A stretch of 64,000 bases of DNA. It comes from Antarctobacter sediminis. Lineage in GTDB: Bacteria > Pseudomonadota > Alphaproteobacteria > Rhodobacterales > Rhodobacteraceae. The stretch lies in NCBI RefSeq assembly GCF_019218285.1, contig NZ_JAHUZG010000001.1, positions 1,178,001 through 1,242,000 of the forward strand, read 5' to 3'. Below, in pieces: positions 1-64,000 of this stretch. The notes beneath the pieces were generated by a model. It was not told where the DNA came from, made no database searches, and saw only the letters and a list, made by a program, of their open reading frames with translations. Numbering within the stretch: position 1 is the first letter of the stretch; each line of letters starts with the position of its first letter. The translations under genes and the position numbers were made by a program.

Positions 1-63
1 GTTGGCGACGATGCGCCCGATGACCCGCATCCCGTCAAGTTCCCGTTCCTGAGTGATCGTCAT
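1..63 (-). CDS. map: Type I methionine aminopeptidase, N-terminal 21 codons only (partial)
   Basis: Only the first 21 codons are inside the window; the gene runs off the left edge on the minus strand. The peptide starts MTITQERELDGMRVIGRIVA, which resembles the N-terminal helix of type I methionyl aminopeptidases ('E-L-x-x-M-R-x-x-G-R-I-x-A'). These cytosolic metalloenzymes remove the initiator methionine from nascent proteins. The metal-binding residues lie outside the window, so the call rests on N-terminal resemblance alone. The gene follows the glycosyltransferase-like gene on the same strand with about 70 bp between them. Another protein with a similar helix cannot be excluded. Confidence 0.5.
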   Translation of the reverse strand, partial: MTITQERELDGMRVIGRIVAN

Positions 64-134
64 GACGTGCCTTTCGTGTTCCACCGCCTTGGCCTGCCGG
101 TCGGTCAGGCCGAAGGCAGGCCATGTTTTTCGCC

Positions 135-932
135 TCAGGCCCAGTCGGCCCCAAGATCCGCCCGCGCACGGTCAATCCAATGGTCGGCCAGCCAGCCGCA
201 GGGTTTGGAATAGCGGATGAAAGACCCGGAATAGCCGCCGATGGCATCGGTCATCTTGGGCCGCCCGTGAAAACAGACCACCCGCGCATCGGCGGGCAGT
301 TTCGGCGCGCGAAAATAGTTCAGAGGGAAGGGGTTGCAGTCATATTTGAACGACACGACCCAAGGGTCCGGGATATAGGTGAACAGGTCGCGATCCATCG
401 CCTTGTGCGAGGTATAGCGCTGCTCCGACCCGCGCGCCTGCTCGACCTCTTCATAAGGATTCGCGGCAAGGTCATCGTACAGAAACCCATGATCCACCGG
501 ATCAAAGCGAAACACAGATCCGTGGCCGGTGGGGCGCCCCTTGCGTTTCTCGGTCCAGTCGTGGCGCATGGCCACCGTGCCCGGGGCCAGATCGTGGATC
601 TCGTCCAGCGAGCCGGTGATGACCACGTCAAGGTCGAAACCCAGCACCGGCCCTTGCAGGTCGGGCACAAGCCCGGGGCGAAACAGGGACGTCTTGCGCA
701 TCGCGCCTTGACGGTTGGCCACCGCAAGCGCCGCGTTCATCGGTTCGGCGAAAGGTTCGACCGGCAGATCCAGCACCTCGATGTCCGGGTGCAGGCCCTG
801 CGCGTCCTCGGTCATCACCATGAAACGGATCGGCCGCGTCATGTTGCGCCGCACGCCGGAATACAGCCGGTTGACATATTCGGGACCAAAGAGCGTGCCC
901 CATTTGATGCACATGATGTTGACGGTACTCAT
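135..932 (-). CDS. GT-A-like glycosyltransferase, 265 aa
   Basis: This is probably a nucleotide-sugar-dependent glycosyltransferase. The start MSTVNIMCIKWGTLFG at 932 is preferred over an upstream in-frame ATG at 974 because the family begins with a beta strand (VNIMCIKWG) and a GGGGC-type ribosome site precedes it. A D-x-D motif (GFDLDVVITG, about residue 105) matches the metal/nucleotide-sugar site of GT-A folds such as GT8. The C-terminal third carries 'VVCFHGRPKM', typical of related alphaproteobacterial proteins. No signal peptide or membrane segment is visible. The acceptor is unknown and the neighbours do not suggest a polysaccharide cluster. A housekeeping or capsule-modifying role is only inference. 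Confidence 0.6.
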   Translation of the reverse strand: MSTVNIMCIKWGTLFGPEYVNRLYSGVRRNMTRPIRFMVMTEDAQGLHPDIEVLDLPVEPFAEPMNAALAVANRQGAMRKTSLFRPGLVPDLQGPVLGFDLDVVITGSLDEIHDLAPGTVAMRHDWTEKRKGRPTGHGSVFRFDPVDHGFLYDDLAANPYEEVEQARGSEQRYTSHKAMDRDLFTYIPDPWVVSFKYDCNPFPLNYFRAPKLPADARVVCFHGRPKMTDAIGGYSGSFIRYSKPCGWLADHWIDRARADLGADWA

Positions 933-1173
933 GCCGCGCCCCTGCCCGTTCCAGATGTCTTGCCCCGATAACAATGCCCGGCACGGAATACCAGCGCTTG
1001 CCGCGGCGCGCGGCGGACGCTAGGGTCAGGACGGACCCGAAACAGGACGGAGGCCATGATGGAGATTGCATGCCCCCTCCGGGCCGCGCGCTAAGTTTCA
1101 GCTCGCCGCCCGTGCACGCTGACCTGACCGCCCCGGCGGTCCTGATACGCATGTCTGAACGGGACTTCTAACA

Positions 1174-2208
1174 TTGACTGATACCACTCTCGCCGACCTT
1201 GGATGGTCGGCACGTTTCGCGCGCCAATTGGGCACCGAGGACGCCGGGCTGACCCCCGCCCGGCTCGTCGAGGTGCATCGCGACCGGCTCCGGGCGCTCA
1301 CGCCCGGGGGGCCCTGCGCGCTCTTGCCCAGCGAAAATACCGGCGCCTATGCCGTGGGCGACTGGGTGCTGAGCGACGGCACACAGGCTGTGCGCCGGTT
1401 GGAACCCACAAGCGACCTGACGCGCCGCGCCGCCGGGCGCGAGGCAAAGATCCAGCGCATCGCCGCCAATGTCGATACGCTGGGAATCGTCACCAGCTGC
1501 AACGCGGATTTCAACGTCGCGCGGCTGGAACGCTATCTTGCGCTGGCCCATACGGCGGGATGCCTGCCGCTGGTGGTTCTGACCAAGGCCGATATGGCCG
1601 AGGATCCGGGCGACTATCTGCGCGCCGCAGAGCGGCTCTCGCCGCTGCTCACCGCGCTGTCACTGGATGCCACCGATCCCGAAGAGGCGCTGCGCCTCCA
1701 GCCTTGGTGCCGTGACGGGCAAACGCTGGCTCTGGTCGGGTCGTCGGGCGTGGGCAAGACCACGCTGCGCAACGCCCTGACCGGGGAAACCGCCGCCACG
1801 CAGGGCATCCGCGAGGATGACGCCAAGGGGCGGCACACCACCACGCACCGCAGCCTTGTGCCCACCACAGCGGGCGGATGGCTGATCGACACGCCCGGAA
1901 TGCGGGAACTGCAACTGGCCGAGGCCGATGACGGGATCGAGGCGGTTTTCGAGGATCTCGAGGAACTTGCCGCCCAATGCCGTTTTCGCAACTGCGCCCA
2001 TCAGGGCGAACCGGGCTGTGCCGTTCAGGCCGCCATCGCCGCAGGGGCGCTTGACCCCGACAGGCTGGCCCGCTGGGAAAAGCTGAAACGCGAGGACCGC
2101 TACAACAGCGAAACCGTCGCCGAAAGCCGCGCCCGCGGCAAGGCATTCGGCAAGATGGTACGCGAGGTGACAGGCCGCAAAAAGCAACAGCGGCGCGGCC
2201 CCTCCTGA
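1174..2208 (+). CDS. rsgA: Ribosome small-subunit-dependent GTPase RsgA
   Basis: RsgA is a circularly permuted GTPase that binds the 30S subunit late in its maturation and helps release assembly factors. The motif order is permuted as expected: G4-like LTKADM (about residues 136-141), then the P-loop GSSGVGKTTLRN (about 189), then G3 DTPGMRE (about 239). A C-terminal Cys/His zinc knuckle follows (CRFRNCAH...C, about 270-283). The N-terminal 100 residues fit the OB fold. Translation begins at a TTG: a TGA lies in frame at 1156 and no ATG or GTG intervenes, so TTG at 1174 is the first possible start, with GGGA about ten bases upstream. The length of 344 aa is normal for the family. The gene stands alone between oppositely oriented genes. 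Confidence 0.93.
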   Translation: MTDTTLADLGWSARFARQLGTEDAGLTPARLVEVHRDRLRALTPGGPCALLPSENTGAYAVGDWVLSDGTQAVRRLEPTSDLTRRAAGREAKIQRIAANVDTLGIVTSCNADFNVARLERYLALAHTAGCLPLVVLTKADMAEDPGDYLRAAERLSPLLTALSLDATDPEEALRLQPWCRDGQTLALVGSSGVGKTTLRNALTGETAATQGIREDDAKGRHTTTHRSLVPTTAGGWLIDTPGMRELQLAEADDGIEAVFEDLEELAAQCRFRNCAHQGEPGCAVQAAIAAGALDPDRLARWEKLKREDRYNSETVAESRARGKAFGKMVREVTGRKKQQRRGPS

Positions 2209-2217
2209 CCCGACAAA

Positions 2218-2295
2218 CGCCGTCCCGTCGCCGGGGCGGCGCGTGGTGGGACGGCGGGCGGGGCGATCTGTCCCCGGGATCTTTTCCGGGGACAG
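2218..2295. terminator. Two hairpins between convergent rsgA and amidohydrolase genes
   Basis: Two inverted repeats fill most of the gap between the convergent genes. The first has 9-bp perfect arms (CGCCGTCCC at 2218-2226, complement at 2248-2256). The second has 10-bp perfect arms, CTGTCCCCGG (2268-2277) and CCGGGGACAG (2286-2295), around an AT-rich loop that contains TTTT. Neither has a clean U-tract after the stem, so they may be bidirectional processing or stabilising hairpins rather than strict intrinsic terminators. The CTGTCC/GGACAG arms recur in the repeat cluster near 14700. Confidence 0.5.
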
Positions 2296-2323
2296 TAGCG
2301 GCGCCAGTCGCCCCACCCTGCCT

Positions 2324-3493
2324 TTACGATGCCACGGGCATCCGCCGTTCCACCACTTCGGCCCACCACGAACACCCGGCGGGGATCGCCTCGTCGTTGA
2401 AGTTGTAGGCCGGGTTGTGCACATCCGCAGTGTCGCCGTTGCCCACAAGGATATAGGCCCCCGGACGTTCCTCGAGCATATAGGCGAAATCCTCGCCCCC
2501 CATGGTGATGGGCGCCTCACGCTCGCAAGCGCCAGAGACAGCCTCGGCCACATCGGCGACAAAACGGGTCTGCTCTTCGTGGTTCACCATCGCCGGATAG
2601 CCCGGGATCCAGCGCACCGCCCCGTCACAGCCAAAGGCCGCCGCGGTGCCCGAGGCCACCGCCTTGATCCGCTCTTCGCCCAGCGCGCGGTTCTCTTTTG
2701 ACATGGTGCGCATGGTGCCGCGCAGGGTCACATGGGCCGGGATCACATTGAACGCCTTGGACGAACTTTCGATCGAGGTGACAGAAACCACCATCTGGTC
2801 GTCGGGGTTGGAATTGCGCGACACGATGCTTTGCAAAGCCGTCACCACATGGGCCGCAGTCACCAGCGGATCGGTCGCCTGATGCGGTTTCGCCGCATGC
2901 CCGCCCTTGCCCGTAACGGTGATCTCGAATTGATCGGTTGCAGCGAAAAAGGCACCGGGCCGGATGGCAAAGCTGCCCACGGGCATCCCCGGCCAGTTGT
3001 GCATCCCATAGACCTCCTGAATGCCCCAGCGCTCCATCATACCGTCGTCGCACATTTCCTTGCCGCCGCCGCCGCCTTCTTCGGCGGGCTGAAAGATCAC
3101 AACGACCGTGCCATCGAAATTGCGCGTCTCGGACAGGTATTTCGCCGCGCCCAGCAACATCGCCGTATGGCCGTCATGGCCGCAGGCATGCATGGCACCC
3201 GGCGTCTTCGAGGCATAGTCCACCCCGGTCTGTTCATGGATCGGCAGCGCGTCCATGTCGGCGCGCAACCCGATCACCTTGCCCGACCCGGACTTGCGCC
3301 CCTTGATGACGCCGACAACCCCGGTCCGGCCGATACCTGTCACCACCTCGTCACACCCGAAGGCCTCCAGCTTTTCCGCCACCAGCGCCGAAGTCCGGTG
3401 CGTTTCGAAAAGGATCTCGGGGTTCTCGTGGATGTCCCGCCGCCAGGCGGTGATCTCGTCCTGCAATTCTGCAAAGCGGTTCTTGACCGGCAT
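2324..3493 (-). CDS. M20D-family amidohydrolase (HipO/hippurate hydrolase-like), 389 aa
   Basis: This is a cytosolic dinuclear metal hydrolase of the M20D group, which cleaves N-acyl amino acids (hippurate, N-acetyl or IAA-amino-acid conjugates). Visible motifs are GLRADMDALPI (metal/catalytic Asp), MHACGHDGHTAMLLG near residue 100, FQPAEEGGGGGKEM with the catalytic Glu pair, and MGGEDFAYM near the C-terminus. The start at 3493 (MPVKNRFAELQ) has AGGAG at the right distance, whereas the longer in-frame start lacks one. It is the last gene in a minus-strand series with a DadA-like oxidoreductase, an ArgE-like deacetylase and a peptide ABC ATPase, suggesting catabolism of imported acylated amino acids or peptides. 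The true substrate is not readable from sequence. Confidence 0.85.
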   Translation of the reverse strand: MPVKNRFAELQDEITAWRRDIHENPEILFETHRTSALVAEKLEAFGCDEVVTGIGRTGVVGVIKGRKSGSGKVIGLRADMDALPIHEQTGVDYASKTPGAMHACGHDGHTAMLLGAAKYLSETRNFDGTVVVIFQPAEEGGGGGKEMCDDGMMERWGIQEVYGMHNWPGMPVGSFAIRPGAFFAATDQFEITVTGKGGHAAKPHQATDPLVTAAHVVTALQSIVSRNSNPDDQMVVSVTSIESSSKAFNVIPAHVTLRGTMRTMSKENRALGEERIKAVASGTAAAFGCDGAVRWIPGYPAMVNHEEQTRFVADVAEAVSGACEREAPITMGGEDFAYMLEERPGAYILVGNGDTADVHNPAYNFNDEAIPAGCSWWAEVVERRMPVAS

Positions 3494-3636
3494 CGTAAAC
3501 ACTCCTGATACGGGTTGATTGGGTCGACCGCGTGACCCTGCCAGCGCGCCACGCCCGACGCAAGGCCGACCCACGGGACAGAGGGTGGATTTTTGACCCC
3601 ATGGTCAAAACGACGCCATCCATCCGCCCGAAAAGG

Positions 3637-4980
3637 TCAGAGGTTCGGCCCGGGGCGCAGACGGGTCCCGTCGAAAAACCGCCCCATGCGAAACCGTGCA
3701 TGATCATGCCCCGGATCGCCGCCCGTCGCCAGATCCACGGCCACCCGGCCAAATCCCGGCCCGATGCCAAACCCGTGCCCGCACATGCCGGTGGCAACAG
3801 TCAGCCCCGGCAGCGCGCCCACCCGGTCAACCACCGGCACGACATCAGGCAGAACGTCGATCATCCCGGCCCAACGCGCGGCCACCGGCACCTCGCCCAG
3901 CGCCGGATAGGTCTCGGCAAAACGCCGCGCCACCCGTGCCAGTTTGCGCCGGTTCGGCACCGGATCAAGGATGCGCATCCGCTCGAACGGGCTTTCCCCC
4001 TCGGCGCTCCACTGGCGTGGCGTGGTGAAGGCATCGGGCCACCCCCGGGGCTGCGGTGCCCGCAGATGCACGTCGAATTCCCCCGACAGCGCCAACGGCA
4101 GATAGCGCCGCAGATGCCGCAACGCATCCGGTCCAAGGAACAGTTCGGCAAAGGCCGCAGGCGCCAGCGTGTAACCGCCATCCGCACGCGGACGGAAAGC
4201 CAGCCGGTCATCCGCCGCCGCCGTCCCCACAACCTGCGGCAACGGGCCGGTGGCCATGACCGAAGACCGCACCGACAGCTGCGGAATATCAAGACCATGC
4301 CGCCGCAGGAACAACGAAGACCACGCGCCGCCCGCAAGGATCACCGCCCCCGCCCGGATGCGGCCCGCTTCCGTCACCACGCCCGCCACACGCCCCGCCT
4401 CGATATCCAGCGCCCGCACTGCGCAGGATTCGCGGATCACTGCACCCTCGGCCCGCGCCAGGCGCGCCAGTTCGGGCACCGCGACCCAAGGCTCGCCCTT
4501 CATGTCGCCCGGCGTGTGCAAAGCGCCGACCCAATCCGCCATGGGCTTTCCCAGACGGCCCGCCACCATCTTCCGGTCCCAGATCTCGGACCCGACACTC
4601 AAGGGCTCCGCAGCAAGACGCCACGCCTCGAAATCCGCCATCTCCTTGTCATCGCGCGCAAGATAGGTCACCCCAAGCGTCCGCAGCCCCAGCCGCCCAC
4701 GACATTCGACATCCAGCGTGCGCCACAAGGCCTGCGCCTCCAGCGCCACCGGTATCTCGGCAAGGTCCCGACCCTGCACTCGGATCCAGCCCCAGTTGCG
4801 GCTGGATTGCTCGGCCGCCACCCGCCCCTTTTCCAACAGAACCACCGAAAGCCCGCGCCGCGCAGCAAACAGCGCCGCAGATACTCCGATCACCCCGCCA
4901 CCGATGACAACCAGATCCGCCTCTGCCGGCAAGTCTCCGGCAAATTCTGCCCGACCCATCTGGTGGAATGGAAAACTCAT
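3637..4980 (-). CDS. DadA/DAO-family FAD-dependent oxidoreductase, 447 aa
   Basis: This flavoprotein probably oxidises an amine or a D-amino acid. A dinucleotide-binding Rossmann motif VVIGGGVIGVSAA lies near residues 24-36 and is followed by the acidic end of strand beta-2 (VVLLEKG). 'SSRNWGWIRVQGRD' (about residues 58-71) is characteristic of a DAO subfamily in which the flavin-contact loop starts SSRN. The C-terminal 'VATGMCGHGFGIGPGFGR' is the usual FAD pyrophosphate loop. No signal peptide is present. It lies between an ArgE-like deacetylase and an M20D amidohydrolase on the same strand, so a shared catabolic route (deacylate, then oxidise) is plausible. Whether it passes electrons to quinone or to oxygen cannot be told. 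Confidence 0.82.
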   Translation of the reverse strand: MSFPFHQMGRAEFAGDLPAEADLVVIGGGVIGVSAALFAARRGLSVVLLEKGRVAAEQSSRNWGWIRVQGRDLAEIPVALEAQALWRTLDVECRGRLGLRTLGVTYLARDDKEMADFEAWRLAAEPLSVGSEIWDRKMVAGRLGKPMADWVGALHTPGDMKGEPWVAVPELARLARAEGAVIRESCAVRALDIEAGRVAGVVTEAGRIRAGAVILAGGAWSSLFLRRHGLDIPQLSVRSSVMATGPLPQVVGTAAADDRLAFRPRADGGYTLAPAAFAELFLGPDALRHLRRYLPLALSGEFDVHLRAPQPRGWPDAFTTPRQWSAEGESPFERMRILDPVPNRRKLARVARRFAETYPALGEVPVAARWAGMIDVLPDVVPVVDRVGALPGLTVATGMCGHGFGIGPGFGRVAVDLATGGDPGHDHARFRMGRFFDGTRLRPGPNL

Positions 4981-5038
4981 CTCAACACCTCCGCCAACTC
5001 GAACCCCATCGTCATCACCCAGATCACCCGCTTGCCAT

Positions 5039-5187
5039 GGGGGGCTCTGCCCCCGCCTCCCTTCGGTCGGCTCCCCCGGGATATTTCCGGACAGAAGAAG
5101 CCCAAGACCGAAGCCTTCTGTTTTCTTCTGTCGGAAAATATCCCGGGGGTGAATTGGCCGTCAGGCCAAGAGGGGGCAGCGCCCCCT
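5039..5187. repeat. Nested inverted-repeat element (about 150 bp) between argE-like and DAO genes
   Basis: Two concentric inverted repeats occupy this gap. The outer arms are GGGGGGCTCTGCCCCC (5039-5054) and a near-complement at 5172-5187. The inner arms are 28 bp each (5072-5099 and 5123-5150), matching at about 25 of 28 positions around CCCGGGATATT and ACAGAAGAA cores. The whole can fold into one long cruciform or hairpin in the minus-strand transcript between the two genes. GGGGGCTCTGCCCCC plus CCCCCGGGATATTT resembles intergenic repeats common in Rhodobacteraceae, so it is probably a mobile or REP-like intergenic element. A role in 3'-end protection is inference. Confidence 0.75.
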
Positions 5188-5197
5188 CACCCACCGC

Positions 5198-6358
5198 TCA
5201 GCCAAGCGATTCCAGCAGTCGTTCCATGAACCTTTGCCCTTCGGAAAACTGTGCGAGCGTAATGTATTCATCCGGCTGGTGGGCCACGGTGATGCTTCCC
5301 GGGCCGCAGACCACGGCTTTGTAGCCCGCCGCCTGAAAGTGGCTGGCCTCGGTGCCGTAGCTGACGAAGTTTTCGGAGTTATCGCCTGTGATACGGCGGA
5401 CAAGCGCTTCGGCGGTGTTGTCCGGTTCCGGGGCGAAGGGGGGCAGGTTGAATTTCTCCGTCAGCTCGATTCTTGCCTCGGGGCGGATCGCCTGCATACC
5501 CGCGGTCAGTTCCGCGACTTTCGCTTCGGTCAGGTCGCGCCATTGGTCGAGGCTTTCGCCCGGCACAACGCGATAGCCAAAGCCGAATTCGCAGTCCTTG
5601 GCGGCGATGTTATGTGCCGTTCCGCCGTGTATCTGGCCGACGTGGACATTGGTGTAGGGCGGATCGAAAAGGCCCGCCATGCCGGTGGGGTCAGCGGCCT
5701 GAAGTTCGTCGTTCAGCCGGTTGGCCCAGTCGATCATCTTTGCGCCCCACATGATGGCGCTGACGCCGGTATGCAGGAGCGAGCTGTGCACCTCGTACCC
5801 ATGCACATGCACCCAGTAGGTGACGCCGCCCTTGTGGCCTGTCACCGCCTTCATCATCGTCGGTTCGCCCACGATGACGTCCTCTGCGCGGGGCAGCACC
5901 TGCATCGCTTCGATCAGCGGCGGCGCACCGGCACAGCCGATCTCTTCGTCATAGGACAGCGCGATCTGCAAGGGCCGCGTGACACCGCGGCGATGGGCCT
6001 CGACCAGCGCCCAGATCGCCAGTGCATCAAAGCCTTTCATGTCGGTGGTGCCGCGCCCGTAGAGCCGCCCGTCCCTTTCGGTCACTGTGAAGGGATCGCC
6101 GGACCAGTTCTGACCGTCCACCGGCACCACGTCCGTATGACCCGAGAGGATGACGCCGCCTTCGACCATGGGGCCGACATGGGCAAAAAGCGCCGCTTTT
6201 TCCGGCTCGTCCGGTTTGACGTGGCGATGCACAGTGATGCCATGGCCGGAAAGGTAATCCTCGACCCAGTCGATCAGAGGCAGGTTGGTGTCGCGGCTGA
6301 CGGTTGGAAAGCTGACCAGCTTGTCCAGCAGCGCGCGCGGAGAGAGCAGCTCGCCCAT
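5198..6358 (-). CDS. argE: ArgE-type acetylornithine deacetylase (M20A), 386 aa
   Basis: This is a zinc/cobalt-dependent deacetylase that hydrolyses N2-acetyl-L-ornithine or a related N-acyl amino acid in the cytoplasm. Motifs are SGHTDVVPV (metal His and catalytic Asp), YGRGTTDMKGF (bridging Asp), SYDEEIGCAGAP (catalytic Glu plus metal Glu) and a C-terminal metal His in 'ITVAHQPDEYI'. The start at 6358 (MGELLSPRALLDKL) follows GAGG and matches the family N-terminus; the 20-residue upstream extension does not. The gene is 37 bp downstream of an EEP-family lipoprotein gene and part of a transporter-associated run. It may therefore serve catabolism rather than arginine biosynthesis; the alphaproteobacterial ArgE subfamily has both kinds of member. 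Confidence 0.82.
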   Translation of the reverse strand: MGELLSPRALLDKLVSFPTVSRDTNLPLIDWVEDYLSGHGITVHRHVKPDEPEKAALFAHVGPMVEGGVILSGHTDVVPVDGQNWSGDPFTVTERDGRLYGRGTTDMKGFDALAIWALVEAHRRGVTRPLQIALSYDEEIGCAGAPPLIEAMQVLPRAEDVIVGEPTMMKAVTGHKGGVTYWVHVHGYEVHSSLLHTGVSAIMWGAKMIDWANRLNDELQAADPTGMAGLFDPPYTNVHVGQIHGGTAHNIAAKDCEFGFGYRVVPGESLDQWRDLTEAKVAELTAGMQAIRPEARIELTEKFNLPPFAPEPDNTAEALVRRITGDNSENFVSYGTEASHFQAAGYKAVVCGPGSITVAHQPDEYITLAQFSEGQRFMERLLESLG

Positions 6359-6395
6359 GGGCACCTCGTGTTCGGGGATCCTTTCACAATGCCTG

Positions 6396-7283
6396 TCACG
6401 GCACGGCGATGTCCGCAACCACCGGATAATGGTCCGATGGCCAGTCCCCGGCCCTTTGGCCGCGCAGGGCCCATGGTCCGCCCAGCAGGGTCACATTCGG
6501 GGCGCGGCCCAGCCGGTCGATGGCGGGCAGGATGTGCAGCCCGCGGTTGAAGTGGAAACTGCCCCCCGGCGGATCGGCAATTTCCAGCCCGGCGTCACGC
6601 AGGATCCGAACCGTCCGCCAGCCCGCCAGAGCGTTCATGTCCCCCAGCACCAGCACCGGCATGCCCGCCGCCAGCGCCGGTTGCACATGGGCCGCCAGTT
6701 GCCGTGCCGCGTGACGCCGCTTGGCCGCGTCGAGAAAGTGGAAATGCACATTGTAGACCCGGAAGGCGCGCTGGCCTTGGCCGGGGGCGGAAAACTCGGC
6801 CCAAGAGGCATAATACAGCCAGAAGCCACGGCGCTGGCGGTCCCGGGCCACGACCTCGGGCGCGTCGTAGAAGAACCAGCCGTGATCCAGCAGGCGCAGT
6901 CGGTCCTGCCGGTAGAAGATCGGCTGCCGCGTGGGGAAACTGCGCCAGTCGCCCGTCGCCGCCAGCCCGTACCCCGGGTTGCGCGCCAACAGCCAGTCAC
7001 GCGCAAGGTTCACGTCGCGGTTTTCGTCCGGGCCGATGCTGACCATTTCCTGAAAGGCGATCAGGTCCGCGCCAGCCTCTTTGAACACCGCGTCAAGCGC
7101 GTGTTTGCGGCTGTGCCAATCGGCCACCGACCAAGGGCCGCGCGCCTCGGTCATGCGAATGAAATGGACGTTATGGCTGGCCACGCGCAGGGCATCGGGG
7201 GCGGGTCGCGGCAGAGATACGGGCCGCGCGCATCCCGCCAGCAGGGCGGCCATCAGCATCAGCAAGACAGCCGCGTGGCGCAT
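6396..7283 (-). CDS. Endonuclease/exonuclease/phosphatase (EEP) family lipoprotein, 295 aa
   Basis: The protein has a lipoprotein signal peptide ending in a LAGC lipobox with Cys18, then an EEP (DNase I-like) fold. EEP motifs are LRVASHNVHFIR (the usual N-terminal Asn), DLIAFQEM with the metal Glu, a mid-chain VYNVHFHF, VLVLGDMNAL with the Asp-x-Asn pair, and the terminal SDHYPVVADI (catalytic Asp-His). All catalytic positions are present, so it is probably an active phosphodiesterase or phosphatase anchored in the envelope, facing the periplasm. It is 13 bp behind the ABC ATPase gene and just ahead of argE, so it is likely cotranscribed. Extracellular nucleic acid or phospholipid headgroup scavenging is only a guess. 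Confidence 0.8.
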   Translation of the reverse strand: MRHAAVLLMLMAALLAGCARPVSLPRPAPDALRVASHNVHFIRMTEARGPWSVADWHSRKHALDAVFKEAGADLIAFQEMVSIGPDENRDVNLARDWLLARNPGYGLAATGDWRSFPTRQPIFYRQDRLRLLDHGWFFYDAPEVVARDRQRRGFWLYYASWAEFSAPGQGQRAFRVYNVHFHFLDAAKRRHAARQLAAHVQPALAAGMPVLVLGDMNALAGWRTVRILRDAGLEIADPPGGSFHFNRGLHILPAIDRLGRAPNVTLLGGPWALRGQRAGDWPSDHYPVVADIAVP

Positions 7284-7296
7284 TCCCTCTCTCCGT

Positions 7297-9141
7297 TCAG
7301 TAACCGCTGTCGGTGGTCAGCACGAAATGGCCCGGGCTGACCTCGTTGTATTCCGAGGGTGCCGGTTCATAGCCCACCGGGTGGATCGGCGAGGGAATCG
7401 GTTTGAAGTTCAGATCCTTTTCCGACTTGCGCTGGCGCGGGTCGGCGATGGGAACCGCCTTCATCAGGGCGCGGGTATAGGGGTGCTGCGGATCTTCGAA
7501 AACCGCGCGGCGCGGGCCAAGTTCGACGATGCGGCCAAGGTACATGACCCCGACCCTGTGGCTGACCCGTTCGACTACCGCCATGTCGTGACTGATGAAG
7601 AGATAACCCAACCCAAGGTCCGATTGCAGTTCCATCATCAGGTTGATGACCTGCGCCTGCACCGAAACATCCAGCGCCGAGACGGCCTCGTCTGCCACGA
7701 TCAGCCGGGGCCGCAGCGCCAGCGCGCGGGCGATGGCGATCCGCTGCCGCTGACCGCCCGAAAGTTCATGCGGATAGCGGCGCATGAAGCTGCGCGGCAA
7801 TTCCACCCGGTCGAACAGTTCTGCCACGTGGTCATGAACCGCACTGCCGGTGTCGATGCCGTAATTGTGGATCGGTTCGGCCACCTGATCGGCAAGCTGC
7901 AACTGCGGGTTCAGCGAGGCAAAAGGATCCTGAAAAATCATCTGCATGTCGCGCCGCGCCTCGCGCAGCCCGCTGGGCGACAGGGCCATGACATCGGTTC
8001 CGCCAAGGTCGATCTTGCCCTTGAGCGGTTCGACCAGCCGCAGGATCGACCGCCCGGCCGAGGATTTGCCACACCCCGATTCGCCGACAAGGCTGAGCGT
8101 CTGGCCCTTGTTGAGCGTGAAGGAGACATCTTCGACCGCATGGACATTGGCCACCGTGCGACGGAAGAAACCGCCCTTGACCGGAAACCGCGTGGTCAGC
8201 CCCTCGACCCGGAGCAGCGGTTCATCGGTGCCGGGGATCGGTGCGATCTTCTGATCGTCGCGGCCCACCAGTTTCATCGGTTCGGGCAGGTCCGTGCCCG
8301 TCATCTCGCCCAGCTTGGGCACCGCCGCCAACAGCGCCTGTGTATAAGGATGCTGCGGGTTTTCGAAGATCTCTTCGACCGTGCCTTCCTCGACCTTGTT
8401 GCCGCGGAACATGACGACAACGCGGTCGGCCATCTGGGCCACGACGGCCATGTCGTGGGTGATGAACATCACCGCCGTACCGGTTTCGCGTTTCAGGCGA
8501 TCCATCAGTGCAAGGATTTCCGCCTGAATCGTCACGTCCAGCGCAGTGGTCGGTTCATCAGCGATCAACAGGCGCGGCTTGCAGGCCATGGCCATGGCGA
8601 TCACCACCCGTTGACGCATCCCGCCAGAAAGTTCGTGCGGATATTGTTTCAGGCGCCGCTCCGGTTCGGGGATGCGCACCTCGCGCAGCAATTCGATGGC
8701 GCGGGCCTCTGCCTGTTTTCTGGACATGCCGCGATGCACGCGCAGGCCCTCGGTCAGCTGCCGGCCCACGGAAAAGACAGGGTTCAGCGCGGTCATCGGC
8801 TCTTGGAAGATCATGCCGATCTCATTGCCGCGAATGTCGCGCATGTGTTTCTGATCCATGGTGCGCAGGTCGACCTGCCCGCCCTCCTTGCGGTCGAACA
8901 ACAACCGTCCGCCCGCAATATCGCCGCCGCCATATTCCACCAGCCGCATCAGCGACAGCGAGGACACCGATTTGCCCGAGCCGGATTCGCCCACCACGCA
9001 AACGGTTTCCCCCGGTCCGATGTCGAAACTGACATCTTCCACGCCCACCACCGGGCCATCCTTGGTCTGGAACTCGACCCGCAGTTTCTCGATCCGGGCG
9101 ATGGGCCCGGCGGTCGCGGTGTTCGGTGCACTGTCCAGCAT
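7297..9141 (-). CDS. Dipeptide/oligopeptide ABC transporter, fused double ATPase (DppD-DppF type), 614 aa
   Basis: Two ABC ATPase domains lie in one chain, each with Walker A (GESGSGKS at 51-58 and GESGCGKS about residue 350), a signature (SGGMRQR, SGGQRQR) and Walker B (LLIADEPTTALD, LIVADEAVSALD). The second Walker B ends DEAV where DEPT is usual, a common variant. The oligopeptide_HPY motif (HPYT) follows each domain. It energises import through the two permeases encoded divergently at 11191-13168, with the binding protein at 9390. The start at 9141 has GGGGAG upstream. A 248-bp divergent region separates it from the binding-protein gene, which lets ATPase and binding protein be expressed at different levels. 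Confidence 0.92.
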   Translation of the reverse strand: MLDSAPNTATAGPIARIEKLRVEFQTKDGPVVGVEDVSFDIGPGETVCVVGESGSGKSVSSLSLMRLVEYGGGDIAGGRLLFDRKEGGQVDLRTMDQKHMRDIRGNEIGMIFQEPMTALNPVFSVGRQLTEGLRVHRGMSRKQAEARAIELLREVRIPEPERRLKQYPHELSGGMRQRVVIAMAMACKPRLLIADEPTTALDVTIQAEILALMDRLKRETGTAVMFITHDMAVVAQMADRVVVMFRGNKVEEGTVEEIFENPQHPYTQALLAAVPKLGEMTGTDLPEPMKLVGRDDQKIAPIPGTDEPLLRVEGLTTRFPVKGGFFRRTVANVHAVEDVSFTLNKGQTLSLVGESGCGKSSAGRSILRLVEPLKGKIDLGGTDVMALSPSGLREARRDMQMIFQDPFASLNPQLQLADQVAEPIHNYGIDTGSAVHDHVAELFDRVELPRSFMRRYPHELSGGQRQRIAIARALALRPRLIVADEAVSALDVSVQAQVINLMMELQSDLGLGYLFISHDMAVVERVSHRVGVMYLGRIVELGPRRAVFEDPQHPYTRALMKAVPIADPRQRKSEKDLNFKPIPSPIHPVGYEPAPSEYNEVSPGHFVLTTDSGY

Positions 9142-9389
9142 ATGCGCTCCCCTTCGTCTTGGGGGATGAGGCTAGGGGCTGCGGGAAGCCCCTGTAAAGA
9201 CCTGCCGTGCTTTTACGCTAGGCAATGCTTGCTTTTTGCGCAGCGTCACGCTTCGATGGGGTCAGAGTGGGGGGAACAGATCAACTTTGCCCGGTTCGGT
9301 ATTGAAATCGCCGGGACGAGTGTCCGACCATCCCACCGAAACCAAAAAGGACCGGGGCTTACCTGGTCCACCCAACATGGAGAATTAGC
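9142..9389. promoter_or_regulatory. Divergent promoter region of the peptide ABC transporter
   Basis: This 248-bp intergenic stretch must hold promoters for both the ATPase run (minus) and the binding-protein operon (plus). A short hairpin AGGGGCT/AGCCCCT lies near 9172-9191 in the ATPase leader. A GGAGA ribosome site precedes the ATG at 9390. I do not recognise an operator, and no regulator gene adjoins. Confidence 0.4.
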
Positions 9390-11087
9390 ATGAAGCTCAA
9401 GACCCTGATGCTCGGGGCCGTTGCCACGTTTGCACTGGCTCCCGCCGCTTTTGCCGAGCGGGCGTCGGACGGCGACGTCAAGATCCTGTATTGGCAGGCA
9501 CCGTCGATCCTGAACCCGTTCCTGTCGGGCGGCACCAAGGACGTTGAATCCTCGTCCATGATCATCGAACCGCTGGCGCGCTACAACGAAAAGGGCGAAC
9601 TGGTGCCCTGGCTGGTGGACGAAGTGCCAACCGTGGCCAATGGCGGCGTCTCCGAGGATCTGACCACCATCACCTGGAAAATCACCCCGGGTCTGAAATG
9701 GTCGGACGGGTCGGATTTCACCTCCGAGGACGTGAAGTTCACCTATGAATATTGCACCCACCCCGAAGGCGGCTGCGCCCAGTTGACCAAGTTCGAAGGT
9801 GTGAAATCCGTCGAAACCCCGGATGCGCTGACCGTCGTGGTCACCTTCGAAGGCGCGACCCCGAACCCCTATGGCCCCTTTGTGGGCGGTGAAAGCCCGA
9901 TCCTTCAGAAGGCCCAGTTCGAAAGCTGTGTCGGCGCAGCGGCCTCGACCTGCACCGAGCAGAACTTTGGCCCCATCGGCACAGGCCCCTTTGTCGTCAC
10001 CGAGTTCAAGCCGAACGACGTGATCACCATGAAGGCCAACGACAACTATCGTGACCCGGCCAAGCCGGCCTTTGCCACCGTGACCTTCAAGGGCGGCGGT
10101 TCGGCGGCTGCGGCGGGCACAGCCGTGATGGAAACCGGCGAATTCGATTACGCCTGGAACCTTCAGCTGGCGCCCGATGTCATCGCCAAGATGGAAGAAG
10201 GCGGCAAGGGTGTGCCGGTCGCAGGCTTTGGCCCGCTGCTGGAACGCATCATGCTGAACAACACCAACCCCGATCCGGCGCTTGGCCCGGACGAACGCTC
10301 GGTCGTGCGCCCGCACCCCTTCCTTGGCGATCCGGCGGTCTACAAGGCGATGTCCATGGCCATCGACCGTCCGCTGCTGGTGGAAATCGGCTATGGTCAG
10401 GCCGGCAAGATCGGCTGTTCCTGGGTCCCCGCACCCGAAGCCTTTGCCTCGACCTTCGATGGCTGCGACGTGCAGGATCTTGAAGGTGCCAAGGCGCTGC
10501 TGGACGCGGCGGGCATCGTCGACACCGATGGCGACGGCGTGCGTGAAAAGGACGGCGTGCCGCTGTCGATCGTTTACCAAACCTCCGTCAACGCCGTCCG
10601 TCAGGACTTCCAGGCGCTGATCAAGGACTGGTGGGAACAGATCGGCATGGAAGTCGAGCTGCGCTCGATCGACGCCTCGGTCTTCTTCGGTGGGGACGCC
10701 GGTTCGCCCGACACCTTCCAGAAGTTCTATGCCGACGTGGAAATGTACGCCAACACCTTCAACGGCACCGACCCGCAGGCCTACCTGGGCAACGGTCTGT
10801 GCGACAAGGCTCCGCGTCCGGAAACCCAGTGGCAGGGTGAAAACATCAGCCGCTTCTGCATGGAAGAATACGATGCCCTGCACAAGAAGCTGTCGGAAAC
10901 CGCGGATATGGCGGAACGCCAGCGCATCGGCCGCGAGCTGAGCGCCATGGCGATCGAAAACGGCGCGATGATCCCGCTGGTTCACCGCGGCCGTCTTTCG
11001 GCGCATTCCAACAGCCTTGGCGGCGTTGTCCTGAACGTCTGGGACTCCGAGCTGTGGAACGTTGCCGACTGGTACCGGATCGACTGA
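9390..11087 (+). CDS. Peptide ABC transporter substrate-binding protein (SBP_bac_5), 565 aa
   Basis: This is the periplasmic solute receptor of the importer. A Sec signal peptide (MKLKTLMLGAVATFALAPAA, cleaved after AFA about residue 23) is followed by a family-5 binding fold. It shows the typical opening 'LNPFLSGGTKD', the 'GLKWSDGSDFTSEDVKFTYEY' segment and 'GTGPFVVTEFKPND'. The C-terminal lobe contains DTDGDGVREKDG, a calcium-loop-like stretch seen in many SBP_bac_5 proteins. Four or more cysteines suggest periplasmic disulfides. The ribosome site GGAGA is well placed. It is followed by two stem-loops and then the permeases, so the receptor can be made in excess. The ligand is not predictable beyond peptides, opine-like compounds or other oligomers. 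Confidence 0.92.
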   Translation: MKLKTLMLGAVATFALAPAAFAERASDGDVKILYWQAPSILNPFLSGGTKDVESSSMIIEPLARYNEKGELVPWLVDEVPTVANGGVSEDLTTITWKITPGLKWSDGSDFTSEDVKFTYEYCTHPEGGCAQLTKFEGVKSVETPDALTVVVTFEGATPNPYGPFVGGESPILQKAQFESCVGAAASTCTEQNFGPIGTGPFVVTEFKPNDVITMKANDNYRDPAKPAFATVTFKGGGSAAAAGTAVMETGEFDYAWNLQLAPDVIAKMEEGGKGVPVAGFGPLLERIMLNNTNPDPALGPDERSVVRPHPFLGDPAVYKAMSMAIDRPLLVEIGYGQAGKIGCSWVPAPEAFASTFDGCDVQDLEGAKALLDAAGIVDTDGDGVREKDGVPLSIVYQTSVNAVRQDFQALIKDWWEQIGMEVELRSIDASVFFGGDAGSPDTFQKFYADVEMYANTFNGTDPQAYLGNGLCDKAPRPETQWQGENISRFCMEEYDALHKKLSETADMAERQRIGRELSAMAIENGAMIPLVHRGRLSAHSNSLGGVVLNVWDSELWNVADWYRID

Positions 11088-11100
11088 TCGCGTGACAGCC

Positions 11101-11155
11101 GGGGCGCGCCCGTCGCGCCCCTTCCGCAGGCCGGACCCACTCCGGCCCGGCCTGC
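11101..11155 (+). terminator. Two stem-loops between binding-protein and permease genes
   Basis: Stem 1 is GGGGCGCG (11101-11108) with CGCGCCCC (11114-11121). Stem 2 is GCAGGCC (11126-11132) with GGCCTGC (11149-11155). There is no U-tract, and the permease genes follow in the same direction 36 bp later. This fits the known pattern of 3'-stabilising or attenuating hairpins that raise receptor mRNA over permease mRNA in ABC operons. The role is inferred. Confidence 0.6.
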
Positions 11156-11190
11156 CCCCGGCCCCAAGCCGCAATAATCAGAGGCGCTAG

Positions 11191-12198
11191 ATGCTCTCCT
11201 ATGCGACGCGACGTCTGATCCTTTCGATCCCGACGCTTCTCTTCATCAGTTTCGTCATTTTCATGCTGCTTCAGCTCGCCCCCGGCGATCCCATGGCGCA
11301 GGTTCCGCTGACCGTTCCGCCGGAAGTGAAACAGAAGATGCGCGAGGCGCTTGGCCTGGGCGAACCGCCGTTGGTCCAATACTGGAAATGGCTGGTTCAG
11401 GTCTTCTGGACGGAACCCAAGGTCTTTATCGACTGGGCCTTTGGCACGAACATGACAGAGGGCGCGCAGCGCGTGATCTCTTGGCAGACCCGTTCGCCGG
11501 TCATGGACATCATCATCCAGCGCATTCCCCAGACGCTGTGGGTGGTGGGCACCGCCTATGTGGTGGCCATCCTGATCGCCATTCCGGTCGGGGTTTATTC
11601 GGCCTACAGGCAGTATTCGGTCTTTGATCAGGCGGGCACCTTCGTGACGATGATCGGGTTCTCGATCCCGCCCTTCTTCACCGGTCCGCTGCTGATCGTG
11701 ATCTTTTCGGTCCAGCTTGGCTGGTTCCCCTCGATCTACGACACCACGCATCAGGTCACCGACTGGGCCAGCTTCAAGGTGCAGCTTTTGCAGATGGTCA
11801 TGCCGGTGATGGTCCTGGCCTTGCAGATCACCGCGCAGCTCAGCCGCTACATGCGCGCCTCGATGCTGGACAACCTCAATCAGGACTATGTGCGCACCGC
11901 CCGCGCCAAGGGCCTGAGCGAAGCCATCGTCGTCAACGTCCACGTGGTCCGCAATTCGATGATCCCGGTGGTCACGGTGATCGCGCTGGGGATCCCGTCG
12001 ATCTTTGGCGGCGCAATCATCACCGAAAACGTGTTCAAGGTGAACGGGATCGGCCAGTTGCTGATCACCGCGCTTTTTGCCAACGATCTGCCGATGGTCA
12101 TGACGCTGACCTTCATCTTTGCCGTGCTGATCGTGCTCTTCAACCTGATCGCCGACATCCTCTACGGCCTGCTTGACCCGAGGATCCGCTATGACTGA
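11191..12198 (+). CDS. Peptide ABC transporter permease, DppB type, 335 aa
   Basis: This is an inner-membrane permease subunit. An N-terminal helix (RRLILSIPTLLFISFVIFMLLQLAPGDP) with the APGDP motif is typical of DppB/OppB. Further helices lie about residues 110-135, 145-175, 200-220, 255-275 and 300-325. The EAA loop that contacts the ATPase is present ('YVRTARAKGLSEAIVVNVHVVRN'). A ribosome site AGAGGCG precedes the ATG. The gene overlaps the next permease by 8 bp, so translation is probably coupled. Confidence 0.92.
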   Translation: MLSYATRRLILSIPTLLFISFVIFMLLQLAPGDPMAQVPLTVPPEVKQKMREALGLGEPPLVQYWKWLVQVFWTEPKVFIDWAFGTNMTEGAQRVISWQTRSPVMDIIIQRIPQTLWVVGTAYVVAILIAIPVGVYSAYRQYSVFDQAGTFVTMIGFSIPPFFTGPLLIVIFSVQLGWFPSIYDTTHQVTDWASFKVQLLQMVMPVMVLALQITAQLSRYMRASMLDNLNQDYVRTARAKGLSEAIVVNVHVVRNSMIPVVTVIALGIPSIFGGAIITENVFKVNGIGQLLITALFANDLPMVMTLTFIFAVLIVLFNLIADILYGLLDPRIRYD

Positions 12199-13168
12199 GA
12201 CAAACGCATCCATTCAGGCCATCGAGGCGCTTCAGGACAAGGGCCCGTCGAAACCGCCCCGCTCTCGCGGGAGGGACGTCTGGGACCAATTCCGCAAGCA
12301 CAAGGGCGCGATGTTCGGCCTTGGTTTCCTGATCTTCATCACGCTGGCGGTGCTGGTGGGGCCGTGGCTCTATCAGGTGGATCCGCAAAAGATCGACATC
12401 CGCAACAAGGATTATCGCCCGATTTACGTGGCACTCTGGGATTCCGATGCCAAGACCGGGTGGATCAAGCCCTTCGGCTCGGACCAGCTGGGCCGGGATC
12501 AGCTGGCGCAGATGATCGCCGGGGGCCGCGCCTCGATGGCGGTGGGCTGGGCTGCGATGATCCTCAGCCTTGTGATCGGCACGGCGGTCGGCGTCATGGC
12601 CGGCTATTTCAAAAAGCTGGACGGCATCCTGATGCGGACGACGGACCTGTTCCTGTCGCTGCCGATCCTGCCGCTGCTCTTGCTGGCCGTGACATTGTTC
12701 CGACAACCGCTAAGGGCGAATTTCGGGCCAGAGGGCGGGATGTTCATCCTGATCGTCACCATGATCGCCATCACGTCATGGATGCCCACGGCGCGGATTG
12801 TGCGCGGCGACATCCTTGCCATCAAGGAACGCGAGTTCGTGCTGGCGGCGCGGTCCATCGGCACCACGCAGGGCAAGATCATCCGGCGGCACCTGCTGCC
12901 CAACGTGCTGTCTCCGATCATGGTCTCGGCGGCGCTGGGTCTGGCCACGGCGATCATCACGGAATCGGCGCTGAGCTTCCTTGGCGTCGGCTTTCCGTCG
13001 GACTTCCCCACCTGGGGCAAGATGCTGGCCGACGCGGTGGTGCGGATGGAGGAATTCCCCGAACGCGTCCTGCTGCCCGGCATCGCCATCTCGCTGACCG
13101 TCTTGTCGGTGAACTACCTCGGCGACGGTTTGCGCGACGCGCTGGATCCGCGCATTCGCGGCCGCTGA
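12191..13168 (+). CDS. Peptide ABC transporter permease, DppC type, 325 aa
   Basis: This is the second permease of the pair. The start at 12191 (MTETNASIQAIEALQ) overlaps the stop of the preceding gene. The N-terminal cytoplasmic segment is followed by a helix at about 40-62, a periplasmic domain containing GSDQLGRDQLAQMI (the DppC hallmark FGTDxxGRD equivalent), and four to five further helices. The EAA loop reads EREFVLAARSIGTTQGKIIRRH. The C-terminus 'GDGLRDALDPRIRGR' is the family's usual end. It works with the upstream permease, the receptor at 9390 and the fused ATPase at 7297. Confidence 0.92.
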   Translation: MTETNASIQAIEALQDKGPSKPPRSRGRDVWDQFRKHKGAMFGLGFLIFITLAVLVGPWLYQVDPQKIDIRNKDYRPIYVALWDSDAKTGWIKPFGSDQLGRDQLAQMIAGGRASMAVGWAAMILSLVIGTAVGVMAGYFKKLDGILMRTTDLFLSLPILPLLLLAVTLFRQPLRANFGPEGGMFILIVTMIAITSWMPTARIVRGDILAIKEREFVLAARSIGTTQGKIIRRHLLPNVLSPIMVSAALGLATAIITESALSFLGVGFPSDFPTWGKMLADAVVRMEEFPERVLLPGIAISLTVLSVNYLGDGLRDALDPRIRGR

Positions 13169-13498
13169 ACACTCCCCCGCCCGGTGCCCGCGCAGGGCAT
13201 CGGGCGCGGTTCGGGCCTTGGCCCTACCCTTCTCCCGTGCATCGACATCCCGCCAAAACCCGTGCCGCACGGGCCTTGTCGGCCATGATGGTAAAAAAAG
13301 GATAAGCCGCCCGCGGCCCGGCCCACGCCCCGAACAGGCGCATGGCCCGACGCAAGGCGTGTGGTCAGGTTGTTCCACTCCCAAACCCTGTTTCGGAAAA
13401 GCGTTCCGGCAGGACTCCGCACCCCTAAAGAACCAGTGCTTGCAAGCCGGCAACTTCGCCCTCATTTGGAAAAAAATTCCTGAATCGCGGAGTCTGCC
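13169..13498. other. 330-bp intergenic region, no gene recognised
   Basis: This gap lies between the DppC-type permease and the YeeE gene. I see a small hairpin CCCGTG/CACGGG at 13259-13273 and an A-run (GGTAAAAAAAGG) at about 13290. An AT-richer stretch just before the YeeE start (TTTGGAAAAAAATTCC, about 13466-13481) may be promoter DNA, followed by a CGGAG ribosome site. No coding potential beyond short chance frames. Confidence 0.5.
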
Positions 13499-14551
13499 AT
13501 GTTTGAAACCCTCGGCTTTGAAGAGCTGACCGCCCCGCAGGTGGTGGTCTGGTTCGCCCTGATCCTTGGCGCGGTCTTCGGCCTGCTGGCCGAGCGCACG
13601 CGGTTCTGTTTCCGGCGCGGGCTGGTGGGCGAAGATCGACGCGCCGCCATGGGCGTCTGGCTGACTGCGCTGGCCGTGGCCGTTCTGGGCACCCAAGGCG
13701 CGGTGGCGATGGAATGGATCACCTTCGAGGATCACCGGTTCTTCGCCCCTGACCTGCCGATTGCCGCGATCCTCGTGGGCGGTGCGCTGTTCGGCGCCGG
13801 CATGGTGCTGACACGCGGATGCGTCTCGCGGCTGACGGTGCTGACCGGCTCCGGCAACCTGCGGGCGCTGACGGTGCTGGCGGTCTTTGCCGTGGTCGCC
13901 CATGCCACGCTGAAAGGCGTGCTGGCACCGCTGCGCGTGACGCTTGCGGAAACCACCGTTCCGCTGGGCGACAACGTCAGCCTTGCCGCCCTGCCCGGTG
14001 GCGCGACGCTCTGGGCGGCAGTGATCGCCCTTGCCGCGCTGGCATTTGCGCTGCGCTCGGGCAACCGCTGGCAGGCGCTGGTGGGCGGCGCGCTGATCGG
14101 CGCGCTGGTGCCCTTGGGTTGGGTCGGTACCGGCTTTATCCTCTACGATGATTTCGACCCGATCGCGATGGAAAGCCTCGCCTTCACCTCGACCTGGGCC
14201 GATACACTGTTCTTCACCGTCGCTTCCACCTCGATCCCGGCGAACTTTGGCGTGGGTCTCGTGGGAGGCGTGCTGCTGGGCGCCTTGCTCTCTTCGCTGG
14301 CGGCGCGCCGCTTCCAGTGGCAGAGCTTTACCAGTCCGGCCGAAACCGGTCGCTACCTTGCCGGGGCCGCTCTGATGGGCGTGGGCGGTGTGCTGGCCGG
14401 TGGCTGCACCGTGGGCGCGGGTCTCTCGGGCGTGCCGACCCTCTCGGTCGCGGCCCTTCTGGCGCTGGCCGCCATCGCCGCCGGCGGCCTGCTAACCAAC
14501 GCGCTGCTGACTGCGGCCCCGCGTGGGGCCGCACTGCAACCGGCCGAGTAA
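13499..14551 (+). CDS. YeeE/YedE family sulfur-compound transporter, 350 aa
   Basis: This polytopic membrane protein belongs to the YeeE/YedE (TsuA-like) family, which includes thiosulfate importers. About nine to ten hydrophobic helices are visible. Conserved cysteines sit where the family places them for sulfur handling: RTRFCFRRG (about residue 37), LTRGCVSRLT (about 107) and GGCTVGAGLSG near 303. These Cys-in-membrane motifs in the two pseudo-repeats are diagnostic. The gene appears monocistronic, with a strong terminator 20 bp after its stop. No TusA or rhodanese gene adjoins, so thiosulfate, sulfite or another substrate remains open. Confidence 0.85.
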   Translation: MFETLGFEELTAPQVVVWFALILGAVFGLLAERTRFCFRRGLVGEDRRAAMGVWLTALAVAVLGTQGAVAMEWITFEDHRFFAPDLPIAAILVGGALFGAGMVLTRGCVSRLTVLTGSGNLRALTVLAVFAVVAHATLKGVLAPLRVTLAETTVPLGDNVSLAALPGGATLWAAVIALAALAFALRSGNRWQALVGGALIGALVPLGWVGTGFILYDDFDPIAMESLAFTSTWADTLFFTVASTSIPANFGVGLVGGVLLGALLSSLAARRFQWQSFTSPAETGRYLAGAALMGVGGVLAGGCTVGAGLSGVPTLSVAALLALAAIAAGGLLTNALLTAAPRGAALQPAE

Positions 14552-14570
14552 CACAAACGCCCCCCAAGAC

Positions 14571-14604
14571 AAACGGCCCCGGATTTCCGGGGCCGTTTTC
14601 CTTT
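14571..14604 (+). terminator. Intrinsic terminator of the YeeE gene
   Basis: A perfect stem ACGGCCCCGG/CCGGGGCCGT with an ATTT loop is followed by TTTTCCTTTTC. It begins 20 bp after the stop codon, a textbook Rho-independent terminator on the plus strand. Confidence 0.9.
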
Positions 14605-14695
14605 TCCCCACAGGGCCCTGTCCCTCGGAGGACCAGTGCTCCCTTCGGGCCAACCCCGCCCCTCCTCGCACCTCTTGGGCTCCGCCCGTTGCCCG

Positions 14696-14820
14696 CTCAA
14701 TCTGTCCCCCGGACAGATTGCCACCTTCGGTGGACCGGTGCTCCCTTCGGGCCAGGGCTCCGCCCCTTCGCACCTCAATCTGTCCCCCGGACAGATTGCC
14801 ACCTTCGGTGGACCGGTGCT
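14696..14820. repeat. 47-bp direct repeat, two copies 78 bp apart
   Basis: Identical 47-bp copies lie at 14696-14742 and 14774-14820. Each contains a perfect 9-bp-arm palindrome (AATCTGTCC, CCC, GGACAGATT), then a TTCG-capped hairpin (CCACCTTCGGTGG), then GACCGGTGCT. The 31 bp between copies also resemble the sequence before the first copy, so the true unit is about 78 bp. This looks like a recent tandem duplication of a REP-like element. Confidence 0.85.
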
Positions 14821-14851
14821 CAGCCATGTTCCCCGGAGCCATCTCTCGCTT

Positions 14852-14951
14852 GAGGCCGATCAGGGCCAGACCGGGGCGCGATGCAAGGAGGCGCAGCCCC
14901 ACGCATCGCGTGGCTTGTCCTTGCATCGGGGCACGGTCTGGCCCAGGCCCT
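14852..14951. repeat. 100-bp imperfect palindrome
   Basis: The arms run from GAGGCC at 14852 and end with GGCCCTC at 14951. Matching blocks are GGGCCAGACCG with CGGTCTGGCCC, CGATGCAAGGA with TCCTTGCATCG, and CCACGC with GCGTGG near the centre. RNA from either strand would form a long hairpin. It could be a MITE remnant or a structured 3' region. Confidence 0.75.
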
Positions 14952-14990
14952 CAGAAAAGCGAGGGTTGGGTCCGGGGATCATGGCGCGCC

Positions 14991-15036
14991 TGTTCCCTGG
15001 TGAATCCCGAAGCAGCAAACGGCGCCGAAGGCGCCG
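14991..15036 (-). terminator. Dispersed terminator-linked repeat, copy A (after DUF3422 gene)
   Basis: On the minus strand this gives GGCGCC, TTC, GGCGCC then GTTTGC, 65 bp after the stop of the DUF3422 gene, followed by a conserved tail ending TTCACCAGGGAACA. The same arrangement, about 38 of 45 bases identical, follows der at 38392-38436. It probably acts as a terminator; the U-tract in this copy is weak. Confidence 0.6.
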
Positions 15037-15102
15037 CGCAAAGGGCCGGCGGGCGGGCGCCTTTGCGGCAAAGCCGCAAACAGTCCCGTCCCGCCGGGCC
15101 CC

Positions 15103-16407
15103 TTACAAATCCGGGCCCGTGCCTTCGACGTGGTGGCGGATCCGGCGGATCATCAGCCAGACAATCAACACCACGGGCAGCGTGACCAGCGCCGTCATCA
15201 TGCCTTTGCTCATCGCCATCAGTTCCGCCACCGGGTACAAAAGGTATCCCGCCAAAGAGACCGCGTAATAGCTGATCGCCACCACCGACAGGCCCTCGAC
15301 CGTCTTTTGCAGCTGCAACTGCAACTCTGCCCGCCGGTCCATGCTTTCCAGCAATTGCTGGTTCTGCGCCGACCGGCCAACCTCAACCCGGGTGCGCAAC
15401 AGATCCGCGGCGCGGGTGGCCCGGTTGGTCATGCTCTCCAGCCGCAACTCGGCGCTCTTGACCGTGCGCATGGCCGGATCGTAACGCCGCATCATGAATT
15501 CCGAGAAGGTCTGCCGCCCCTGGAACCGTTCCTCCCGCAAGACTTCGATCCGCTGACCGACGATGGCCTCATAGGCCCCTGTCGCGCCCAGGCGAAAGGA
15601 CATCCGCGCCGACAGGCTTTCCAGCTCGGCCGAGACCTTGAGCAGCGATTTCAGCGTGCTTTCCTCCTGCCCTTCCTCATCGGTCATGACCTGCATCAAC
15701 CGCGTCAGCTCGTTGTCGATCTGCCCCATGCGGGCCGAGATCTCACGCACGCGGGTGAACCCCAGCATCGACATGGCCTTGTAGGTCTCGATCTCGCACA
15801 GGCGCTGCACGATACGTCCAATGCGCCGCTGGCCGATGCCTTCGCGGGTAAAGACGGCAAAGCGCTGATGGCCGGCCGGGTCGATGCGGAAATCCCCGGC
15901 GATGACCGCATCGCCGTCGATCACCTCGCTGACCGCGATGCTTTCGGGCACCAGCCAGTCATTGAGTTGACGGCTGATCGTGGCGTCATCTCCCTCGGCG
16001 CGGGTGTCGATCCGCAACATGGCCGATGTCACACGCACGCCGGGTGCGCGGGCCAGCCAGTCTGCCGGGAAAACGTCAAAATCCATCGGGTCAAAGGGCC
16101 GCTCACCCAGACCGGGAAGAAACACCGTGTAGGTCACAAATTCGGTGTGCTGTTCCCATTTCAGGCGGTACTGGCCAATCTGCCCCTGATAATGCGTGGC
16201 CCCCGGTTGCGGATGCGGGGCTTCGTGACGGTCCAGAAGATCGGTCAGATGGGCCAGATCGGCGCTGCGATCGCGTGAGGCCGCGTCCCGCGGTTGTTTG
16301 ATCGCCAGATAGATCGCCCGGCAAGGCGCCGTCAGCGACGGAAAGGGACGCGCGTGCAGTTCATTTGCCAGCTTGTAGCGCAGCGGGTGGTCCTGGATCG
16401 GGGGCAT
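15103..16407 (-). CDS. DUF3422 family inner-membrane protein, 434 aa
   Basis: This conserved protein of unknown function is widespread in alpha- and betaproteobacteria. It opens MPPIQDHPLRYKLANELHARPF, the family signature including the 'HARPF' segment. A long soluble region follows with helical, partly coiled-coil character (about 230-380). Two C-terminal membrane helices (about 375-396 and 405-425) carry a short cytoplasmic tail. The tail-anchored arrangement resembles CorA-like topology, which has been suggested for this family. It is monocistronic. An almost perfect dyad lies 54 bp upstream (16461-16482) and a repeat-type terminator lies downstream. Confidence 0.85.
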   Translation of the reverse strand: MPPIQDHPLRYKLANELHARPFPSLTAPCRAIYLAIKQPRDAASRDRSADLAHLTDLLDRHEAPHPQPGATHYQGQIGQYRLKWEQHTEFVTYTVFLPGLGERPFDPMDFDVFPADWLARAPGVRVTSAMLRIDTRAEGDDATISRQLNDWLVPESIAVSEVIDGDAVIAGDFRIDPAGHQRFAVFTREGIGQRRIGRIVQRLCEIETYKAMSMLGFTRVREISARMGQIDNELTRLMQVMTDEEGQEESTLKSLLKVSAELESLSARMSFRLGATGAYEAIVGQRIEVLREERFQGRQTFSEFMMRRYDPAMRTVKSAELRLESMTNRATRAADLLRTRVEVGRSAQNQQLLESMDRRAELQLQLQKTVEGLSVVAISYYAVSLAGYLLYPVAELMAMSKGMMTALVTLPVVLIVWLMIRRIRHHVEGTGPDL

Positions 16408-16460
16408 GGGCGTGGGCTCCGGCGTGTCGGGCGCAACATCTTATGCTGCGACTGCAAAGT

Positions 16461-16482
16461 AAAGGGCAAATAACTTGCCTTT
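16461..16482. promoter_or_regulatory. Dyad in the DUF3422 promoter region
   Basis: AAAGGGCAA (16461-16469) and TTGCCTTT (16475-16482) are inverted around ATAAC. The arms match at all but one position, in an AT-rich patch upstream of the DUF3422 start on the minus strand. This is the size and position of a repressor operator, but I cannot name a regulator. Confidence 0.35.
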
Positions 16483-16547
16483 TCAACATCTTACGGGGAT
16501 ACCACCGTATACCGACAGGTTTCCCAGCCGAATCATGTGGTTGCCCC

Positions 16548-16949
16548 TTACGTAGGGGAATAGGTGGTGAAGCTTTCGTAGGCCTTGCGGGGCCCCTGCA
16601 CCCGCCAACGCACCCGCCAGACCGGCCAATCGGTGAAGTCATAGGCCCCGTCATATTGATCCGGCGGGCACCAATGGCCAACCTCGCCGCCGCCGGGCGG
16701 CACGTTGTGGAACAGGCGCCCGTCTTCGAAATACACCGTCAGATCCGGACCCCAGCGATAGCACCGTTCGGCCAGAAACGGCCCCTGCCCGGCCAGCATG
16801 AACTGGCCTTTTTCGGAATAGACCGCGCCTTCGGGAACTGCGCGCCAGTTGGCGCTGCCGTCAAAGCGCCCCTCGGTGCCGTCATCCTGTCGGATCTCGC
16901 GCGCGACGGACCATGTCCCGATGAAGTCTCGTAATTCTTTGCCTGGCAC
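16548..16949 (-). CDS. DUF6314 family protein, 133 aa
   Basis: This small soluble protein has unknown function and a lipocalin-like beta-rich pattern. Features are LRDFIGTWSVAREI at the start, GSANWRAVPEGAVYSEKGQF, RCYRWGP, YFEDGRLFHNVP and HWCPPDQYDGAYDF. These alternating strands with conserved Trp and His match the DUF6314 family found in Rhodobacteraceae and Rhizobiales. There is no signal peptide. It lies between DUF3422 and an ATP-grasp gene, all on the minus strand but separated by 86-140 bp, so cotranscription is uncertain. Confidence 0.75.
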   Translation of the reverse strand: MPGKELRDFIGTWSVAREIRQDDGTEGRFDGSANWRAVPEGAVYSEKGQFMLAGQGPFLAERCYRWGPDLTVYFEDGRLFHNVPPGGGEVGHWCPPDQYDGAYDFTDWPVWRVRWRVQGPRKAYESFTTYSPT

Positions 16950-17036
16950 GCCTGCCCCCTGTCGACGGCCCCCAGAATCGCGAAAGACGGCACCCCGGTC
17001 AAGGGCACCGTCCGGCCTGTGTCAGCAGCGTTCGGG

Positions 17037-18170
17037 TCAGACCGCCGTCACACCCCAGCCCTGAAAGATTCCGCGGACCTTGGGCGTCAGGAACCCCTTG
17101 CCGCTGGCATATTGCGGCAGGCTGAAGGACGATCCGGCGTTGACTTCGACAACCACGGGACCGTCATCGGTGATGCAGATATCGGTGCTCTGATACTTGA
17201 GCGGTGTGTGCAGTTCAGTCACCCGCGCGTTCACCTCCAGCACCCGATCCCAATGCGGCAGGGTCTCGCCCACCAGAGGGGCGTCGGTTTCGGGGTGGGT
17301 CTTTAGCTCTTTCAGGCCGGGACCGTCATGGGCCACCAGCCGCAGCACCTGGCCGGTTTCCGGGTCGATGTTGCACAGCAGGTTGCCGGGACGCCAGAAA
17401 TTGTCCGCAAGGTTGCGCGAGGTGGGCAATTTCAAAACTGCGGAGGGCACGTACAAACCGTCGTCGCTCAACATGCTGACCATGCGGACCGTGGCCGCGG
17501 CGCTGGTGAACTGACGGATGAACGCGCAGTTTTCGACCACCTCTTGCAGCAGGAACGCGTCCTTGCCGATCACATGTTCAAAGAACTTGTGATAGGTCAT
17601 GCCGCCCTGTTCGCGCAGGTAGACCATCTCTTGGTCCGCGTTTTCGATCATAAAGACGCCGACGCTCATCAGCCCGCGGTTGTGCTTGCCGAACAGGGGC
17701 AGTTCGACGCCGCCCAGCAGGAAGTCACGCAGATCCTCCGCCGACCGCAGCACCGTGCCGCCGGCGTATCGCCGTGTGCCGGGATCGACGATGGCGCGGG
17801 TCTGGGGGGCGGCGATGCCGTCCTCGGCCAATACGCGGCCGCTGAGCCACTTGTCCTCGGTCACGGCAAACCACGAGGTGTCATTGCACTGGTGGATGAC
17901 ATCGTTCTGGACACGGGCCCCGACAAAGGCTTCCCGGGCCTCGCCCTGGATCGCCTTGTCGAAGAGGCCGAACTTGACGTATTCGTCGAAAAAGATGCGC
18001 GCCTTGCCGCGTTTCGCCCGCATCATCTCCAGCGCGATACCGGCCGGGTTACGGCCGCTCTGCCGCGACGCATGCAGGATCAGACCCGACACATTGGCGT
18101 CCAGCTTTTTGGACCATTGTGCGCGGTCACGCTGAACGATGGAGGTGGGGCTTGCGACGGCTGTGGTCAT
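17037..18170 (-). CDS. ATP-grasp protein, sugar-transfer-associated type, 377 aa
   Basis: The C-terminal half has an ATP-grasp character: 'VLKLPTSRNLADNFWRPGNLLCNID' resembles the lysine-containing nucleotide strand, and 'DGPVVVEVNAGSSFSLPQYASG' has the E-x-N magnesium ligands. The best match I can name is the sugar-transfer-associated ATP-grasp family, whose members probably ligate an amino acid or sugar acid in surface glycan synthesis. The start at 18170 (MTTAVASPTSIVQRD) has GGAG about 11 bases upstream; the frame stays open far upstream but only antisense to purB. No glycan cluster adjoins, so the substrate is unknown. Confidence 0.65.
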   Translation of the reverse strand: MTTAVASPTSIVQRDRAQWSKKLDANVSGLILHASRQSGRNPAGIALEMMRAKRGKARIFFDEYVKFGLFDKAIQGEAREAFVGARVQNDVIHQCNDTSWFAVTEDKWLSGRVLAEDGIAAPQTRAIVDPGTRRYAGGTVLRSAEDLRDFLLGGVELPLFGKHNRGLMSVGVFMIENADQEMVYLREQGGMTYHKFFEHVIGKDAFLLQEVVENCAFIRQFTSAAATVRMVSMLSDDGLYVPSAVLKLPTSRNLADNFWRPGNLLCNIDPETGQVLRLVAHDGPGLKELKTHPETDAPLVGETLPHWDRVLEVNARVTELHTPLKYQSTDICITDDGPVVVEVNAGSSFSLPQYASGKGFLTPKVRGIFQGWGVTAV

Positions 18171-18389
18171 TGAACTGCTCCGAATTTTATCTTCTTTCCT
18201 TCGAAGTGCTGCCGAATTGAGGCAAATCCTTGGCGCAGTCAGAACAATTTTCGGATAAATCGCGTTTTCGTTTCCGATCAGGGGACAATTTTGCACCGAC
18301 AATTCGTCGCGACAGTCCATGTCGCATTGTAGCGCGGCCTGTCCTTGCCTATGAGCGGGCTGATCAAGAGTCACCGCAAGAGGCTGCCC

Positions 18390-19694
18390 ATGATCCCCCG
18401 CTATTCCCGCCCCGAGATGGTCGCCATCTGGAGCCCCGAGACCAAGTTCCGCATCTGGTACGAGATCGAGGCCCATGCCTGCGACGCGCAGGCCGAGCTG
18501 GGCGTGATCCCCAAGGAAAACGCCGAGGCCGTGTGGAAGGCCAAGGACGTGGAGTTCGACATCGACCGCATCGATGAAATCGAACGCGAGACCAAGCACG
18601 ACGTCATCGCCTTCCTGACCCACCTCGCCGAACATGTCGGCAGCGACGAGGCGCGCTTCGTCCACCAGGGCATGACCTCTTCGGACGTGCTGGACACCTG
18701 TTTCAACGTGCAACTGGTGCGCGCCAGCGACATTCTGATCAAGGATCTCGAAGGCCTGCTGGAGGCGCTGAAGCGCCGCGCTTACGAACACAAGGACACG
18801 GTCCGCATCGGGCGCAGCCACGGCATCCACGCCGAACCCACCACCATGGGCCTGACCTTCGCGCGCTTCTACGCCGAGATGGACCGCAACCTGTCGCGGA
18901 TGCGCGATGCGCGGGCAGAGATCGCAACAGGCGCGATTTCCGGCGCCGTGGGCACCTTCGCCAACATCGACCCGGCGGTCGAGGAACATGTCTGCGACAA
19001 GCTGGGCCTTGTGCCCGAACCGATCAGCACGCAGGTCATCCCGCGTGACCGCCACGCCGCCTTTTTCGCCACGCTGGGCGTGATCGCCTCGTCGATTGAA
19101 AACGTCGCGGTGGAAATCCGCCACATGCAGCGCACCGAGGTGCTGGAAGCGGCGGAATTCTTCTCGATGGGGCAAAAGGGTTCGTCCGCCATGCCGCACA
19201 AGAAGAACCCGGTGCTGACCGAGAACCTGACCGGCCTTGCCCGCCTTGTGCGCATGGCCGTGGTGCCGGCCATGGAAAACGTGGCTCTCTGGCACGAGCG
19301 CGACATCTCGCACAGCTCGGTCGAACGCAACATCGGCCCCGATGCGACGATCACGCTGGATTTCGCGCTGGCGCGCCTGACCTCGGTGATCGACAAACTG
19401 CTGGTCTATCCGCAGAACATGCTGGACAACATGAACAAGTTCCCCGGGCTGGTCATGTCGCAGCGTGTGCTGCTGGCCCTGACGCAGGCCGGTGTCAGCC
19501 GCGAGGACGCCTATCGGCTGGTGCAGCGCAACGCCATGAAGGTCTGGGATCACCGCACCGATTTCCGCGAGGAACTGCTGGCCGACGAAGAGGTGCGCGC
19601 CGCGCTCTCCGAGGAAGAGATCAACGAGAAATTCGACCTTGGCTATCACACCAAGCATGTCGACACGATCTTTGCCCGCGTTTTTGGCGACTGA
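18390..19694 (+). CDS. purB: Adenylosuccinate lyase
   Basis: PurB cleaves SAICAR to AICAR and adenylosuccinate to AMP, two steps of purine synthesis. The fumarase/aspartase superfamily signature SSAMPHKKNP is present (about residues 262-271). Other active-site segments are GMTSSDVLDTCFN (about 93), GRSHGIHAEPTTMG with the catalytic His, and the substrate-contact 'RDISHSSVERN'. The start at 18390 (MIPRYSRPEMVAIWS) has AAGAGG upstream and matches family N-termini; an in-frame ATG 45 bp earlier adds nothing conserved. The length of 434 aa is normal. It faces the ATP-grasp gene across a 219-bp divergent region. Confidence 0.96.
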   Translation: MIPRYSRPEMVAIWSPETKFRIWYEIEAHACDAQAELGVIPKENAEAVWKAKDVEFDIDRIDEIERETKHDVIAFLTHLAEHVGSDEARFVHQGMTSSDVLDTCFNVQLVRASDILIKDLEGLLEALKRRAYEHKDTVRIGRSHGIHAEPTTMGLTFARFYAEMDRNLSRMRDARAEIATGAISGAVGTFANIDPAVEEHVCDKLGLVPEPISTQVIPRDRHAAFFATLGVIASSIENVAVEIRHMQRTEVLEAAEFFSMGQKGSSAMPHKKNPVLTENLTGLARLVRMAVVPAMENVALWHERDISHSSVERNIGPDATITLDFALARLTSVIDKLLVYPQNMLDNMNKFPGLVMSQRVLLALTQAGVSREDAYRLVQRNAMKVWDHRTDFREELLADEEVRAALSEEEINEKFDLGYHTKHVDTIFARVFGD

Positions 19695-19700
19695 GTGACA

Positions 19701-19723
19701 CGGCCCGCCAAACAGGCGGGCCG
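19701..19723 (+). terminator. Hairpin directly after purB
   Basis: CGGCCCGCC, AAACA, GGCGGGCCG forms a perfect 9-bp stem 6 bp after the purB stop. It lacks a U-tract, so it may be an attenuator or 3'-stabiliser separating purB from the small secreted-protein gene that follows. Confidence 0.5.
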
Positions 19724-19825
19724 GTTCGCATTGCCGGTGGCGGGGGCCTCCGCCGCAAGTTTGTTTTTGTCGTGTTCCTGTTGCGTGCTACCTTTCCGGG
19801 TATTCGCAACAGGAGGACTTTGAAG

Positions 19826-19981
19826 ATGACGCTGAAGACCATTCTTGCCGCGGCCGCAATTGCCCTCTCTCCGGCGCTGGCGATCGCAGCCTGCTTTGAC
19901 CATACCGAACAGGCCATGAGCTGTGCCGACGGCATGACCTACGACACCGAAAAGAAAGCCTGCGTGCTGGTGGCAAGCTGA
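19826..19981 (+). CDS. Small secreted Cys-rich protein (51 aa), CBM14/peritrophin-like C-terminus
   Basis: A strong ribosome site (AGGAGG) precedes MTLKTILAAAAIALSPALAI, a Sec signal peptide cleaved near AIA-ACF. The mature part has about 30 residues with three cysteines, ending CADGMTYDTEKKACVLVAS. The pattern C-x2-G-x2-Y-D-x5-C recalls the C-terminal half of chitin-binding type-2 (CBM14) modules, but it is too short for a full domain. Its position directly behind purB may explain why such genes get misnamed adenylosuccinate lyase. A terminator follows 38 bp downstream, so this is a real transcription unit. Function is unknown. Confidence 0.75.
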   Translation: MTLKTILAAAAIALSPALAIAACFDHTEQAMSCADGMTYDTEKKACVLVAS

Positions 19982-20019
19982 TCCACCTGCGCCCCGCATG
20001 CACAATTGGTCACACGACC

Positions 20020-20048
20020 CGGGCGGCCCTCTGCGGCTGCCCGTTTTT
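20020..20048 (+). terminator. Intrinsic terminator after the small secreted-protein gene
   Basis: CGGGCGGCC, CTCTGC, GGCTGCCCG forms a 9-bp stem with one G-U pair, followed by TTTTT (20044-20048). It ends the plus-strand purB/small-protein unit, facing the response regulator gene. Confidence 0.85.
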
Positions 20049-20066
20049 ATTCGCGATTATGCGCGG

Positions 20067-20696
20067 CTATCGGGCGCGGCGGTGCTCCCCGGCCCCATCG
20101 GCCATGTCAGACAAGGCCAGCAGCATCTGTTCCAGCTTGTCGAGTTCATCCTGCGCCTGTTGCGGATCGCGCCGGGACAGCCGCGCGCGGGCCATGCGCA
20201 ACGTTCGCAGCATCCGAGACACCGCCGGCGCAAGATCGGTGCTGATGCGGTCGCTGAAATCGCTGACCAGTTGCGCCGCCTCGCTGTCCTTGAGGATCCG
20301 GCGCTGGGACAGAAAAGCGCCGGTCATATCCCAGATCGACCGCGCCGAGAGATGATCCTTGGACAGCGCCGCCACGGACCCGTCCAGTTGCCGCGGATCG
20401 TCATTGGTCACCACACAGATCATCGTGTCCGATAGTCGGCGGTCGGCGCGCAGTTCGCGGGCAAATTCCGATCCCAGCCCGTCAGGCATGCGGTTGTCGA
20501 TCAGGATCAGGTCAGCCCGCCCCTGATCCAGAAAGGCCCGTGCCTCGGCCAGAGTGGCGCATTCATACATCCGCAGCCCCGGCCGTTCGCGGCTGACGCA
20601 GCGTTTGATCATGTTACGGTCAAACGTATCGTCATCGACCACAAGACAGGTCGCAACCGCCTGCTCTGCCCCCGGGTCCTGCATCATGGTCCGCAT
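20067..20696 (-). CDS. Response regulator with receiver domain and helical output region, 209 aa
   Basis: An N-terminal receiver domain (about residues 14-135) shows the acidic pocket CLVVDDDTFDRNMI, the phosphoacceptor region DLILIDNRMPDG, a Thr switch in CVVTNDD, and the conserved Lys in 'ALSKDHLSAR'. The remaining 70 residues are helical with no DNA-binding motif. 'LDKLEQMLLALSDMA' suggests a dimerising or partner-binding helix. No histidine kinase is adjacent. The gene is divergent from fliG with 191 bp between starts, so a chemotaxis or motor-control role is possible but unproven. The start at 20696 (MRTMMQDPGAEQ) is preferred over a frame-open upstream extension. Confidence 0.75.
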   Translation of the reverse strand: MRTMMQDPGAEQAVATCLVVDDDTFDRNMIKRCVSRERPGLRMYECATLAEARAFLDQGRADLILIDNRMPDGLGSEFARELRADRRLSDTMICVVTNDDPRQLDGSVAALSKDHLSARSIWDMTGAFLSQRRILKDSEAAQLVSDFSDRISTDLAPAVSRMLRTLRMARARLSRRDPQQAQDELDKLEQMLLALSDMADGAGEHRRAR

Positions 20697-20887
20697 CCGT
20701 CCATCTTTTGCATCCTTGCCGGTCAGGCTGCGCGCCCACGATTGACGGGCGCTTAACCTGTCGGGGAAATTTAGCAACAATTGCAGATATTTCGCACCGC
20801 CTTTCCGGGCATCAGGCTTAACGGGCCGGAAACCTTGTCGCGCTAACCCTGTCTTCAATACCCAACAACATGGTCGGAAAGAAACGC

Positions 20888-21946
20888 ATGTCTGCCCTCG
20901 CTGCCCTGCCTGCTCCTGCCGCCGCCGTTCCCGGTGGCAAGCCGCGTCTCAGCCGCAAGGCCAAGGCCGCCATCATCGTTCAGTTCCTGCTGAACGAAGG
21001 GGCCGATGTCCCGCTGTCCGCCTTGCCGGATGAATATCAGGCCGAGCTGACCATGCTTTTGGGCAACATGCGTTACGTCGACCGCGAAACCCTGAACGCC
21101 GTGGTCGAGGAGTTCTCGAACGAACTGGAATCGGTCGGCCTGTCCTTTCCCGGTGACATGGCGGGCGCGCTGTCCGCGCTGGATGGCAAGATCAACCCCC
21201 ACACCGCGATGCGCCTGCGCAAAGAGGCCGGCGTCCGCCAGACCGGCGATCCCTGGGCCCGGATCAACGCGCTGGACATCGACCGGATCAAGGATCTGGT
21301 GATGTCCGAAAGCACGGAAATCGCCGCCGTCATGATGTCCAAGATCGACGTGGGCAAGGCCGCGCAGGTGCTGGCGAAACTGCCCGGCGACAAGGCACGG
21401 CGGATTTCCTACGCGGTGTCGATGACAACCGGTGTCACCCCTGATGCGGTGGACCGGATCGGCCTGTCGCTGGCCGCGCAGGTGGATGCCGAGCCGCCCA
21501 AGGCCTTCAAGGCACGGCCCGACGAACGGCTGGGCGCGATCCTCAATTATTCGAACACCAATGTCCGCGAAGAGCTGTTGCAGAACCTCGAACAAGAGGA
21601 TGCCGTCTTTGCCGAGGCGGTGCGAAAGGCGATCTTTACCTTCGCCAACATCCCGGAACGGCTGAACCCGATTGATGTGCCCAAGATCACGCGCGACGTG
21701 GCCCCCGACATGCTGGCCATGGCGATGGCGGCGGCGGGGAATGGCGCCCCCGAAGAACAGAAAGCGGTCGAATTCCTCTACGACAACATGTCAAAACGCC
21801 TTGGAGAAAACATCCGCGAAGAGGCCGCGGCACTGGGTGAGGTCAAGGCCAAACCCGGGGAGCGGGCCATGGCCGCGGTGGTCGGCGCGATCCGAGATCT
21901 TGTCTCGGTCGGCGAAATCGAACTGGTCAACCCGGACGAAGAATAG
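20888..21946 (+). CDS. fliG: Flagellar motor switch protein FliG (Rhodobacteraceae type), 352 aa
   Basis: FliG links the MS ring to the C ring and is the rotor protein on which stator torque acts. The three armadillo-like parts are recognisable: an N-terminal AAIIVQFLLNEGADVPLSAL, a middle domain with AQVLAKLPGDKARRISYAVS, and a C-terminal domain EAVRKAIFTFANIPERL...DNMSKRLGENIREEA. In E. coli the torque helix has R281 and D288-D289; here KRLGENIREE keeps the Arg and replaces Asp-Asp by Glu-Glu, while the K264 position is Ala. The middle-domain EHPQ motif is replaced by ESTE. The gene is isolated from other flagellar genes in this window. The start at 20888 has GGAAAG upstream; an ATG 18 bp earlier does not. 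Confidence 0.85.
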   Translation: MSALAALPAPAAAVPGGKPRLSRKAKAAIIVQFLLNEGADVPLSALPDEYQAELTMLLGNMRYVDRETLNAVVEEFSNELESVGLSFPGDMAGALSALDGKINPHTAMRLRKEAGVRQTGDPWARINALDIDRIKDLVMSESTEIAAVMMSKIDVGKAAQVLAKLPGDKARRISYAVSMTTGVTPDAVDRIGLSLAAQVDAEPPKAFKARPDERLGAILNYSNTNVREELLQNLEQEDAVFAEAVRKAIFTFANIPERLNPIDVPKITRDVAPDMLAMAMAAAGNGAPEEQKAVEFLYDNMSKRLGENIREEAAALGEVKAKPGERAMAAVVGAIRDLVSVGEIELVNPDEE

Positions 21947-22011
21947 GCGCGCCGCTTGCCGCGCCGCCGGTCGGGGCGTACATAACCCCCGGACCACAGC
22001 GGACAGCGGGC

Positions 22012-22950
22012 GTGACGAACAAAGGCAAGACAAAAGAGCAGAAACCCCGCGTGGACTGGCAGGATCGGGCAACCGACCGCGCCATCCGCGCACTGATCTG
22101 GTGCGCCCTGCGCCTGCCCCTGCGGGTGCGACTGGGCCTGATGGGCGGGATGATGGCGCGCGTGGTGGCCCCGCTGGCGGGCTGGCAGGCGCGCGCCATG
22201 GCGAACCTTGGCCACATCTGGTCCGACATGCCCGAGGACGAACGCCGCCGGATCGCCCGCAAGGTGGCCGACAACGCCGGCCGCACCATGATCGAAAACT
22301 ACGATCCGCAAGGCCTGCTGGCCCGGATGAAGGACGCGCCCATCACCGGCCCCGGCCTGCCCGCGATCGAAGCCGCCCGGGCCGAGGGGCGCCCCATCCT
22401 CTTTGTCACCGGGCATTACGGCAATTTCGAAGCGCCGCGCGCGGCGCTGGTGGCGCGGGGCTGGCGGATTGGCGGGCTGTATCGGCCCATGGCCAACCCC
22501 TATTTCAACAGCCACTATGCGGCCAACATGCACGCGCTCAGCGATCCGGTCTTTGAACAGGGGCGGCGTGGCACCATGGGCTTGCTCAAACACATCAAGG
22601 CGGGCGGCATGGGCGTGCTGCTGTTCGACGTCTACGACAGCGCCGGGCTTCCCATCGACTTTATGGGGCAACCCGCGCCGACACTGACCTCGGCGGCCGA
22701 AATCGCCCTGAGGACCGGTGCGCTGATGGTGCCGTTCTTCGGCATCCGCCGGGCCGATGGCATCAGCTTTGACGCGATTTTCGAAGAGCCGATCCCCGAG
22801 GCCCCGCCCGAGGACATGATGCGCAGCCTCACCGAAAGGCTGGAGGCACGAATCGAGGACGATCCCTCACAGTGGTTCTGGATTCACCGCCGCTGGAAAC
22901 CCAAGCGCCAGATGAAACGTCAGCGCAAGCGCGCCGCCGCCACGATGTGA
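22012..22950 (+). CDS. Lauroyl/Kdo2-lipid IVA-type acyltransferase (LpxL/HtrB family), 312 aa
   Basis: This membrane-associated acyltransferase probably adds a secondary acyl chain to lipid A. The catalytic H-x4-E motif is GHYGNFEAPRAAL (about residue 142). Other family segments are LYRPMANPYFN, the glycine-rich 'GRRGTMGLLKHIKAGG', 'FDVYDSAGLPIDFMGQPAPT' and the terminal 'DPSQWFWIHRRWK'. A moderately hydrophobic N-terminal segment (about 27-45) should contact the inner membrane, and the C-terminus is very basic. Translation starts at GTG 22012 with a weak ribosome site. The 3' end overlaps the convergent DUF1223 gene by 31 bp. Confidence 0.85.
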   Translation: MTNKGKTKEQKPRVDWQDRATDRAIRALIWCALRLPLRVRLGLMGGMMARVVAPLAGWQARAMANLGHIWSDMPEDERRRIARKVADNAGRTMIENYDPQGLLARMKDAPITGPGLPAIEAARAEGRPILFVTGHYGNFEAPRAALVARGWRIGGLYRPMANPYFNSHYAANMHALSDPVFEQGRRGTMGLLKHIKAGGMGVLLFDVYDSAGLPIDFMGQPAPTLTSAAEIALRTGALMVPFFGIRRADGISFDAIFEEPIPEAPPEDMMRSLTERLEARIEDDPSQWFWIHRRWKPKRQMKRQRKRAAATM

Positions 22951-23615
22951 CCGTTCTTGGGGTCCTGCACCAGCACGACCACGGGCGCGCCCTCCCCCAC
23001 CTTGACGCGGCCTTCGTAGGGGGCCTGACCGTCCCAACGTGTCACCACCGTCCAATCGCGGGCGATATTGGTATAGGTCAGCGTCTGCCCGGCGTTTTCG
23101 CCCCGCGTGATCGCGACCTTCTGCGCCGGATCATAGCGCACCACGTGAATGTCGCAGGGGCGCAGGGCGTCCAGTGCCGTGGCCTTGATTACGATGTCAT
23201 CCCCGTCGCGGGTGACGGCCAGATCCACATGCGACGGTTTCGCCGCATGTTTGCTGATCAACTTGGACAGTTTCATGGGGCGCGAGCCGACAACGTCATC
23301 CTCGCCGTTCACCACCATCTGAGGCGTGTAGATCCGTTTCCAGCCGCCGGTGCGGGCGTAGTTTTTTTGCCGCAGCGTAAAGGCACGCTGGGCAAAGGCA
23401 TCTTTCCAACCGATGTAATCCCAGTAATCCACATGCAGCGCCAGCGCGATCACATCGTCCCGTTCACTGAGTTCGGCAAGGATCGCGTCGGCGGGCGGGC
23501 AGGAGGAACACCCCTGCGAGGTGAAGAGTTCGACCACAACCGGCGATTCCTGGGCGCCGACCGCCCCTGCCAGCGCGATCCAGCCCGCCGCCAAAACTCC
23601 CGCAATTCCCCGCAT
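22920..23615 (-). CDS. DUF1223 secreted thioredoxin-fold protein, 231 aa
   Basis: A signal peptide (MRGIAGVLAAGWIALAGAV, cleaved after GAQ or nearby) leads into ELFTSQGCSSCPPADAILAEL. This CxxC (C36, C39) lies at the thioredoxin active-site position and defines DUF1223. Downstream 'VDYWDYIGWKDAF' and 'YTPQMVVNGEDDVVGS', with the cis-proline-like TPQ, complete the redox fold. It is a periplasmic protein, likely disulfide-active, with an unknown client. It is transcribed convergently with, and overlaps, the acyltransferase gene and is divergent from acnA. Confidence 0.85.
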   Translation of the reverse strand: MRGIAGVLAAGWIALAGAVGAQESPVVVELFTSQGCSSCPPADAILAELSERDDVIALALHVDYWDYIGWKDAFAQRAFTLRQKNYARTGGWKRIYTPQMVVNGEDDVVGSRPMKLSKLISKHAAKPSHVDLAVTRDGDDIVIKATALDALRPCDIHVVRYDPAQKVAITRGENAGQTLTYTNIARDWTVVTRWDGQAPYEGRVKVGEGAPVVVLVQDPKNGHIVAAARLR

Positions 23616-23948
23616 CCAGTCCGTGCCTTTGTCAGTTCATCCCCTCACTCGTCTACCCAAGCCTGTTCTTCAACGCCAATCAAGGTTTTGGGAGATAACG
23701 TGACAGTTTTCGCACGGCGCCAGCCCACGATCGACCGGCCGCCGTCACTTTATGCCAGCGTCGCATCTCCGGCCACGCGCCGCCTGCGCGGCCCCGAAGG
23801 ACAAGCATCGGCAGCAGGCCGCGCCAAAGCGGGGTGAAAATTGTGTGCAACGGTATACAAAAACGACGCACCCCCCTTGATTGACTCACCTGCTTTCGGC
23901 AAGAGGGGGCCAAGAACCCAATTCGTCACCCCATCGGAGGCATTGCCC
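23616..23948. promoter_or_regulatory. Divergent region DUF1223/acnA with a TTGT dyad
   Basis: This 333-bp region holds both promoters. The visible signal is TTGTGTGCAACGGTATACAA at 23841-23860, whose ends TTGTGTGC and GTATACAA are near-perfect inverted copies (6 of 8). This is the size of a GntR-type operator and lies about 90 bp before the acnA ATG. A GGAGG ribosome site lies at 23936. I do not see an Irr or iron-Rhodo box that I can name with confidence. Confidence 0.4.
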
Positions 23949-26693
23949 ATGACCATCACCGTAGGCCATGACAGCGCGGGCACGCGCAAGACGCTCGAGG
24001 CCGGCGGCCAGACCGTCGCCTATTACTCGATCCCGGCAGCCGAGGCCGCGGGCCTTGGCGATTTCTCGAAACTGCCCGCCGCGCTGAAGGTGGTGCTGGA
24101 GAACATGCTGCGCTTCGAGGACGGCAAGACCGTCACCGTCGACGACATCAAGGCTTTCAGCGACTGGGCCAAGAACGGCGGCAAAGGCGACCGTGAACTG
24201 GCCTATCGCCCCGCACGCGTTCTGATGCAGGACTTCACCGGCGTTCCCGCCGTGGTCGACCTTGCCGCGATGCGCGACGGCATCAAGGCGCTTGGCGGCG
24301 ACGCGCAAAAGATCAACCCGTTGAACCCGGTCGATCTGGTCATCGACCACTCGGTCATGATCGACGAATTCGGCAACCCGCGCGCCTTCCAGATGAACGT
24401 GGACCGCGAGTATGAGCGCAACATGGAGCGTTACACGTTCCTCAAGTGGGGCCAGACCGCGTTCAACAACTTCCGCGTGGTTCCCCCGGGCACCGGCATC
24501 TGTCACCAGGTGAACCTGGAATACCTCAGCCAGACCGTCTGGACCGATGAGGACCAGAACGGCGAAACCGTCGCCTATCCCGACACGCTGGTCGGCACCG
24601 ACAGCCACACCACCATGGTCAACGGCGCGGCCGTTCTGGGCTGGGGTGTGGGCGGCATCGAGGCCGAGGCCGCGATGCTGGGTCAGCCGATCTCGATGCT
24701 GATCCCCGAGGTCATCGGCTTCAAGCTGACCGGCGCCATGGTCGAAGGCACCACCGGCACCGACCTTGTGCTGAAGGTCGTGGAAATGCTGCGCGCCAAG
24801 GGCGTTGTCGGAAAGTTCGTGGAATTCTACGGCGAAGGCCTGGACAAGCTGCCGCTGGCAGACCGTGCCACCATCGCCAACATGGCCCCGGAATACGGCG
24901 CCACCTGCGGCTTCTTCCCGATTGACGGCGAAACCCTGCGTTACCTGCGCAACACCGGCCGTGACGAGGCGCGCATCGCGCTGGTCGAAGCCTATGCCAA
25001 GGAAAACGGCTTCTGGCGCGGCGACGATTACGCCCCGGTCTACACCGACACGCTGGAACTGGACATGGGCACGATCGTTCCGGCGATCTCGGGCCCCAAG
25101 CGTCCGCAGGACTACGTTGCCCTGACCGCCGCCGCCCCCGCCTTTGAAAAGGTCGTGGCCGATTTCCGTGGCATCGACATCTCGGGCGACGCCAAGGACA
25201 TGGCAGCCGAAGGCCCCGCCACCGCCAAGCCCGTCAACATCCACAAGACCGCCAAGGTCGAGGGTGAAGACTATGAACTGCGCGACGGCTCGGTTGTGAT
25301 CGCTTCGATCACCTCCTGCACCAACACCTCGAACCCCTACGTGATGATCGGCGCGGGCCTTGTGGCACGCAAGGCCGCGGCCCTTGGCCTGACCCGCAAA
25401 CCCTGGGTCAAGACCTCGCTGGCACCGGGGTCGCAGGTTGTGTCCGCCTACCTCGAGGCCGCTGGCCTGCAAGAAGATCTGGACAAGGTCGGCTTCAACC
25501 TCGTGGGTTACGGCTGCACCACCTGCATCGGCAACTCGGGTCCGCTCCAGCCGGAGATCTCGAAGTCGATCAACGATAACGACCTGATCGCCACCTCGGT
25601 CCTGTCGGGCAACCGCAACTTCGAAGGCCGGATTTCGCCGGACGTGCGCGCCAACTATCTGGCGTCGCCGCCGCTGGTCGTGGTCTATGCGCTGGCCGGT
25701 GACATGAACATCGACATCACCTCCGAGCCGATCGCCCAGACGCCGGACGGCAAGGACGTCTATCTGAAAGACATCTGGCCGACCACGCAGGAAGTTGCGG
25801 ATCTGGTCGAACAGACCGTCACCCGCGAGGCGTTCCAGTCCAAATATGCCGACGTCTTCAAGGGCGACGAGAAATGGCAGGGCGTCGAAGTTCCGCAGCA
25901 GGAAGTCTATGACTGGCCGGCGACCTCGACCTACATCCAGAACCCGCCCTACTTCCAGGGGATGGGCAAGGAAAAGGGTGAGATCACCAATATCGAAGGC
26001 GCCCGCGTCCTCGCCCTGCTGGGTGACATGATCACCACCGACCACATCTCGCCGGCCGGTTCCTTCAAGGAAACCACACCCGCCGGTCAGTATCTGGTCG
26101 AGCGTCAGGTTCCGGTGCGCGAGTTCAACTCCTACGGGTCGCGCCGCGGCAACCACGAAGTCATGATGCGCGGCACCTTTGCCAACATCCGCATCAAGAA
26201 CGAGATGCTGGACGGCGTCGAAGGTGGCTACACCAAGGGCCCCGACGGCAACCAGACCTCGATCTACGATGCCGCGATGGCCTACAAGGACGCCGGCACC
26301 CCGCTGGTGATCTTCGGCGGCGAACAGTACGGCGCGGGCTCCTCGCGTGACTGGGCGGCCAAGGGCACGGCGCTTCTGGGCGTCAAGGCGGTCATCGCTG
26401 AATCCTTCGAGCGGATCCACCGGTCCAACCTCGTCGGCATGGGCGTCATCCCCTTCGAGTTCACCGGCGGCGATACCCGCAAATCGCTGGGCCTGAAGGG
26501 TGACGAAAGCGTGTCGATCTCCGGTCTGGACACCGTGCAGCCGCTGCAAGAGGTGCCCTGCACCATCACCTACGCGGATGGAACGTCGAAAGAGATCACG
26601 CTGAAATGCCGGATCGATACCGCCATCGAGGTGGAATACATCGAGCACGGCGGCGTTCTGCACTACGTGCTGCGCAACCTCGCGGCCTCCTGA
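23949..26693 (+). CDS. acnA: Aconitate hydratase AcnA, 914 aa
   Basis: AcnA isomerises citrate to isocitrate in the TCA cycle using a 4Fe-4S cluster. Cluster cysteines are visible in ITSCTNTSNPYVMIGAGL (about residue 455) and GYGCTTCIGNSGPL (about residues 521-524). The substrate-binding segments VGTDSHTTMVNGAAVLGWGV and YGAGSSRDWAAKG are intact. The length is normal for the AcnA/IRP type. The start at 23949 follows GGAGG and matches family N-termini; a longer open frame begins upstream in non-coding DNA. It is monocistronic, with an intrinsic terminator 42 bp after the stop. Codon use is strongly GC-biased, as expected for a highly expressed gene here. Confidence 0.97.
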   Translation: MTITVGHDSAGTRKTLEAGGQTVAYYSIPAAEAAGLGDFSKLPAALKVVLENMLRFEDGKTVTVDDIKAFSDWAKNGGKGDRELAYRPARVLMQDFTGVPAVVDLAAMRDGIKALGGDAQKINPLNPVDLVIDHSVMIDEFGNPRAFQMNVDREYERNMERYTFLKWGQTAFNNFRVVPPGTGICHQVNLEYLSQTVWTDEDQNGETVAYPDTLVGTDSHTTMVNGAAVLGWGVGGIEAEAAMLGQPISMLIPEVIGFKLTGAMVEGTTGTDLVLKVVEMLRAKGVVGKFVEFYGEGLDKLPLADRATIANMAPEYGATCGFFPIDGETLRYLRNTGRDEARIALVEAYAKENGFWRGDDYAPVYTDTLELDMGTIVPAISGPKRPQDYVALTAAAPAFEKVVADFRGIDISGDAKDMAAEGPATAKPVNIHKTAKVEGEDYELRDGSVVIASITSCTNTSNPYVMIGAGLVARKAAALGLTRKPWVKTSLAPGSQVVSAYLEAAGLQEDLDKVGFNLVGYGCTTCIGNSGPLQPEISKSINDNDLIATSVLSGNRNFEGRISPDVRANYLASPPLVVVYALAGDMNIDITSEPIAQTPDGKDVYLKDIWPTTQEVADLVEQTVTREAFQSKYADVFKGDEKWQGVEVPQQEVYDWPATSTYIQNPPYFQGMGKEKGEITNIEGARVLALLGDMITTDHISPAGSFKETTPAGQYLVERQVPVREFNSYGSRRGNHEVMMRGTFANIRIKNEMLDGVEGGYTKGPDGNQTSIYDAAMAYKDAGTPLVIFGGEQYGAGSSRDWAAKGTALLGVKAVIAESFERIHRSNLVGMGVIPFEFTGGDTRKSLGLKGDESVSISGLDTVQPLQEVPCTITYADGTSKEITLKCRIDTAIEVEYIEHGGVLHYVLRNLAAS

Positions 26694-26734
26694 GACCGCA
26701 TGTGACCCCGAGCCGGGCTTGACCCGGCTCCTCC

Positions 26735-26764
26735 AAAGCGCCCCTTCGCGGGGCGCTTTTTCTT
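26735..26764 (+). terminator. Intrinsic terminator of acnA
   Basis: AAAGCGCCCC, TTCG, CGGGGCGCTTTTT: a stem with a TTCG loop, followed by a T-run and TTTG. It is placed 42 bp after the acnA stop. Confidence 0.95.
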
Positions 26765-26946
26765 TGTCCGCGCCCCTGCGGATCAGGAAACAGGCAGCGA
26801 TCCGCCTCTTGATTGGGCACCCACGCCGATTTCCGCGCAAATGCCTCTCATTGCGGGTTTTCCTGACCTGCGCGACGGATCTTTCCCCGTGTATTTCATC
26901 CTCGTGGCCCCATGTCATAGGTCACAAAGAGACACGAGGCAGAGTC

Positions 26947-27078
26947 ATGAAAACACTTACCGTTATCCAGGCCGCCGTCCTGTTGATGCTGGCCGTGATC
27001 GGTGCCTACGCCGGGCAGGACACGACCGCACCGGATTGCGCGAAAACCGCCGCCGCGATGGAAAGCTGCGACCTCTGA
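26947..27078 (+). CDS. Small exported or membrane peptide, 43 aa, hypothetical
   Basis: The peptide MKTLTVIQAAVLLMLAVIGA continues YAGQDTTAPDCAKTAAAMESCDL. A hydrophobic N-terminal segment (residues 4-21) acts as signal peptide or anchor, and the short tail has two cysteines that could pair. A GAGG ribosome site is well spaced. It is convergent with the cytochrome c gene and only 22 bp from its stop. I do not recognise the family; it could be a small periplasmic or membrane-bound peptide. The confidence reflects the good ribosome site and the clean signal-like sequence. Confidence 0.5.
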   Translation: MKTLTVIQAAVLLMLAVIGAYAGQDTTAPDCAKTAAAMESCDL

Positions 27079-27100
27079 CAGGCCGCAGCTTGCCGGGCGA

Positions 27101-27943
27101 TCAGCCTTCGTCGGGCAGTGCAGGCAGGCTGCGCAGATACATGATGACCGCCGCGAGGTCATCCGAACTCATCTGCGCAAGGTAACCATAGGGCATGGGC
27201 GGCATCATCGGCGCCCCGCCGGGTCGCATGCCCTTGGTGATCATATCCGCCAGTTCCGCGTCCGTGTAACCCGCCAGACCGTCTTCGTGGCTTGTGAGGT
27301 TCGACGCCACCGAAGTGCCCCAGGGGCCGTGGAATTCGAACCCGCCCGCGCCAAGTCGACTGTCCAGCATCGGGCCTTTCTCTCCCATCGGCGTATGGCA
27401 TTCCATGCAATGGGCCACCGGCCCGGCAAGATAGGCACCATAGGCCACGCTGACCCCCTGTTCGGGATGCGGCACGCTTTCGACCGGCGGGCCATAGGCA
27501 GGCGGCAGCGGGATGTTATAGCTGCTCTGCCCCGGATCATTGTCGACGGCCGGAACGCTGCGCAGGTACAGGACCATGCTCATCACATCGTCATCCGACA
27601 GGCCACGATACATGGCAAAGGGCATTGGCGGGCCGATCAACGATCCGTCCGGGCGCAGCCCTTCACGGATCGCCCGCACCAGTTCAGCATCCGTCCAATC
27701 GGCAATGGCGCCCGCCGGGGTGATATTCGGCGCAATGGCGGTAAAGGCGGGGTTCTTTTCAACCAGCCGTCCGCCAAGGTTCTGCGCCATGACCGGGCCA
27801 TCCGGTCCCATCGGTGTATGGCAGTTTCCACACCCCGCCGGCCCTTCGACAAGATAGCGGCCCCGGTCAAGGCTGGGTTCGGCCTGCACAGCCGCGCCAG
27901 TCAAGGCCAGCGCCGCGCAAAGCGTTGTCAATCTGGGGATCAT
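27101..27943 (-). CDS. Di-haem c-type cytochrome, 280 aa
   Basis: This periplasmic electron-transfer protein has two class I cytochrome c domains. The signal peptide (MIPRLTTLCAALALTGAAVQA) is cleaved about residue 21. Haem-binding motifs are CGNCH (C38-C41-H42) and CMECH (C179-C182-H183). Each domain has a later Met-containing segment (PPMPFAMYRGLSDDDV and PPMPYGYLAQMSSDDL) suitable for the sixth ligand. The two halves look like an internal duplication ('LVRAIREGLRPDGSL' versus 'LADMITKGMRPGGAP'). Similar proteins act as subunits of alcohol/aldehyde dehydrogenases or as nicotinate dehydrogenase-like cytochromes. It directly follows the ccm genes that would mature it. Confidence 0.88.
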   Translation of the reverse strand: MIPRLTTLCAALALTGAAVQAEPSLDRGRYLVEGPAGCGNCHTPMGPDGPVMAQNLGGRLVEKNPAFTAIAPNITPAGAIADWTDAELVRAIREGLRPDGSLIGPPMPFAMYRGLSDDDVMSMVLYLRSVPAVDNDPGQSSYNIPLPPAYGPPVESVPHPEQGVSVAYGAYLAGPVAHCMECHTPMGEKGPMLDSRLGAGGFEFHGPWGTSVASNLTSHEDGLAGYTDAELADMITKGMRPGGAPMMPPMPYGYLAQMSSDDLAAVIMYLRSLPALPDEG

Positions 27944-27950
27944 ATCCCTC

Positions 27951-28044
27951 TCCCTGAGAAATCTTTTTGTTGAACCACTTGTTCACTGGCACCTGCCGCC
28001 AGTGTAGCGCGATTCAAACCGGTCTCTCAGGGAAATCTTTTTGT
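27951..28044. repeat. Combined direct/inverted repeat between ccmG and the cytochrome c gene
   Basis: TCCCTGAGA then AATCTTTTTGT (27951-27970) and TCTCAGGGA then AATCTTTTTGT (28025-28044) flank the gap. The first 9 bases are inverted copies, the last 11 a direct copy. The left copy contains the cytochrome c ribosome-binding site. Between them lies a small palindrome (CACTGGC, ACCTGCC, GCCAGTG, about 27983-28003). This could form an alternative pairing that hides or exposes the ribosome site; that is inference. Confidence 0.5.
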
Positions 28045-28057
28045 CCGCGTCAGCGCG

Positions 28058-28597
28058 TCAGCGCCCCAGCGCCTCGTTCAGCTTCGGGACAAAGCGCTGT
28101 TCATAATCCGAGCCCACCAGCGGACCAACGAATTTGAACAGAACGGTGCCGTCCCCGTCGAGGATGAAGGTTTCCGGCGGCGCGGTCACCCCCCAGTCAA
28201 TGGCCGTGCGCCCGGCGGGATCAAAAGCCACCGCCATGAAGGGATTGCCGTCGTCGGCCAGGTACTTCGTGGCGTTGCCGGCCTGATCCTTCATGTTCAC
28301 GCCGATGATGCGCACACCTTCTGCCTGCATCTTGAGAAGCACGGGATGTTCGACACGGCACGGCGGACACCAGCTGGCCCAGAAATTGACCAGCGTCACC
28401 TCGCCCGAGGTCAGCATCTCGGGTGTGACGGCGGCATAACCCGGCAGCGCGGCATCGGTCATTGCGGGGGCCGGTTTGCCGTCGAATACGGATTCCAGCC
28501 GGTCGGGATCTTCCCGCCCAAGGCCCAGATAGGCCAGTAGGCCAAAGGCCGCAAAGATCAGCGGCGGTGCCACCATGAGAGGGGACAGCTTAGCCAT
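28058..28597 (-). CDS. ccmG: CcmG/DsbE thiol:disulfide interchange protein
   Basis: CcmG (HelX in Rhodobacter capsulatus) is a membrane-anchored periplasmic thioredoxin that keeps apocytochrome c or CcmH cysteines reduced before haem attachment. An N-terminal anchor (residues 8-26) is followed by a thioredoxin fold with VNFWASWCPPC (C77, C80). The family-specific acidic 'GVNMKDQAGNATKYL' and a cis-Pro region ('GVTAPPETFILDGDG') complete it. The length of 179 aa is normal. The gene overlaps ccmD by 8 bp, the last step of a ccmABCDG run. Confidence 0.95.
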   Translation of the reverse strand: MAKLSPLMVAPPLIFAAFGLLAYLGLGREDPDRLESVFDGKPAPAMTDAALPGYAAVTPEMLTSGEVTLVNFWASWCPPCRVEHPVLLKMQAEGVRIIGVNMKDQAGNATKYLADDGNPFMAVAFDPAGRTAIDWGVTAPPETFILDGDGTVLFKFVGPLVGSDYEQRFVPKLNEALGR

Positions 28598-28745
28598 TCT
28601 TCTGACGCTCCTCTATGCGTTCCAGTTCGGCTCGGATCCGGCGGGACCGCCAGACGCTGGCCACGATCAGCACCACCAGCAACAGCAACGACACCGCGTA
28701 TGAGGACAGCACCGTGCCCGCGTATTTGCCAAGTTCCGGCATCAT
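28590..28745 (-). CDS. ccmD: Haem exporter protein CcmD, 51 aa
   Basis: CcmD is a short single-helix protein that stabilises CcmE-haem release from CcmABC. The sequence MMPELGKYAGTVLSSYAVSL leads into one membrane helix (about 14-32) with a basic cytoplasmic end (WRSRRIRAELERIEERQ), exactly the family layout. The start overlaps the ccmC stop as ATGA (28742-28745) and the end overlaps the ccmG start, so translation is coupled. It corresponds to orf52 of the R. capsulatus hel cluster. Confidence 0.9.
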   Translation of the reverse strand: MMPELGKYAGTVLSSYAVSLLLLVVLIVASVWRSRRIRAELERIEERQKNG

Positions 28746-29491
28746 GCCATGCGCTCCCGTGCCAGCAGGGCACGCGCGCGGCGCGCCCGGATTTCCGTCT
28801 GCGTCCGCAACAGCACCAGTGCGATGAACAACAGCACAAAGCCGATGCCGGAGACCATGAGCGGCATGAAATAGACGTTCGACACTTTCTCGGTCGTGTC
28901 TGTCCCGGTCACCGCCCCGGCCCGCAGCACCGAGGACCCCTGGTGCAGACCCTGGTTCCAGAATTGCACCGCATAGCGCGACAGCAGTGCAAAGACCGAT
29001 CCGACAAGGCACAGGATCGAGGTCAGGTCGGCGGCGGTATCGTCATTCTCGATCGCCTCCCACAGGGCCATGTAGCCGAGGTAGAACAGGAACAGGATCA
29101 GAAAGACGGTCAGGCGCGGATCCCATGCCCACCATGTGCCCCACATCGGCTGCCCCCAGATCGCACCGGTCACCAGCCCGATCAGCGTCATGACCGCACC
29201 GATAGGCGCAGCAGCGCGGGCCGCCAGCGCGCTGACATGATGGCGGCGCACGATCCAGATCAACGAGGCGATCAACATCATCATCCATGCATTGATCGCC
29301 ATCATGGCCGCGGGCACATGCAGGTAGATGATCTTGACAGTCGACCCTTGCCGGAAATCATCCGGCGTAAAGAAGAACCCCCAGACCAGCCCGGTGACAA
29401 GGCAGATCACCGCGGCAACCGACACCCAGGGCAAAAGCTTGTCCGCGGTGCGGATGAACTTGACCGGATTGGCGTATTCCCAGATCGACAT
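28742..29491 (-). CDS. ccmC: Haem exporter permease CcmC
   Basis: CcmC presents haem to CcmE in the periplasm. Six membrane helices and the tryptophan-rich WWD motif (GTWWAWDPRLT, about residue 119) are visible. Conserved haem-ligand histidines lie in 'IIYLHVPAAMM' (about 64) and, by family analogy, in a later periplasmic loop (WNQGLHQGSSVL). The start at 29491 (MSIWEYANPVKF) has AAGGA upstream; the 18-codon extension lacks one. The length of 249 aa is usual. Confidence 0.95.
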   Translation of the reverse strand: MSIWEYANPVKFIRTADKLLPWVSVAAVICLVTGLVWGFFFTPDDFRQGSTVKIIYLHVPAAMMAINAWMMMLIASLIWIVRRHHVSALAARAAAPIGAVMTLIGLVTGAIWGQPMWGTWWAWDPRLTVFLILFLFYLGYMALWEAIENDDTAADLTSILCLVGSVFALLSRYAVQFWNQGLHQGSSVLRAGAVTGTDTTEKVSNVYFMPLMVSGIGFVLLFIALVLLRTQTEIRARRARALLARERMA

Positions 29492-29563
29492 AGGTCCTTG
29501 GCCTCCCTTTCCAGCGGTTACAGCGCAAATATCGCGCGGGTGCAATACGTCACCCCGGCGCGC

Positions 29564-30220
29564 TCACCGCAGGTTGATCCGCAGGACGGCGGCGCTGGCA
29601 AAGGGCAACAGCGCCGCAACCCCGAAACTGATCCCCGCCAGCATCAATAGCGGCGTTTGAACAGCCAGCCCCTCGGCCCCGCGCCGCGCCACCTCGGCCC
29701 CAAAAATCAGCGTCGGCACGTAGAGCGGCAGCACCAGCAGCGACATCAGCAGACCGCCCCGTTTCAGGCCTACGGTCAGCGCCGCGCCAAAGGTGCCGAT
29801 CACCGACAGCGCCGGCGTGCCAAGCGCGAGACTGATGAACAGCCACAGATAACCCGGTCCGGCAAGGTTCAGCAGCACTCCAAGCAAGGGCGCAGCAAGA
29901 ACCAGCGGCAGCCCGGTGGTGATCCAGTGGGCCAGCGCCTTGATGCTGACGATGCCTTCCATCGGCAGGGGCGCGGTGGCCAGCAGGTCCAGCGAGCCGT
30001 CCTCCCAGTCCAGCGCAAAGATCCGGTCCAGCGACAGCAGGCAGGCCAGCAGCGCACCGATCCAGAGAATGCCCGGCGCGATGCGGGTCAGCAGATCGGT
30101 CTGCGGGCCGACCCCGAAAGGCACCAGAACGGTCACGATCAGGAAAAACGCCAGCCCAAGGCCAAAGCCGCCGCCCGCGCGCACCGCAAGGCGCAGGTCA
30201 CGTGTCAGCAGCGCGATCAC
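29564..30220 (-). CDS. ccmB: Haem exporter permease CcmB
   Basis: CcmB is the membrane partner of the CcmA ATPase; the complex releases holo-CcmE. Six helices span 218 aa, with the family's '[21 protein letters not shown]' cytoplasmic segment and the glycine-rich '[23 protein letters not shown]'. The start codon overlaps the ccmA stop by four bases. The gap to ccmC is 72 bp with no obvious signal. Confidence 0.95.
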
Positions 30221-30828
30221 AGGAAAGCCTCGTCCTGAATGGCGGCCCGCGGCGTTGCGCGAAAAGGGGCGATGTCCAGCACCTCTGCCTCGATCCCAAG
30301 ATCGATATGCGTCGCCATCAGCGCCGATCCCCCCTGCCCCAGATGCCGCCGCACCGCCTCGGCGAACAAGGCGACCGACGCCGTATCCAGCGACACCGTC
30401 GGCTCGTCCAGCACCCAGACAGGCCGCCCCGTCACCATCAGACGCGCCAGCCCAAGCCGCCGTTTCTGCCCCGCGGACAATGTGCCGGCCAGCCGGTCTT
30501 GCAGTGCGGTCAGGTTGAAATCACGCAAGGCATCGTCAATGCCGCTGGTACCAAAGACCTGTGCCCAGAAATGCAGGTTCTCGCTGACACTGAGCATGGA
30601 TTTCAGCCCGTCGGCATGGGCCGCATAGGCGATACGTTCGCCCGCGCCGGAAATCTCTCCGGCCAGCGCCGGTTGCAGCCCGGCTACTGTCCGCAAAAGC
30701 GTGGTCTTGCCCGCGCCATTGGGGCCACGCAGAACCAGTGCCCGCCCCGGCGTCAGCGCGAAACCGACCCCTTCAAGCACCGGCACACCGCCGCGCGCCA
30801 CCGTCAGATCCTTGACCGTCAAATCCAT
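30217..30828 (-). CDS. ccmA: Cytochrome c maturation ATPase CcmA
   Basis: This is the ABC ATPase of the CcmAB complex, 203 aa. Walker A is [17 protein letters not shown] (about residue 34), the signature is [15 protein letters not shown], and Walker B is [12 protein letters not shown], with the switch His in MATHIDLG. The start at 30828 ([14 protein letters not shown]) is the family N-terminus. It begins 76 bp after the Mth938-domain gene and overlaps ccmB, so it opens the ccm part of the operon. Confidence 0.95.
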
Positions 30829-30904
30829 GTCTTGCGGCTTAGCGCAGGCGGCGCGCCCGCAAAAGCCCCAAGCGTCTGCCGCGACGCGATGCCCTGATGC
30901 TGTG

Positions 30905-31258
30905 TCAGACCGGCAGCGCCGCAAGGGCGACGCGACGCCCTTCGCTCAACAGCACATTGTAGGTGCGGCATGCCGAAGGCGAGTTCATCGCCTCGACGCC
31001 CAGCCCCGCCTCTTCGAGACGATCACGCAACCCCGAGGGCAGATGCGCCGTCTCGGCCCCTGTGCCGACAAAGACCACGTCGACCAGACCGGCCATGCTC
31101 AGCAGACTATCGGAATCTTCCAGCCCGCCCCAATCGGCGCGGCCCTTGTCCCAGACCAGAAGCGGCCCCTGATGCACTTCTCCGCCAACGCGGAAGAACC
31201 CCGGGCCATAGCCGTCCACCGGCACGGCATCGTCATATGTGATCTCGTTCAGTCGCAT
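30905..31258 (-). CDS. Mth938-like (NDUFAF3-related) domain protein, 117 aa
   Basis: This single-domain protein has the Mth938 fold: '[23 protein letters not shown]', '[15 protein letters not shown]' and '[14 protein letters not shown]' are family hallmarks. Mitochondrial NDUFAF3 is a complex I assembly factor with this fold, and alphaproteobacterial members usually lie beside secDF and ccm genes, as here. A membrane-complex assembly role is suggested by the neighbours but is not shown by the sequence. It sits 9 bp after the TauE gene. Confidence 0.85.
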
Positions 31259-31267
31259 GGCGCGCTT

Positions 31268-32020
31268 TTACCGCCAGACCGGCAGCGCCGACAAGGCCGA
31301 TGTGGCGATCAGCACATAGGCCGCCACGCGGTAGGCCGCTTCCCATTCGGGGCGGAACAACCGGGCGCCCAGCCAGTTGCCCAACATGTTCGGCACCGAC
31401 AGCGCCAGCCCCAGCCAGAGGAACTCGGTCATGAAACGGCCCATGGCCGCCATATAGCCCATCAGCAGCAGGTCATAGGCCAACAGGAACAGCAGGATCG
31501 TTGCCCGGATCGTGGCAACCGGCAGTGGCCGGGACATGTAGAACAGGATCACCGGCGGTCCGGGCAGACCGGCCATGCCCCCCAGCAACCCGGCCAAGCC
31601 GCCGATTCCACCGACCATGCCGCGGCTTATCCGTCCGCGATAGCGCAGGCCAAGCGACAGCACCGCCAGCATTGCCAATGCCAACAGCGCAACTCCAATG
31701 CGAAAGATCTCGGGCGCGATCCGGGTCAGGACCCACATGCCCAGCGGCAACACAAGAGCGCATCCAAGGACCAGTCTGCCCAGATCGCCCTTTTCGACCG
31801 CTGCCCAGGCCCGGCGCAGAATCGGCGCGGGACCAAAGAGGTCCATCACGGTCATTGTCAGGATGGCACCGAATGGCGGCAAGAGTTGCGCCGCCACCGG
31901 CAAAAATACAAGGCCCGAGCCAAAGCCGGTGAACCCGCGCACCAGCCCCGCTGCAAGCCCTGCAAGGATCAACCAGCCAATCCCCTCGATCCCGAGGAGA
32001 CTGGCCAGAAAATCAGGCAT
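31268..32020 (-). CDS. TauE/SafE family anion exporter, 250 aa
   Basis: The TauE/SafE family comprises sulfite or sulfoacetate exporters with eight helices in two inverted halves. The opening 'ILAGLAAGLVRGFTGFGSGLVFLPV' contains the G-F-G-S-G motif. A second copy appears around 'GGLAGLLGGMAGLPGPPVILFYMS'. The start ATG at 32020 overlaps the secF stop by 8 bp, so it is translationally coupled to the secretion genes. Its presence inside the sec-ccm operon is unexplained; the ion could be sulfite or another organic anion. Confidence 0.85.
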   Translation of the reverse strand: MPDFLASLLGIEGIGWLILAGLAAGLVRGFTGFGSGLVFLPVAAQLLPPFGAILTMTVMDLFGPAPILRRAWAAVEKGDLGRLVLGCALVLPLGMWVLTRIAPEIFRIGVALLALAMLAVLSLGLRYRGRISRGMVGGIGGLAGLLGGMAGLPGPPVILFYMSRPLPVATIRATILLFLLAYDLLLMGYMAAMGRFMTEFLWLGLALSVPNMLGNWLGARLFRPEWEAAYRVAAYVLIATSALSALPVWR

Positions 32021-32981
32021 CGATGTCGCCGAACTGATTGCCGGTCGTATCGCTGGGCTTGGACCAGTCGCGCTTTACGCCGAGGCGCAACAGCATGGTC
32101 GAGGCCACGAAGATCGACGAATAGGTGCCGACGATCACGCCCCAGATCATTGCAAACACAAAGCCCCGGATCACGTCGCCACCCAGCACGAACAGCGCGA
32201 TCAGCGCCAGCAGCGTGGTGACCGAGGTCATGAAGGTCCGGCTGAGCGTCTCGTTGATCGAGAGGTTCAGCACCTCCTTGAGGTCCTTGGACTTGTACTT
32301 GATCAGGTTCTCGCGCACCCGGTCAAAGACAACCACGGTATCGTTCAGCGAATAGCCGACGATGGTCAGAAGCGCGGCAATGATGGCAAGGTCGAACTTG
32401 ATACCCACCTCGGAAAACACACCGATGGTCAGCACCACGTCATGCACCAGCGCGACGACCGCCCCCAGCGCAAACTGCCATTCGAACCGCAGCCAGATGT
32501 AGATCAGCACCGCCCCGATGGCGAGCGCGACGGCGATGGCCGCCGTGCGGATCAACTCTCCCGAAACCTTGGGACCGACGGATTCGACCGAGACGAACTT
32601 GATGTCCGGCGCGATCTCTGCCAGCGCAACCCGCGCCTGTTCGATGACCTCGACGCTGACGGCCTCTTCGCCGTCCTGCGCGCCGATGCGGATCATCGCC
32701 ACGTTCTGATCGTCGCGGAAATTCGGGTCAAAGACCTCGGAGATCACAACGTCGCCCAGTTCCAGTGCGGCCAGCGCATCCCGATAGGCGCCCACATCCA
32801 CGGTCTGCGCGCTTTCGGTCCGGATCGTGGTGCCGCCACGAAAGTCGATGCCATAGTTCAGCCCGCGCAGGCCAAAGCTGGCCAGCGCAAGCACGATCAG
32901 AAGGGCCGAGATACCCAGCCACAGCACCGGTTTGGAAAAGAAATCGAAATTGGTCTGTTGGGGAACCAGCTTCAGGCGCAT
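32013..32981 (-). CDS. secF: Protein translocase subunit SecF
   Basis: SecF with SecD uses the proton gradient to pull exported proteins out of the SecYEG channel. Six helices and the family motif 'GLNYGIDFRGGTTI' (about residues 45-58) near the first periplasmic segment are visible. Conserved 'YSLNDTVVVFDRVREN' in helix 4/5 carries the key Asp, and 'NETLSRTFMTSVTTLLAL' is typical. The length of 322 aa is normal. It starts two bases after the secD stop. Confidence 0.96.
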   Translation of the reverse strand: MRLKLVPQQTNFDFFSKPVLWLGISALLIVLALASFGLRGLNYGIDFRGGTTIRTESAQTVDVGAYRDALAALELGDVVISEVFDPNFRDDQNVAMIRIGAQDGEEAVSVEVIEQARVALAEIAPDIKFVSVESVGPKVSGELIRTAAIAVALAIGAVLIYIWLRFEWQFALGAVVALVHDVVLTIGVFSEVGIKFDLAIIAALLTIVGYSLNDTVVVFDRVRENLIKYKSKDLKEVLNLSINETLSRTFMTSVTTLLALIALFVLGGDVIRGFVFAMIWGVIVGTYSSIFVASTMLLRLGVKRDWSKPSDTTGNQFGDIDA

Positions 32982-32982
32982 G

Positions 32983-34647
32983 TCAGACCTCGATCGTTTT
33001 CGGACGGCGGCGTTCGAACCATGTGACGATCAGCAGCCGCGTGACGAAGATCGCCGTAAAGACGGAAGTCAGGATGCCGAAGCCCAGCGTAACCGCAAAG
33101 CCGCGCACCGGACCCGAGCCCATGACATAAAGGATGACCGCCGTGATGAAGGTGGTGATGTTGGCGTCGATGATCGCCGAGAGCGCTTTTTCATAGCCCA
33201 GCTCGATGGCCCGCGCCGGCCCGCGCGCGGTGCGCAGTTCCTCGCGGATCCGTTCAAAGATCAGCACGTTGGCGTCAACGGCCATACCCACGGTCAGAAC
33301 GATCCCCGCGATCCCCGGAAGGGTCAGCGTTGCGCCGATCAGCGACAGCAGGCCAAAGATCATGCCGATGTTCAGGATCAGGGCGATATTGGCGAAGATG
33401 CCAAACAGGCCATAGCTGAGCGCCATAAAGACCAGCACCGCCACAAAGGCCACGATGGTCGCGATCTTGCCGGCGTCGATGCTGTCCTGCCCCAGTTCCG
33501 GGCCGATGGTCCGCTCTTCGAGGAAGACCATCTTGGCCGGCAGCGCACCGGCGCGCAGCAGAACCGCAAGACGGGTCGATTCCTCGACCGTGAAGTTGCC
33601 GGTGATGATGCCGGAACCGCCCGCGATATGGGCCTGAATGACCGGGGCCGAGATCACCTCGCCGTCAAGCACGATGGCAAAGGGCGAACCGATATTGTTG
33701 GCGGTGTAATCGCCAAACTTGCGCGCGCCCGAGGGGTTGAAGTTGAAGTTCACCGCCGGACGGCCGTTCTGGTCGAAACTGGGCTGCGCGTTGGTCAGCT
33801 GTTCACCAGTGACCACGGGAGCCTGTTCGAGGATGTAGAACACCCCGTCCTGATCGCCTGCGGGCAGGATCTCGTTGCCGACGCCCGGACGTTCGGTTCC
33901 GTCCGAGGTGCGGCTGACCACCGGCTGAAAGGTCAGCTGGGCCGTGGTGCCGATAATCGCCTTGAGTTCGGCGGCGGACCCGATGCCCGGCACCTGAATC
34001 AGGATGCGGTCAAAGCCCTGACGCTGGATCGTCGGCTCGCGCGTGCCAACCTCGTCGATCCGGCGGCGAATGATCTCGAGGCTTTGCTGCATGGTGCGGT
34101 CGTCCATGGCATTGCGCTCTGCCTCGGACAGGGTGACGACAATCTCATCGTCTTCGGACCGCACTTCGAGATCGGTGGAACCGGCCCCGGTCAGCGAGAC
34201 CACGGGCTGCGCCAGACCGCGCACCAGTTCGATGGCGCGGTCCATGCCGCCGGGTTCCGAAATCCTGACGCGCAGTTCGCCCTGTGTCGACGACGGTTGC
34301 AGGCGGATCGTGCCCACGGTGTCGCGCGCGTCGCGCAGCACGTCACGGACCTCGGGCCAGAGCGCCTCCATCCGGGCCTGATAGACTTCGTCCACCTGAA
34401 CCTCGGCCAGAAGATGCGCGCCGCCGCGCAGGTCGAGCCCGAGGTTCACCAGCCCCGAGGGCAGGAACGACGGCCATTCGGCGGCAAGATCCCGGTTCTC
34501 GGAGGTGTCGAACCCCGCTTCGATGGCCTTGACGGCATCGTTATGGGTTTCGACCCGGCTGTAGAAGGCGTTGGGCAGGGCGAGCAGCAGGCCGACAACG
34601 ACGGTCGCCCAGATCAGCACGCGTTTCCAGAGATCGACCTGCAACAT
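32983..34647 (-). CDS. secD: Protein translocase subunit SecD
   Basis: SecD has one N-terminal helix, a large periplasmic P1 domain and five C-terminal helices. The motif LGLDLRGGAHLLAEV (about residue 70) and the helix-4 motif 'GMAVDANVLIFERIREELR' (about 455, with the conserved Asp) are intact. The length of 554 aa is usual for alphaproteobacteria, shorter than E. coli's. It is cotranscribed with yajC (6 bp upstream) and secF. Confidence 0.96.
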   Translation of the reverse strand: MLQVDLWKRVLIWATVVVGLLLALPNAFYSRVETHNDAVKAIEAGFDTSENRDLAAEWPSFLPSGLVNLGLDLRGGAHLLAEVQVDEVYQARMEALWPEVRDVLRDARDTVGTIRLQPSSTQGELRVRISEPGGMDRAIELVRGLAQPVVSLTGAGSTDLEVRSEDDEIVVTLSEAERNAMDDRTMQQSLEIIRRRIDEVGTREPTIQRQGFDRILIQVPGIGSAAELKAIIGTTAQLTFQPVVSRTSDGTERPGVGNEILPAGDQDGVFYILEQAPVVTGEQLTNAQPSFDQNGRPAVNFNFNPSGARKFGDYTANNIGSPFAIVLDGEVISAPVIQAHIAGGSGIITGNFTVEESTRLAVLLRAGALPAKMVFLEERTIGPELGQDSIDAGKIATIVAFVAVLVFMALSYGLFGIFANIALILNIGMIFGLLSLIGATLTLPGIAGIVLTVGMAVDANVLIFERIREELRTARGPARAIELGYEKALSAIIDANITTFITAVILYVMGSGPVRGFAVTLGFGILTSVFTAIFVTRLLIVTWFERRRPKTIEV

Positions 34648-34653
34648 GAAGGA

Positions 34654-34935
34654 TCAGCTTTCGGCCGGTTCGGTCTTGGACAGGACCTGCGCAATGGTCG
34701 ACTTGACCACGCGGACCTTGACGCCCTCGGCCACTTCGACCTCGATTTCCTTGTCGTCCTTCACCTTGACGACCTTGCCGATCAGCCCGCCCTGGGTGAC
34801 GACCTGGTCACCGCGGCGCAGCGCGCTGACCATGTTCTGGTGTTCCTTCATCTTCTTCTGCTGCGGACGGATCAGCAGGAAATACATGATCGCGAAGATC
34901 AGAATAAGCGGAAGAAACTGGCCGACGGCTTCCAT
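34654..34935 (-). CDS. yajC: Preprotein translocase subunit YajC
   Basis: YajC is a small single-helix protein of the SecDF-YajC complex. The sequence MEAVGQFLPLILIFAIMYFL is the anchor; 'LLIRPQQKKMKEHQNMVSALRRGDQVVTQGGLIGKV' is the family signature. The length of 93 aa is normal. It is the first gene of the long minus-strand run yajC-secD-secF-tauE-Mth938-ccmABCDG, so the main promoter should lie in the 230-bp divergent gap at 34936-35165. Confidence 0.95.
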   Translation of the reverse strand: MEAVGQFLPLILIFAIMYFLLIRPQQKKMKEHQNMVSALRRGDQVVTQGGLIGKVVKVKDDKEIEVEVAEGVKVRVVKSTIAQVLSKTEPAES

Positions 34936-35165
34936 AGGGACGATGCTCCTGTTCAGAGAGAGCGGGGCACCCCCCGCGAAATTGCGCGGAACCTATGCGC
35001 GGCGCGGGCCAGATGCAAGGCAAGGCCATGGCCCTGCGCCGATTTGTTCGGCTTTGCAGGGCTGGAGGCCGTGGCCTGGCCGGTTCCGGTGCCGGGCCTT
35101 GCCCGCCCCTGCCCCGCGCCCTAGGGTTTTGCCTGCGAACAGGGCCCAACCGGAAAGGCCCCCAA

Positions 35166-35810
35166 ATGCTGCGCCTGCTGCTGCTTGTTGTCTTGTTGTT
35201 TCCCTTCGCGGTCCATGCCGACGAGCCCGCCATCGGACGGCTGAACACCGCTGGCTATCGCATGTCGGAAATGTGCACCGCCACGCTGATCGCCCCGGCG
35301 CTGGCCCTGACGGCCGCCCATTGTGTCACCCGCCCCGAGGACGGCTATCTGAAACGGATCGCGGACATGGTCTTTGTCGCGGGCTGGAACGGAAGCGAAC
35401 ACAGCGGCGCCGCCCGCATCAAAGAGGTGCGCGTCCACCCCAGGGCCTATGCCGGCGGCCGGTTCGACCTGCGCCACGACATCGCCCTGATCGAACTGGA
35501 AGACCCGCTGCCCCCGGCGCCCCAGCGCATCGGCAGCGCAATCCTGCCCGGTCCGCTGGAACTGTTGGGCTATCGCCGTTCGCGCCCGCATCGGCTGACA
35601 GTGACGCCCCTGTGCTACGGTGCCGAGGCCGGTGGCCTCTGGCGGATCGGCTGCCGCGTCGAACCGGGGCAGAGCGGCGGCCCCGTCATGGCAGGCGAAG
35701 GCAGTGCGCGGCGGCTGGTCGCGGTGATCGTCGCCGTCACCCGCGACGAAGAGGCGCTGGCGGTTCCGGTGGATGCATGGGTTCGGCAACAGTTCGCAGG
35801 CCAGCCATGA
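35166..35810 (+). CDS. Secreted trypsin-like serine protease, 214 aa
   Basis: This chymotrypsin-fold protease has a short signal peptide (MLRLLLLVVLLFPFAVHA). The catalytic triad is complete: His52 in LTAAHC, Asp105 in RHDIALIEL, and Ser170 in EPGQSGGPV. The small size and lack of a PDZ domain separate it from DegP. Cysteines are placed to form the usual disulfides. The start at 35166 has GGAAAGG upstream. It is divergent from yajC and upstream of serS, with no evident functional link. The target is unknown, probably periplasmic or extracellular. Confidence 0.85.
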   Translation: MLRLLLLVVLLFPFAVHADEPAIGRLNTAGYRMSEMCTATLIAPALALTAAHCVTRPEDGYLKRIADMVFVAGWNGSEHSGAARIKEVRVHPRAYAGGRFDLRHDIALIELEDPLPPAPQRIGSAILPGPLELLGYRRSRPHRLTVTPLCYGAEAGGLWRIGCRVEPGQSGGPVMAGEGSARRLVAVIVAVTRDEEALAVPVDAWVRQQFAGQP

Positions 35811-35899
35811 GAAGGCGCCGCATCCCGCCCGGTCCCCCTACCGTCCTGTGAAAAGATGGGGCATAACCGCCCCGACTCGTTCAATGATTGGAGAAAGTG

Positions 35900-37192
35900 A
35901 TGCACGACATCCGCGCCATCCGTGAAAATCCCGAAGCCTGGGATGCGGCCCTCTCGCGCCGCGGGGTGGAGGCGATGTCGTCACAGATCCTCGATCTGGA
36001 CAAGGCACGCCGCGCCGCCATCACCGCCGCCGAAGAGGCGCAGGCGGAACAGAACCGCGCCTCCAAGGACGTGGGCAAGGCCAAGGCCAGCGGCGACGAG
36101 GCCGAATTCGAACGCCTGCGCGCGCTGGTCGCCGCGAAAAAGGCCGAAGTGGCCGAGATGCAGGACAAGGCCAAGACACTGGACACCCAGTTGACCGACC
36201 TGCTGATGGGCGTGCCGAACCTGCCGCTGGATGACATCCCCGACGGCGCGGACGAAAACGACAACGTGGAAATCCGCCGCTGGGGCAGCCCGCGCACCTT
36301 CGATTTCACTCCGAAAGAGCACTATGATCTCGACGGCGTGAAACCGGGCATGGACTTCGAAGTGGCGGCCAAACTGTCGGGTTCGCGTTTCGTGGTGCTG
36401 TCGGGCGGGGTGGCGCGCATCCACCGCGCGCTGGCGCAGTTCATGCTGGACACCCATACCGAAGAACATGGCCTTGCCGAAACATGGACCCCGGTGCTTG
36501 TGCGCCCGGAAATGATGTATGGCACCGGCCAGTTGCCCAAATTCGGCGAAGACAGCTATGAAACCACCAACGGCTGGTGGCTGATCCCCACCTCCGAGGT
36601 GACGCTGACCAATATCGTCAACGGTCTGACGGTCGAGCAATCCTACCTGCCGCGCCGCTATACCGCGCATTCGCAATGTTTCCGCTCCGAGGCGGGCAGC
36701 GCGGGCCGCGACACCGCCGGGATGCTGCGCCAGCACCAGTTCGAAAAGGTCGAGATGGTCACCGTCTGCCACCCGGACGAGGCGCTGGCCGAACATGACC
36801 GGATGACCAAATGCGCCGAGGCGATCCTTGAAAAGCTGGGCCTGCCCTATCGCACCGTGGTGCTGTGCACCGGCGACATGGGCTTTGGCGCGCAAAAGAC
36901 CCATGACATCGAGGTCTGGCTGCCCGGTCAGGACAGCTACCGCGAGATCTCGTCGGTCTCGACCTGCGGCACATTCCAGGCGCGGCGCATGAACGCGCGG
37001 TTCAAACCCGCCGAAGGCGGCAAGCCCGGCTTTCTCGCCACGCTGAACGGATCGGGCCTTGCGGTGGGCCGCTGCCTGATCGCCGTTCTGGAAAACGGCC
37101 AGCAGGCGGATGGCTCGGTCGACCTGCCCGAGGCGCTGCACCCTTACCTGCGCGGCAAGACGCGGCTCTCGGCCGAGGGTGTATTGGAATGA
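35900..37192 (+). CDS. serS: Seryl-tRNA synthetase
   Basis: This class II synthetase charges tRNA-Ser and tRNA-Sec. The N-terminal long coiled-coil arm (about residues 25-100, alternating Ala/Glu/Lys) contacts the tRNA. Motif 2 is [26 protein letters not shown] and motif 3 is '[19 protein letters not shown]'. The start ATG at 35900 is preceded by GGAG. The length of 430 aa is normal. The 3' end overlaps the next gene as ATGA. Confidence 0.97.
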
Positions 37193-37890
37193 CCCGCCTC
37201 TGGGCCCTGTTCTGCTTTGTCGCGGCGCTGGCCTTTGCGGCCTCGCCCTGGCTGGCGCCGGGGTTCAACGGCTTCGAGCCTTCGCAATTTCCCGTCGTGA
37301 TCGAAAACCCGCCGGTGCAACCGGCGGGCTATGCCTTTGCGATCTGGGGCCTGATCTATGTCTGGCTGATCATCGGCACCGGCTTCGGCCTGCTGCGTCG
37401 GGGCGATGACATCGACTGGGCGCCCATGCGCCCACCACTGCTGATCAGCCTTGCGGTGGGGACGGTCTGGCTGCCGGTGGCACAGGTTTCCCCGGTATTG
37501 GCGGTTGTGCTGATCTGGGTGATGCTGATCACCGCGCTGGTGGCACTCTGGCGGGCGGGCGATACTGACCGCTGGCTGCAACAGGGGCCGGTGGCGGTCT
37601 ACGCAGGCTGGCTGACCGCGGCGTCTTGCGTCGGCACCGGCGTGGTGATCGGCGGTTATGGCTGGCTGCTGCCGACACCGGCGGCGCTGGTGTCGCTGGC
37701 CGCCTGCATGGCGCTGGCGCTGATCATGCAATACCGCCTGCACCGCGCGCCGGAATACGGCATGACAGTGATCTGGGCACTGGTGGGGGTCGTCGTTTCG
37801 AACTGGCAGCCCTTTAACGCCGCGGTGACCGGGCTGGCACTGCTTGGCATGATCGCAATTCTTGGCGTGCGTGGCACGGACACGGAATAA
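37189..37890 (+). CDS. TspO/MBR-like tryptophan-rich membrane protein, 233 aa
   Basis: About seven hydrophobic segments and a TspO-like core ('[20 protein letters not shown]', with the P-x4-F-x-I-W-x2-I-Y pattern) place it in the TspO/MBR-related group. It is longer than classical TspO (about 160 aa) and less rich in Trp in later helices. TspO proteins bind tetrapyrroles; in phototrophic relatives they influence pigment synthesis. Here no photosynthesis genes adjoin. Coupling to serS is by a 4-bp overlap and is probably only translational convenience. Confidence 0.6.
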
Positions 37891-37957
37891 GGCGGCGCTG
37901 GACAGGGCCGGGCGCGCGCCCTAGGCTTTCCGCCATTCCAACGCCAAGGATTTTCAC

Positions 37958-38314
37958 ATGCGCGCCCTGATTTTCTCTGCCTGCCTTCTGGCCTCCCCGC
38001 TCGTCGCACAGGAAAGCCTGCAACTCGAAGGCAGCCCGGACCTCGCGGGCCACTACCGTGTCGACGGACGCAACCCCGACGGATCCGCCTATAGCGGAAC
38101 CGTGGACCTCCGCGAAGACGGCGGCCAATATGCCGTCACCTGGACCATCGCCGGCCAGGTCTATCGCGGCACCGGTCGGCTACAGGGACGCCTGCTGACG
38201 GTGGATTGGCAAGGTGACAGCGACCCCGTCTTCTACGTTCTGATGCCGGATGGCGACCTGCACGGCACATGGGCCGACGGTCGCGGCCTTGACCGCCTGG
38301 AACGCGCGAACTGA
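37958..38314 (+). CDS. Secreted hypothetical protein, 118 aa
   Basis: The signal peptide MRALIFSACLLASPLVAQ is followed by a beta-rich mature part: 'GHYRVDGRNPDGSAYSGTVDL', 'YAVTWTIAGQVYRGTGRLQG', 'LTVDWQGDSDPVFYVLMPDG', 'LHGTWADGRGLDRL'. The alternating strand pattern with G-T, W and Y residues resembles small lipocalin or fibronectin-binding-like beta-barrels of Rhodobacteraceae, but I cannot name a family securely. It is transcribed alone, convergent with der. Confidence 0.65.
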   Translation: MRALIFSACLLASPLVAQESLQLEGSPDLAGHYRVDGRNPDGSAYSGTVDLREDGGQYAVTWTIAGQVYRGTGRLQGRLLTVDWQGDSDPVFYVLMPDGDLHGTWADGRGLDRLERAN

Positions 38315-38374
38315 TCCGGCCCAGCCATTCCATCCCCGGCGCTCCGCCCTCTTCACGCCCCGATCTCTCCGGCC

Positions 38375-38443
38375 GACCGGTGCTCAGCCATTGTTCCCTG
38401 GTGAATTCCGAAGCGAAAAACGGCGCCAGGGGCGCCGCTTTCC
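38375..38443 (-). terminator. der terminator within dispersed repeat, copy B
   Basis: On the minus strand, CGGCGCC, CCT, GGCGCCG then TTTTT (38437 down to 38416) is an intrinsic terminator 18 bp after the der stop. The sequence continues as CTTCGGAATTCACCAGGGAACA and ATGGCTGAGCACCGGTC, both shared with the 14811-15036 region. Part of a repeat family is therefore doubling as a terminator here. Confidence 0.85.
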
Positions 38444-38454
38444 TTTCCAGATCT

Positions 38455-39930
38455 TCAGTCCTTTTTCGACTGCAATTTGCCGAGATGCTTCTTCAGCGCA
38501 CCGGCATTTTTCTTCTTGCGCCCCTTGTAGGGGTTGCGATCCCCCTGCCCGCGCATAGTCAGGCGAATAGGCGTTCCGGGCATGTCAAAGTCTTCGCGCA
38601 GCCCGTTCACCAGATAGCGCGAATAGCTCTCGGGCAGCTTGTCGGGATGCGAGCACATCACCACGAAACCCGGCGGGCGCGTCTTGGCCTGCGTCATGTA
38701 ACGCAGCTTGATCCGGCGGCCCTGCGGCGCGGGGGGCGGATGCCTCTGCACCATACCCTCCAGCCAACGGTTCAATTGCGCCGTGGGCACGCGGCGGTTC
38801 CACACATCGTAGGCCTGCATCACGGCGGCCTGCAAACGGTCCAGCCCCTTGCCCGTCCGGGCGGAGATTGTCACCAAAGGCGCACCGCGCAATTGCGGCA
38901 GAACATGTTCGAACTGCTCGCGCAGCCATTTCAGCTTGTCCTGCTTCTGGTCCTCGATATCCCATTTGTTGACCGCGACCACAACGGCGCGGCCCTCGCG
39001 CTCGGCCAGATCGGCGATCTTGAGATCCTGCGTCTCGAACGGGATCGCGGCATCCAGCAGAACGATCACAACCTCGGCGAATTTCACCGCGCGGATGCCG
39101 TCGGACACCGACAGCTTTTCCAGTTTTTCCTGAACCTTGGCGCGCCGACGCATCCCGGCTGTGTCAAAGATGCGCATCGGCACCCCGCCCCAGTCCATCT
39201 GGACGGAAATCGCATCGCGCGTGATCCCCGCCTCCGGTCCGGTCAGCAGGCGATCTTCGCCAAGAATGGCATTGACCAGGGTCGATTTGCCCGCGTTGGG
39301 ACGGCCCACAACGGCGATCTGCAAAGGCTTGTCAGCGGTTGGCATCCGCACGGCGCCATCATCGCCTTCCTCGGCCTCTTCCTCGGTCAGCGAGACCTCG
39401 GTTTCCGGTGCCTCGGCGGCGGCCCGTTCGGCAAAACCCTCGGACAACGGCACAAGCGCGGAATAAAGCTCGTTCATGCCCTCGCCATGTTCGGCCGACA
39501 GGCGCAGCGGCTCACCCAGACCCAGCGCATAGGCTTCGATCACACCGGCATCCGCCGCCGATCCTTCGGCCTTGTTGGCGGCAAGGATGACGTGTTTGGC
39601 CCGCTTGCGAAGGATCTCGGCAAAAACCTGATCGTCGGGCAGAATCCCGGCCCGCGCATCGACAAGGAACAGGCAGATATCTGCTTCGTCCACGGCGCGT
39701 TCGGTCAGGCGGCGCATACGGGCCGGCAGGCTCTCATCCGTCTCGTTTTCCAGACCGGCGGTGTCGATCACGGTAAACCGCAAATCGCCCAGCCGCGCCT
39801 CGCCCTCGCGCAGGTCACGTGTGACGCCCGGCTGGTCATCGACCAGCGCAAGACGCCGCCCGACAAGACGGTTGAACAGGGTCGACTTGCCCACGTTGGG
39901 GCGACCGACGATGGCGAGAGAGAAACTCAT
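38455..39930 (-). CDS. der: Ribosome-assembly GTPase Der (EngA), 491 aa
   Basis: Der is a double GTPase essential for 50S ribosome assembly. G-domain 1 has [12 protein letters not shown] (residue 8) and DTAGLENE; G-domain 2 has [12 protein letters not shown] (about residue 208) and DTAGMRR. Both have NKxD-type G4 motifs (NKAE, atypical with Glu, and NKWD). The C-terminal KH-like domain ends '[19 protein letters not shown]', a basic RNA-binding tail. An acidic linker (EEEAEEGDD) joins the G-domains. The start at 39930 ([12 protein letters not shown]) is standard. It is the last of the trio TPR/bamB/der. Confidence 0.96.
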
Positions 39931-40123
39931 GTCCCGGCTCCAAAGATCAAGAGCGCCGCTTAGCGCATTTCGGAACAGGGATAAAGGGGGCGCGCCCACC
40001 TGTGCCGCGGGTTTCCGGACCCTGCCCTTTCGCGGTTGCCCAAACCCCGAGACCAAGGCCGTCAGGCCGCCGGGCCGAGGATCCTGCGCGCGCCGAAGGC
40101 GCGCACAATCGGATCACGCCAGA

Positions 40124-41464
40124 TCAGCGATAGGCGTGCAGGACGCCTTTGCGCGACACGACATAAAGCGTGCCATTGGCCACGATCGGCCGCGTCGTGG
40201 CCCCGCCGGCGATGTCGATTTGCTGCAACAGGCTGCCATCGGCGGGATTGAACGCGCGAATCTTGCCGTCCGAACTGGTGACGATCAGCCGTCCGCCCGC
40301 AAGAACCGGACCGTGGTTGGCAAACGAGCCGTCACGGCGGCGGTTCGGGTTCCGTGTCGGACGATATCCCGGCAGGTCCCGCGACCAGATTTCCTGACCG
40401 GTGTCCGCGTCCAGCCGCACCAGCTGGTTCAGGTCAGACACGAAAAAGACCGAATCACCTGCGGGCCACATCGGCCCCAGGGCGCCCTTCTTGGCGGTCC
40501 AGATCCGGTCGCCGTTGTAGATCGACAGCGCTACGACACGGCCCGAGTGGTTGCCGGCATAGACGCGGTCGCCCGCGATTACGGGATCGCCGGTCACGTC
40601 GTTGATGCCCGCCAGAGTGACCCCTGTGCGCCGTCCCAGAAGCTCCGCGTTCCAGACTTGCAATCCGCCTTGGCGGAACGCGCCGGACACAGCGCCCGAC
40701 CCGAAGGCAAAAACCACATATTTGTCGTTGATCGCCGGGGCGGGTGCCCCCGCGATATTGTTGAAATCCTGCGCGCCGTCGAATTGCCAGCGGACGCGAC
40801 CATCCTTGCTTTCAATCGCCCAGGCCGTGCTGTCGCCGGACACCACATAAACCAGCCCGTCGCGATAGCTGGGCGCGCCGGTGGCCGTGTTGTTCAGATC
40901 CTGTTCCCAAAAGACATTGCCCGTGGCCGGGTCCAGCGCGGTCAGCTTGCCGAAACCGGAGGACACGAACAGCTTGCCATCCCCATAGGCAAGCCCGCCG
41001 CCCTGTCCTTCGGGAGCCTTGTCACGTTGGGGAATCAGGGCCGCGCTCCACAGTGTCTGGCCCGATGTCGAGGTCGCCCGCACTTGATGGTTGGCGTCCA
41101 TGGTAAAGATACGCCCGCCAGCCACGATCGGGTCCGCGTTCAGCCGGGTCTTGCGTCCGTCGCCCGCCCCGATCGACACCGCGAACAAAGGCGACAGCGA
41201 CTGGCCAAGGGCCGCGTTGGCCACCCGTGCCATCGGCGAGACCGGGCTTTGCGCCCAATCCTGGTTGGCCACGGCGGCAGGCGCGCTGAAAGCGCGGGCC
41301 TGCGGACCCGCGGCCTCGGCGACCGGGGCCGCGTCGTCCACGTAATCGCCGCTCAGCACGTCACGCACATTCAGGCGTTCGCCCGGCAGGATCTGCTCGC
41401 GCTCCGTACAACCGGCCAGCGCCACCGCGGCCAGCGAAATCAGCAGAGAGGTCTTACGCAGCAT
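40124..41464 (-). CDS. bamB: Outer-membrane assembly lipoprotein BamB (PQQ-like beta-propeller), 446 aa
   Basis: BamB is a lipoprotein of the BAM complex that inserts outer-membrane proteins. The lipobox is VALAGC with Cys19. The rest is a beta-propeller with repeating blades such as 'GGLAYGDGKLFVSSGFGKLTALDPATGNVFWEQDL' and 'GRLIVTSSDGKIRAFNPADGSLLQQ'. It is longer than E. coli BamB (about 390 aa) because of an N-terminal linker of about 60 residues. The position between a YfgM-like gene and der is the same as in E. coli. The start at 41464 was chosen for the signal peptide. Confidence 0.9.
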   Translation of the reverse strand: MLRKTSLLISLAAVALAGCTEREQILPGERLNVRDVLSGDYVDDAAPVAEAAGPQARAFSAPAAVANQDWAQSPVSPMARVANAALGQSLSPLFAVSIGAGDGRKTRLNADPIVAGGRIFTMDANHQVRATSTSGQTLWSAALIPQRDKAPEGQGGGLAYGDGKLFVSSGFGKLTALDPATGNVFWEQDLNNTATGAPSYRDGLVYVVSGDSTAWAIESKDGRVRWQFDGAQDFNNIAGAPAPAINDKYVVFAFGSGAVSGAFRQGGLQVWNAELLGRRTGVTLAGINDVTGDPVIAGDRVYAGNHSGRVVALSIYNGDRIWTAKKGALGPMWPAGDSVFFVSDLNQLVRLDADTGQEIWSRDLPGYRPTRNPNRRRDGSFANHGPVLAGGRLIVTSSDGKIRAFNPADGSLLQQIDIAGGATTRPIVANGTLYVVSRKGVLHAYR

Positions 41465-41528
41465 CCGAATGCCCCTTTCGTCACCATACGGGGCCCTGCC
41501 CCCCGCCGTGTGCCCCGACAATACGGGC

Positions 41529-42185
41529 TCAGTTGCCGGGCGCGTCGCCGCCCAGTGCCACAATCAATTGCGAAGCGCGGCGCCGCAAGCCCTGTGTCGC
41601 CTCGGCATCCTCGACCAGCGCCTCGAGTCGCGTCAATGCCGCGTCGCGGTCGCCGGTTTCGATCTCGATCAGCGCCAGTTGTTCCTCGGCCAGCAGGCGC
41701 AGCGGTTGGCCGGCCACGGCCAACGCCTCGAACCCGCTGCGGCGCTCCTCGACCGGCAACACCCCGCTGCCGCGGGTCAGCGCCTTGTAGCTGGCGATCT
41801 GGCGATAGATGGCGGGGATCTCGGTGTTGTCGGCCACCGCCTGCAAGCGGGCCACGGCGGCGGCATCGTCGCCCTCGGTGCCCTGCTCCGCCGCGGTCAG
41901 CATCGACAGAATCGCCGTGCCCGCCGTGGTCGGCGGTTCGATTGCGCCCAGCGCCTCGATCCGCTTGGGCGCATCCTCGGCGTCCAGCGCGTCAAGAATG
42001 CTGTCGCCAAAGGCCTGCGCCCGGGATTCGGCGGCGGCGATGCGCCATTCGCGGTAGGCGGTGCCCCCCACGATCAGCAGCACGATCAGCACGCCCACCC
42101 AGCCCCACTTGCGCAGGGTCGCATAAAGACGGTCGCGTTTGACCTCTTCGGTCACCTCGTCGATGAAACTGTCGGCGTCGCTCAA
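41529..42185 (-). CDS. YfgM-like tetratricopeptide membrane protein, 218 aa
   Basis: A short cytoplasmic N-terminus (MSDADSFIDEVTEEVKRDRL) is followed by a single helix (about 29-45, VGVLIVLLIVGGTAYREW) and a periplasmic helical region with TPR-like repeats. This is the layout of YfgM/TPR_21 proteins, which associate with SecYEG and periplasmic chaperones. Gene order YfgM-BamB-Der is conserved with E. coli and supports the call. It starts the operon; the stop is 64 bp before bamB. Confidence 0.82.
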   Translation of the reverse strand: MSDADSFIDEVTEEVKRDRLYATLRKWGWVGVLIVLLIVGGTAYREWRIAAAESRAQAFGDSILDALDAEDAPKRIEALGAIEPPTTAGTAILSMLTAAEQGTEGDDAAAVARLQAVADNTEIPAIYRQIASYKALTRGSGVLPVEERRSGFEALAVAGQPLRLLAEEQLALIEIETGDRDAALTRLEALVEDAEATQGLRRRASQLIVALGGDAPGN

Positions 42186-42529
42186 ACGGGCCCCCTCCGG
42201 TTGGTTTTCCCCCTCTTACATGTCCCGTCCTGCGGTGCCAAGGCGCGATGGCATTCGGGTTTTCATGACCCCCGGGGGGCCAACGACGGGCGGCGGGACT
42301 TTTCCCGCCCGCCCTATTTTCGTGAAACTCCCATGAAATTGCCGAAAAAGCGCCGTTTTGCGGCGCAAATGCCGGAGGTACGCTTGAAGCTCCCCTTGGT
42401 GCCGCCTAAAACTGAACCAAACTGTTCAGCATGGGCGCATCCCGACTCTGCGGATCAAGGTGTGGCTCGGCACATAAGTATTTGACGACACGCGGCGGGC
42501 GATTGCCCGGCGCCCAAGGGATGAAGAAT
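42186..42529. promoter_or_regulatory. Divergent region before the RND operon, with promoter and operator-like palindrome
   Basis: A plausible promoter, TTGAAG (42384-42389), 17-bp spacer, TAAAAC (42407-42412), drives the RND genes. Directly over its downstream end is CTGAAC, CAAACT, GTTCAG (42412-42429), a perfect palindrome with 6-bp arms typical of TetR-family operators. A GC hairpin (42287-42314) and a hairpin with a T-run on the minus strand (GCGCCG/CGGCGC, about 42345-42366) lie between the two divergent transcription units. No TetR gene is in this window. Confidence 0.55.
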
Positions 42530-44473
42530 ATGCGCATCATGTCGATCCTGACGGCCTGTCTTGTGGCAGCCGTGCTTTACGCGGTGGTGATGGAACGGGA
42601 CCGGCTGCTTGGCTTTGCCCGTGACACCTCTCCCGCCGCGCAGGTGGACGATCCCGCCGCCGACCCGGATGCGGCAGAGGGTGCAGCGCCGGTGGCCGAA
42701 GCCGCAGAGCCTGCGGTGATCCCCGAGGGCGCGGTACGTGTCATGGCAAAACGTTCGGTTGCGCAGGTCGTCGACAGCGAAGTCATCCTGCGCGGCGAAA
42801 CCGAGGCCGTGCGTCAGGTCGAGGTGCGGGCGGAAACCTCGGGCAAGATCGTGTCTGAACCGCTGCGTAAGGGCGCTCTGGTCGAAGCCGGGCAGCTTTT
42901 GTGTGAAATCGATCCCGGCACCCGGGGGGTCAGCCTGCAAGAGGCACAGGCCCGACTGGCCGAAGCCAAGGCCCGCCTGCCCGAGGCCAAGGCCCGTCTG
43001 GCCGAGGCCAAGGCGCAACTGCCCGCCGCCGAGGCACGCATCCTTGAAGCCGAGGCCGCGGTGCCTGCCGCCGAGGCACGGCTGGCCGAGGCCAAGGCTG
43101 GCGTGCCCGCCGCCGAGGCCCTTCTGGCCGAAGCCAAGGCCCGCATTCCCGAAAACGATGCCCGTCTGGTCGAGGCCGAGGCCCGCGTCCCCGAAGCCGA
43201 AGCGCGGCTGGCCGAGGCCAAGGCCGCGGTCCCCGCCGCCGAGGCCCGACTGAAAGAGGCCGAGGCAGGCGTCCCCGCCGCCGAGGCCGCCCTAGTCACC
43301 GCCGAGGCCCGCATCCCCGAGGCCAAGGCCCGCGTGAAACAGGCAGAGGCGCAGGTGCGCGAGGCCGAGATCAATCTGCGCGCGTCGCAGGAACTGGCCC
43401 GTGACGGCTTTGCCGCCCAGACCCGGCTGGCCGGGGCAGAAGCGGCCCATGAAACGGCCTTGGCTGCCGTGCAGACCGCGCAACTTGGCCTGAAATCCGC
43501 CACCTCGGGCATTGAGGCGGCCAAATCGCAGTTGCAAGGCGCGCTGGCCGCAGTGCAAACCGCCAAAAGCCAGGTCGCGACCGCCAGGGCCGCAGTTCAG
43601 GCCGCCGAAAGCGGCATCAGCAACGCCCGCGCCGGGGTGATTTCGGCCAAGGCCCAGATCCAGAACGCGCTTGCCGGCGTGCGCACCGCCGAAAGCCAAT
43701 TGCAGGGCGCAAAGGCTGCTGTGGCCTCGGCTCTGTCGGCGGTCGAGGGTGCCAAGGCCGCTGTGATCTCGGCCAAGTCGCAACTGGAAGGCGCGCTGGC
43801 CGGTGTGCAATCCGCCAAGACCGGCGAGGAAGGCGCGCTGAGCGCGATCCAGTCCGCCGAGGCCGCCGTCGCCGCAGCCGCCAAGGAGATCGAGCGGCTC
43901 AAGGTCCACGCGCCTTTCGCCGGCCTTCTGGAAACCGACACCGCCGAACTGGGCGCGCTGATGCAACCCGGATCGGCCTGCGCCACCGTGATCCAGCTCA
44001 ACCCGATCAAGATCGTCGGCTACGTGCCCGAAACCACCGTTGCGCGCGTGGATCTGGGGGCCCGTGCCGGTGCCCGCCTGACCAACGGACGCATCGTCGA
44101 GGGCAAGGTCAGCTTTGTCTCGCGCAGCGCCGATCCCCTGACGCGGACCTTTGCGGTGGAACTGACCGTCGACAACGCGGATCTGACCATCCGCGACGGC
44201 GAAACCGCCGAGATCGCCATCGAGGCCGAAGGCGCCAAGGCGCACTTCCTGTCGCAATCGACTCTGACGCTGAACGACGAGGGCAAGCTGGGCGTGCGCA
44301 CCGTGACCGATCAGGACAGCGTGCAATGGATGGACGTGTCGATCCTGCGCGATACCCGTGACGGGGTATGGATCACCGGCTTGCCGGACGAGGTCGACGT
44401 CATCACCGTCGGACAGGAATATGTCACCAACGGCGTGACCGTGGTGCCGAGTTACGAGGACATCATCCAATGA
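42530..44473 (+). CDS. RND efflux adaptor (HlyD/MFP family) with a very long coiled-coil hairpin, 647 aa
   Basis: This periplasmic adaptor would link the RND pump encoded next to an outer-membrane channel. An N-terminal anchor (SILTACLVAAVLYAVV, about 5-20) and a 45-residue Ala/Pro/Glu linker precede the first half of a lipoyl/barrel-sandwich domain (VRAETSGKIVSEPLRKGALVEAGQLLCEID). The ascending arm (residues 138-284) is 21 unbroken 7-residue repeats. The descending arm (about 300-457) is a different Ala/Ser/Gln heptad series. The second lipoyl half (KVHAPFAGLLETDTAELGALM), a beta barrel and a membrane-proximal domain follow. Normal hairpins have 4-10 heptads per arm. The start at 42530 uses the AAGGG ribosome site. 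It overlaps the permease gene as ATGA. No outer-membrane channel gene adjoins. Confidence 0.9.
   Translation: MRIMSILTACLVAAVLYAVVMERDRLLGFARDTSPAAQVDDPAADPDAAEGAAPVAEAAEPAVIPEGAVRVMAKRSVAQVVDSEVILRGETEAVRQVEVRAETSGKIVSEPLRKGALVEAGQLLCEIDPGTRGVSLQEAQARLAEAKARLPEAKARLAEAKAQLPAAEARILEAEAAVPAAEARLAEAKAGVPAAEALLAEAKARIPENDARLVEAEARVPEAEARLAEAKAAVPAAEARLKEAEAGVPAAEAALVTAEARIPEAKARVKQAEAQVREAEINLRASQELARDGFAAQTRLAGAEAAHETALAAVQTAQLGLKSATSGIEAAKSQLQGALAAVQTAKSQVATARAAVQAAESGISNARAGVISAKAQIQNALAGVRTAESQLQGAKAAVASALSAVEGAKAAVISAKSQLEGALAGVQSAKTGEEGALSAIQSAEAAVAAAAKEIERLKVHAPFAGLLETDTAELGALMQPGSACATVIQLNPIKIVGYVPETTVARVDLGARAGARLTNGRIVEGKVSFVSRSADPLTRTFAVELTVDNADLTIRDGETAEIAIEAEGAKAHFLSQSTLTLNDEGKLGVRTVTDQDSVQWMDVSILRDTRDGVWITGLPDEVDVITVGQEYVTNGVTVVPSYEDIIQ
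42941..43381 (+). repeat. 21 heptad repeats (42-bp double units) encoding the ascending helix
   Basis: The reading frame consists of 21-bp units encoding variants of E-A-K-A-R-L-x. Every second unit, from the 2nd to the 18th, ends in proline (LP, VP or IP), giving nine prolines at exactly 14-residue spacing. The DNA shows matching 42-bp periodicity rich in GCCGAGGCCAAGGCCCG. This indicates growth by tandem duplication with little degeneration. The region is prone to slippage and assembly collapse. Confidence 0.9.
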
Positions 44474-47400
44474 CCGGCATCATCGACTGGGCCGCCGAAC
44501 GCGCCCGCATGATCATCGCCTTTATCGTGCTCAGCCTTGTGGCTGGGGCCTATTCCTATCTCTCGCTGCCCAAAGAGGGCGAACCGGACATCGAGATCCC
44601 GGCGCTCTTCGTGTCGGTCCCCTTCCCCGGCATCTCTGCCGCCGATGCGGAAAAGCTGTTGGTCAAACCGATGGAGACCGAGCTTTCGGATCTGGACGGG
44701 CTGAAGAAAATGAACGCCACCGCCGCCGAAGGCTATGCCGGTCTGGCGCTGGAGTTCGAATTCGGCTGGGACAAGACCAAGATCATCGCCGACGTGCGCG
44801 ACGGCATGAACAACGCCGAGGCAGAGTTCCCCGAAGGCGCCGAGAAGTATTCAATCAACGAGATCAACTTTTCCGAGTTTCCGATCCTGATCGTCAACCT
44901 CTCGGGACCTGTTCCCGAACGCACGCTGAACAAGATCGCCAAGGATCTTCAGGACCGGCTGGAGGCGCTGGATTCCGTGTTGGAGGCCGGGATCGCGGGC
45001 AACCGCGACGAAATGCTGGAAGTGGTGATCGATCCGTTGCGGCTGGAAAGCTACAACGTCACCGCCGACGAGTTGATCCGCGTCGTCCAGAACAACAACC
45101 AGCTGATCGCCGCAGGCGAGGTCGAAACCAACAACGGCACCTTCGCGGTCAAGATTCCGTCCAGCTTTGACGATCCCCGCGATGTCTATGAACTGCCGGT
45201 CAAGGTGAACGGCGACCGCGTGGTGACGCTGGGCGATCTGGCCACCATCAACCTGACCTTCGAGGACCGGCGTGGCACCGCGCGGTTCAACGGCGAACAG
45301 ACCGTCGCCTTGCAGGTGGTCAAGCGCAAGGGCTTTAACATCATCGACACGGTGGCGCAGGTACAGGCCACGCTGACGGTGGCGCAGGATAGCTGGCCCG
45401 ACGAGTTGCGGGCGGTGCTGGACGTGGGCACCTCGAACGACCAGAGCCGGCAGGTCGCCAGCATGGTCAGCCAGCTCGAAGGCTCGGTTCTGACGGCCAT
45501 CGCGCTGGTGATGATCGTGGTTCTGGCCAGCCTTGGCCTGCGGCCCGCGTTGCTGGTGGGCTTTGCGATCCCCACCTCTTTCCTGCTGTGTTTCGTGCTG
45601 CTGGCGCTGATGGGTGTAACGATCTCGAACATCGTGATGTTCGGCCTGATCCTTGCGGTCGGGATGCTGGTCGACGGCGCAATCGTGGTTGTCGAATATG
45701 CCGACAAGCGGATTTCCGAAGGCACCGGCCCGATGCACGCCTATGTCGAGGCCGCGCACCGCATGTTCTGGCCGGTGGTCTCTTCTACGGCGACGACGCT
45801 ATGCGCCTTCCTGCCCATGCTGTTCTGGCCCGGCGTCGCGGGCGAGTTCATGGGCATGCTGCCGATCACGCTGATCTTTGTTCTTTCGGCCAGCCTTGTC
45901 GTGGCGCTGATCTATCTTCCGGTCATGGGCGGCGTTTCGGGCCGCTTTTCACGCAATGTGCACCGCGCCGGCAACTGGCTGCGCGCGCGCCTGCACTGGA
46001 GCTTGCGGATCCTGTTGGTGCCGGTCGCGATCCTTGGCCTGTTCATCGGCGCGATGCTGGTGCTCAACCCCGCCTATCTTGGTCCCACCGAGGCCGAAGG
46101 CTGGAGCGCGCATCTGCCCGGGGTGATCCTTTTTGTGCTGTTCGCGGTGATTTCCTCGGTTGCAATGGATGCAGTCGAAATCCGCCGCAAGCCGCGCAAG
46201 GTCGAACGCAGCAACCGGCGCAATTTCTTTGGCTGGGTGATCAAGGGCATCGCGGGCAACCCGATCATGCCGCTGGTGACCGTGGCCGCCGTGATCTTTT
46301 TCGTGATCAACGTCTTTGCCTACTACGGTGAAAACAACAACGGTGTGGATTTCTTTGTCGAAAGCGAACCGGAACAGGCCATCGTCTATGTCCGGGCGCG
46401 CGGCAACCTCAGCCTCGCGGAAAAGGACGCGCTGGTAAAACGCGCCGAGGAAATCGTGTTGACCCATCCCGGGATCCTGAACGCCTTTTCCTTTGCGGGC
46501 GAAGGCGGGCTGGACAACAACACCGGCGGCGCGATGGCCCCCAAGGACACCATCGGACAGGTGCAGTTCGAAACCATCCCGTGGGACGGGCGCCCGGCCT
46601 ATGCACGTGAAACCGGTATCCCGCTGGCCAAACTGGACGGCGACGTGATCTTGGATGACCTGACCGAAAAGCTTGAACGCATTCCGGGCGTCGAGATCGA
46701 GATCCTCGCCCAGGCCCGCGGACCGGCCAGCGCCAAACCTGTCCACCTGCGCCTGCGCGGCGACGACTGGGATGCCCTTTTGGCCGGGGCGGCCGCCGTG
46801 CGCAACAAGTTCGACAGCACCCCCGGTCTGACCCTGATCGAGGACACGCGCCCCCTGCCCGGCATCGACTGGGAAATCGACGTGGACGTGGAAAAGGCAG
46901 GCCGCTACGGCGCCAATGTCGCCACCGTGGGCGCCATGGTGCAGCTGGTTACGCGCGGTGTGCTGCTGGACAGCTATACGCCGCAAGGGTCCGACGACGA
47001 GATCGAGATCCGCGTGCGCCTGCCCGAACAGGACCGGGTGCTGTCAACCCTCGACAGCCTCAAGGTGCGGACCACCGACGGGCTGGTGCCCCTGTCGAAT
47101 TTCATCACGCGCCGACCCGTCGCCAAACTGGCCGAGATCGAACGCATCGACCAGACGCGCTTTTTCGACGTCAAGGCGGGTGTGCAGGAAAGCCTGATGG
47201 AAATCGGCTGGGACGTGACCACGACGGACCCCGACGGAACAGTGACCACGGAATTCGTGCCGCTGCTGACCGGGGTGGAAATGGACCCCGAGCAAAGTGA
47301 CGTGACAACCGCCGGCTGGCAGCATGACTTCGGTCGCTCGGCGCATTTCGAATGGCTGATGGGACCGAACATCCGCTACTTTGACGAGGTCCGCTGGCTG

Positions 47401-48288
47401 ACCGATGAAAGCCCCGACGCGATCCTGGCCAAGGCGGGCAGCGACGGCATATCGGACCTGCGGGTCGTGCCGGTAACGGGCAGTGAACGGATCGCCGTGC
47501 TGACCGACTGGCTGGAAACCGATCCCCTGCCCGCGGGGTTGGAATGGGAATGGACCGGCGACCAGGAAGACCAGGAAGAAAGCCAGGCCTTTCTGCAATC
47601 CGCCTTTGGCGGGGCGCTGTTCCTGATGTTCATCATCCTGCTGGCGCAGTTCAACAGCTTTTACAACGCGGTGCTGGTGCTGTTGGCGGTTATCCTGTCA
47701 ACCACGGGTGTGCTGATCGGGATGCTGGTTCTGGACCAGTATTTCTCGGTCATCATGACCGGCACCGGGATCGTGGCCCTGGCCGGGATCGTGGTGAACA
47801 ACAACATCGTGCTGATCGACACGTATCAGGAATACTCGCGCTACATGCCGCGGATCGAGGCGATCACCCGCACGGCACAGGACCGTCTGCGTCCCGTGCT
47901 GTTGACCACGATCACCACGATGGCCGGTCTTGCGCCGATGATGCTGGGGCTCAGCCTTGATTTCTTCGGCGGCGGCTATTCCATCGACAGCCCGACGGCC
48001 CTGTGGTGGAAAAACCTTGCCACGGCAGTGGTCTTTGGTCTGGGCATCGCCACCATGCTGACGCTGGTCTTTACCCCGGCGATGCTGGCGATCCGGGTCT
48101 GGTTCACCACCTACGTGCTGTGGATCGCCCGCCTGCTGGCGCGGCTCAGCTTTGGTCGCGGCAGCCGGGCGGCGCGCGACTGGGCGCTGAACCGGGCCGC
48201 AAAACAGGTCAAAGCGCCCGAGATCATCTGGGAGGACGAGCCCGTATCGACAATGGAACTGAGCCCGGAACTGCGCGCGGCGGAATAA
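44470..48288 (+). CDS. RND efflux permease, enlarged (1272 aa)
   Basis: This is an inner-membrane proton-driven exporter of the AcrB/HAE superfamily. The N-terminal helix and porter domain (ERARMIIAFIVLSLVAGAYSY, KPMETELSDLDG) are standard. TM4 reads VGMLVDGAIVVVEYAD: the AcrB Asp407 position is D402, but Asp408 is Gly403. In TM10 (GIVVNNNIVLID) the AcrB Lys940 position is Asn1110. About 230 residues exceed the usual 1040. Two hydrophobic segments (about 509-531 and 549-570) lie between TM6 and TM7, and about 95 residues are inserted before TM8. Start and stop are coupled to the adaptor gene (ATGA). Substrates are unknown. Confidence 0.9.
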   Translation: MTGIIDWAAERARMIIAFIVLSLVAGAYSYLSLPKEGEPDIEIPALFVSVPFPGISAADAEKLLVKPMETELSDLDGLKKMNATAAEGYAGLALEFEFGWDKTKIIADVRDGMNNAEAEFPEGAEKYSINEINFSEFPILIVNLSGPVPERTLNKIAKDLQDRLEALDSVLEAGIAGNRDEMLEVVIDPLRLESYNVTADELIRVVQNNNQLIAAGEVETNNGTFAVKIPSSFDDPRDVYELPVKVNGDRVVTLGDLATINLTFEDRRGTARFNGEQTVALQVVKRKGFNIIDTVAQVQATLTVAQDSWPDELRAVLDVGTSNDQSRQVASMVSQLEGSVLTAIALVMIVVLASLGLRPALLVGFAIPTSFLLCFVLLALMGVTISNIVMFGLILAVGMLVDGAIVVVEYADKRISEGTGPMHAYVEAAHRMFWPVVSSTATTLCAFLPMLFWPGVAGEFMGMLPITLIFVLSASLVVALIYLPVMGGVSGRFSRNVHRAGNWLRARLHWSLRILLVPVAILGLFIGAMLVLNPAYLGPTEAEGWSAHLPGVILFVLFAVISSVAMDAVEIRRKPRKVERSNRRNFFGWVIKGIAGNPIMPLVTVAAVIFFVINVFAYYGENNNGVDFFVESEPEQAIVYVRARGNLSLAEKDALVKRAEEIVLTHPGILNAFSFAGEGGLDNNTGGAMAPKDTIGQVQFETIPWDGRPAYARETGIPLAKLDGDVILDDLTEKLERIPGVEIEILAQARGPASAKPVHLRLRGDDWDALLAGAAAVRNKFDSTPGLTLIEDTRPLPGIDWEIDVDVEKAGRYGANVATVGAMVQLVTRGVLLDSYTPQGSDDEIEIRVRLPEQDRVLSTLDSLKVRTTDGLVPLSNFITRRPVAKLAEIERIDQTRFFDVKAGVQESLMEIGWDVTTTDPDGTVTTEFVPLLTGVEMDPEQSDVTTAGWQHDFGRSAHFEWLMGPNIRYFDEVRWLTDESPDAILAKAGSDGISDLRVVPVTGSERIAVLTDWLETDPLPAGLEWEWTGDQEDQEESQAFLQSAFGGALFLMFIILLAQFNSFYNAVLVLLAVILSTTGVLIGMLVLDQYFSVIMTGTGIVALAGIVVNNNIVLIDTYQEYSRYMPRIEAITRTAQDRLRPVLLTTITTMAGLAPMMLGLSLDFFGGGYSIDSPTALWWKNLATAVVFGLGIATMLTLVFTPAMLAIRVWFTTYVLWIARLLARLSFGRGSRAARDWALNRAAKQVKAPEIIWEDEPVSTMELSPELRAAE

Positions 48289-48335
48289 GCGGACAGGCGG
48301 CGGGGCACTTGCCCCCCGCGTGCCTGCCCGCCGGG

Positions 48336-48482
48336 TCAAGGCTTGCGATTTCGGCGGCAGCGTTCCGAGCAATACCGGACTTCCCTCCAGACGCGCGCCC
48401 ATTTCCGGCGCCACGCAAAAGGGCGTCCGCATGTGACGCAGGTCTTGCTGGGCAGATCCTGTTTGCGAGGCTTGCGTGGCAT
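48336..48482 (-). CDS. DUF2256 zinc-ribbon protein, 48 aa
   Basis: This very small gene begins MPRKPRKQDLPSKTCVTCGR and continues PFAWRRKWARVWREVRYCSE to a basic end (RCRRNRKP). Four cysteines in two CxxC-like pairs (C15-x2-C18 and C38-x3-C42) make a zinc ribbon. The sequence matches DUF2256, a family typically encoded beside cryptochrome or photolyase genes. Its ATG overlaps the photolyase stop (ATGA), so it is translationally coupled. The strongly basic, zinc-binding character suggests nucleic-acid or photolyase interaction, but function is unknown. Confidence 0.9.
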   Translation of the reverse strand: MPRKPRKQDLPSKTCVTCGRPFAWRRKWARVWREVRYCSERCRRNRKP

Positions 48483-50008
48483 CAGAAATCAAAGCTTTGT
48501 TGGCGGTCGTCGGATCGTGAGGCAGCCTTTGGGGCACGATCATTCACGAAATGGCGCTGCGGATCCTTGCGCGAAGCGTGCTTGCGGATGACTCTTTGTG
48601 ACTCGGCCCTGAACCCGGTGTCCTTGCGCAAGCTCCAGATGGTCTCCCGCGCCCTGCGCGCCGCATCGGCGACATCGACGATGGGTTCCGGATAATCCAC
48701 CGCTACGTCCCAGCGCCATGGCTCTTGCAACAGGGCATCAGGCACGTCCGCCAGTTCGGGGCACCAGCGCCGGGTGAAGGCTCCTGTCGGGTCCTGCTCG
48801 CGCCCCTGTTTGACCGGGTTGTAGATCCTTGGCGTATTGATGCCCGTGGTGCCCGATTGCATCTGGCACTGGCTCCAATGGATGCCCGGTTCGTAATCGG
48901 TGAACAGGCGGGCAAGGTGCAGGCCCGTGCGCTGCCATGGCAGCCAGAGGTGGTAGGAGGCAAAGCTCATCAGCATGGCCCGCATCCGAAAGTTCAGCCA
49001 CCCGGTGGCTGTCAGCGACCGCATGCAGGCATCGACAAAGGGCACGCCGGTTTCCCCGCTTTCCCACGCCGCAAGGCGGGCGGCATCGGGTTCGGCCGGG
49101 CGCAGACCGCGACAGGCGCGGTGCATCTCGACCCGGTCAAGATCCGGTTCGTCTTCGAGTTTCTGGATGAAATGGTCGCGCCAGGCCAGCCGCGATTGCA
49201 AGCTGTTCAGGCTGCCGGACCATCCATCCCGGGGTGCCGGCGCGCCCCCGGCGCGCCGCGCGCGTTGCCGCGCCGCCGTCCGTGCCGCCACTTGGCGCGG
49301 GGACAGAACCCCCAGCGCAAGATAGGGCGACAGGCGCGAACAGGCCTCCGCCCCGGTGAGCGGAGAGGACATCTGTCGGCGATAATGTTGCCCGCGTGTT
49401 GTCAGGAAAGAAGTCAGCAGAGCCTCGGCCTGATCACGGCCACCTCGCTGGCGGGCCGGGCACGTGTCAGGCGCAAGACCCAGCGCCGCAGCCGTGGGAA
49501 CCGGTTGCGACGGCACCGCCACCGGAGGCAGATGCGCCGGCGCGGCCACGGGCGCTCTCGCCATGACCGCGTTGCGATGACGGGACCAGTGATCACGGTC
49601 ATGGTGCCCGCGGCGGATCGCGCTGTGGGGCATCTCTTCCCATGTCACACCCTGCCCGGCGGCCCAACCCGCCACCGCACGATCGCGCGCAAAGCTCCAA
49701 CCGGTGCCGGTTTCCTGCGTGCTGACCATGCGCCGGGCGCCGGTTTCCTGACGCAGCGCCTCAAGCTGGTCGACCGCCGCGCCATGGCGGATCACCAGAT
49801 CACTGCCCAACGCACGCAGATCCCGGCGCAGCTGCATCAGCGTTTCGAAAAGGAAGGCATAGTGCCGGCCCGCGCTTTCAGGCTGTGCCCAAAGCCCCGG
49901 TTCGACGACATAAACCGGCACCGGCGCGCCCAATGCGCAGGCGCGGGCCAAGGCAGGATTGTCCGCCAGTCTCAGATCGCGTTTCAGCCACAGAAGGATC
50001 GGTTCCAT
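48482..50008 (-). CDS. Cryptochrome/photolyase family flavoprotein, 508 aa
   Basis: The N-terminal photolyase domain (MEPILLWLKRDLRLADNPAL) and C-terminal FAD domain are clear: LSPYLALGVLSPRQV, SLQSRLAWRDHFIQ, GVPFVDACMRSLTATGWLNF, and a PGIHWSQCQMQSGTTGINTP-RIYNP block. In E. coli photolyase the corresponding stretch reads NNGGWQW; here it is IHWSQCQMQSG, so this is a distinct clade with altered flavin surroundings. Repair of UV dimers or light sensing are both possible. It uses a GGGG-type ribosome site. The downstream DUF2256 gene is coupled to it. Confidence 0.88.
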   Translation of the reverse strand: MEPILLWLKRDLRLADNPALARACALGAPVPVYVVEPGLWAQPESAGRHYAFLFETLMQLRRDLRALGSDLVIRHGAAVDQLEALRQETGARRMVSTQETGTGWSFARDRAVAGWAAGQGVTWEEMPHSAIRRGHHDRDHWSRHRNAVMARAPVAAPAHLPPVAVPSQPVPTAAALGLAPDTCPARQRGGRDQAEALLTSFLTTRGQHYRRQMSSPLTGAEACSRLSPYLALGVLSPRQVAARTAARQRARRAGGAPAPRDGWSGSLNSLQSRLAWRDHFIQKLEDEPDLDRVEMHRACRGLRPAEPDAARLAAWESGETGVPFVDACMRSLTATGWLNFRMRAMLMSFASYHLWLPWQRTGLHLARLFTDYEPGIHWSQCQMQSGTTGINTPRIYNPVKQGREQDPTGAFTRRWCPELADVPDALLQEPWRWDVAVDYPEPIVDVADAARRARETIWSLRKDTGFRAESQRVIRKHASRKDPQRHFVNDRAPKAASRSDDRQQSFDF

Positions 50009-50046
50009 GCCCCAGAGCTAGAACAAGCCCCCCGCCGGAAAAGGGC

Positions 50047-50733
50047 CTAGCCACAGCGTTCGGCCTCCATCCGTTCATAGAAATCCGCCAGCCGTTGACC
50101 GCGTTCGTGGCGAAACCGGCCCGCCTCTTGCAGCGCGGCGATGCGATCCAGCCGGAACATGCGGAAATCCTCACGCAGCTCACACCAGGCAACCAGTGTC
50201 CAGGCCGGTGCCCAGAACCAAAGCCCCAGCGGACGCACGATGCGCGTGGTCCCCTGCCCTGCCTCGTCGCGATATTCCAGCTGTAGCCGCTCGCGCCGGT
50301 CGACGGCGCTTTCGATGGCATCGATGCAGGCGCGCAGATCGTCCGTCACCCCAAGCCCCAGCGAATGCACCTGCACCGCGCGGGCCCGGGCGCGGGCATC
50401 TTCGGGCAGAACCGCGTCGATCTTGGCCAGCGCCTCTTCGGCGGCGCGCGCCATGGTCGCCCCGCCCCAAGCGCGCACCAGCCGCGCCCCCGCCACCAAC
50501 GCCACGATCTCGTCCTTGTCGAACATCAGCGGCGGCAGATCGAACCCTTCCTGCAAGACGTAGCCGAACCCGGCCTCGCCATCGATCGGAACGCCGGTGG
50601 ATTGCAGATCGGCAATGTCGCGATAGATCGTCCGCTGTGAGACTTCGAGCCTGTCGGCAAGCTGTGCCGCCGTGGTGCGCCGACCGCCCCGCAGGGCCTG
50701 AACGATCTGGAACAGGCGGTCGGCGCGACGCAT
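50047..50733 (-). CDS. YafY-type transcriptional regulator (HTH_11 plus WYL), 228 aa
   Basis: An N-terminal helix-turn-helix (RTTAAQLADRLEVSQRTIYRDIADLQ, about residues 18-43) is followed by a linker and a WYL ligand-binding domain with 'LEYRDEAGQGTTRIVRPLGLWFWAPAWTLVAWCELREDFRMFRLDRI'. This is the usual two-domain YafY layout. The VOC gene's stop overlaps its start (ATGA), so the two are probably one transcript and the regulator may control it. WYL domains bind nucleotides or similar ligands; the ligand is not predictable. Confidence 0.88.
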   Translation of the reverse strand: MRRADRLFQIVQALRGGRRTTAAQLADRLEVSQRTIYRDIADLQSTGVPIDGEAGFGYVLQEGFDLPPLMFDKDEIVALVAGARLVRAWGGATMARAAEEALAKIDAVLPEDARARARAVQVHSLGLGVTDDLRACIDAIESAVDRRERLQLEYRDEAGQGTTRIVRPLGLWFWAPAWTLVAWCELREDFRMFRLDRIAALQEAGRFRHERGQRLADFYERMEAERCG

Positions 50734-51110
50734 CAGCGGGTCTCGAAAAAGCCGACGGAATTGCCGTCGAGGTCCAGCGCATAGAAGAACCGGCCTGCCG
50801 GGATCTCGATCACCGGAGAGACAACCTTGCCGCCTGCGGCCTCGACCCGTTTCATGGTGTCCTCCGCCGTCCCCGGAGCGGCCAGATGGATCGTCGGGCC
50901 GGTGCCATCACCGGCGGGTTTGCCGGGATACAGGTGCCCGGCCACGCCGTTGCCCGTGTCCAGCGGTTTGAACATCGCCATCGGGTTCGGGCCACTGGTG
51001 TCCAGTTCCAGCCCCGCATCCGTCACGGCATTGTAGAAGGCCATGGATTTTTCCATGTCGGTCACCGGGATTTCGGCCCAGACGGTGAAATTTTCAGGTA
51101 CGTAGGTCAT
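50733..51110 (-). CDS. VOC-family (glyoxalase/bleomycin-resistance-like) protein, 125 aa
   Basis: The VOC fold is read from MTYVPENFTVWAEIPVTDME at the start, 'SMAFYNAVTDAGLELD', 'GHLYPGKPAGDGTGPTIHLAAPG', and the paired-repeat end 'GRFFYALDLDGNSVGFFETR'. Metal ligands would be the two His/Glu positions of the family, but not all are certain here. The gene is upstream of, and overlaps, the YafY-type regulator. It is divergent from pepN. The start at 51110 was chosen as the family N-terminus; a longer open frame upstream is antisense to pepN. Confidence 0.85.
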   Translation of the reverse strand: MTYVPENFTVWAEIPVTDMEKSMAFYNAVTDAGLELDTSGPNPMAMFKPLDTGNGVAGHLYPGKPAGDGTGPTIHLAAPGTAEDTMKRVEAAGGKVVSPVIEIPAGRFFYALDLDGNSVGFFETR

Positions 51111-51251
51111 CGTGTCATCTCCATGAGTAAGCGATGATCCCTGTTTCGCACAGCCCTGCTGACAGCGTTTTGTCAGCAGGATGTCAGGGGGACCGCTTGC
51201 AGGTGGCGCGCGCCCTGCTACACCTTGGCCAAGCCCGAGATGGAGAGCCAG

Positions 51252-53804
51252 ATGAAAGACGCCGCGCCCAAGACGATCTACCTCAAGGATTACACGCCTT
51301 TCGGCTGGCAGGTCAGCGATGTGCACCTGACCTTCCGCCTTGCACCACAGGCCACGCGGGTGATCGCCAAGATCCATTTCGCCCCCAACCCCGAGGCCCC
51401 CGCGCAAGAGTTCTTTCTGCACGGCGAAGAGGTCAAGCTGATCCGCGCCGCCATCGACGGGGCCGAGGTCACGCCCGACGTCACGCCCGAGGGCCTGCGC
51501 TGTGATGTGCCCGAGGGGCCGTTCCTTTGGGAATGCGAGGTCGAAATCGCCCCCGAAGGCAACACCGCGCTGGAAGGCCTGTACATGTCCAGCGGCATGT
51601 ATTGCACTCAGTGCGAGGCCGAAGGCTTTCGCAAGATCACCTTCTACCCCGACCGCCCCGACGTGATGAGCGTCTTTACCGTGCGGGTCGAAGGCGATCT
51701 GCCGGTGCTGCTGTCCAACGGCAACCTTGTCGAAAAGGGCGACGGCTTTGCCGTGTGGCACGATCCCTGGCCCAAACCGGCCTATCTGTTCGCGCTGGTC
51801 GCGGGCGACCTGGTGAACCACCCCGACAGCTTTACCACGATGAACGGCCGCAAGGTCGAATTGAACATCTGGGTCCGCCCCGGTGACGAAGGCAAATGCG
51901 CCTTTGGCATGGAGGCGCTGAAGAAATCGATGAAATGGGACGAAGATGTCTATGGCCGGGAATACGACCTGGACATTTTCAACATCGTGGCCGTCGATGA
52001 TTTCAACATGGGCGCGATGGAGAACAAGGGGCTGAACATCTTCAATTCGTCCTGTGTCCTTGCCTCGCCCGAAACCTCGACCGATGCCAATTTCGAACGT
52101 ATCGAGGCGATCATCGCGCATGAGTATTTCCACAACTGGACCGGCAACCGCATCACCTGCCGCGACTGGTTCCAGCTGTGTCTCAAGGAAGGGCTGACCG
52201 TCTTCCGCGATCAGCAATTCACGGCGGACGTGCGCTCGGCCCCGGTGGCGCGGATCGACAATGTTTCGATGTTGCGCGGTCGCCAGTTCCCCGAGGATCA
52301 AGGCCCGCTGTCGCACCCCGTGCGGCCCGAGAGCTTTCAGGAAATCAACAACTTCTATACCGCCACCGTCTATGAGAAAGGCGCCGAGGTGATCGGCATG
52401 CTGAAACGTTTGGTGGGCGATGCGGATTACGCCAAGGCGCTGGATCTGTATTTCGACCGCCACGATGGCGATGCGGCCACGATCGAGGATTGGCTCAAGG
52501 TTTTCGAGGATGCCACGGGCCGCGACCTGTCGCAGTTCAAACGCTGGTACAGCCAGTCCGGTACGCCCCGGGTCGAAGTCACCGAAGATTGGGCCGATGG
52601 CGCCTATACGCTGACCTTCAAACAGCACACGCCGCCCACGCCGGGACAAGACAGCAAGCAGCCACAGGTGATCCCCATGGCCGTGGGCCTGTTGAACCCC
52701 AACGGCGACGAGATCGTGGCGACCCGCGTTCTGGAGATCACCGAGGCCGAGCAGAGCTTTGCCTTTGACGGGTTGGCCGCGCGCCCGGTGCCGTCGATCA
52801 ACCGCGAGTTTTCCGCCCCAGTGGTGCTGGAACGCCAGCAAAGCCGCGAGGAACGCGCCTTTCTGCTGGCCCATGACACCGATCCTTTCAACCGCTGGGA
52901 GGCCTCGCGCCTGCTGGCCCGGGAAAGCCTGATCGCCATGATCACCGAAGGTGCCGGCCCGGACGAGGCATGGTTGGACGGGTTGGAACAGTTGCTGCGC
53001 GACCGGGAGCTTGATCCCGCTTTCCGCGCGATGATGATGGGCACGCCCACGGATTCGGAACTGGCACAGGTGCTGTTCGAACGCGGCGTGACACCGGATC
53101 CCGATGCCATCCACGCCGCCAAGGAAACGCTGGCGCAGGTCAAGGCCGAACGCTGGGCAAACCTGTTGCCCGGCCTCGCCGCCGAAGGCAGCGTCGATGC
53201 GCCCTACCGCCCGGATGCGGAACAATCGGGCCGCCGCGCTCTGGGCGGGGCCGTATTGGCGCTGACCTCGCGTCTGGATGGCGGCAAGGCCGCGCAGGCG
53301 CAATTCGACAGTGCCGACAACATGACCTTGCAACTGAATGCGCTGGGACAGCTGGTGCGCGTGGGCAAGGATGCCGAAGCCCTCGCCGCCTTCGAGACGC
53401 AATGGCGCAATGACCGGCTGGTGATGGACAAATGGTTCGGCCTGCAAGTTGCTGCCACCGCGCCCGAAAACGTCGTGCCCAGAGCGGAGGCCTTGACTGG
53501 CCACGCCGATTTTGACTGGAAGAACCCCAATCGCTTCCGTGCGGTCATGGGTTCGCTGGCGATGAACCATGCGGGTTTTCACCGCAAGGACGGCGCGGGG
53601 TATCGCTTGCTGACGGACTGGCTGATCCGGCTGGACGATCTCAACCCGCAGACCACCGCGCGGATGTGTTCCTCGTTCCAGACGTGGAAACGCTATGACG
53701 CGGATCGACAGGACCTGATCCGCGCCCAGCTGGAACGGCTGCGGGACAAGCCCCGGCTCAGCCGCGATACCGGGGAAATGGTGGGGCGGATACTGGGGGC
53801 GTAA
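51252..53804 (+). CDS. pepN: Aminopeptidase N
   Basis: This M1-family metallopeptidase removes N-terminal residues from peptides. The exopeptidase motif is GAMEN (about residues 254-258, MGAMENKGLNIFNSS). Zinc ligands are HEYFH (H290, H294) and the Glu in LKEGL (about 313). The length of 850 aa matches the proteobacterial PepN type. The start at 51252 (MKDAAPKTIYLKDY) uses GGAGAG; ATG 51240 and an upstream TTG also fit but lack a better ribosome site. It is monocistronic and divergent from the VOC gene. Confidence 0.96.
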   Translation: MKDAAPKTIYLKDYTPFGWQVSDVHLTFRLAPQATRVIAKIHFAPNPEAPAQEFFLHGEEVKLIRAAIDGAEVTPDVTPEGLRCDVPEGPFLWECEVEIAPEGNTALEGLYMSSGMYCTQCEAEGFRKITFYPDRPDVMSVFTVRVEGDLPVLLSNGNLVEKGDGFAVWHDPWPKPAYLFALVAGDLVNHPDSFTTMNGRKVELNIWVRPGDEGKCAFGMEALKKSMKWDEDVYGREYDLDIFNIVAVDDFNMGAMENKGLNIFNSSCVLASPETSTDANFERIEAIIAHEYFHNWTGNRITCRDWFQLCLKEGLTVFRDQQFTADVRSAPVARIDNVSMLRGRQFPEDQGPLSHPVRPESFQEINNFYTATVYEKGAEVIGMLKRLVGDADYAKALDLYFDRHDGDAATIEDWLKVFEDATGRDLSQFKRWYSQSGTPRVEVTEDWADGAYTLTFKQHTPPTPGQDSKQPQVIPMAVGLLNPNGDEIVATRVLEITEAEQSFAFDGLAARPVPSINREFSAPVVLERQQSREERAFLLAHDTDPFNRWEASRLLARESLIAMITEGAGPDEAWLDGLEQLLRDRELDPAFRAMMMGTPTDSELAQVLFERGVTPDPDAIHAAKETLAQVKAERWANLLPGLAAEGSVDAPYRPDAEQSGRRALGGAVLALTSRLDGGKAAQAQFDSADNMTLQLNALGQLVRVGKDAEALAAFETQWRNDRLVMDKWFGLQVAATAPENVVPRAEALTGHADFDWKNPNRFRAVMGSLAMNHAGFHRKDGAGYRLLTDWLIRLDDLNPQTTARMCSSFQTWKRYDADRQDLIRAQLERLRDKPRLSRDTGEMVGRILGA

Positions 53805-53882
53805 CAGAGGATCGCGCCTGGCGCTTGCCGCCCGGCGCGAAACCGCGATAGCGTGTCGCCGATGATTTTTCCGGAGCCGTCC

Positions 53883-53954
53883 ATGCCCAGATCGAACCGC
53901 CCCCGTGGCCCCAAGCCCGCCCGGTGCCCTGCCCCTGTGCGAGGCTGGACATGA
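53883..53954 (+). CDS. Possible 23-codon leader peptide overlapping the SDR start
   Basis: An ATG at 53883 with GGAG about 8 bases upstream opens a 23-codon frame MPRSNRPRGPKPARCPAPVR ending in a TGA that overlaps the SDR gene's ATG (ATGA at 53951-53954). The peptide is proline- and arginine-rich, the kind that stalls ribosomes and couples translation. There is no other evidence, and it may be chance. Confidence 0.3.
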   Translation: MPRSNRPRGPKPARCPAPVRGWT

Positions 53955-54694
53955 ACGGCGTTCTGATCGTCACCGGAGCCAGCGCCGGGATCGGCGCGGC
54001 CACCGCCCGCATGGCCGCCTTTTCCGGCTGGCAACGGATTGTCGTGCATTACGGCAAGGACAAGGACGGCGCTGAGACAACCGCCGCCATGGTCGAAAGC
54101 ATGGGCGCGCAGGCCTATCTGGTGCAGGCCGATGTGGCCAAACCCAAGGCCATCGAAAAGATGTTCGCAAAGCTGCGCGATCTGAAACCGGGCCCGGTTG
54201 GGCTGGTGAACAATGCGGGCATCGTATCCCCTCATGGCAGCATCGCGGACCTGACGCCGGATCGCGTGGAAAAGGTTTTTTCCGTCAATGTGTTCGGCGC
54301 GATCGAGGTGGCACGCCAATCGGTCATGCTGATGCGCGAATGGAACCAGGGCGGATCCATCGTGAATGTTTCATCCGCGGCCGCGCGGTTGGGTTCGGCC
54401 AATCAATATGTCGATTATGCCGCCACCAAGGGGGCCATCGACACTTTTACCGTGGGCCTTGCCGATGAACTGGCCCCGGAAGGGATCCGCGTCAACGGCA
54501 TCCGCCCCGGCCTGATCGAAACCGACATCCACGCCAAGGGCGGCGAACCCGACCGTCTGGACCGGCTGGCACCATCGACACCGATGGGCCGGGCCGGAAC
54601 CGCCGAGGAATGCGCCGAAGCCATCCTGTGGCTGCTGTCGGAACGGGCCTCTTACGTGACCCGGTCGATCCTCGATGTGGCAGGCGGGCGGTGA
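53951..54694 (+). CDS. Short-chain dehydrogenase/reductase, 247 aa
   Basis: This classical SDR has the nucleotide-binding TGASAGIG (residues 8-15), NNAG in LVNNAGIVS, the catalytic Ser in VNVSSAAARLG and the Tyr-Lys pair in DYAATKGAIDTF (about Y156, K160). The C-terminal 'ASYVTRSILDVAGGR' is usual. The stop overlaps the start of the next gene (GTGA). It acts on an alcohol or ketone with NAD(P), but no substrate can be assigned. Confidence 0.92.
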   Translation: MNGVLIVTGASAGIGAATARMAAFSGWQRIVVHYGKDKDGAETTAAMVESMGAQAYLVQADVAKPKAIEKMFAKLRDLKPGPVGLVNNAGIVSPHGSIADLTPDRVEKVFSVNVFGAIEVARQSVMLMREWNQGGSIVNVSSAAARLGSANQYVDYAATKGAIDTFTVGLADELAPEGIRVNGIRPGLIETDIHAKGGEPDRLDRLAPSTPMGRAGTAEECAEAILWLLSERASYVTRSILDVAGGR

Positions 54695-55119
54695 CCCCGC
54701 TGGAACACGCGTCCACGGGGCGCAGCCTGCGCGCCTTTCTTGTGCTGATGCTGGTCTGGCTGGCCGCGCTGACACTGTGGTTCGCGCTTCACGCGTCGGT
54801 CTGGGTGGTCAGTTTGCTGATCGCCGCCAGCCTTCCGGCGCTGATCGACTTTGCCACCGGGCGCCGCGCATGGTTGCGGTTGGATGATAAAATGCTGCGC
54901 TGGGGATCGGGCGGCGCGGAGGGCGAAGTGGCGCTGGCACGGATCGACCACATCCGCTTTGAAACGCGACTCGATTTCTCGATCCGGGCGCGACTGGTGC
55001 TGGATGACGGCCGCCGGATCGCCCTGCCGCAGGATTCGCTGCCGCCTCATCCGCGGCTTCAGGACGCGGCCGAAGCGCGCGGTATCAAGACTGAGCGCCA
55101 CCATTTCGGCCTGATCTGA
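54691..55119 (+). CDS. Small two-helix membrane protein, 142 aa, hypothetical
   Basis: Translation starts at GTG 54691, overlapping the SDR stop. Two adjacent hydrophobic segments (about 17-54, ALTLWFALHA...SLLIAASLPALIDFATG) form a hairpin. A cytoplasmic beta-rich part follows: 'WLRLDDKMLRWGSGGAEGEVALARIDHIRFETRLDFSIRARLVLDDGRRIALP', similar to bacterial PH-like (bPH) domains that follow two helices. A bPH-type membrane protein is the best structural guess. It is coupled to the SDR. Confidence 0.6.
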   Translation: MTPLEHASTGRSLRAFLVLMLVWLAALTLWFALHASVWVVSLLIAASLPALIDFATGRRAWLRLDDKMLRWGSGGAEGEVALARIDHIRFETRLDFSIRARLVLDDGRRIALPQDSLPPHPRLQDAAEARGIKTERHHFGLI

Positions 55120-55377
55120 CCGACGTCTTAGCGACTTTCAAGATATTGAATAAAAACAGAATAACCTGCGAAACAGCAGATGTCTGACGGCACCCGAAAC
55201 TGCATGTCCCCCGACGGCCACCGCCGTTGGCGCGGCATTTTTGACACGGACCGATGGCAAGCCATCGCCGAGACCATATGTCAGAGAGGTGCACCCGCCG
55301 AGACTGTGGTGTAGACTGTCAATCGAAACGGCGCGCCCGTCATGGAAGTGTCACGAAATTATGATCTTGGGGCTAGA

Positions 55378-56241
55378 ATGAAAGACCGCATCGACCCGCT
55401 GATCGCCGAGCGCGCGCCCTGGCTGTTCTCGACCTCGCCTTTGGTCCGCCCTGTCCGCGCGGTGCTGGACCGGATGCTGGGATATGAGAAAACGATTGAA
55501 GTCGGCACGCTGGTCAAGGACATGTCCGCCGACCAGATCATGATGGTCATGGCCGAGATGCTGGCCAAGGATCTGGAAGTTTCGGGGCTGGAGAACCTGC
55601 CTCGGCAAGGCCCTGCGCTGATCGTTGCGAACCACCCGACCGGCATCGCCGACGGCATCATGCTGCATCACGCCTTGGGCCGGGTCCGCCGTGACACCTA
55701 TTATTTCGCCAACCACGACATCATGCGCGTCCTGCCACAATACGGCGAGATGATCGCCCCAGTGGAATGGCGCAAGGAAAAACGCAGCCATGGCAAGACC
55801 CGCGAAACCATGGCCTATACGCGCAAGGCCGTGGACGAAGGCCGCCTTGGCGTGATCTTCCCCTCGGGGCGTCTTGCCAAACGGCGCGGACTGTCGCTGC
55901 ATGAACGGCCATGGATGGCCAGCGCGGCCATGATTGCACGCAAGTTCGACCTGCCGGTGATCCCTGTGCATATCCGCGCACGCAACTCGGTGCTGTTTTA
56001 TCTTTTTGACCTGCTGCACCCGACGCTGCGCGACATCACGCTGTTTCACGAAACACTCAACAAGGCCCGCCAGCCCTATCGCATCACATTGGGTGAGGCG
56101 ATTTCACCCAAGGCGCTGCCTGCGAAGTCCGAGGAAGGCATCGAAATGCTGCGCCGGGCGACACTGGCCCTTGGCGGTCCAAAGGCCCCGGCCGTTTCGC
56201 TGGTCGACGCCACGCGCCGGCCCAGTTGGCTGAAGGCCTGA
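55378..56241 (+). CDS. PlsC-like lysophospholipid/1-acylglycerol-phosphate acyltransferase, 287 aa
   Basis: The acyltransferase motifs are VANHPTGIADG (H-x4-D, about residues 86-91), then 'DIMRVLPQYGEMIAPVEWRK' and the 'IFPSGRLAKRRG' block equivalent to the EGTRS motif but with a Pro-Ser-Gly form. The final third 'LPVIPVHIRARNS' is typical. The start at 55378 (MKDRIDPLIAERAPW) has GGGG upstream; a start at 55342 is possible. It is probably an inner-membrane-associated phospholipid enzyme. The gene is followed by an intrinsic terminator. Confidence 0.82.
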   Translation: MKDRIDPLIAERAPWLFSTSPLVRPVRAVLDRMLGYEKTIEVGTLVKDMSADQIMMVMAEMLAKDLEVSGLENLPRQGPALIVANHPTGIADGIMLHHALGRVRRDTYYFANHDIMRVLPQYGEMIAPVEWRKEKRSHGKTRETMAYTRKAVDEGRLGVIFPSGRLAKRRGLSLHERPWMASAAMIARKFDLPVIPVHIRARNSVLFYLFDLLHPTLRDITLFHETLNKARQPYRITLGEAISPKALPAKSEEGIEMLRRATLALGGPKAPAVSLVDATRRPSWLKA

Positions 56242-56283
56242 ACAGGGCCCGCATTTCAGGGAAGAGCCATTTCGGGGATGAAC

Positions 56284-56311
56284 AAAGAGGCGCGCCAGTG
56301 GCGCGCTTTTT
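56284..56311 (+). terminator. Intrinsic terminator of the PlsC-like gene
   Basis: GGCGCGCC, AGT, GGCGCGC then TTTTT, about 45 bp after the stop codon. A strong plus-strand terminator. Confidence 0.9.
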
Positions 56312-56522
56312 CGCGTTCAGGCCCGCCAGCAAACAGGCCCGTGGCAGTTACGCGCATCCTCCAATGCGCTGATTGATGCCCAATCGCGTATCGACCCCGG
56401 TCAAGGGCACGCCGCATTCGGCGCGGCATAGCCCCCTTGACCGCGCCCGCGCCCCGCACCTCTTTCCGGCATCAGCAACGGGCGACCCTGGGAAACAGGC
56501 ATCTTGACCGGCAGGTTGGATC

Positions 56523-57287
56523 TCAGCCCTCGGACAGAGGCGCGGCGGTCTTTTCGGCGTCGGGGCCAAGGTCGGTGGGGCGCAGCACAGGACGCAACGA
56601 ACGCGCAAGGCCGGTGCAATATTTCTGCGAACGGGTCCATTGCATGATGTCCTCACGCTTGCGGCGGGAATGGAACGGCCCCCAATCCGCAGCGACGCCG
56701 CGCATGCCCTTGCTGATGACCTTGTCGCGCGGCACCGTGACCGCCATGATCCGCAGCGCGCAAGAAAGGTTGTCCTCGGGATCCTTGAGCGCAGCCCCGT
56801 TGCGCGCCTTGCATTGATAGAACCGCGCGGTGGGCGGATAGATCTGTACCAGCCCGTACCAGCGCCCGCCGCCCCCGACGGCCCCGGGGCGATGGGTGCT
56901 TTCGTGCCATGCCAGTGCCGAGATCAGCCCGACCCAGAAAGCCTCGCGTTGCGCGCGGCCCGCGCTTGGATAGGCCGGGCAATAGTCGGCTATGTCGCGC
57001 GGCACGAGGTCGGGCAGCATGTCGGCCTGTGCGCGCAGGCCTTGGAGCACGGCAAGGCTCCAGCTGCGGCTACCCTTGATATTGTCCCAGCGCGCCTTGG
57101 GCACCACGATCTTTTTGCGCGCCTTGGGTCGCAGCGACGTGGCCACGGCAAGATCAGAGGTTTCGATCACCGGCGGCGTGATCGGCACCGGCGCGGGCAC
57201 GGCAATGGCTCCGGCGGGATCCGGATTGGCAAGGCTGGCTTGTGCCAGCAAGGCGAGGCCGCAAAACAAGAGCGCAGATATCTTCAT
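56523..57287 (-). CDS. Lytic transglycosylase-like protein (SLT domain), 254 aa
   Basis: A signal peptide (MKISALLFCGLALLAQASLA) is followed by a proline-rich linker (APVPITPPV) and a goose-lysozyme-like SLT domain: 'FWVGLISALAWHESTHRPGAVGGGGRWYGLVQIYPPTARFYQC' has the catalytic Glu and the G-L-x-Q motif. It would cleave glycan strands of peptidoglycan. The start at 57287 lacks an obvious ribosome site; an upstream extension to 57404 is not conserved-looking. It is divergent from an unknown gene and may share a promoter region with it. Confidence 0.82.
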   Translation of the reverse strand: MKISALLFCGLALLAQASLANPDPAGAIAVPAPVPITPPVIETSDLAVATSLRPKARKKIVVPKARWDNIKGSRSWSLAVLQGLRAQADMLPDLVPRDIADYCPAYPSAGRAQREAFWVGLISALAWHESTHRPGAVGGGGRWYGLVQIYPPTARFYQCKARNGAALKDPEDNLSCALRIMAVTVPRDKVISKGMRGVAADWGPFHSRRKREDIMQWTRSQKYCTGLARSLRPVLRPTDLGPDAEKTAAPLSEG

Positions 57288-57530
57288 TTGGCGCGAAATT
57301 TCGCGCAAGGCCCGAAACGATGCAAGCCGGGTGGCTGCGGCACGGGCCGGACGACGCCGAAACACCAGCAAAACATTGCCCGATGACCATTCGTGGCGGT
57401 GCATTGTTCTCGGGGCCGCAACATCTTGTCAGCGGATAATCACCAAAGCCCGGTGAGCGCCGGCAGAAAGCCAGCGCAATTCCCGCAAGCCGCCGGAATT
57501 TGGCCTCGAATCGCGGGCAGATTGGGGCCT

Positions 57531-58769
57531 ATGACCCTGCGTGACCTGTTACCCAGCATGCGCCACCTGAGCGCCCGAATTTCGCCCCGCCGCCCGCGCC
57601 TTTCCGTGGTGGCCGGGCAGCCCGTCGATACGCCGCCATCCCCGGCCCTGCCGCCGCAGGTCCAGATCCCCGTGGCCACAACAGAAGCCGGCGCGGAAGC
57701 CGCCGAGACTTTGCGCGCGCGCGGTCAGTTCCTTGCCCGTCAGGAGGACTGGGAGCAGTTGGCCGTCGAAATCACCCGCGCAGAACAGGCACGTGCGCTG
57801 ACACCCGGCCTGCACTCACAGGCAGCCCTGATGAGCGAGGGGGCACGGCGCGACATTTCAGAGGCGATCCGGGACGCTGTCGCGCGCGGAGAGCCGCGCA
57901 TGGTGCAGGCGGCCATAGCCTCCCTGGAACCGTTGCTGAATGACTATCCCGGCTGCCCGGTCATTGCCCAGATCGTCGCGATGGCGCATGTGGATGCGGC
58001 CCGTGCATGGCGTGAGGCCGATACCGCTGACCGGCACGAAGCCTATGCACGCCACATGGCGGCGGCGGCCCGGCTGAACGACCGTTTCGACCCTTTCGAA
58101 CATGACATGCCGCTTTGGGCGGCGGTGCGCTGCGCCGTGCTGGAGGCCGATCCGCATCCGCAGGCCCGCGTCGCCGATGATTTCGAGGACCTGATCGACC
58201 TGGACCCCGGTAACCCGCATCACCTGTTGGCGTTTGGCTGCGCCCTGCGCCCGACCCGCTTTGGCAGTTGGGAAATGCTGGACACCCAGGCGCGGCGCGT
58301 GGCGGCACGAACGGCGGACGTCTGGGGCTGCGGCGGCTATGCCTGGGTCTATTTCGGGGCGCTGGGGACGGATGCCGGGGCTTTCGGCCGGCTGGACGCC
58401 GAGCTTTTCGCCGAGGGTCTGCATGACATCCTCACCCGGCATCCATCGCAGGACATGGCCAACCGGCTGGCAGCCCTGACCGGCCATACGCTGGGCGGCC
58501 CGACCGAAGCGGGCAGCGCAAGGCGTCGCGTGGCCGATTGCCTTGGCTGGATCGCGCAGGACCACCTGCGCGAAATCCACCCGCTGATCTGGGCCGGTGT
58601 TCCGGCGCGCAACCATGTCGACCTTTTGGACCGCCGTGACGCAGATCCGCAGCGCGTCGGACGGGCCCGGGCGCTTTCGGCACTTGGAGAGTTCTATGCG
58701 CCACTGCTGGACGGCGGACGGCGGCTTGTCTTTGGTCCCGAAGGGATGCGGATGCAGGGGAACAGCTGA
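57531..58769 (+). CDS. Hypothetical soluble helical protein, 412 aa
   Basis: I do not recognise this family. The start MTLRDLLPSMRHLSARISPR is followed by a proline-rich low-complexity stretch (about 35-60, PPSPALPPQVQIP) and then a helical body with repeated Ala/Asp-rich helices and short loops, reminiscent of TPR-like solenoids ('NHHLLAFG'-type loops not exact). A conserved-looking tryptophan/cysteine cluster is WGCGGYAWVYFGALG near residue 268. No signal peptide. It lies between divergent SLT and the large protease fusion, 93 bp ahead of the latter on the same strand, so it may be cotranscribed. Confidence 0.7.
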   Translation: MTLRDLLPSMRHLSARISPRRPRLSVVAGQPVDTPPSPALPPQVQIPVATTEAGAEAAETLRARGQFLARQEDWEQLAVEITRAEQARALTPGLHSQAALMSEGARRDISEAIRDAVARGEPRMVQAAIASLEPLLNDYPGCPVIAQIVAMAHVDAARAWREADTADRHEAYARHMAAAARLNDRFDPFEHDMPLWAAVRCAVLEADPHPQARVADDFEDLIDLDPGNPHHLLAFGCALRPTRFGSWEMLDTQARRVAARTADVWGCGGYAWVYFGALGTDAGAFGRLDAELFAEGLHDILTRHPSQDMANRLAALTGHTLGGPTEAGSARRRVADCLGWIAQDHLREIHPLIWAGVPARNHVDLLDRRDADPQRVGRARALSALGEFYAPLLDGGRRLVFGPEGMRMQGNS

Positions 58770-58862
58770 ACATCAGGTCTTTTGGCAAGACATTCCCGAC
58801 TTTGTCCGACGCAAAACGCCTGCTAGCCTGCCCGGACGACGGAATTGACGGGAACCGAATTG

Positions 58863-61800
58863 ATGCAGCGCCTTCTTTTGCTTTTGGCCCTTTCCCTGCT
58901 TTCGACCGCTTCGGCGCGCATGGCTGGCGCGCAGGGGGTGGCGGATTGTCCTTTCGGGTTCTCGGTCAACGCGGAATCCTCGGCGCTTCAGGCGCTGGTG
59001 GAAAAGGCGGCGGGCAAAGGCGGGTTCTGGCTGTCGATTGCCGAGGCACCGCCGGATGTGCGCCGGATCGCCCGCCATGTCGGGCGGTTGCAGGTCTGCC
59101 TGACCACGCCGGACGGCAAGCCCCGCACGATCGCGCGCGGGGGCCAAACCGTCACGTTGAACTCCCCCTTTGTCACGAATTGCACCGCGACGCTGCTGCC
59201 AGAGAACCGGCTGTTGACCAATCATCATTGCTATTACGATCCCGATCTTGTGCGGGCGGGTTTCAGCATCGTCCAAGAGGCGCGGGTCAATTTTGAATAC
59301 ACCTCTCGGGATCTGACCGAACTGGTGCGGACCTACCGCGTGGCCCCCCGCGAGCTGGCCGTCAACCAACAGGTTGATGCGCTGGTCTTGCAGGTGATCG
59401 GGGACGCCAACAGCGATCTTGGCGGCCATTTCCCGCTGCGCATGACCACCAGCGTGGCGCCTTTGCAGGAACTGGTGATGATCCATCACCCGGGCGCGCA
59501 GCCGCAACAGTATTCCACCGGCACCTGCAAGGTGCACCGGCGACAGACCGAGGTGGATGGCCGCGTTTCCGCCCTGCGTCATACCTGTGAAACCACTGGC
59601 GGATCTTCGGGGGCGCTGTTGCTGGATGCACGGACGCTGTCGGTTGTGGCCCTGCACAATCAGGGCGGGCTGCGTTCGTCCGGGGATGGGTTCAATGGCG
59701 GCCACAAGATCGCCTCGGTGAACAAGGCGCTGGATCTCGGCTTTACCGAGGCCGCCGCGACCCCCGGGCCGGGCCCGGAATTTGCCGCGAACCGTGCACT
59801 GGCCGACGCGCTGCTGGTGGCCGATCTGGCCGACCGGCTGGCGGCGCTGCGCGCGGTGGAAGCCCGGTTTGCCGGGACAGAGATCGGCGAAAAAGCCCGC
59901 ACCGCCGCCGCCCGTACCGAAGCCGCGCTGAGGCAATCGCGCGAAGCCGAGGAAACCGTGCGGCGGCAACAGGCGCTGGATGCGCTGGCCGCGGCGCTGG
60001 AATTGCCCGAGCGCCCCGACCGGATCGCCGCGCTGGAAGCCGTTGAGGCGCAATTCCCCGCCACCGGGGCCGCGCAGCGCGCCGAACAGGTGCTGCTGCG
60101 CGAACGCGCCGCGGCCGAACGCGAACAGGCCGACCGCAAACGCGCCGAGGCCGAAGCCGCCGCCAAGGCCGATGCCGACCGTCTGGCCGACGCGCGGCAA
60201 GCCCTGACAGAGGCCCTGCTGATCACCAGCCCCGAAGCCCGCCGTAGCGCCCTGCAAGCGGTTGTCACTGCTTTCGCCGCAACACCTGCCGCAGAACGGG
60301 CCGCCGAAGCGCTGGACCGGCTAGAGACCAGCCTGCGCGACCGCGCCCGCACCGATGCCGATGCGGAACGGCTGGCTTCGGCCCGGCAGGCCCTGACAGA
60401 AGCCCTGCTGATCCCCGAGCCCGAGGCCAAGCGCAGCGCGCTGGAAGCGGTGATTGCCGACTTCGAAGCCACCCCGGCGGCCTTGCGGGCGGGCGAGGCG
60501 CTGGACCACCTTGCGACCACGCTGCAAGAACGCGCCCGCGCTGAGGCGGTTCGGGTCGAACAGGCCGCCATGGCCGCCTTGACCGAGGCGCTTCTGATCC
60601 CTGACCGCAGCGCGCGCGAGACCGCGCTTGGGTCCGTGACCGCCGATTTCCCGGACACCGAAGCCGCCCGCAGGGCCGCGCTGGCGCTGGATCAATTGGC
60701 CGCCGCCCCTCTCCCCAAGGCTCTGGACCGCGCGGCGGTGATCCAGCAGGCGCGGTTGCGCTGTGCCCTGCGCGCCGCCAGCCCCTTTGACCCCGACCGC
60801 CCTGATACCCTGCCCGGAATCGCGCTGGAACGGATCGAAGCGGAACAGGCCATTGCCGCCTGTTCTGCCCTGGACACGCAGATCGACGGTTCACCTGCCA
60901 CAGGCTTTGCCCTTGCCCGCGCCTACGAGGCCAAGGGCGATTTCGCCGAGGCACTGGGGTATTACCGGCTTGCCCATGCCGCCGGATACACTGCGGCAAC
61001 AACCGCCCTTGGCCGTTTTGCCCGCGACGGGCTGGGCATGGAGGCCGATATAGAACAGGCCATCGGGTTCCTTGAAACCTCTGCCGAGTCCGGCGACCCG
61101 GTGGCGATGACCTTTCTTGCGACGATCTATGAACGTGACGGCGGCGCGGTCCTGCGGGACTTTGCCACCGCGCGGCGTTATCTGGATCAGGCGGTGGCAC
61201 TGAACCATCCGCACGCGCTGTTCGCCAAGGCCGAGGCCTATCGGAACGGATCGCTATATCAAAAAGACCTGCCCAAGGCGCTGGACTTCTACCGGCAGGC
61301 ATCCGCCGCGGGGGACATGCGCGCCACCTACGAAGAGGCGATGATCTACTGGCGCGGCGAAAACGGCGTCATCGAGGCCGACAAGCAGCGCGCGCTGGAC
61401 CTGTTGATGCAGGCGGCAGAGGCCGGAAACCTCAGCGCTCAACACCGCATCGGCAACACCTATCTTTATGGTCTGAACGCAAAGGTGGCCGGGGCCGATA
61501 TCGCGCCGGACTTCGTCAAGGCCAAGCGGTGGTTGGCCCAAGCGGCCGAAAACGGATTTGTTCAGGCGCAGATGCAACTGGGCAAGATCTTTGCCCAGGG
61601 GTCTTACGGGGTCGAAAAAGATCCCGCCGAGGCGCTGCACTGGTACGAAATGGCCGCCAAACAGGATTTTGTGCGTGGCCTCGTAGAAGCCGCTCGGCTG
61701 TATGAAACCGGCACCGGAACCGAAAAAGACCCAAGACAGGCCGCGGCCTATTGGTTCCGCACGATGGAACTGCGCGCCAATGTCGCCCGACAGCGCCCGG

Positions 61801-62006
61801 ACCCTTGGGATCGTGACACCGCGCGCGAGTTGCAGCGCCTGTTGCGCGATGCCGGCGTCTATCGCGGCGGGCTGGACGGCGCGATTGGTCCCGGATCGAT
61901 CGACGCGATGAAATCCCTGATCGGTCGTTATTCGCGCAACATCACCTATTTCAAGCCGGGTGTGCGCATTCCGGTTCAGCACGCGGGCTGGCTTTGTCAG
62001 TGCTGA
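58863..62006 (+). CDS. Secreted trypsin-like protease, helical-repeat and Sel1-repeat fusion, 1047 aa
   Basis: A signal peptide ([18 protein letters not shown]) leads into a trypsin-fold domain (about 30-300) with triad His122 ([10 protein letters not shown]), Asp172 ([11 protein letters not shown]) and Ser249 ([11 protein letters not shown]). Residues about 306-616 hold five tandem repeats of roughly 65 residues (e.g. '[34 protein letters not shown]'). Residues about 678-973 are Sel1/TPR-like repeats ('[40 protein letters not shown]', '[27 protein letters not shown]'). The end (about 985-1021) resembles a peptidoglycan-binding domain ([21 protein letters not shown]). The combination suggests periplasmic proteolysis tied to the wall. 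Confidence 0.8.
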
Positions 62007-62079
62007 CCGTAGCCTGACTTGCCCTTGCGCGCGGGCTGAATTAGACCCATCGGGAACGCCTGCACGCCAAGGAGCCGCC

Positions 62080-63594
62080 ATGCTGGATCTGAGCTTTGAG
62101 ACCCCCAAACCCAAGGTGATCGCCGGGGCCAAGCACGATTGGGAACTGGTCATCGGGATGGAGGTCCACGCACAGGTGGCCTCGGAAGCCAAGCTCTTTT
62201 CCGGGGCTTCGACCAAGTTCGGCGCCGAGCCGAATTCCAACGTGTCTTTCGTTGACGCGGCCATGCCCGGCATGTTGCCCGTCATCAACGAATATTGCAT
62301 CGAACAGGCGGTGCGCACCGGTCTGGGCCTGAAGGCCGAGATCAACCTTGTCAGCGCCTTTGACCGCAAGAACTATTTCTACCCCGACCTGCCGCAGGGC
62401 TACCAGATTTCGCAGCTGTATCACCCGCTGGTCGGCGAAGGCGAAATCATCGTCGACATGGAACCGGGCATCGCCCGCAAGGTGCGCATCGAACGCATCC
62501 ACGTCGAACAGGACGCGGGCAAGTCGATCCATGACATGGACCCGCACATGTCCTTCGTCGACCTGAACCGGACCGGCGTCGCGCTGATGGAGATTGTCAG
62601 CCGCCCCGACATCCGCGGCCCCGAAGAGGCCGCCGCCTATATCGCCAAGCTGCGCCAGATCCTGCGCTACCTCGGCACTTGTGACGGCAACATGCAGAAC
62701 GGCAACCTGCGCGCGGACGTGAACGTTTCGGTCTGTCTGCCCGGACAGTACGAGAAATACCAGGAAACGCAGGATTTCGGCCATTTGGGCACGCGCTGCG
62801 AGATCAAGAACATGAACTCGATGCGCTTTATCCAGCAGGCCATCGACTATGAGGCCAAGCGCCAGATCGCCATTCTGGAAGCAGGCGGCAAGATCGATCA
62901 GGAAACCCGCCTGTACGATCCCGACAAGGGCGAAACCCGGTCGATGCGCTCCAAGGAAGAGGCGCATGATTACCGCTACTTCCCCTGCCCTGACCTCTTG
63001 CCGCTGGAAATCGAACAGGGCTGGGTGGATGACATCGCCAACACTCTGCCGGAGCTGCCGGACGAAAAGAAAGCGCGGTTCGTCAAGGATTTCGGCCTGT
63101 CCGAATATGACGCCAGCGTGCTGACCGCCGAAGTGGTGAACGCCGCCTATTTCGAAGAGGTCGTGACAGCCGCCGGTGATGGCAAGCTTTCGGCCAACTG
63201 GGTCATCAACGAACTGTTCGGTCGTTTGAAAAAGGATGATACCGACATCACCGACAGCCCGGTATCGCCGGCGCAACTGGCCGGGATCATCAAACTGATC
63301 AAATCGGACGCCATCAGCGGCAAGATCGCCAAGGACCTGTTCGAGATCGTCTATACCGAAGGCGGCGACCCGGAACAGATCGTCGAAGACCGCGGCATGA
63401 AACAGGTGACCGACACTGGCGCCATCGAAACCGCCGTGGACGAGATCATCGCCGCCAACCCGGCGCAGGTCGAAAAGGCCAAGCAGAACCCGAAACTTGC
63501 GGGTTGGTTCGTGGGTCAGGTCATGAAGGCCACCGGCGGCAAGGCCAACCCCAAGGCTGTGAACGAAATCATCAGCGCCAAGCTGGGTCTCTGA
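62080..63594 (+). CDS. gatB: Asp-tRNA(Asn)/Glu-tRNA(Gln) amidotransferase subunit B
   Basis: GatB activates misacylated Glu-tRNA-Gln or Asp-tRNA-Asn so that ammonia from GatA yields the correct aminoacyl-tRNA. Family segments are [19 protein letters not shown], '[11 protein letters not shown]', '[18 protein letters not shown]', and the C-terminal YqeY-like helical domain ([13 protein letters not shown]). The length of 504 aa is normal. The start at 62080 has AAGGAG upstream. It is monocistronic here, with an intrinsic terminator 40 bp after the stop; gatA and gatC are not in the window. Confidence 0.96.
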
Positions 63595-63634
63595 CGGGAC
63601 GGCCTATAAAGGCGCCTCCGACGCTCTCGGAAAC

Positions 63635-63668
63635 CGGGCCGGTTGCAGCAACCGGCCCGTTTTCTTTT
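63635..63668 (+). terminator. Intrinsic terminator of gatB
   Basis: CGGGCCGGTT, GCAGC, AACCGGCCCG then TTTTCTTTT. A 10-bp perfect stem and T-rich tract placed about 40 bp after the gatB stop. Confidence 0.95.
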
Positions 63669-63877
63669 GTCCCCGCACCCCGTTCGGCCCAAGGGGTATG
63701 GAATCCCTGACTGCCGTTGCGTCACCCGAAAATGTTAACGTTCTGTTACCGGGAGTTGATACTCACCCGATAGCGCCAGCATTGATCGGTGTGACACGCA
63801 AATGATTGTAAACGGGGGGTTTCATCCGTTTGTTCATAGAATGTCGGGGCGTGGTCCAGCAGGACCCGCCCCTTTTT
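63669..63877 (+). ncRNA. Candidate small RNA ending in an orphan plus-strand terminator
   Basis: Between the gatB terminator and bolA lies a second plus-strand terminator: GGGGCG(T)GGTCC, AGCA, GGACC-CGCCCC then TTTTT (63846-63877). No coding frame fits between. A possible promoter or structural element is TTAACGTTCTGTTACCGGGA near 63735. A short independent RNA of roughly 100-150 nt is the simplest reading, but the 5' end and promoter are guesses. Confidence 0.4.
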
Positions 63878-63884
63878 CCTGCGC

Positions 63885-64000
63885 CTATCCGTCAAGGTCC
63901 AGCGACAGCGCGTGGATGGCACTTACGAGGTCCGGCCCCAATGCCTTGTGAACCGCACGGTGCCGTGCGATCCGGCTTTGCCCCGCCAGTTCCGGCGCCC
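63885..64000 (-). CDS. BolA-family protein, C-terminal end (partial)
   Basis: The visible 38 codons end the gene: reading 'ELAGQSRIARHRAVHKALGP' then DLVSAIHALSLDLDG. The R-x-x-R-H-R-A-V motif and the final 'IHALSL' are the BolA C-terminal half, including the conserved His. BolA proteins work with monothiol glutaredoxins in iron-sulfur trafficking and in envelope regulation. The N-terminal half lies beyond the right edge. Confidence 0.88.
   Translation of the reverse strand, partial: APELAGQSRIARHRAVHKALGPDLVSAIHALSLDLDG

Follow-up and report, generated by a model that had tools for sequence, protein, structure and literature searches.

Can a single type of exported protease be given different targets by exchanging what stands behind it? 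The question is raised by a gene in a 64,000-nucleotide stretch of the Antarctobacter sediminis genome (the whole stretch is hereafter referred to as the window), for which a first-pass annotation, made from the letters alone, had described a secreted chain that joins a trypsin-type protease to five unfamiliar repeats, Sel1 repeats and a peptidoglycan-binding-like end. We report that the open reading frame and this overall architecture are borne out by the frame itself, by Pfam and by an independent repeat profile: the gene occupies 58863..62006 on the + strand from an ATG (58845-62006 if counted from a TTG) and encodes an apparently exported protease of 1047 amino acids. The relatives discussed below are a collection of 85 proteins with such heads, ten of them from the window's own genome, which represent 74 loci chosen from the listed matches in 24 genomes or plasmids. 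Several listed matches, mostly short frames, were left out and only some candidates per genome were scored in the searches, and the counts are accordingly lower bounds and do not describe a random sample.

The protease head

Residues 1-23 (58863..58931; this and all other features of the gene are on the + strand) look by eye like a signal peptide with cleavage near AGA-Q, and the structure model has a signal-like N-terminal helix at residues 2-20. Between this and the protease domain there is a conserved stretch, residues 27-93 (58941..59141), which is common to close heads in an alignment of 12 of them. The protease domain itself, residues 94-290 (59142..59732), was assigned from the Pfam Trypsin_2 match (PF13365, MEROPS S1; residues 107-264, 35.5 bits vs a cut-off of 27.6), from the triad and from fold matches. 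H122, D172 and S249 (codons at 59226, 59376 and 59607) fall in the triad columns of the head alignment and the full triad is present in 79/85 collected heads, that of the window protein among them, in line with the intact trypsin triad described at first. Four head cysteines are kept in 85/85 relatives; together with the triad in 79 of these, this is in keeping with an enzyme that is exported and oxidised.

A profile of 12 heads aligns in its His and Ser motifs with the Bacillus glutamyl endopeptidase 1p3c (E 2.7e-5), and the best fold matches of the head model include Esp 6q24 (Z 19.7, rmsd 2.6, 192 aligned), V8 1qy6 (Z 19.2) and 1p3c (Z 19.1). Since the staphylococcal exfoliative toxins (Z 19.2) and DegP (Z 18.8) tie with Esp and V8 within about 1 Z unit, the fold of the head cannot fix subfamily or function. 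Judged by profile and triad, the window protein is a V8/trypsin-like (Trypsin_2) serine protease with predicted activity. It has the fold, the triad and the His and Ser motifs of V8 and other glutamyl endopeptidase-like proteases, which however are without the putative rod, the Sel1 array and the wall-type end described below. HtrA/Deg proteases, with a trypsin fold and a C-terminal PDZ, are likewise envelope proteases with a C-terminal recognition module, and some of the relatives collected here carry PDZ. The window protein does not (no PDZ among its Pfam matches up to E 10) and is thus no HtrA member, and among its relatives the recognition module is interchangeable.

Linker repeats

When the profile is built solely from repeats outside the window protein, repeats 1 to 5 score 49.1, 43.5, 55.2, 54.7 and 58.0 bits, while the best of 2000 shuffles of the same stretch reaches 18.3 bits and the reversed stretch 3.1. 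The repeat core has 42 residues and the five cores are located at residues 309-350 (59787..59912), 371-411 (59973..60095), 444-485 (60192..60317), 507-548 (60381..60506) and 569-610 (60567..60692). The start-to-start spacing is 62, 73, 63 and 62 residues, close to the "about 65" given for the five tandem copies originally, and repeats 3 and 4 form a 189-nt tandem pair that is 71% identical at the nucleotide level. Such repeats are present in 30/85 collected relatives in 1 to 5 copies (five in the window protein alone), and in 26 of these 30 they begin 14-31 residues past the protease domain.

For residues 306-616 no Pfam profile scores above its cut-off, the sole match being PNPase at 564-596 (17.5 bits vs 24.6); NCBIfam gave only matches far under the cut-off (MerG, MotX and ExoR), and TPR profiles do not match in this region, the TPR matches being confined to residues 682-705 and below cut-off. 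An ordinary TPR or coiled coil, the outcome that would have spoken against the first-pass annotation, was thus rejected at the level of profiles, with the fold level kept open. The AlphaFold2 model of the repeat region alone (15 sequences; mean pLDDT 94.3) has helices of 13, 14, 40, 14, 52, 14, 41, 14, 40, 14, 15 and then 16 residues, in which short and long helices alternate (14 vs 40-52 residues) and the last helix of a repeat continues into the first helix of the next. Because the helices run on from repeat to repeat, the modelled block reads as a helical rod. A spectrin-like rod, an idea taken from the helix pattern, has no spectrin among the best 50 matches of either fold search, which excludes nothing. 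By Foldseek the repeat model comes closest to TPR proteins of the PDB, BamD among them, with E values of 1.7e-3 or worse (none at <=0.001), and VIA-align gave BamD 3qky (Z 8.1) and NlpI 8xup_B (Z 8.0), a range that according to the tool is common for helical models. Hence, of the claim that the repeats match no known family, the part that concerns sequence stands, there being no Pfam name for them, while their fold is not clearly new and weakly resembles the TPR units of BamD and NlpI. The repeats make up a sequence family that Pfam does not name, with a fold that on the model may be TPR-like. Homology between the repeats and a four-cysteine hairpin found in other family members (see below) was rejected for now (hhalign E 0.27).

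The Sel1 array and the C-terminal end

A two-cysteine lead-in (residues 616-692; 60708..60938), common to the relative L140 and the caspase-headed L216, precedes the Sel1 array at residues 693-971 (60939..61775). Pfam Sel1 (PF08238) scores 104.5 bits (cut-off 30.7) in 7 stretches, which agrees with the six or more Sel1/TPR repeats given at first, and this part of the model matches 8sxq_A (Z 22.9). In the accessible sections of a 2008 survey (PMC2605481), YP_374752.1 of Pelodictyon luteolum is listed as a trypsin with six Sel1 repeats, one among 247, and many trypsins have PDZ; YP_374752.1 has the same gross order as the window protein, and linker repeats, a wall end and tail exchange are not described in those sections.

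The end of the chain, residues 980-1022 (61800..61928), was delineated by local match to the ends of relatives. At the same position 10/10 other trypsin-headed Sel1 proteins scanned match PG_binding_1 (PF01471) with 16.7-23.8 bits, 3/10 passing the cut-off of 23. By this likeness the end of the window protein resembles PG_binding_1, but it fails as a member of the family, with no Pfam match up to E 10, and the peptidoglycan-binding-like tail is therefore a weaker case than first stated. The last six residues read GWLCQC (residues 1042-1047; 61986..62003); L140 ends GWVCQC and L216 GWDCQC, such that all three close with GW-x-CQC. The AlphaFold2 model of the whole protein (19 sequences; mean pLDDT 81.0) leaves the relative placing of head and tail unpredicted (pTM 0.43).

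Head and tail combinations in the family

The closest heads in the genus and the family bear tails different from that of the window protein. Its head is closest to that of L055 from the same genome (70.5% identical, 186/264), which carries two SBP_bac_3 stretches, and its tail is closest to that of L140 (50.1%, 216/431), the protease domain of which is only 35.1% identical (61/174). By these identities the window protein is a head-tail chimera within a modular family. The next-best tail match after L140, 44% identical, belongs to an exported-looking caspase-like protein (L216:1999-4626) with a Peptidase_C14 head (81.1 bits). This protein also has three copies of a four-cysteine linker hairpin that occurs in 11 other family members (42.9-45.8 bits with a hairpin profile trained on trypsin-headed rows only). 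L216 and L217, which are caspase-Sel1 proteins from the same bacteria, have the same tail and hairpin on an unrelated catalytic head, so that two unrelated protease heads, trypsin-like and caspase-like, share linker and tail parts. Caspase homologues with Sel1 or WD40 have been noted (accessible parts of PMC4933709 and PMC5756287), and conflict systems that act inside the cell and contain parts of trypsin and caspase type have been described (accessible part of PMC7159879).

Pfam was run on 39 proteins, a set that also takes in neighbours, a transposase and three caspase proteins, and recognised eleven kinds of tail that pass the cut-off in proteins with such heads: Sel1, PG_binding_1, SBP_bac_3, SBP_bac_8, Beta_helix, SH3_3, PDZ, WD40, Pro_isomerase, YARHG and TPR_12. 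A local sort of all 85, with classes built from local seeds, gave beta-helix (16), SH3 (14), Sel1 plus PG_binding (14), SBP_bac_3 (5), PG_binding alone (4), WD40 (2), PDZ (2), SBP_bac_8 (2), cyclophilin (1) and beta-helix plus a PDZ-like stretch (1), with 16 tails unassigned and 8 proteins having none. No C-terminal toxin domain was found, the Pfam-assigned tails being binding or folding modules (16/85 tails unassigned by the local sort). Two members, L054:7303-9888 and L170:978-3020, have tails of several similar units of ~100 residues that are SH3-like by eye, those of L170 being missed by Pfam. In the window's genome a seemingly truncated member of 248 aa (L107:9962-10708) is one of three protease genes arranged in tandem.

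On a head tree of the quick kind, which warns of long branches and from which L107_9962 was dropped as too short, the tail labels require 29 changes vs 56.7 for shuffled labels, and by this measure tails are mostly inherited and sometimes replaced. Such strong clustering also speaks for drift without retargeting, by which spare C-terminal domains would be gained and lost with the repeats merely easing recombination, as do the fast change of the linker where no swap has occurred (see below) and the commonness of multidomain bacterial trypsins (accessible sections of PMC2605481). However, the new tails are complete, in-frame, extracytoplasmic binding modules and not debris, the six heads that lack the triad are all without a tail, and the same tail is found on trypsin-like and caspase-like heads; we therefore hold drift to be very improbable.

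With the 12-head profile 10/394 genomes of the family match at E 1e-40 and 25/394 at 1e-12, while 6/6 genomes of the window's genus match at 1e-20; in a sample of the order the figure is 3/292 at 1e-30, all three in the window's family. A contig scan with the whole protein gave only 5 loci, matched across the Sel1 part.

Tail differences at syntenic loci

Two of the synteny groups, with 17 and 12 members, combine adjacent genes from tandem arrays. At the first locus considered here (locus I) seven species of three genera are syntenic on both sides in 21/21 pairs, with a flank identity of 76-91%. The heads at this locus fall into two lineages that share about 45% identity, and part of its variety is therefore whole-gene replacement and not tail exchange. 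Within the first lineage, however, the heads of L048 (SBP_bac_8 tail) and L049 (PDZ tail) are 98% identical, with L050 (SBP_bac_8) at 95-96%; the more distant L047 and L097 (heads 68-72%) both carry Beta_helix, and L097 in addition a PDZ-like stretch below cut-off. In the second lineage the heads of L051 (Beta_helix) and L052 are 92% identical, and the tail of L052, which has no Pfam tail, is SBP_bac_3-like by a weak local match.

The flanks of L048 and L049 are 89.6 and 89.9% identical. Up to residue 349 the two genes are 78-97% identical in nucleotides; across repeat 2 the figure is 58-61%, and for the tails it is about 40%. The blastn match breaks off two residues past the core of repeat 1 and is taken up again 14 and 28 bases past the respective stop codons, whereas in the unswapped control, L048/L050, identity is 58-95% from the head to the stop. 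On these alignments the seam is sharpest between repeats 1 and 2. For L051/L052 nucleotide identity has fallen to 57-67% as early as repeat 1 and is about 50% beyond that, residue 352 onwards, and blastn ends at residue 286 / 360, the start of repeat 2. This seam is blurred, since the drop starts behind the protease domain and the linker diverges fast even in the unswapped control. An IS110-family transposase gene (L052:4119-5261; Pfam DEDD_Tnp_IS110, 70.2 bits) directly adjoins the tail end of L052 and is absent from the syntenic L051.

At locus II, L102 and L172 have different PG_binding tails and L169 has WD40, and at locus III L168 has PDZ vs a cyclophilin in L135; at both loci the seams are right after the protease domain. 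Against such exchange, the tails are constant at the SH3 locus (10/10) and in the gene that opens the Sel1 array (7/7). The tail differences are compatible with a tail-exchange system for targeted proteolysis, in which complete recognition cassettes would be replaced between close species at standing loci, the linker repeats would act as joints and the tails would serve trypsin-like and caspase-like heads, a generalisation that we put forward tentatively and rate somewhat below an even chance.

The main rival to a change of target, above all for the SBP tails, is ligand gating, by which the tail would sense a ligand (a small molecule, a sugar, a peptide or a piece of the wall) and its binding would turn the protease on or off, with the delivery of clients being the lesser role. 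HtrA proteases combine targeting and gating, several of the tails are classic ligand-binding folds (SBP_bac_3 and SBP_bac_8), and a rigid rod could transmit a conformational change. Yet WD40, cyclophilin, Sel1 and PG_binding tails would suit a common small-molecule switch poorly, and the rod is unplaced relative to the active site in the whole model, given its pTM. Gating thus appears rather unlikely, even if it deserves more weight than the other alternatives.

Gain and loss of genes and of catalysis

In 5/5 congeners the upstream gene (window 57393-58769) adjoins gatB and the window gene is missing, the stretch absent at the same place corresponding to 58755..62069 (+). Locus I is in turn empty in the window's own genome, with about 130 bases at L186 (contig C2, near 317700) where congeners have the protease gene. 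From these comparisons such protease genes also come and go as whole units. Mobile-element borders were not found for the window gene: the stretch 58680-58900 is free of direct repeats, and of the 20 direct-repeat families listed not one marks both borders. Two genes upstream there is a lytic-transglycosylase-like gene (window 56526-57404, - strand; Pfam SLT, 30.8 bits), which is conserved in the congeners and hence not specific to the protease.

In the plasmid collection two records match the head profile, a conjugative plasmid of Mameliella alba (Roseobacteraceae) and a Methylobacterium plasmid (30%), and a nucleotide search with 57393-62006 gave no match. The relative on the M. alba plasmid pKUB257 (WP_172431653.1; L095:5920-7992) combines a head of 58% identity with a single repeat, Sel1 and an end that is PG_binding-like. 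Viral contigs gave 22 pattern matches, 0 of which were confirmed as relatives. A defence system was considered on account of PADLOC matches and rejected, those of the window protein (RT-Protease_XI, 17.4 bits; PtuA, 17 bits) all being confined to generic parts, either the protease or Sel1; the same parts account for matches of up to 38.2 bits in two relatives.

Triad-less heads number 6/85 (L114:4024-4875, L113:6920-7756, L171:1425-2276, L115:11656-12543, L053:6101-7348 and L164:83-2383) and all six are without a tail, while two more tail-less heads retain the triad, one of them truncated. Fisher's test for loss of triad vs loss of tail gives 6e-8, with the six heads being non-independent (three are orthologues) and L164 having a long N-terminal part. 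As a sequence pattern this fits the idea that a tail is not kept once there is no catalysis left for it to direct. Three of the triad-less heads adjoin an active-type Sel1-tailed protease gene and are perhaps decoys or regulators.

The catalytically dead tail-less paralogues, the whole-gene presence and absence at two loci, the different tails on near-identical heads and the relative on a conjugative plasmid could also be understood if the proteins were a diversifying weapon or defence, the tail picking a foreign target (competitor, predator or phage) and conflict driving the exchange. We regard this as improbable in view of the weak PADLOC matches, which stem from generic parts, the Pfam scans that show no toxin domain and the lack of any confirmed relative in viral contigs.

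Discussion

The reading that we favour, and on balance consider probable, is that the window protein and its relatives are exported proteases of the V8/trypsin fold whose aim is set by an interchangeable rod and tail, with tail exchange directing them to other clients or envelope places. A Sec-exported, disulphide-containing serine protease head would cut in the envelope, presumably in the periplasm, while the five-repeat helical rod would hold it away from the Sel1 superhelix and the end. The Sel1 superhelix may take up a client protein and the C-terminal end may dock on peptidoglycan. Among the relatives rod and tail would have been swapped (for solute-binding, beta-helix, PDZ, SH3, WD40, cyclophilin and other modules), also inside standing loci, such that one protease chemistry would be retargeted each time. 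That the protein acts as an adaptor placing proteolysis at the wall, as the first-pass annotation had it, is something we infer for a chain whose own end gets no Pfam hit; the adaptor idea is strengthened, and widened beyond the wall, because head, linker and tail are exchangeable across the family.

Polymorphic toxins have a constant front and an exchangeable rear. The proteins studied here are alike in the exchangeable rear, but it is the enzyme that is constant and the binding module that is variable. In Prc-NlpI and CtpA-LbcA a TPR adaptor is thought to bring clients, including wall hydrolases, to an envelope protease (accessible part of PMC8764530). The likeness is that of a helical-repeat module serving an envelope protease; the difference is that those systems consist of a carboxyl-terminal processing protease and a separate lipoprotein adaptor, whereas the window protein has a V8-like head and Sel1 in one chain. 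By analogy it is best read as a covalent counterpart of Prc-NlpI or CtpA-LbcA, its nearest working analogues. Our literature search, with most subscription papers outside its reach, found nothing on tail exchange in such proteases, which may nonetheless have been published.

The specificity of envelope proteases is open for most bacteria. The natural pairs at one locus, with heads 92-98% identical and different recognition modules, make the question of whether the tail chooses the client directly testable, and would also reveal mere tethering or gating. A tail common to trypsin-like and caspase-like heads would moreover offer a starting point for learning what the many caspase-Sel1 proteins exported by bacteria do. 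Should the tail-exchange system outlined above be real, these bacteria would direct proteolysis in the envelope or outside the cell by a system whose aim can evolve, arranged as in a polymorphic toxin except that the enzyme stays the same and its aim varies.
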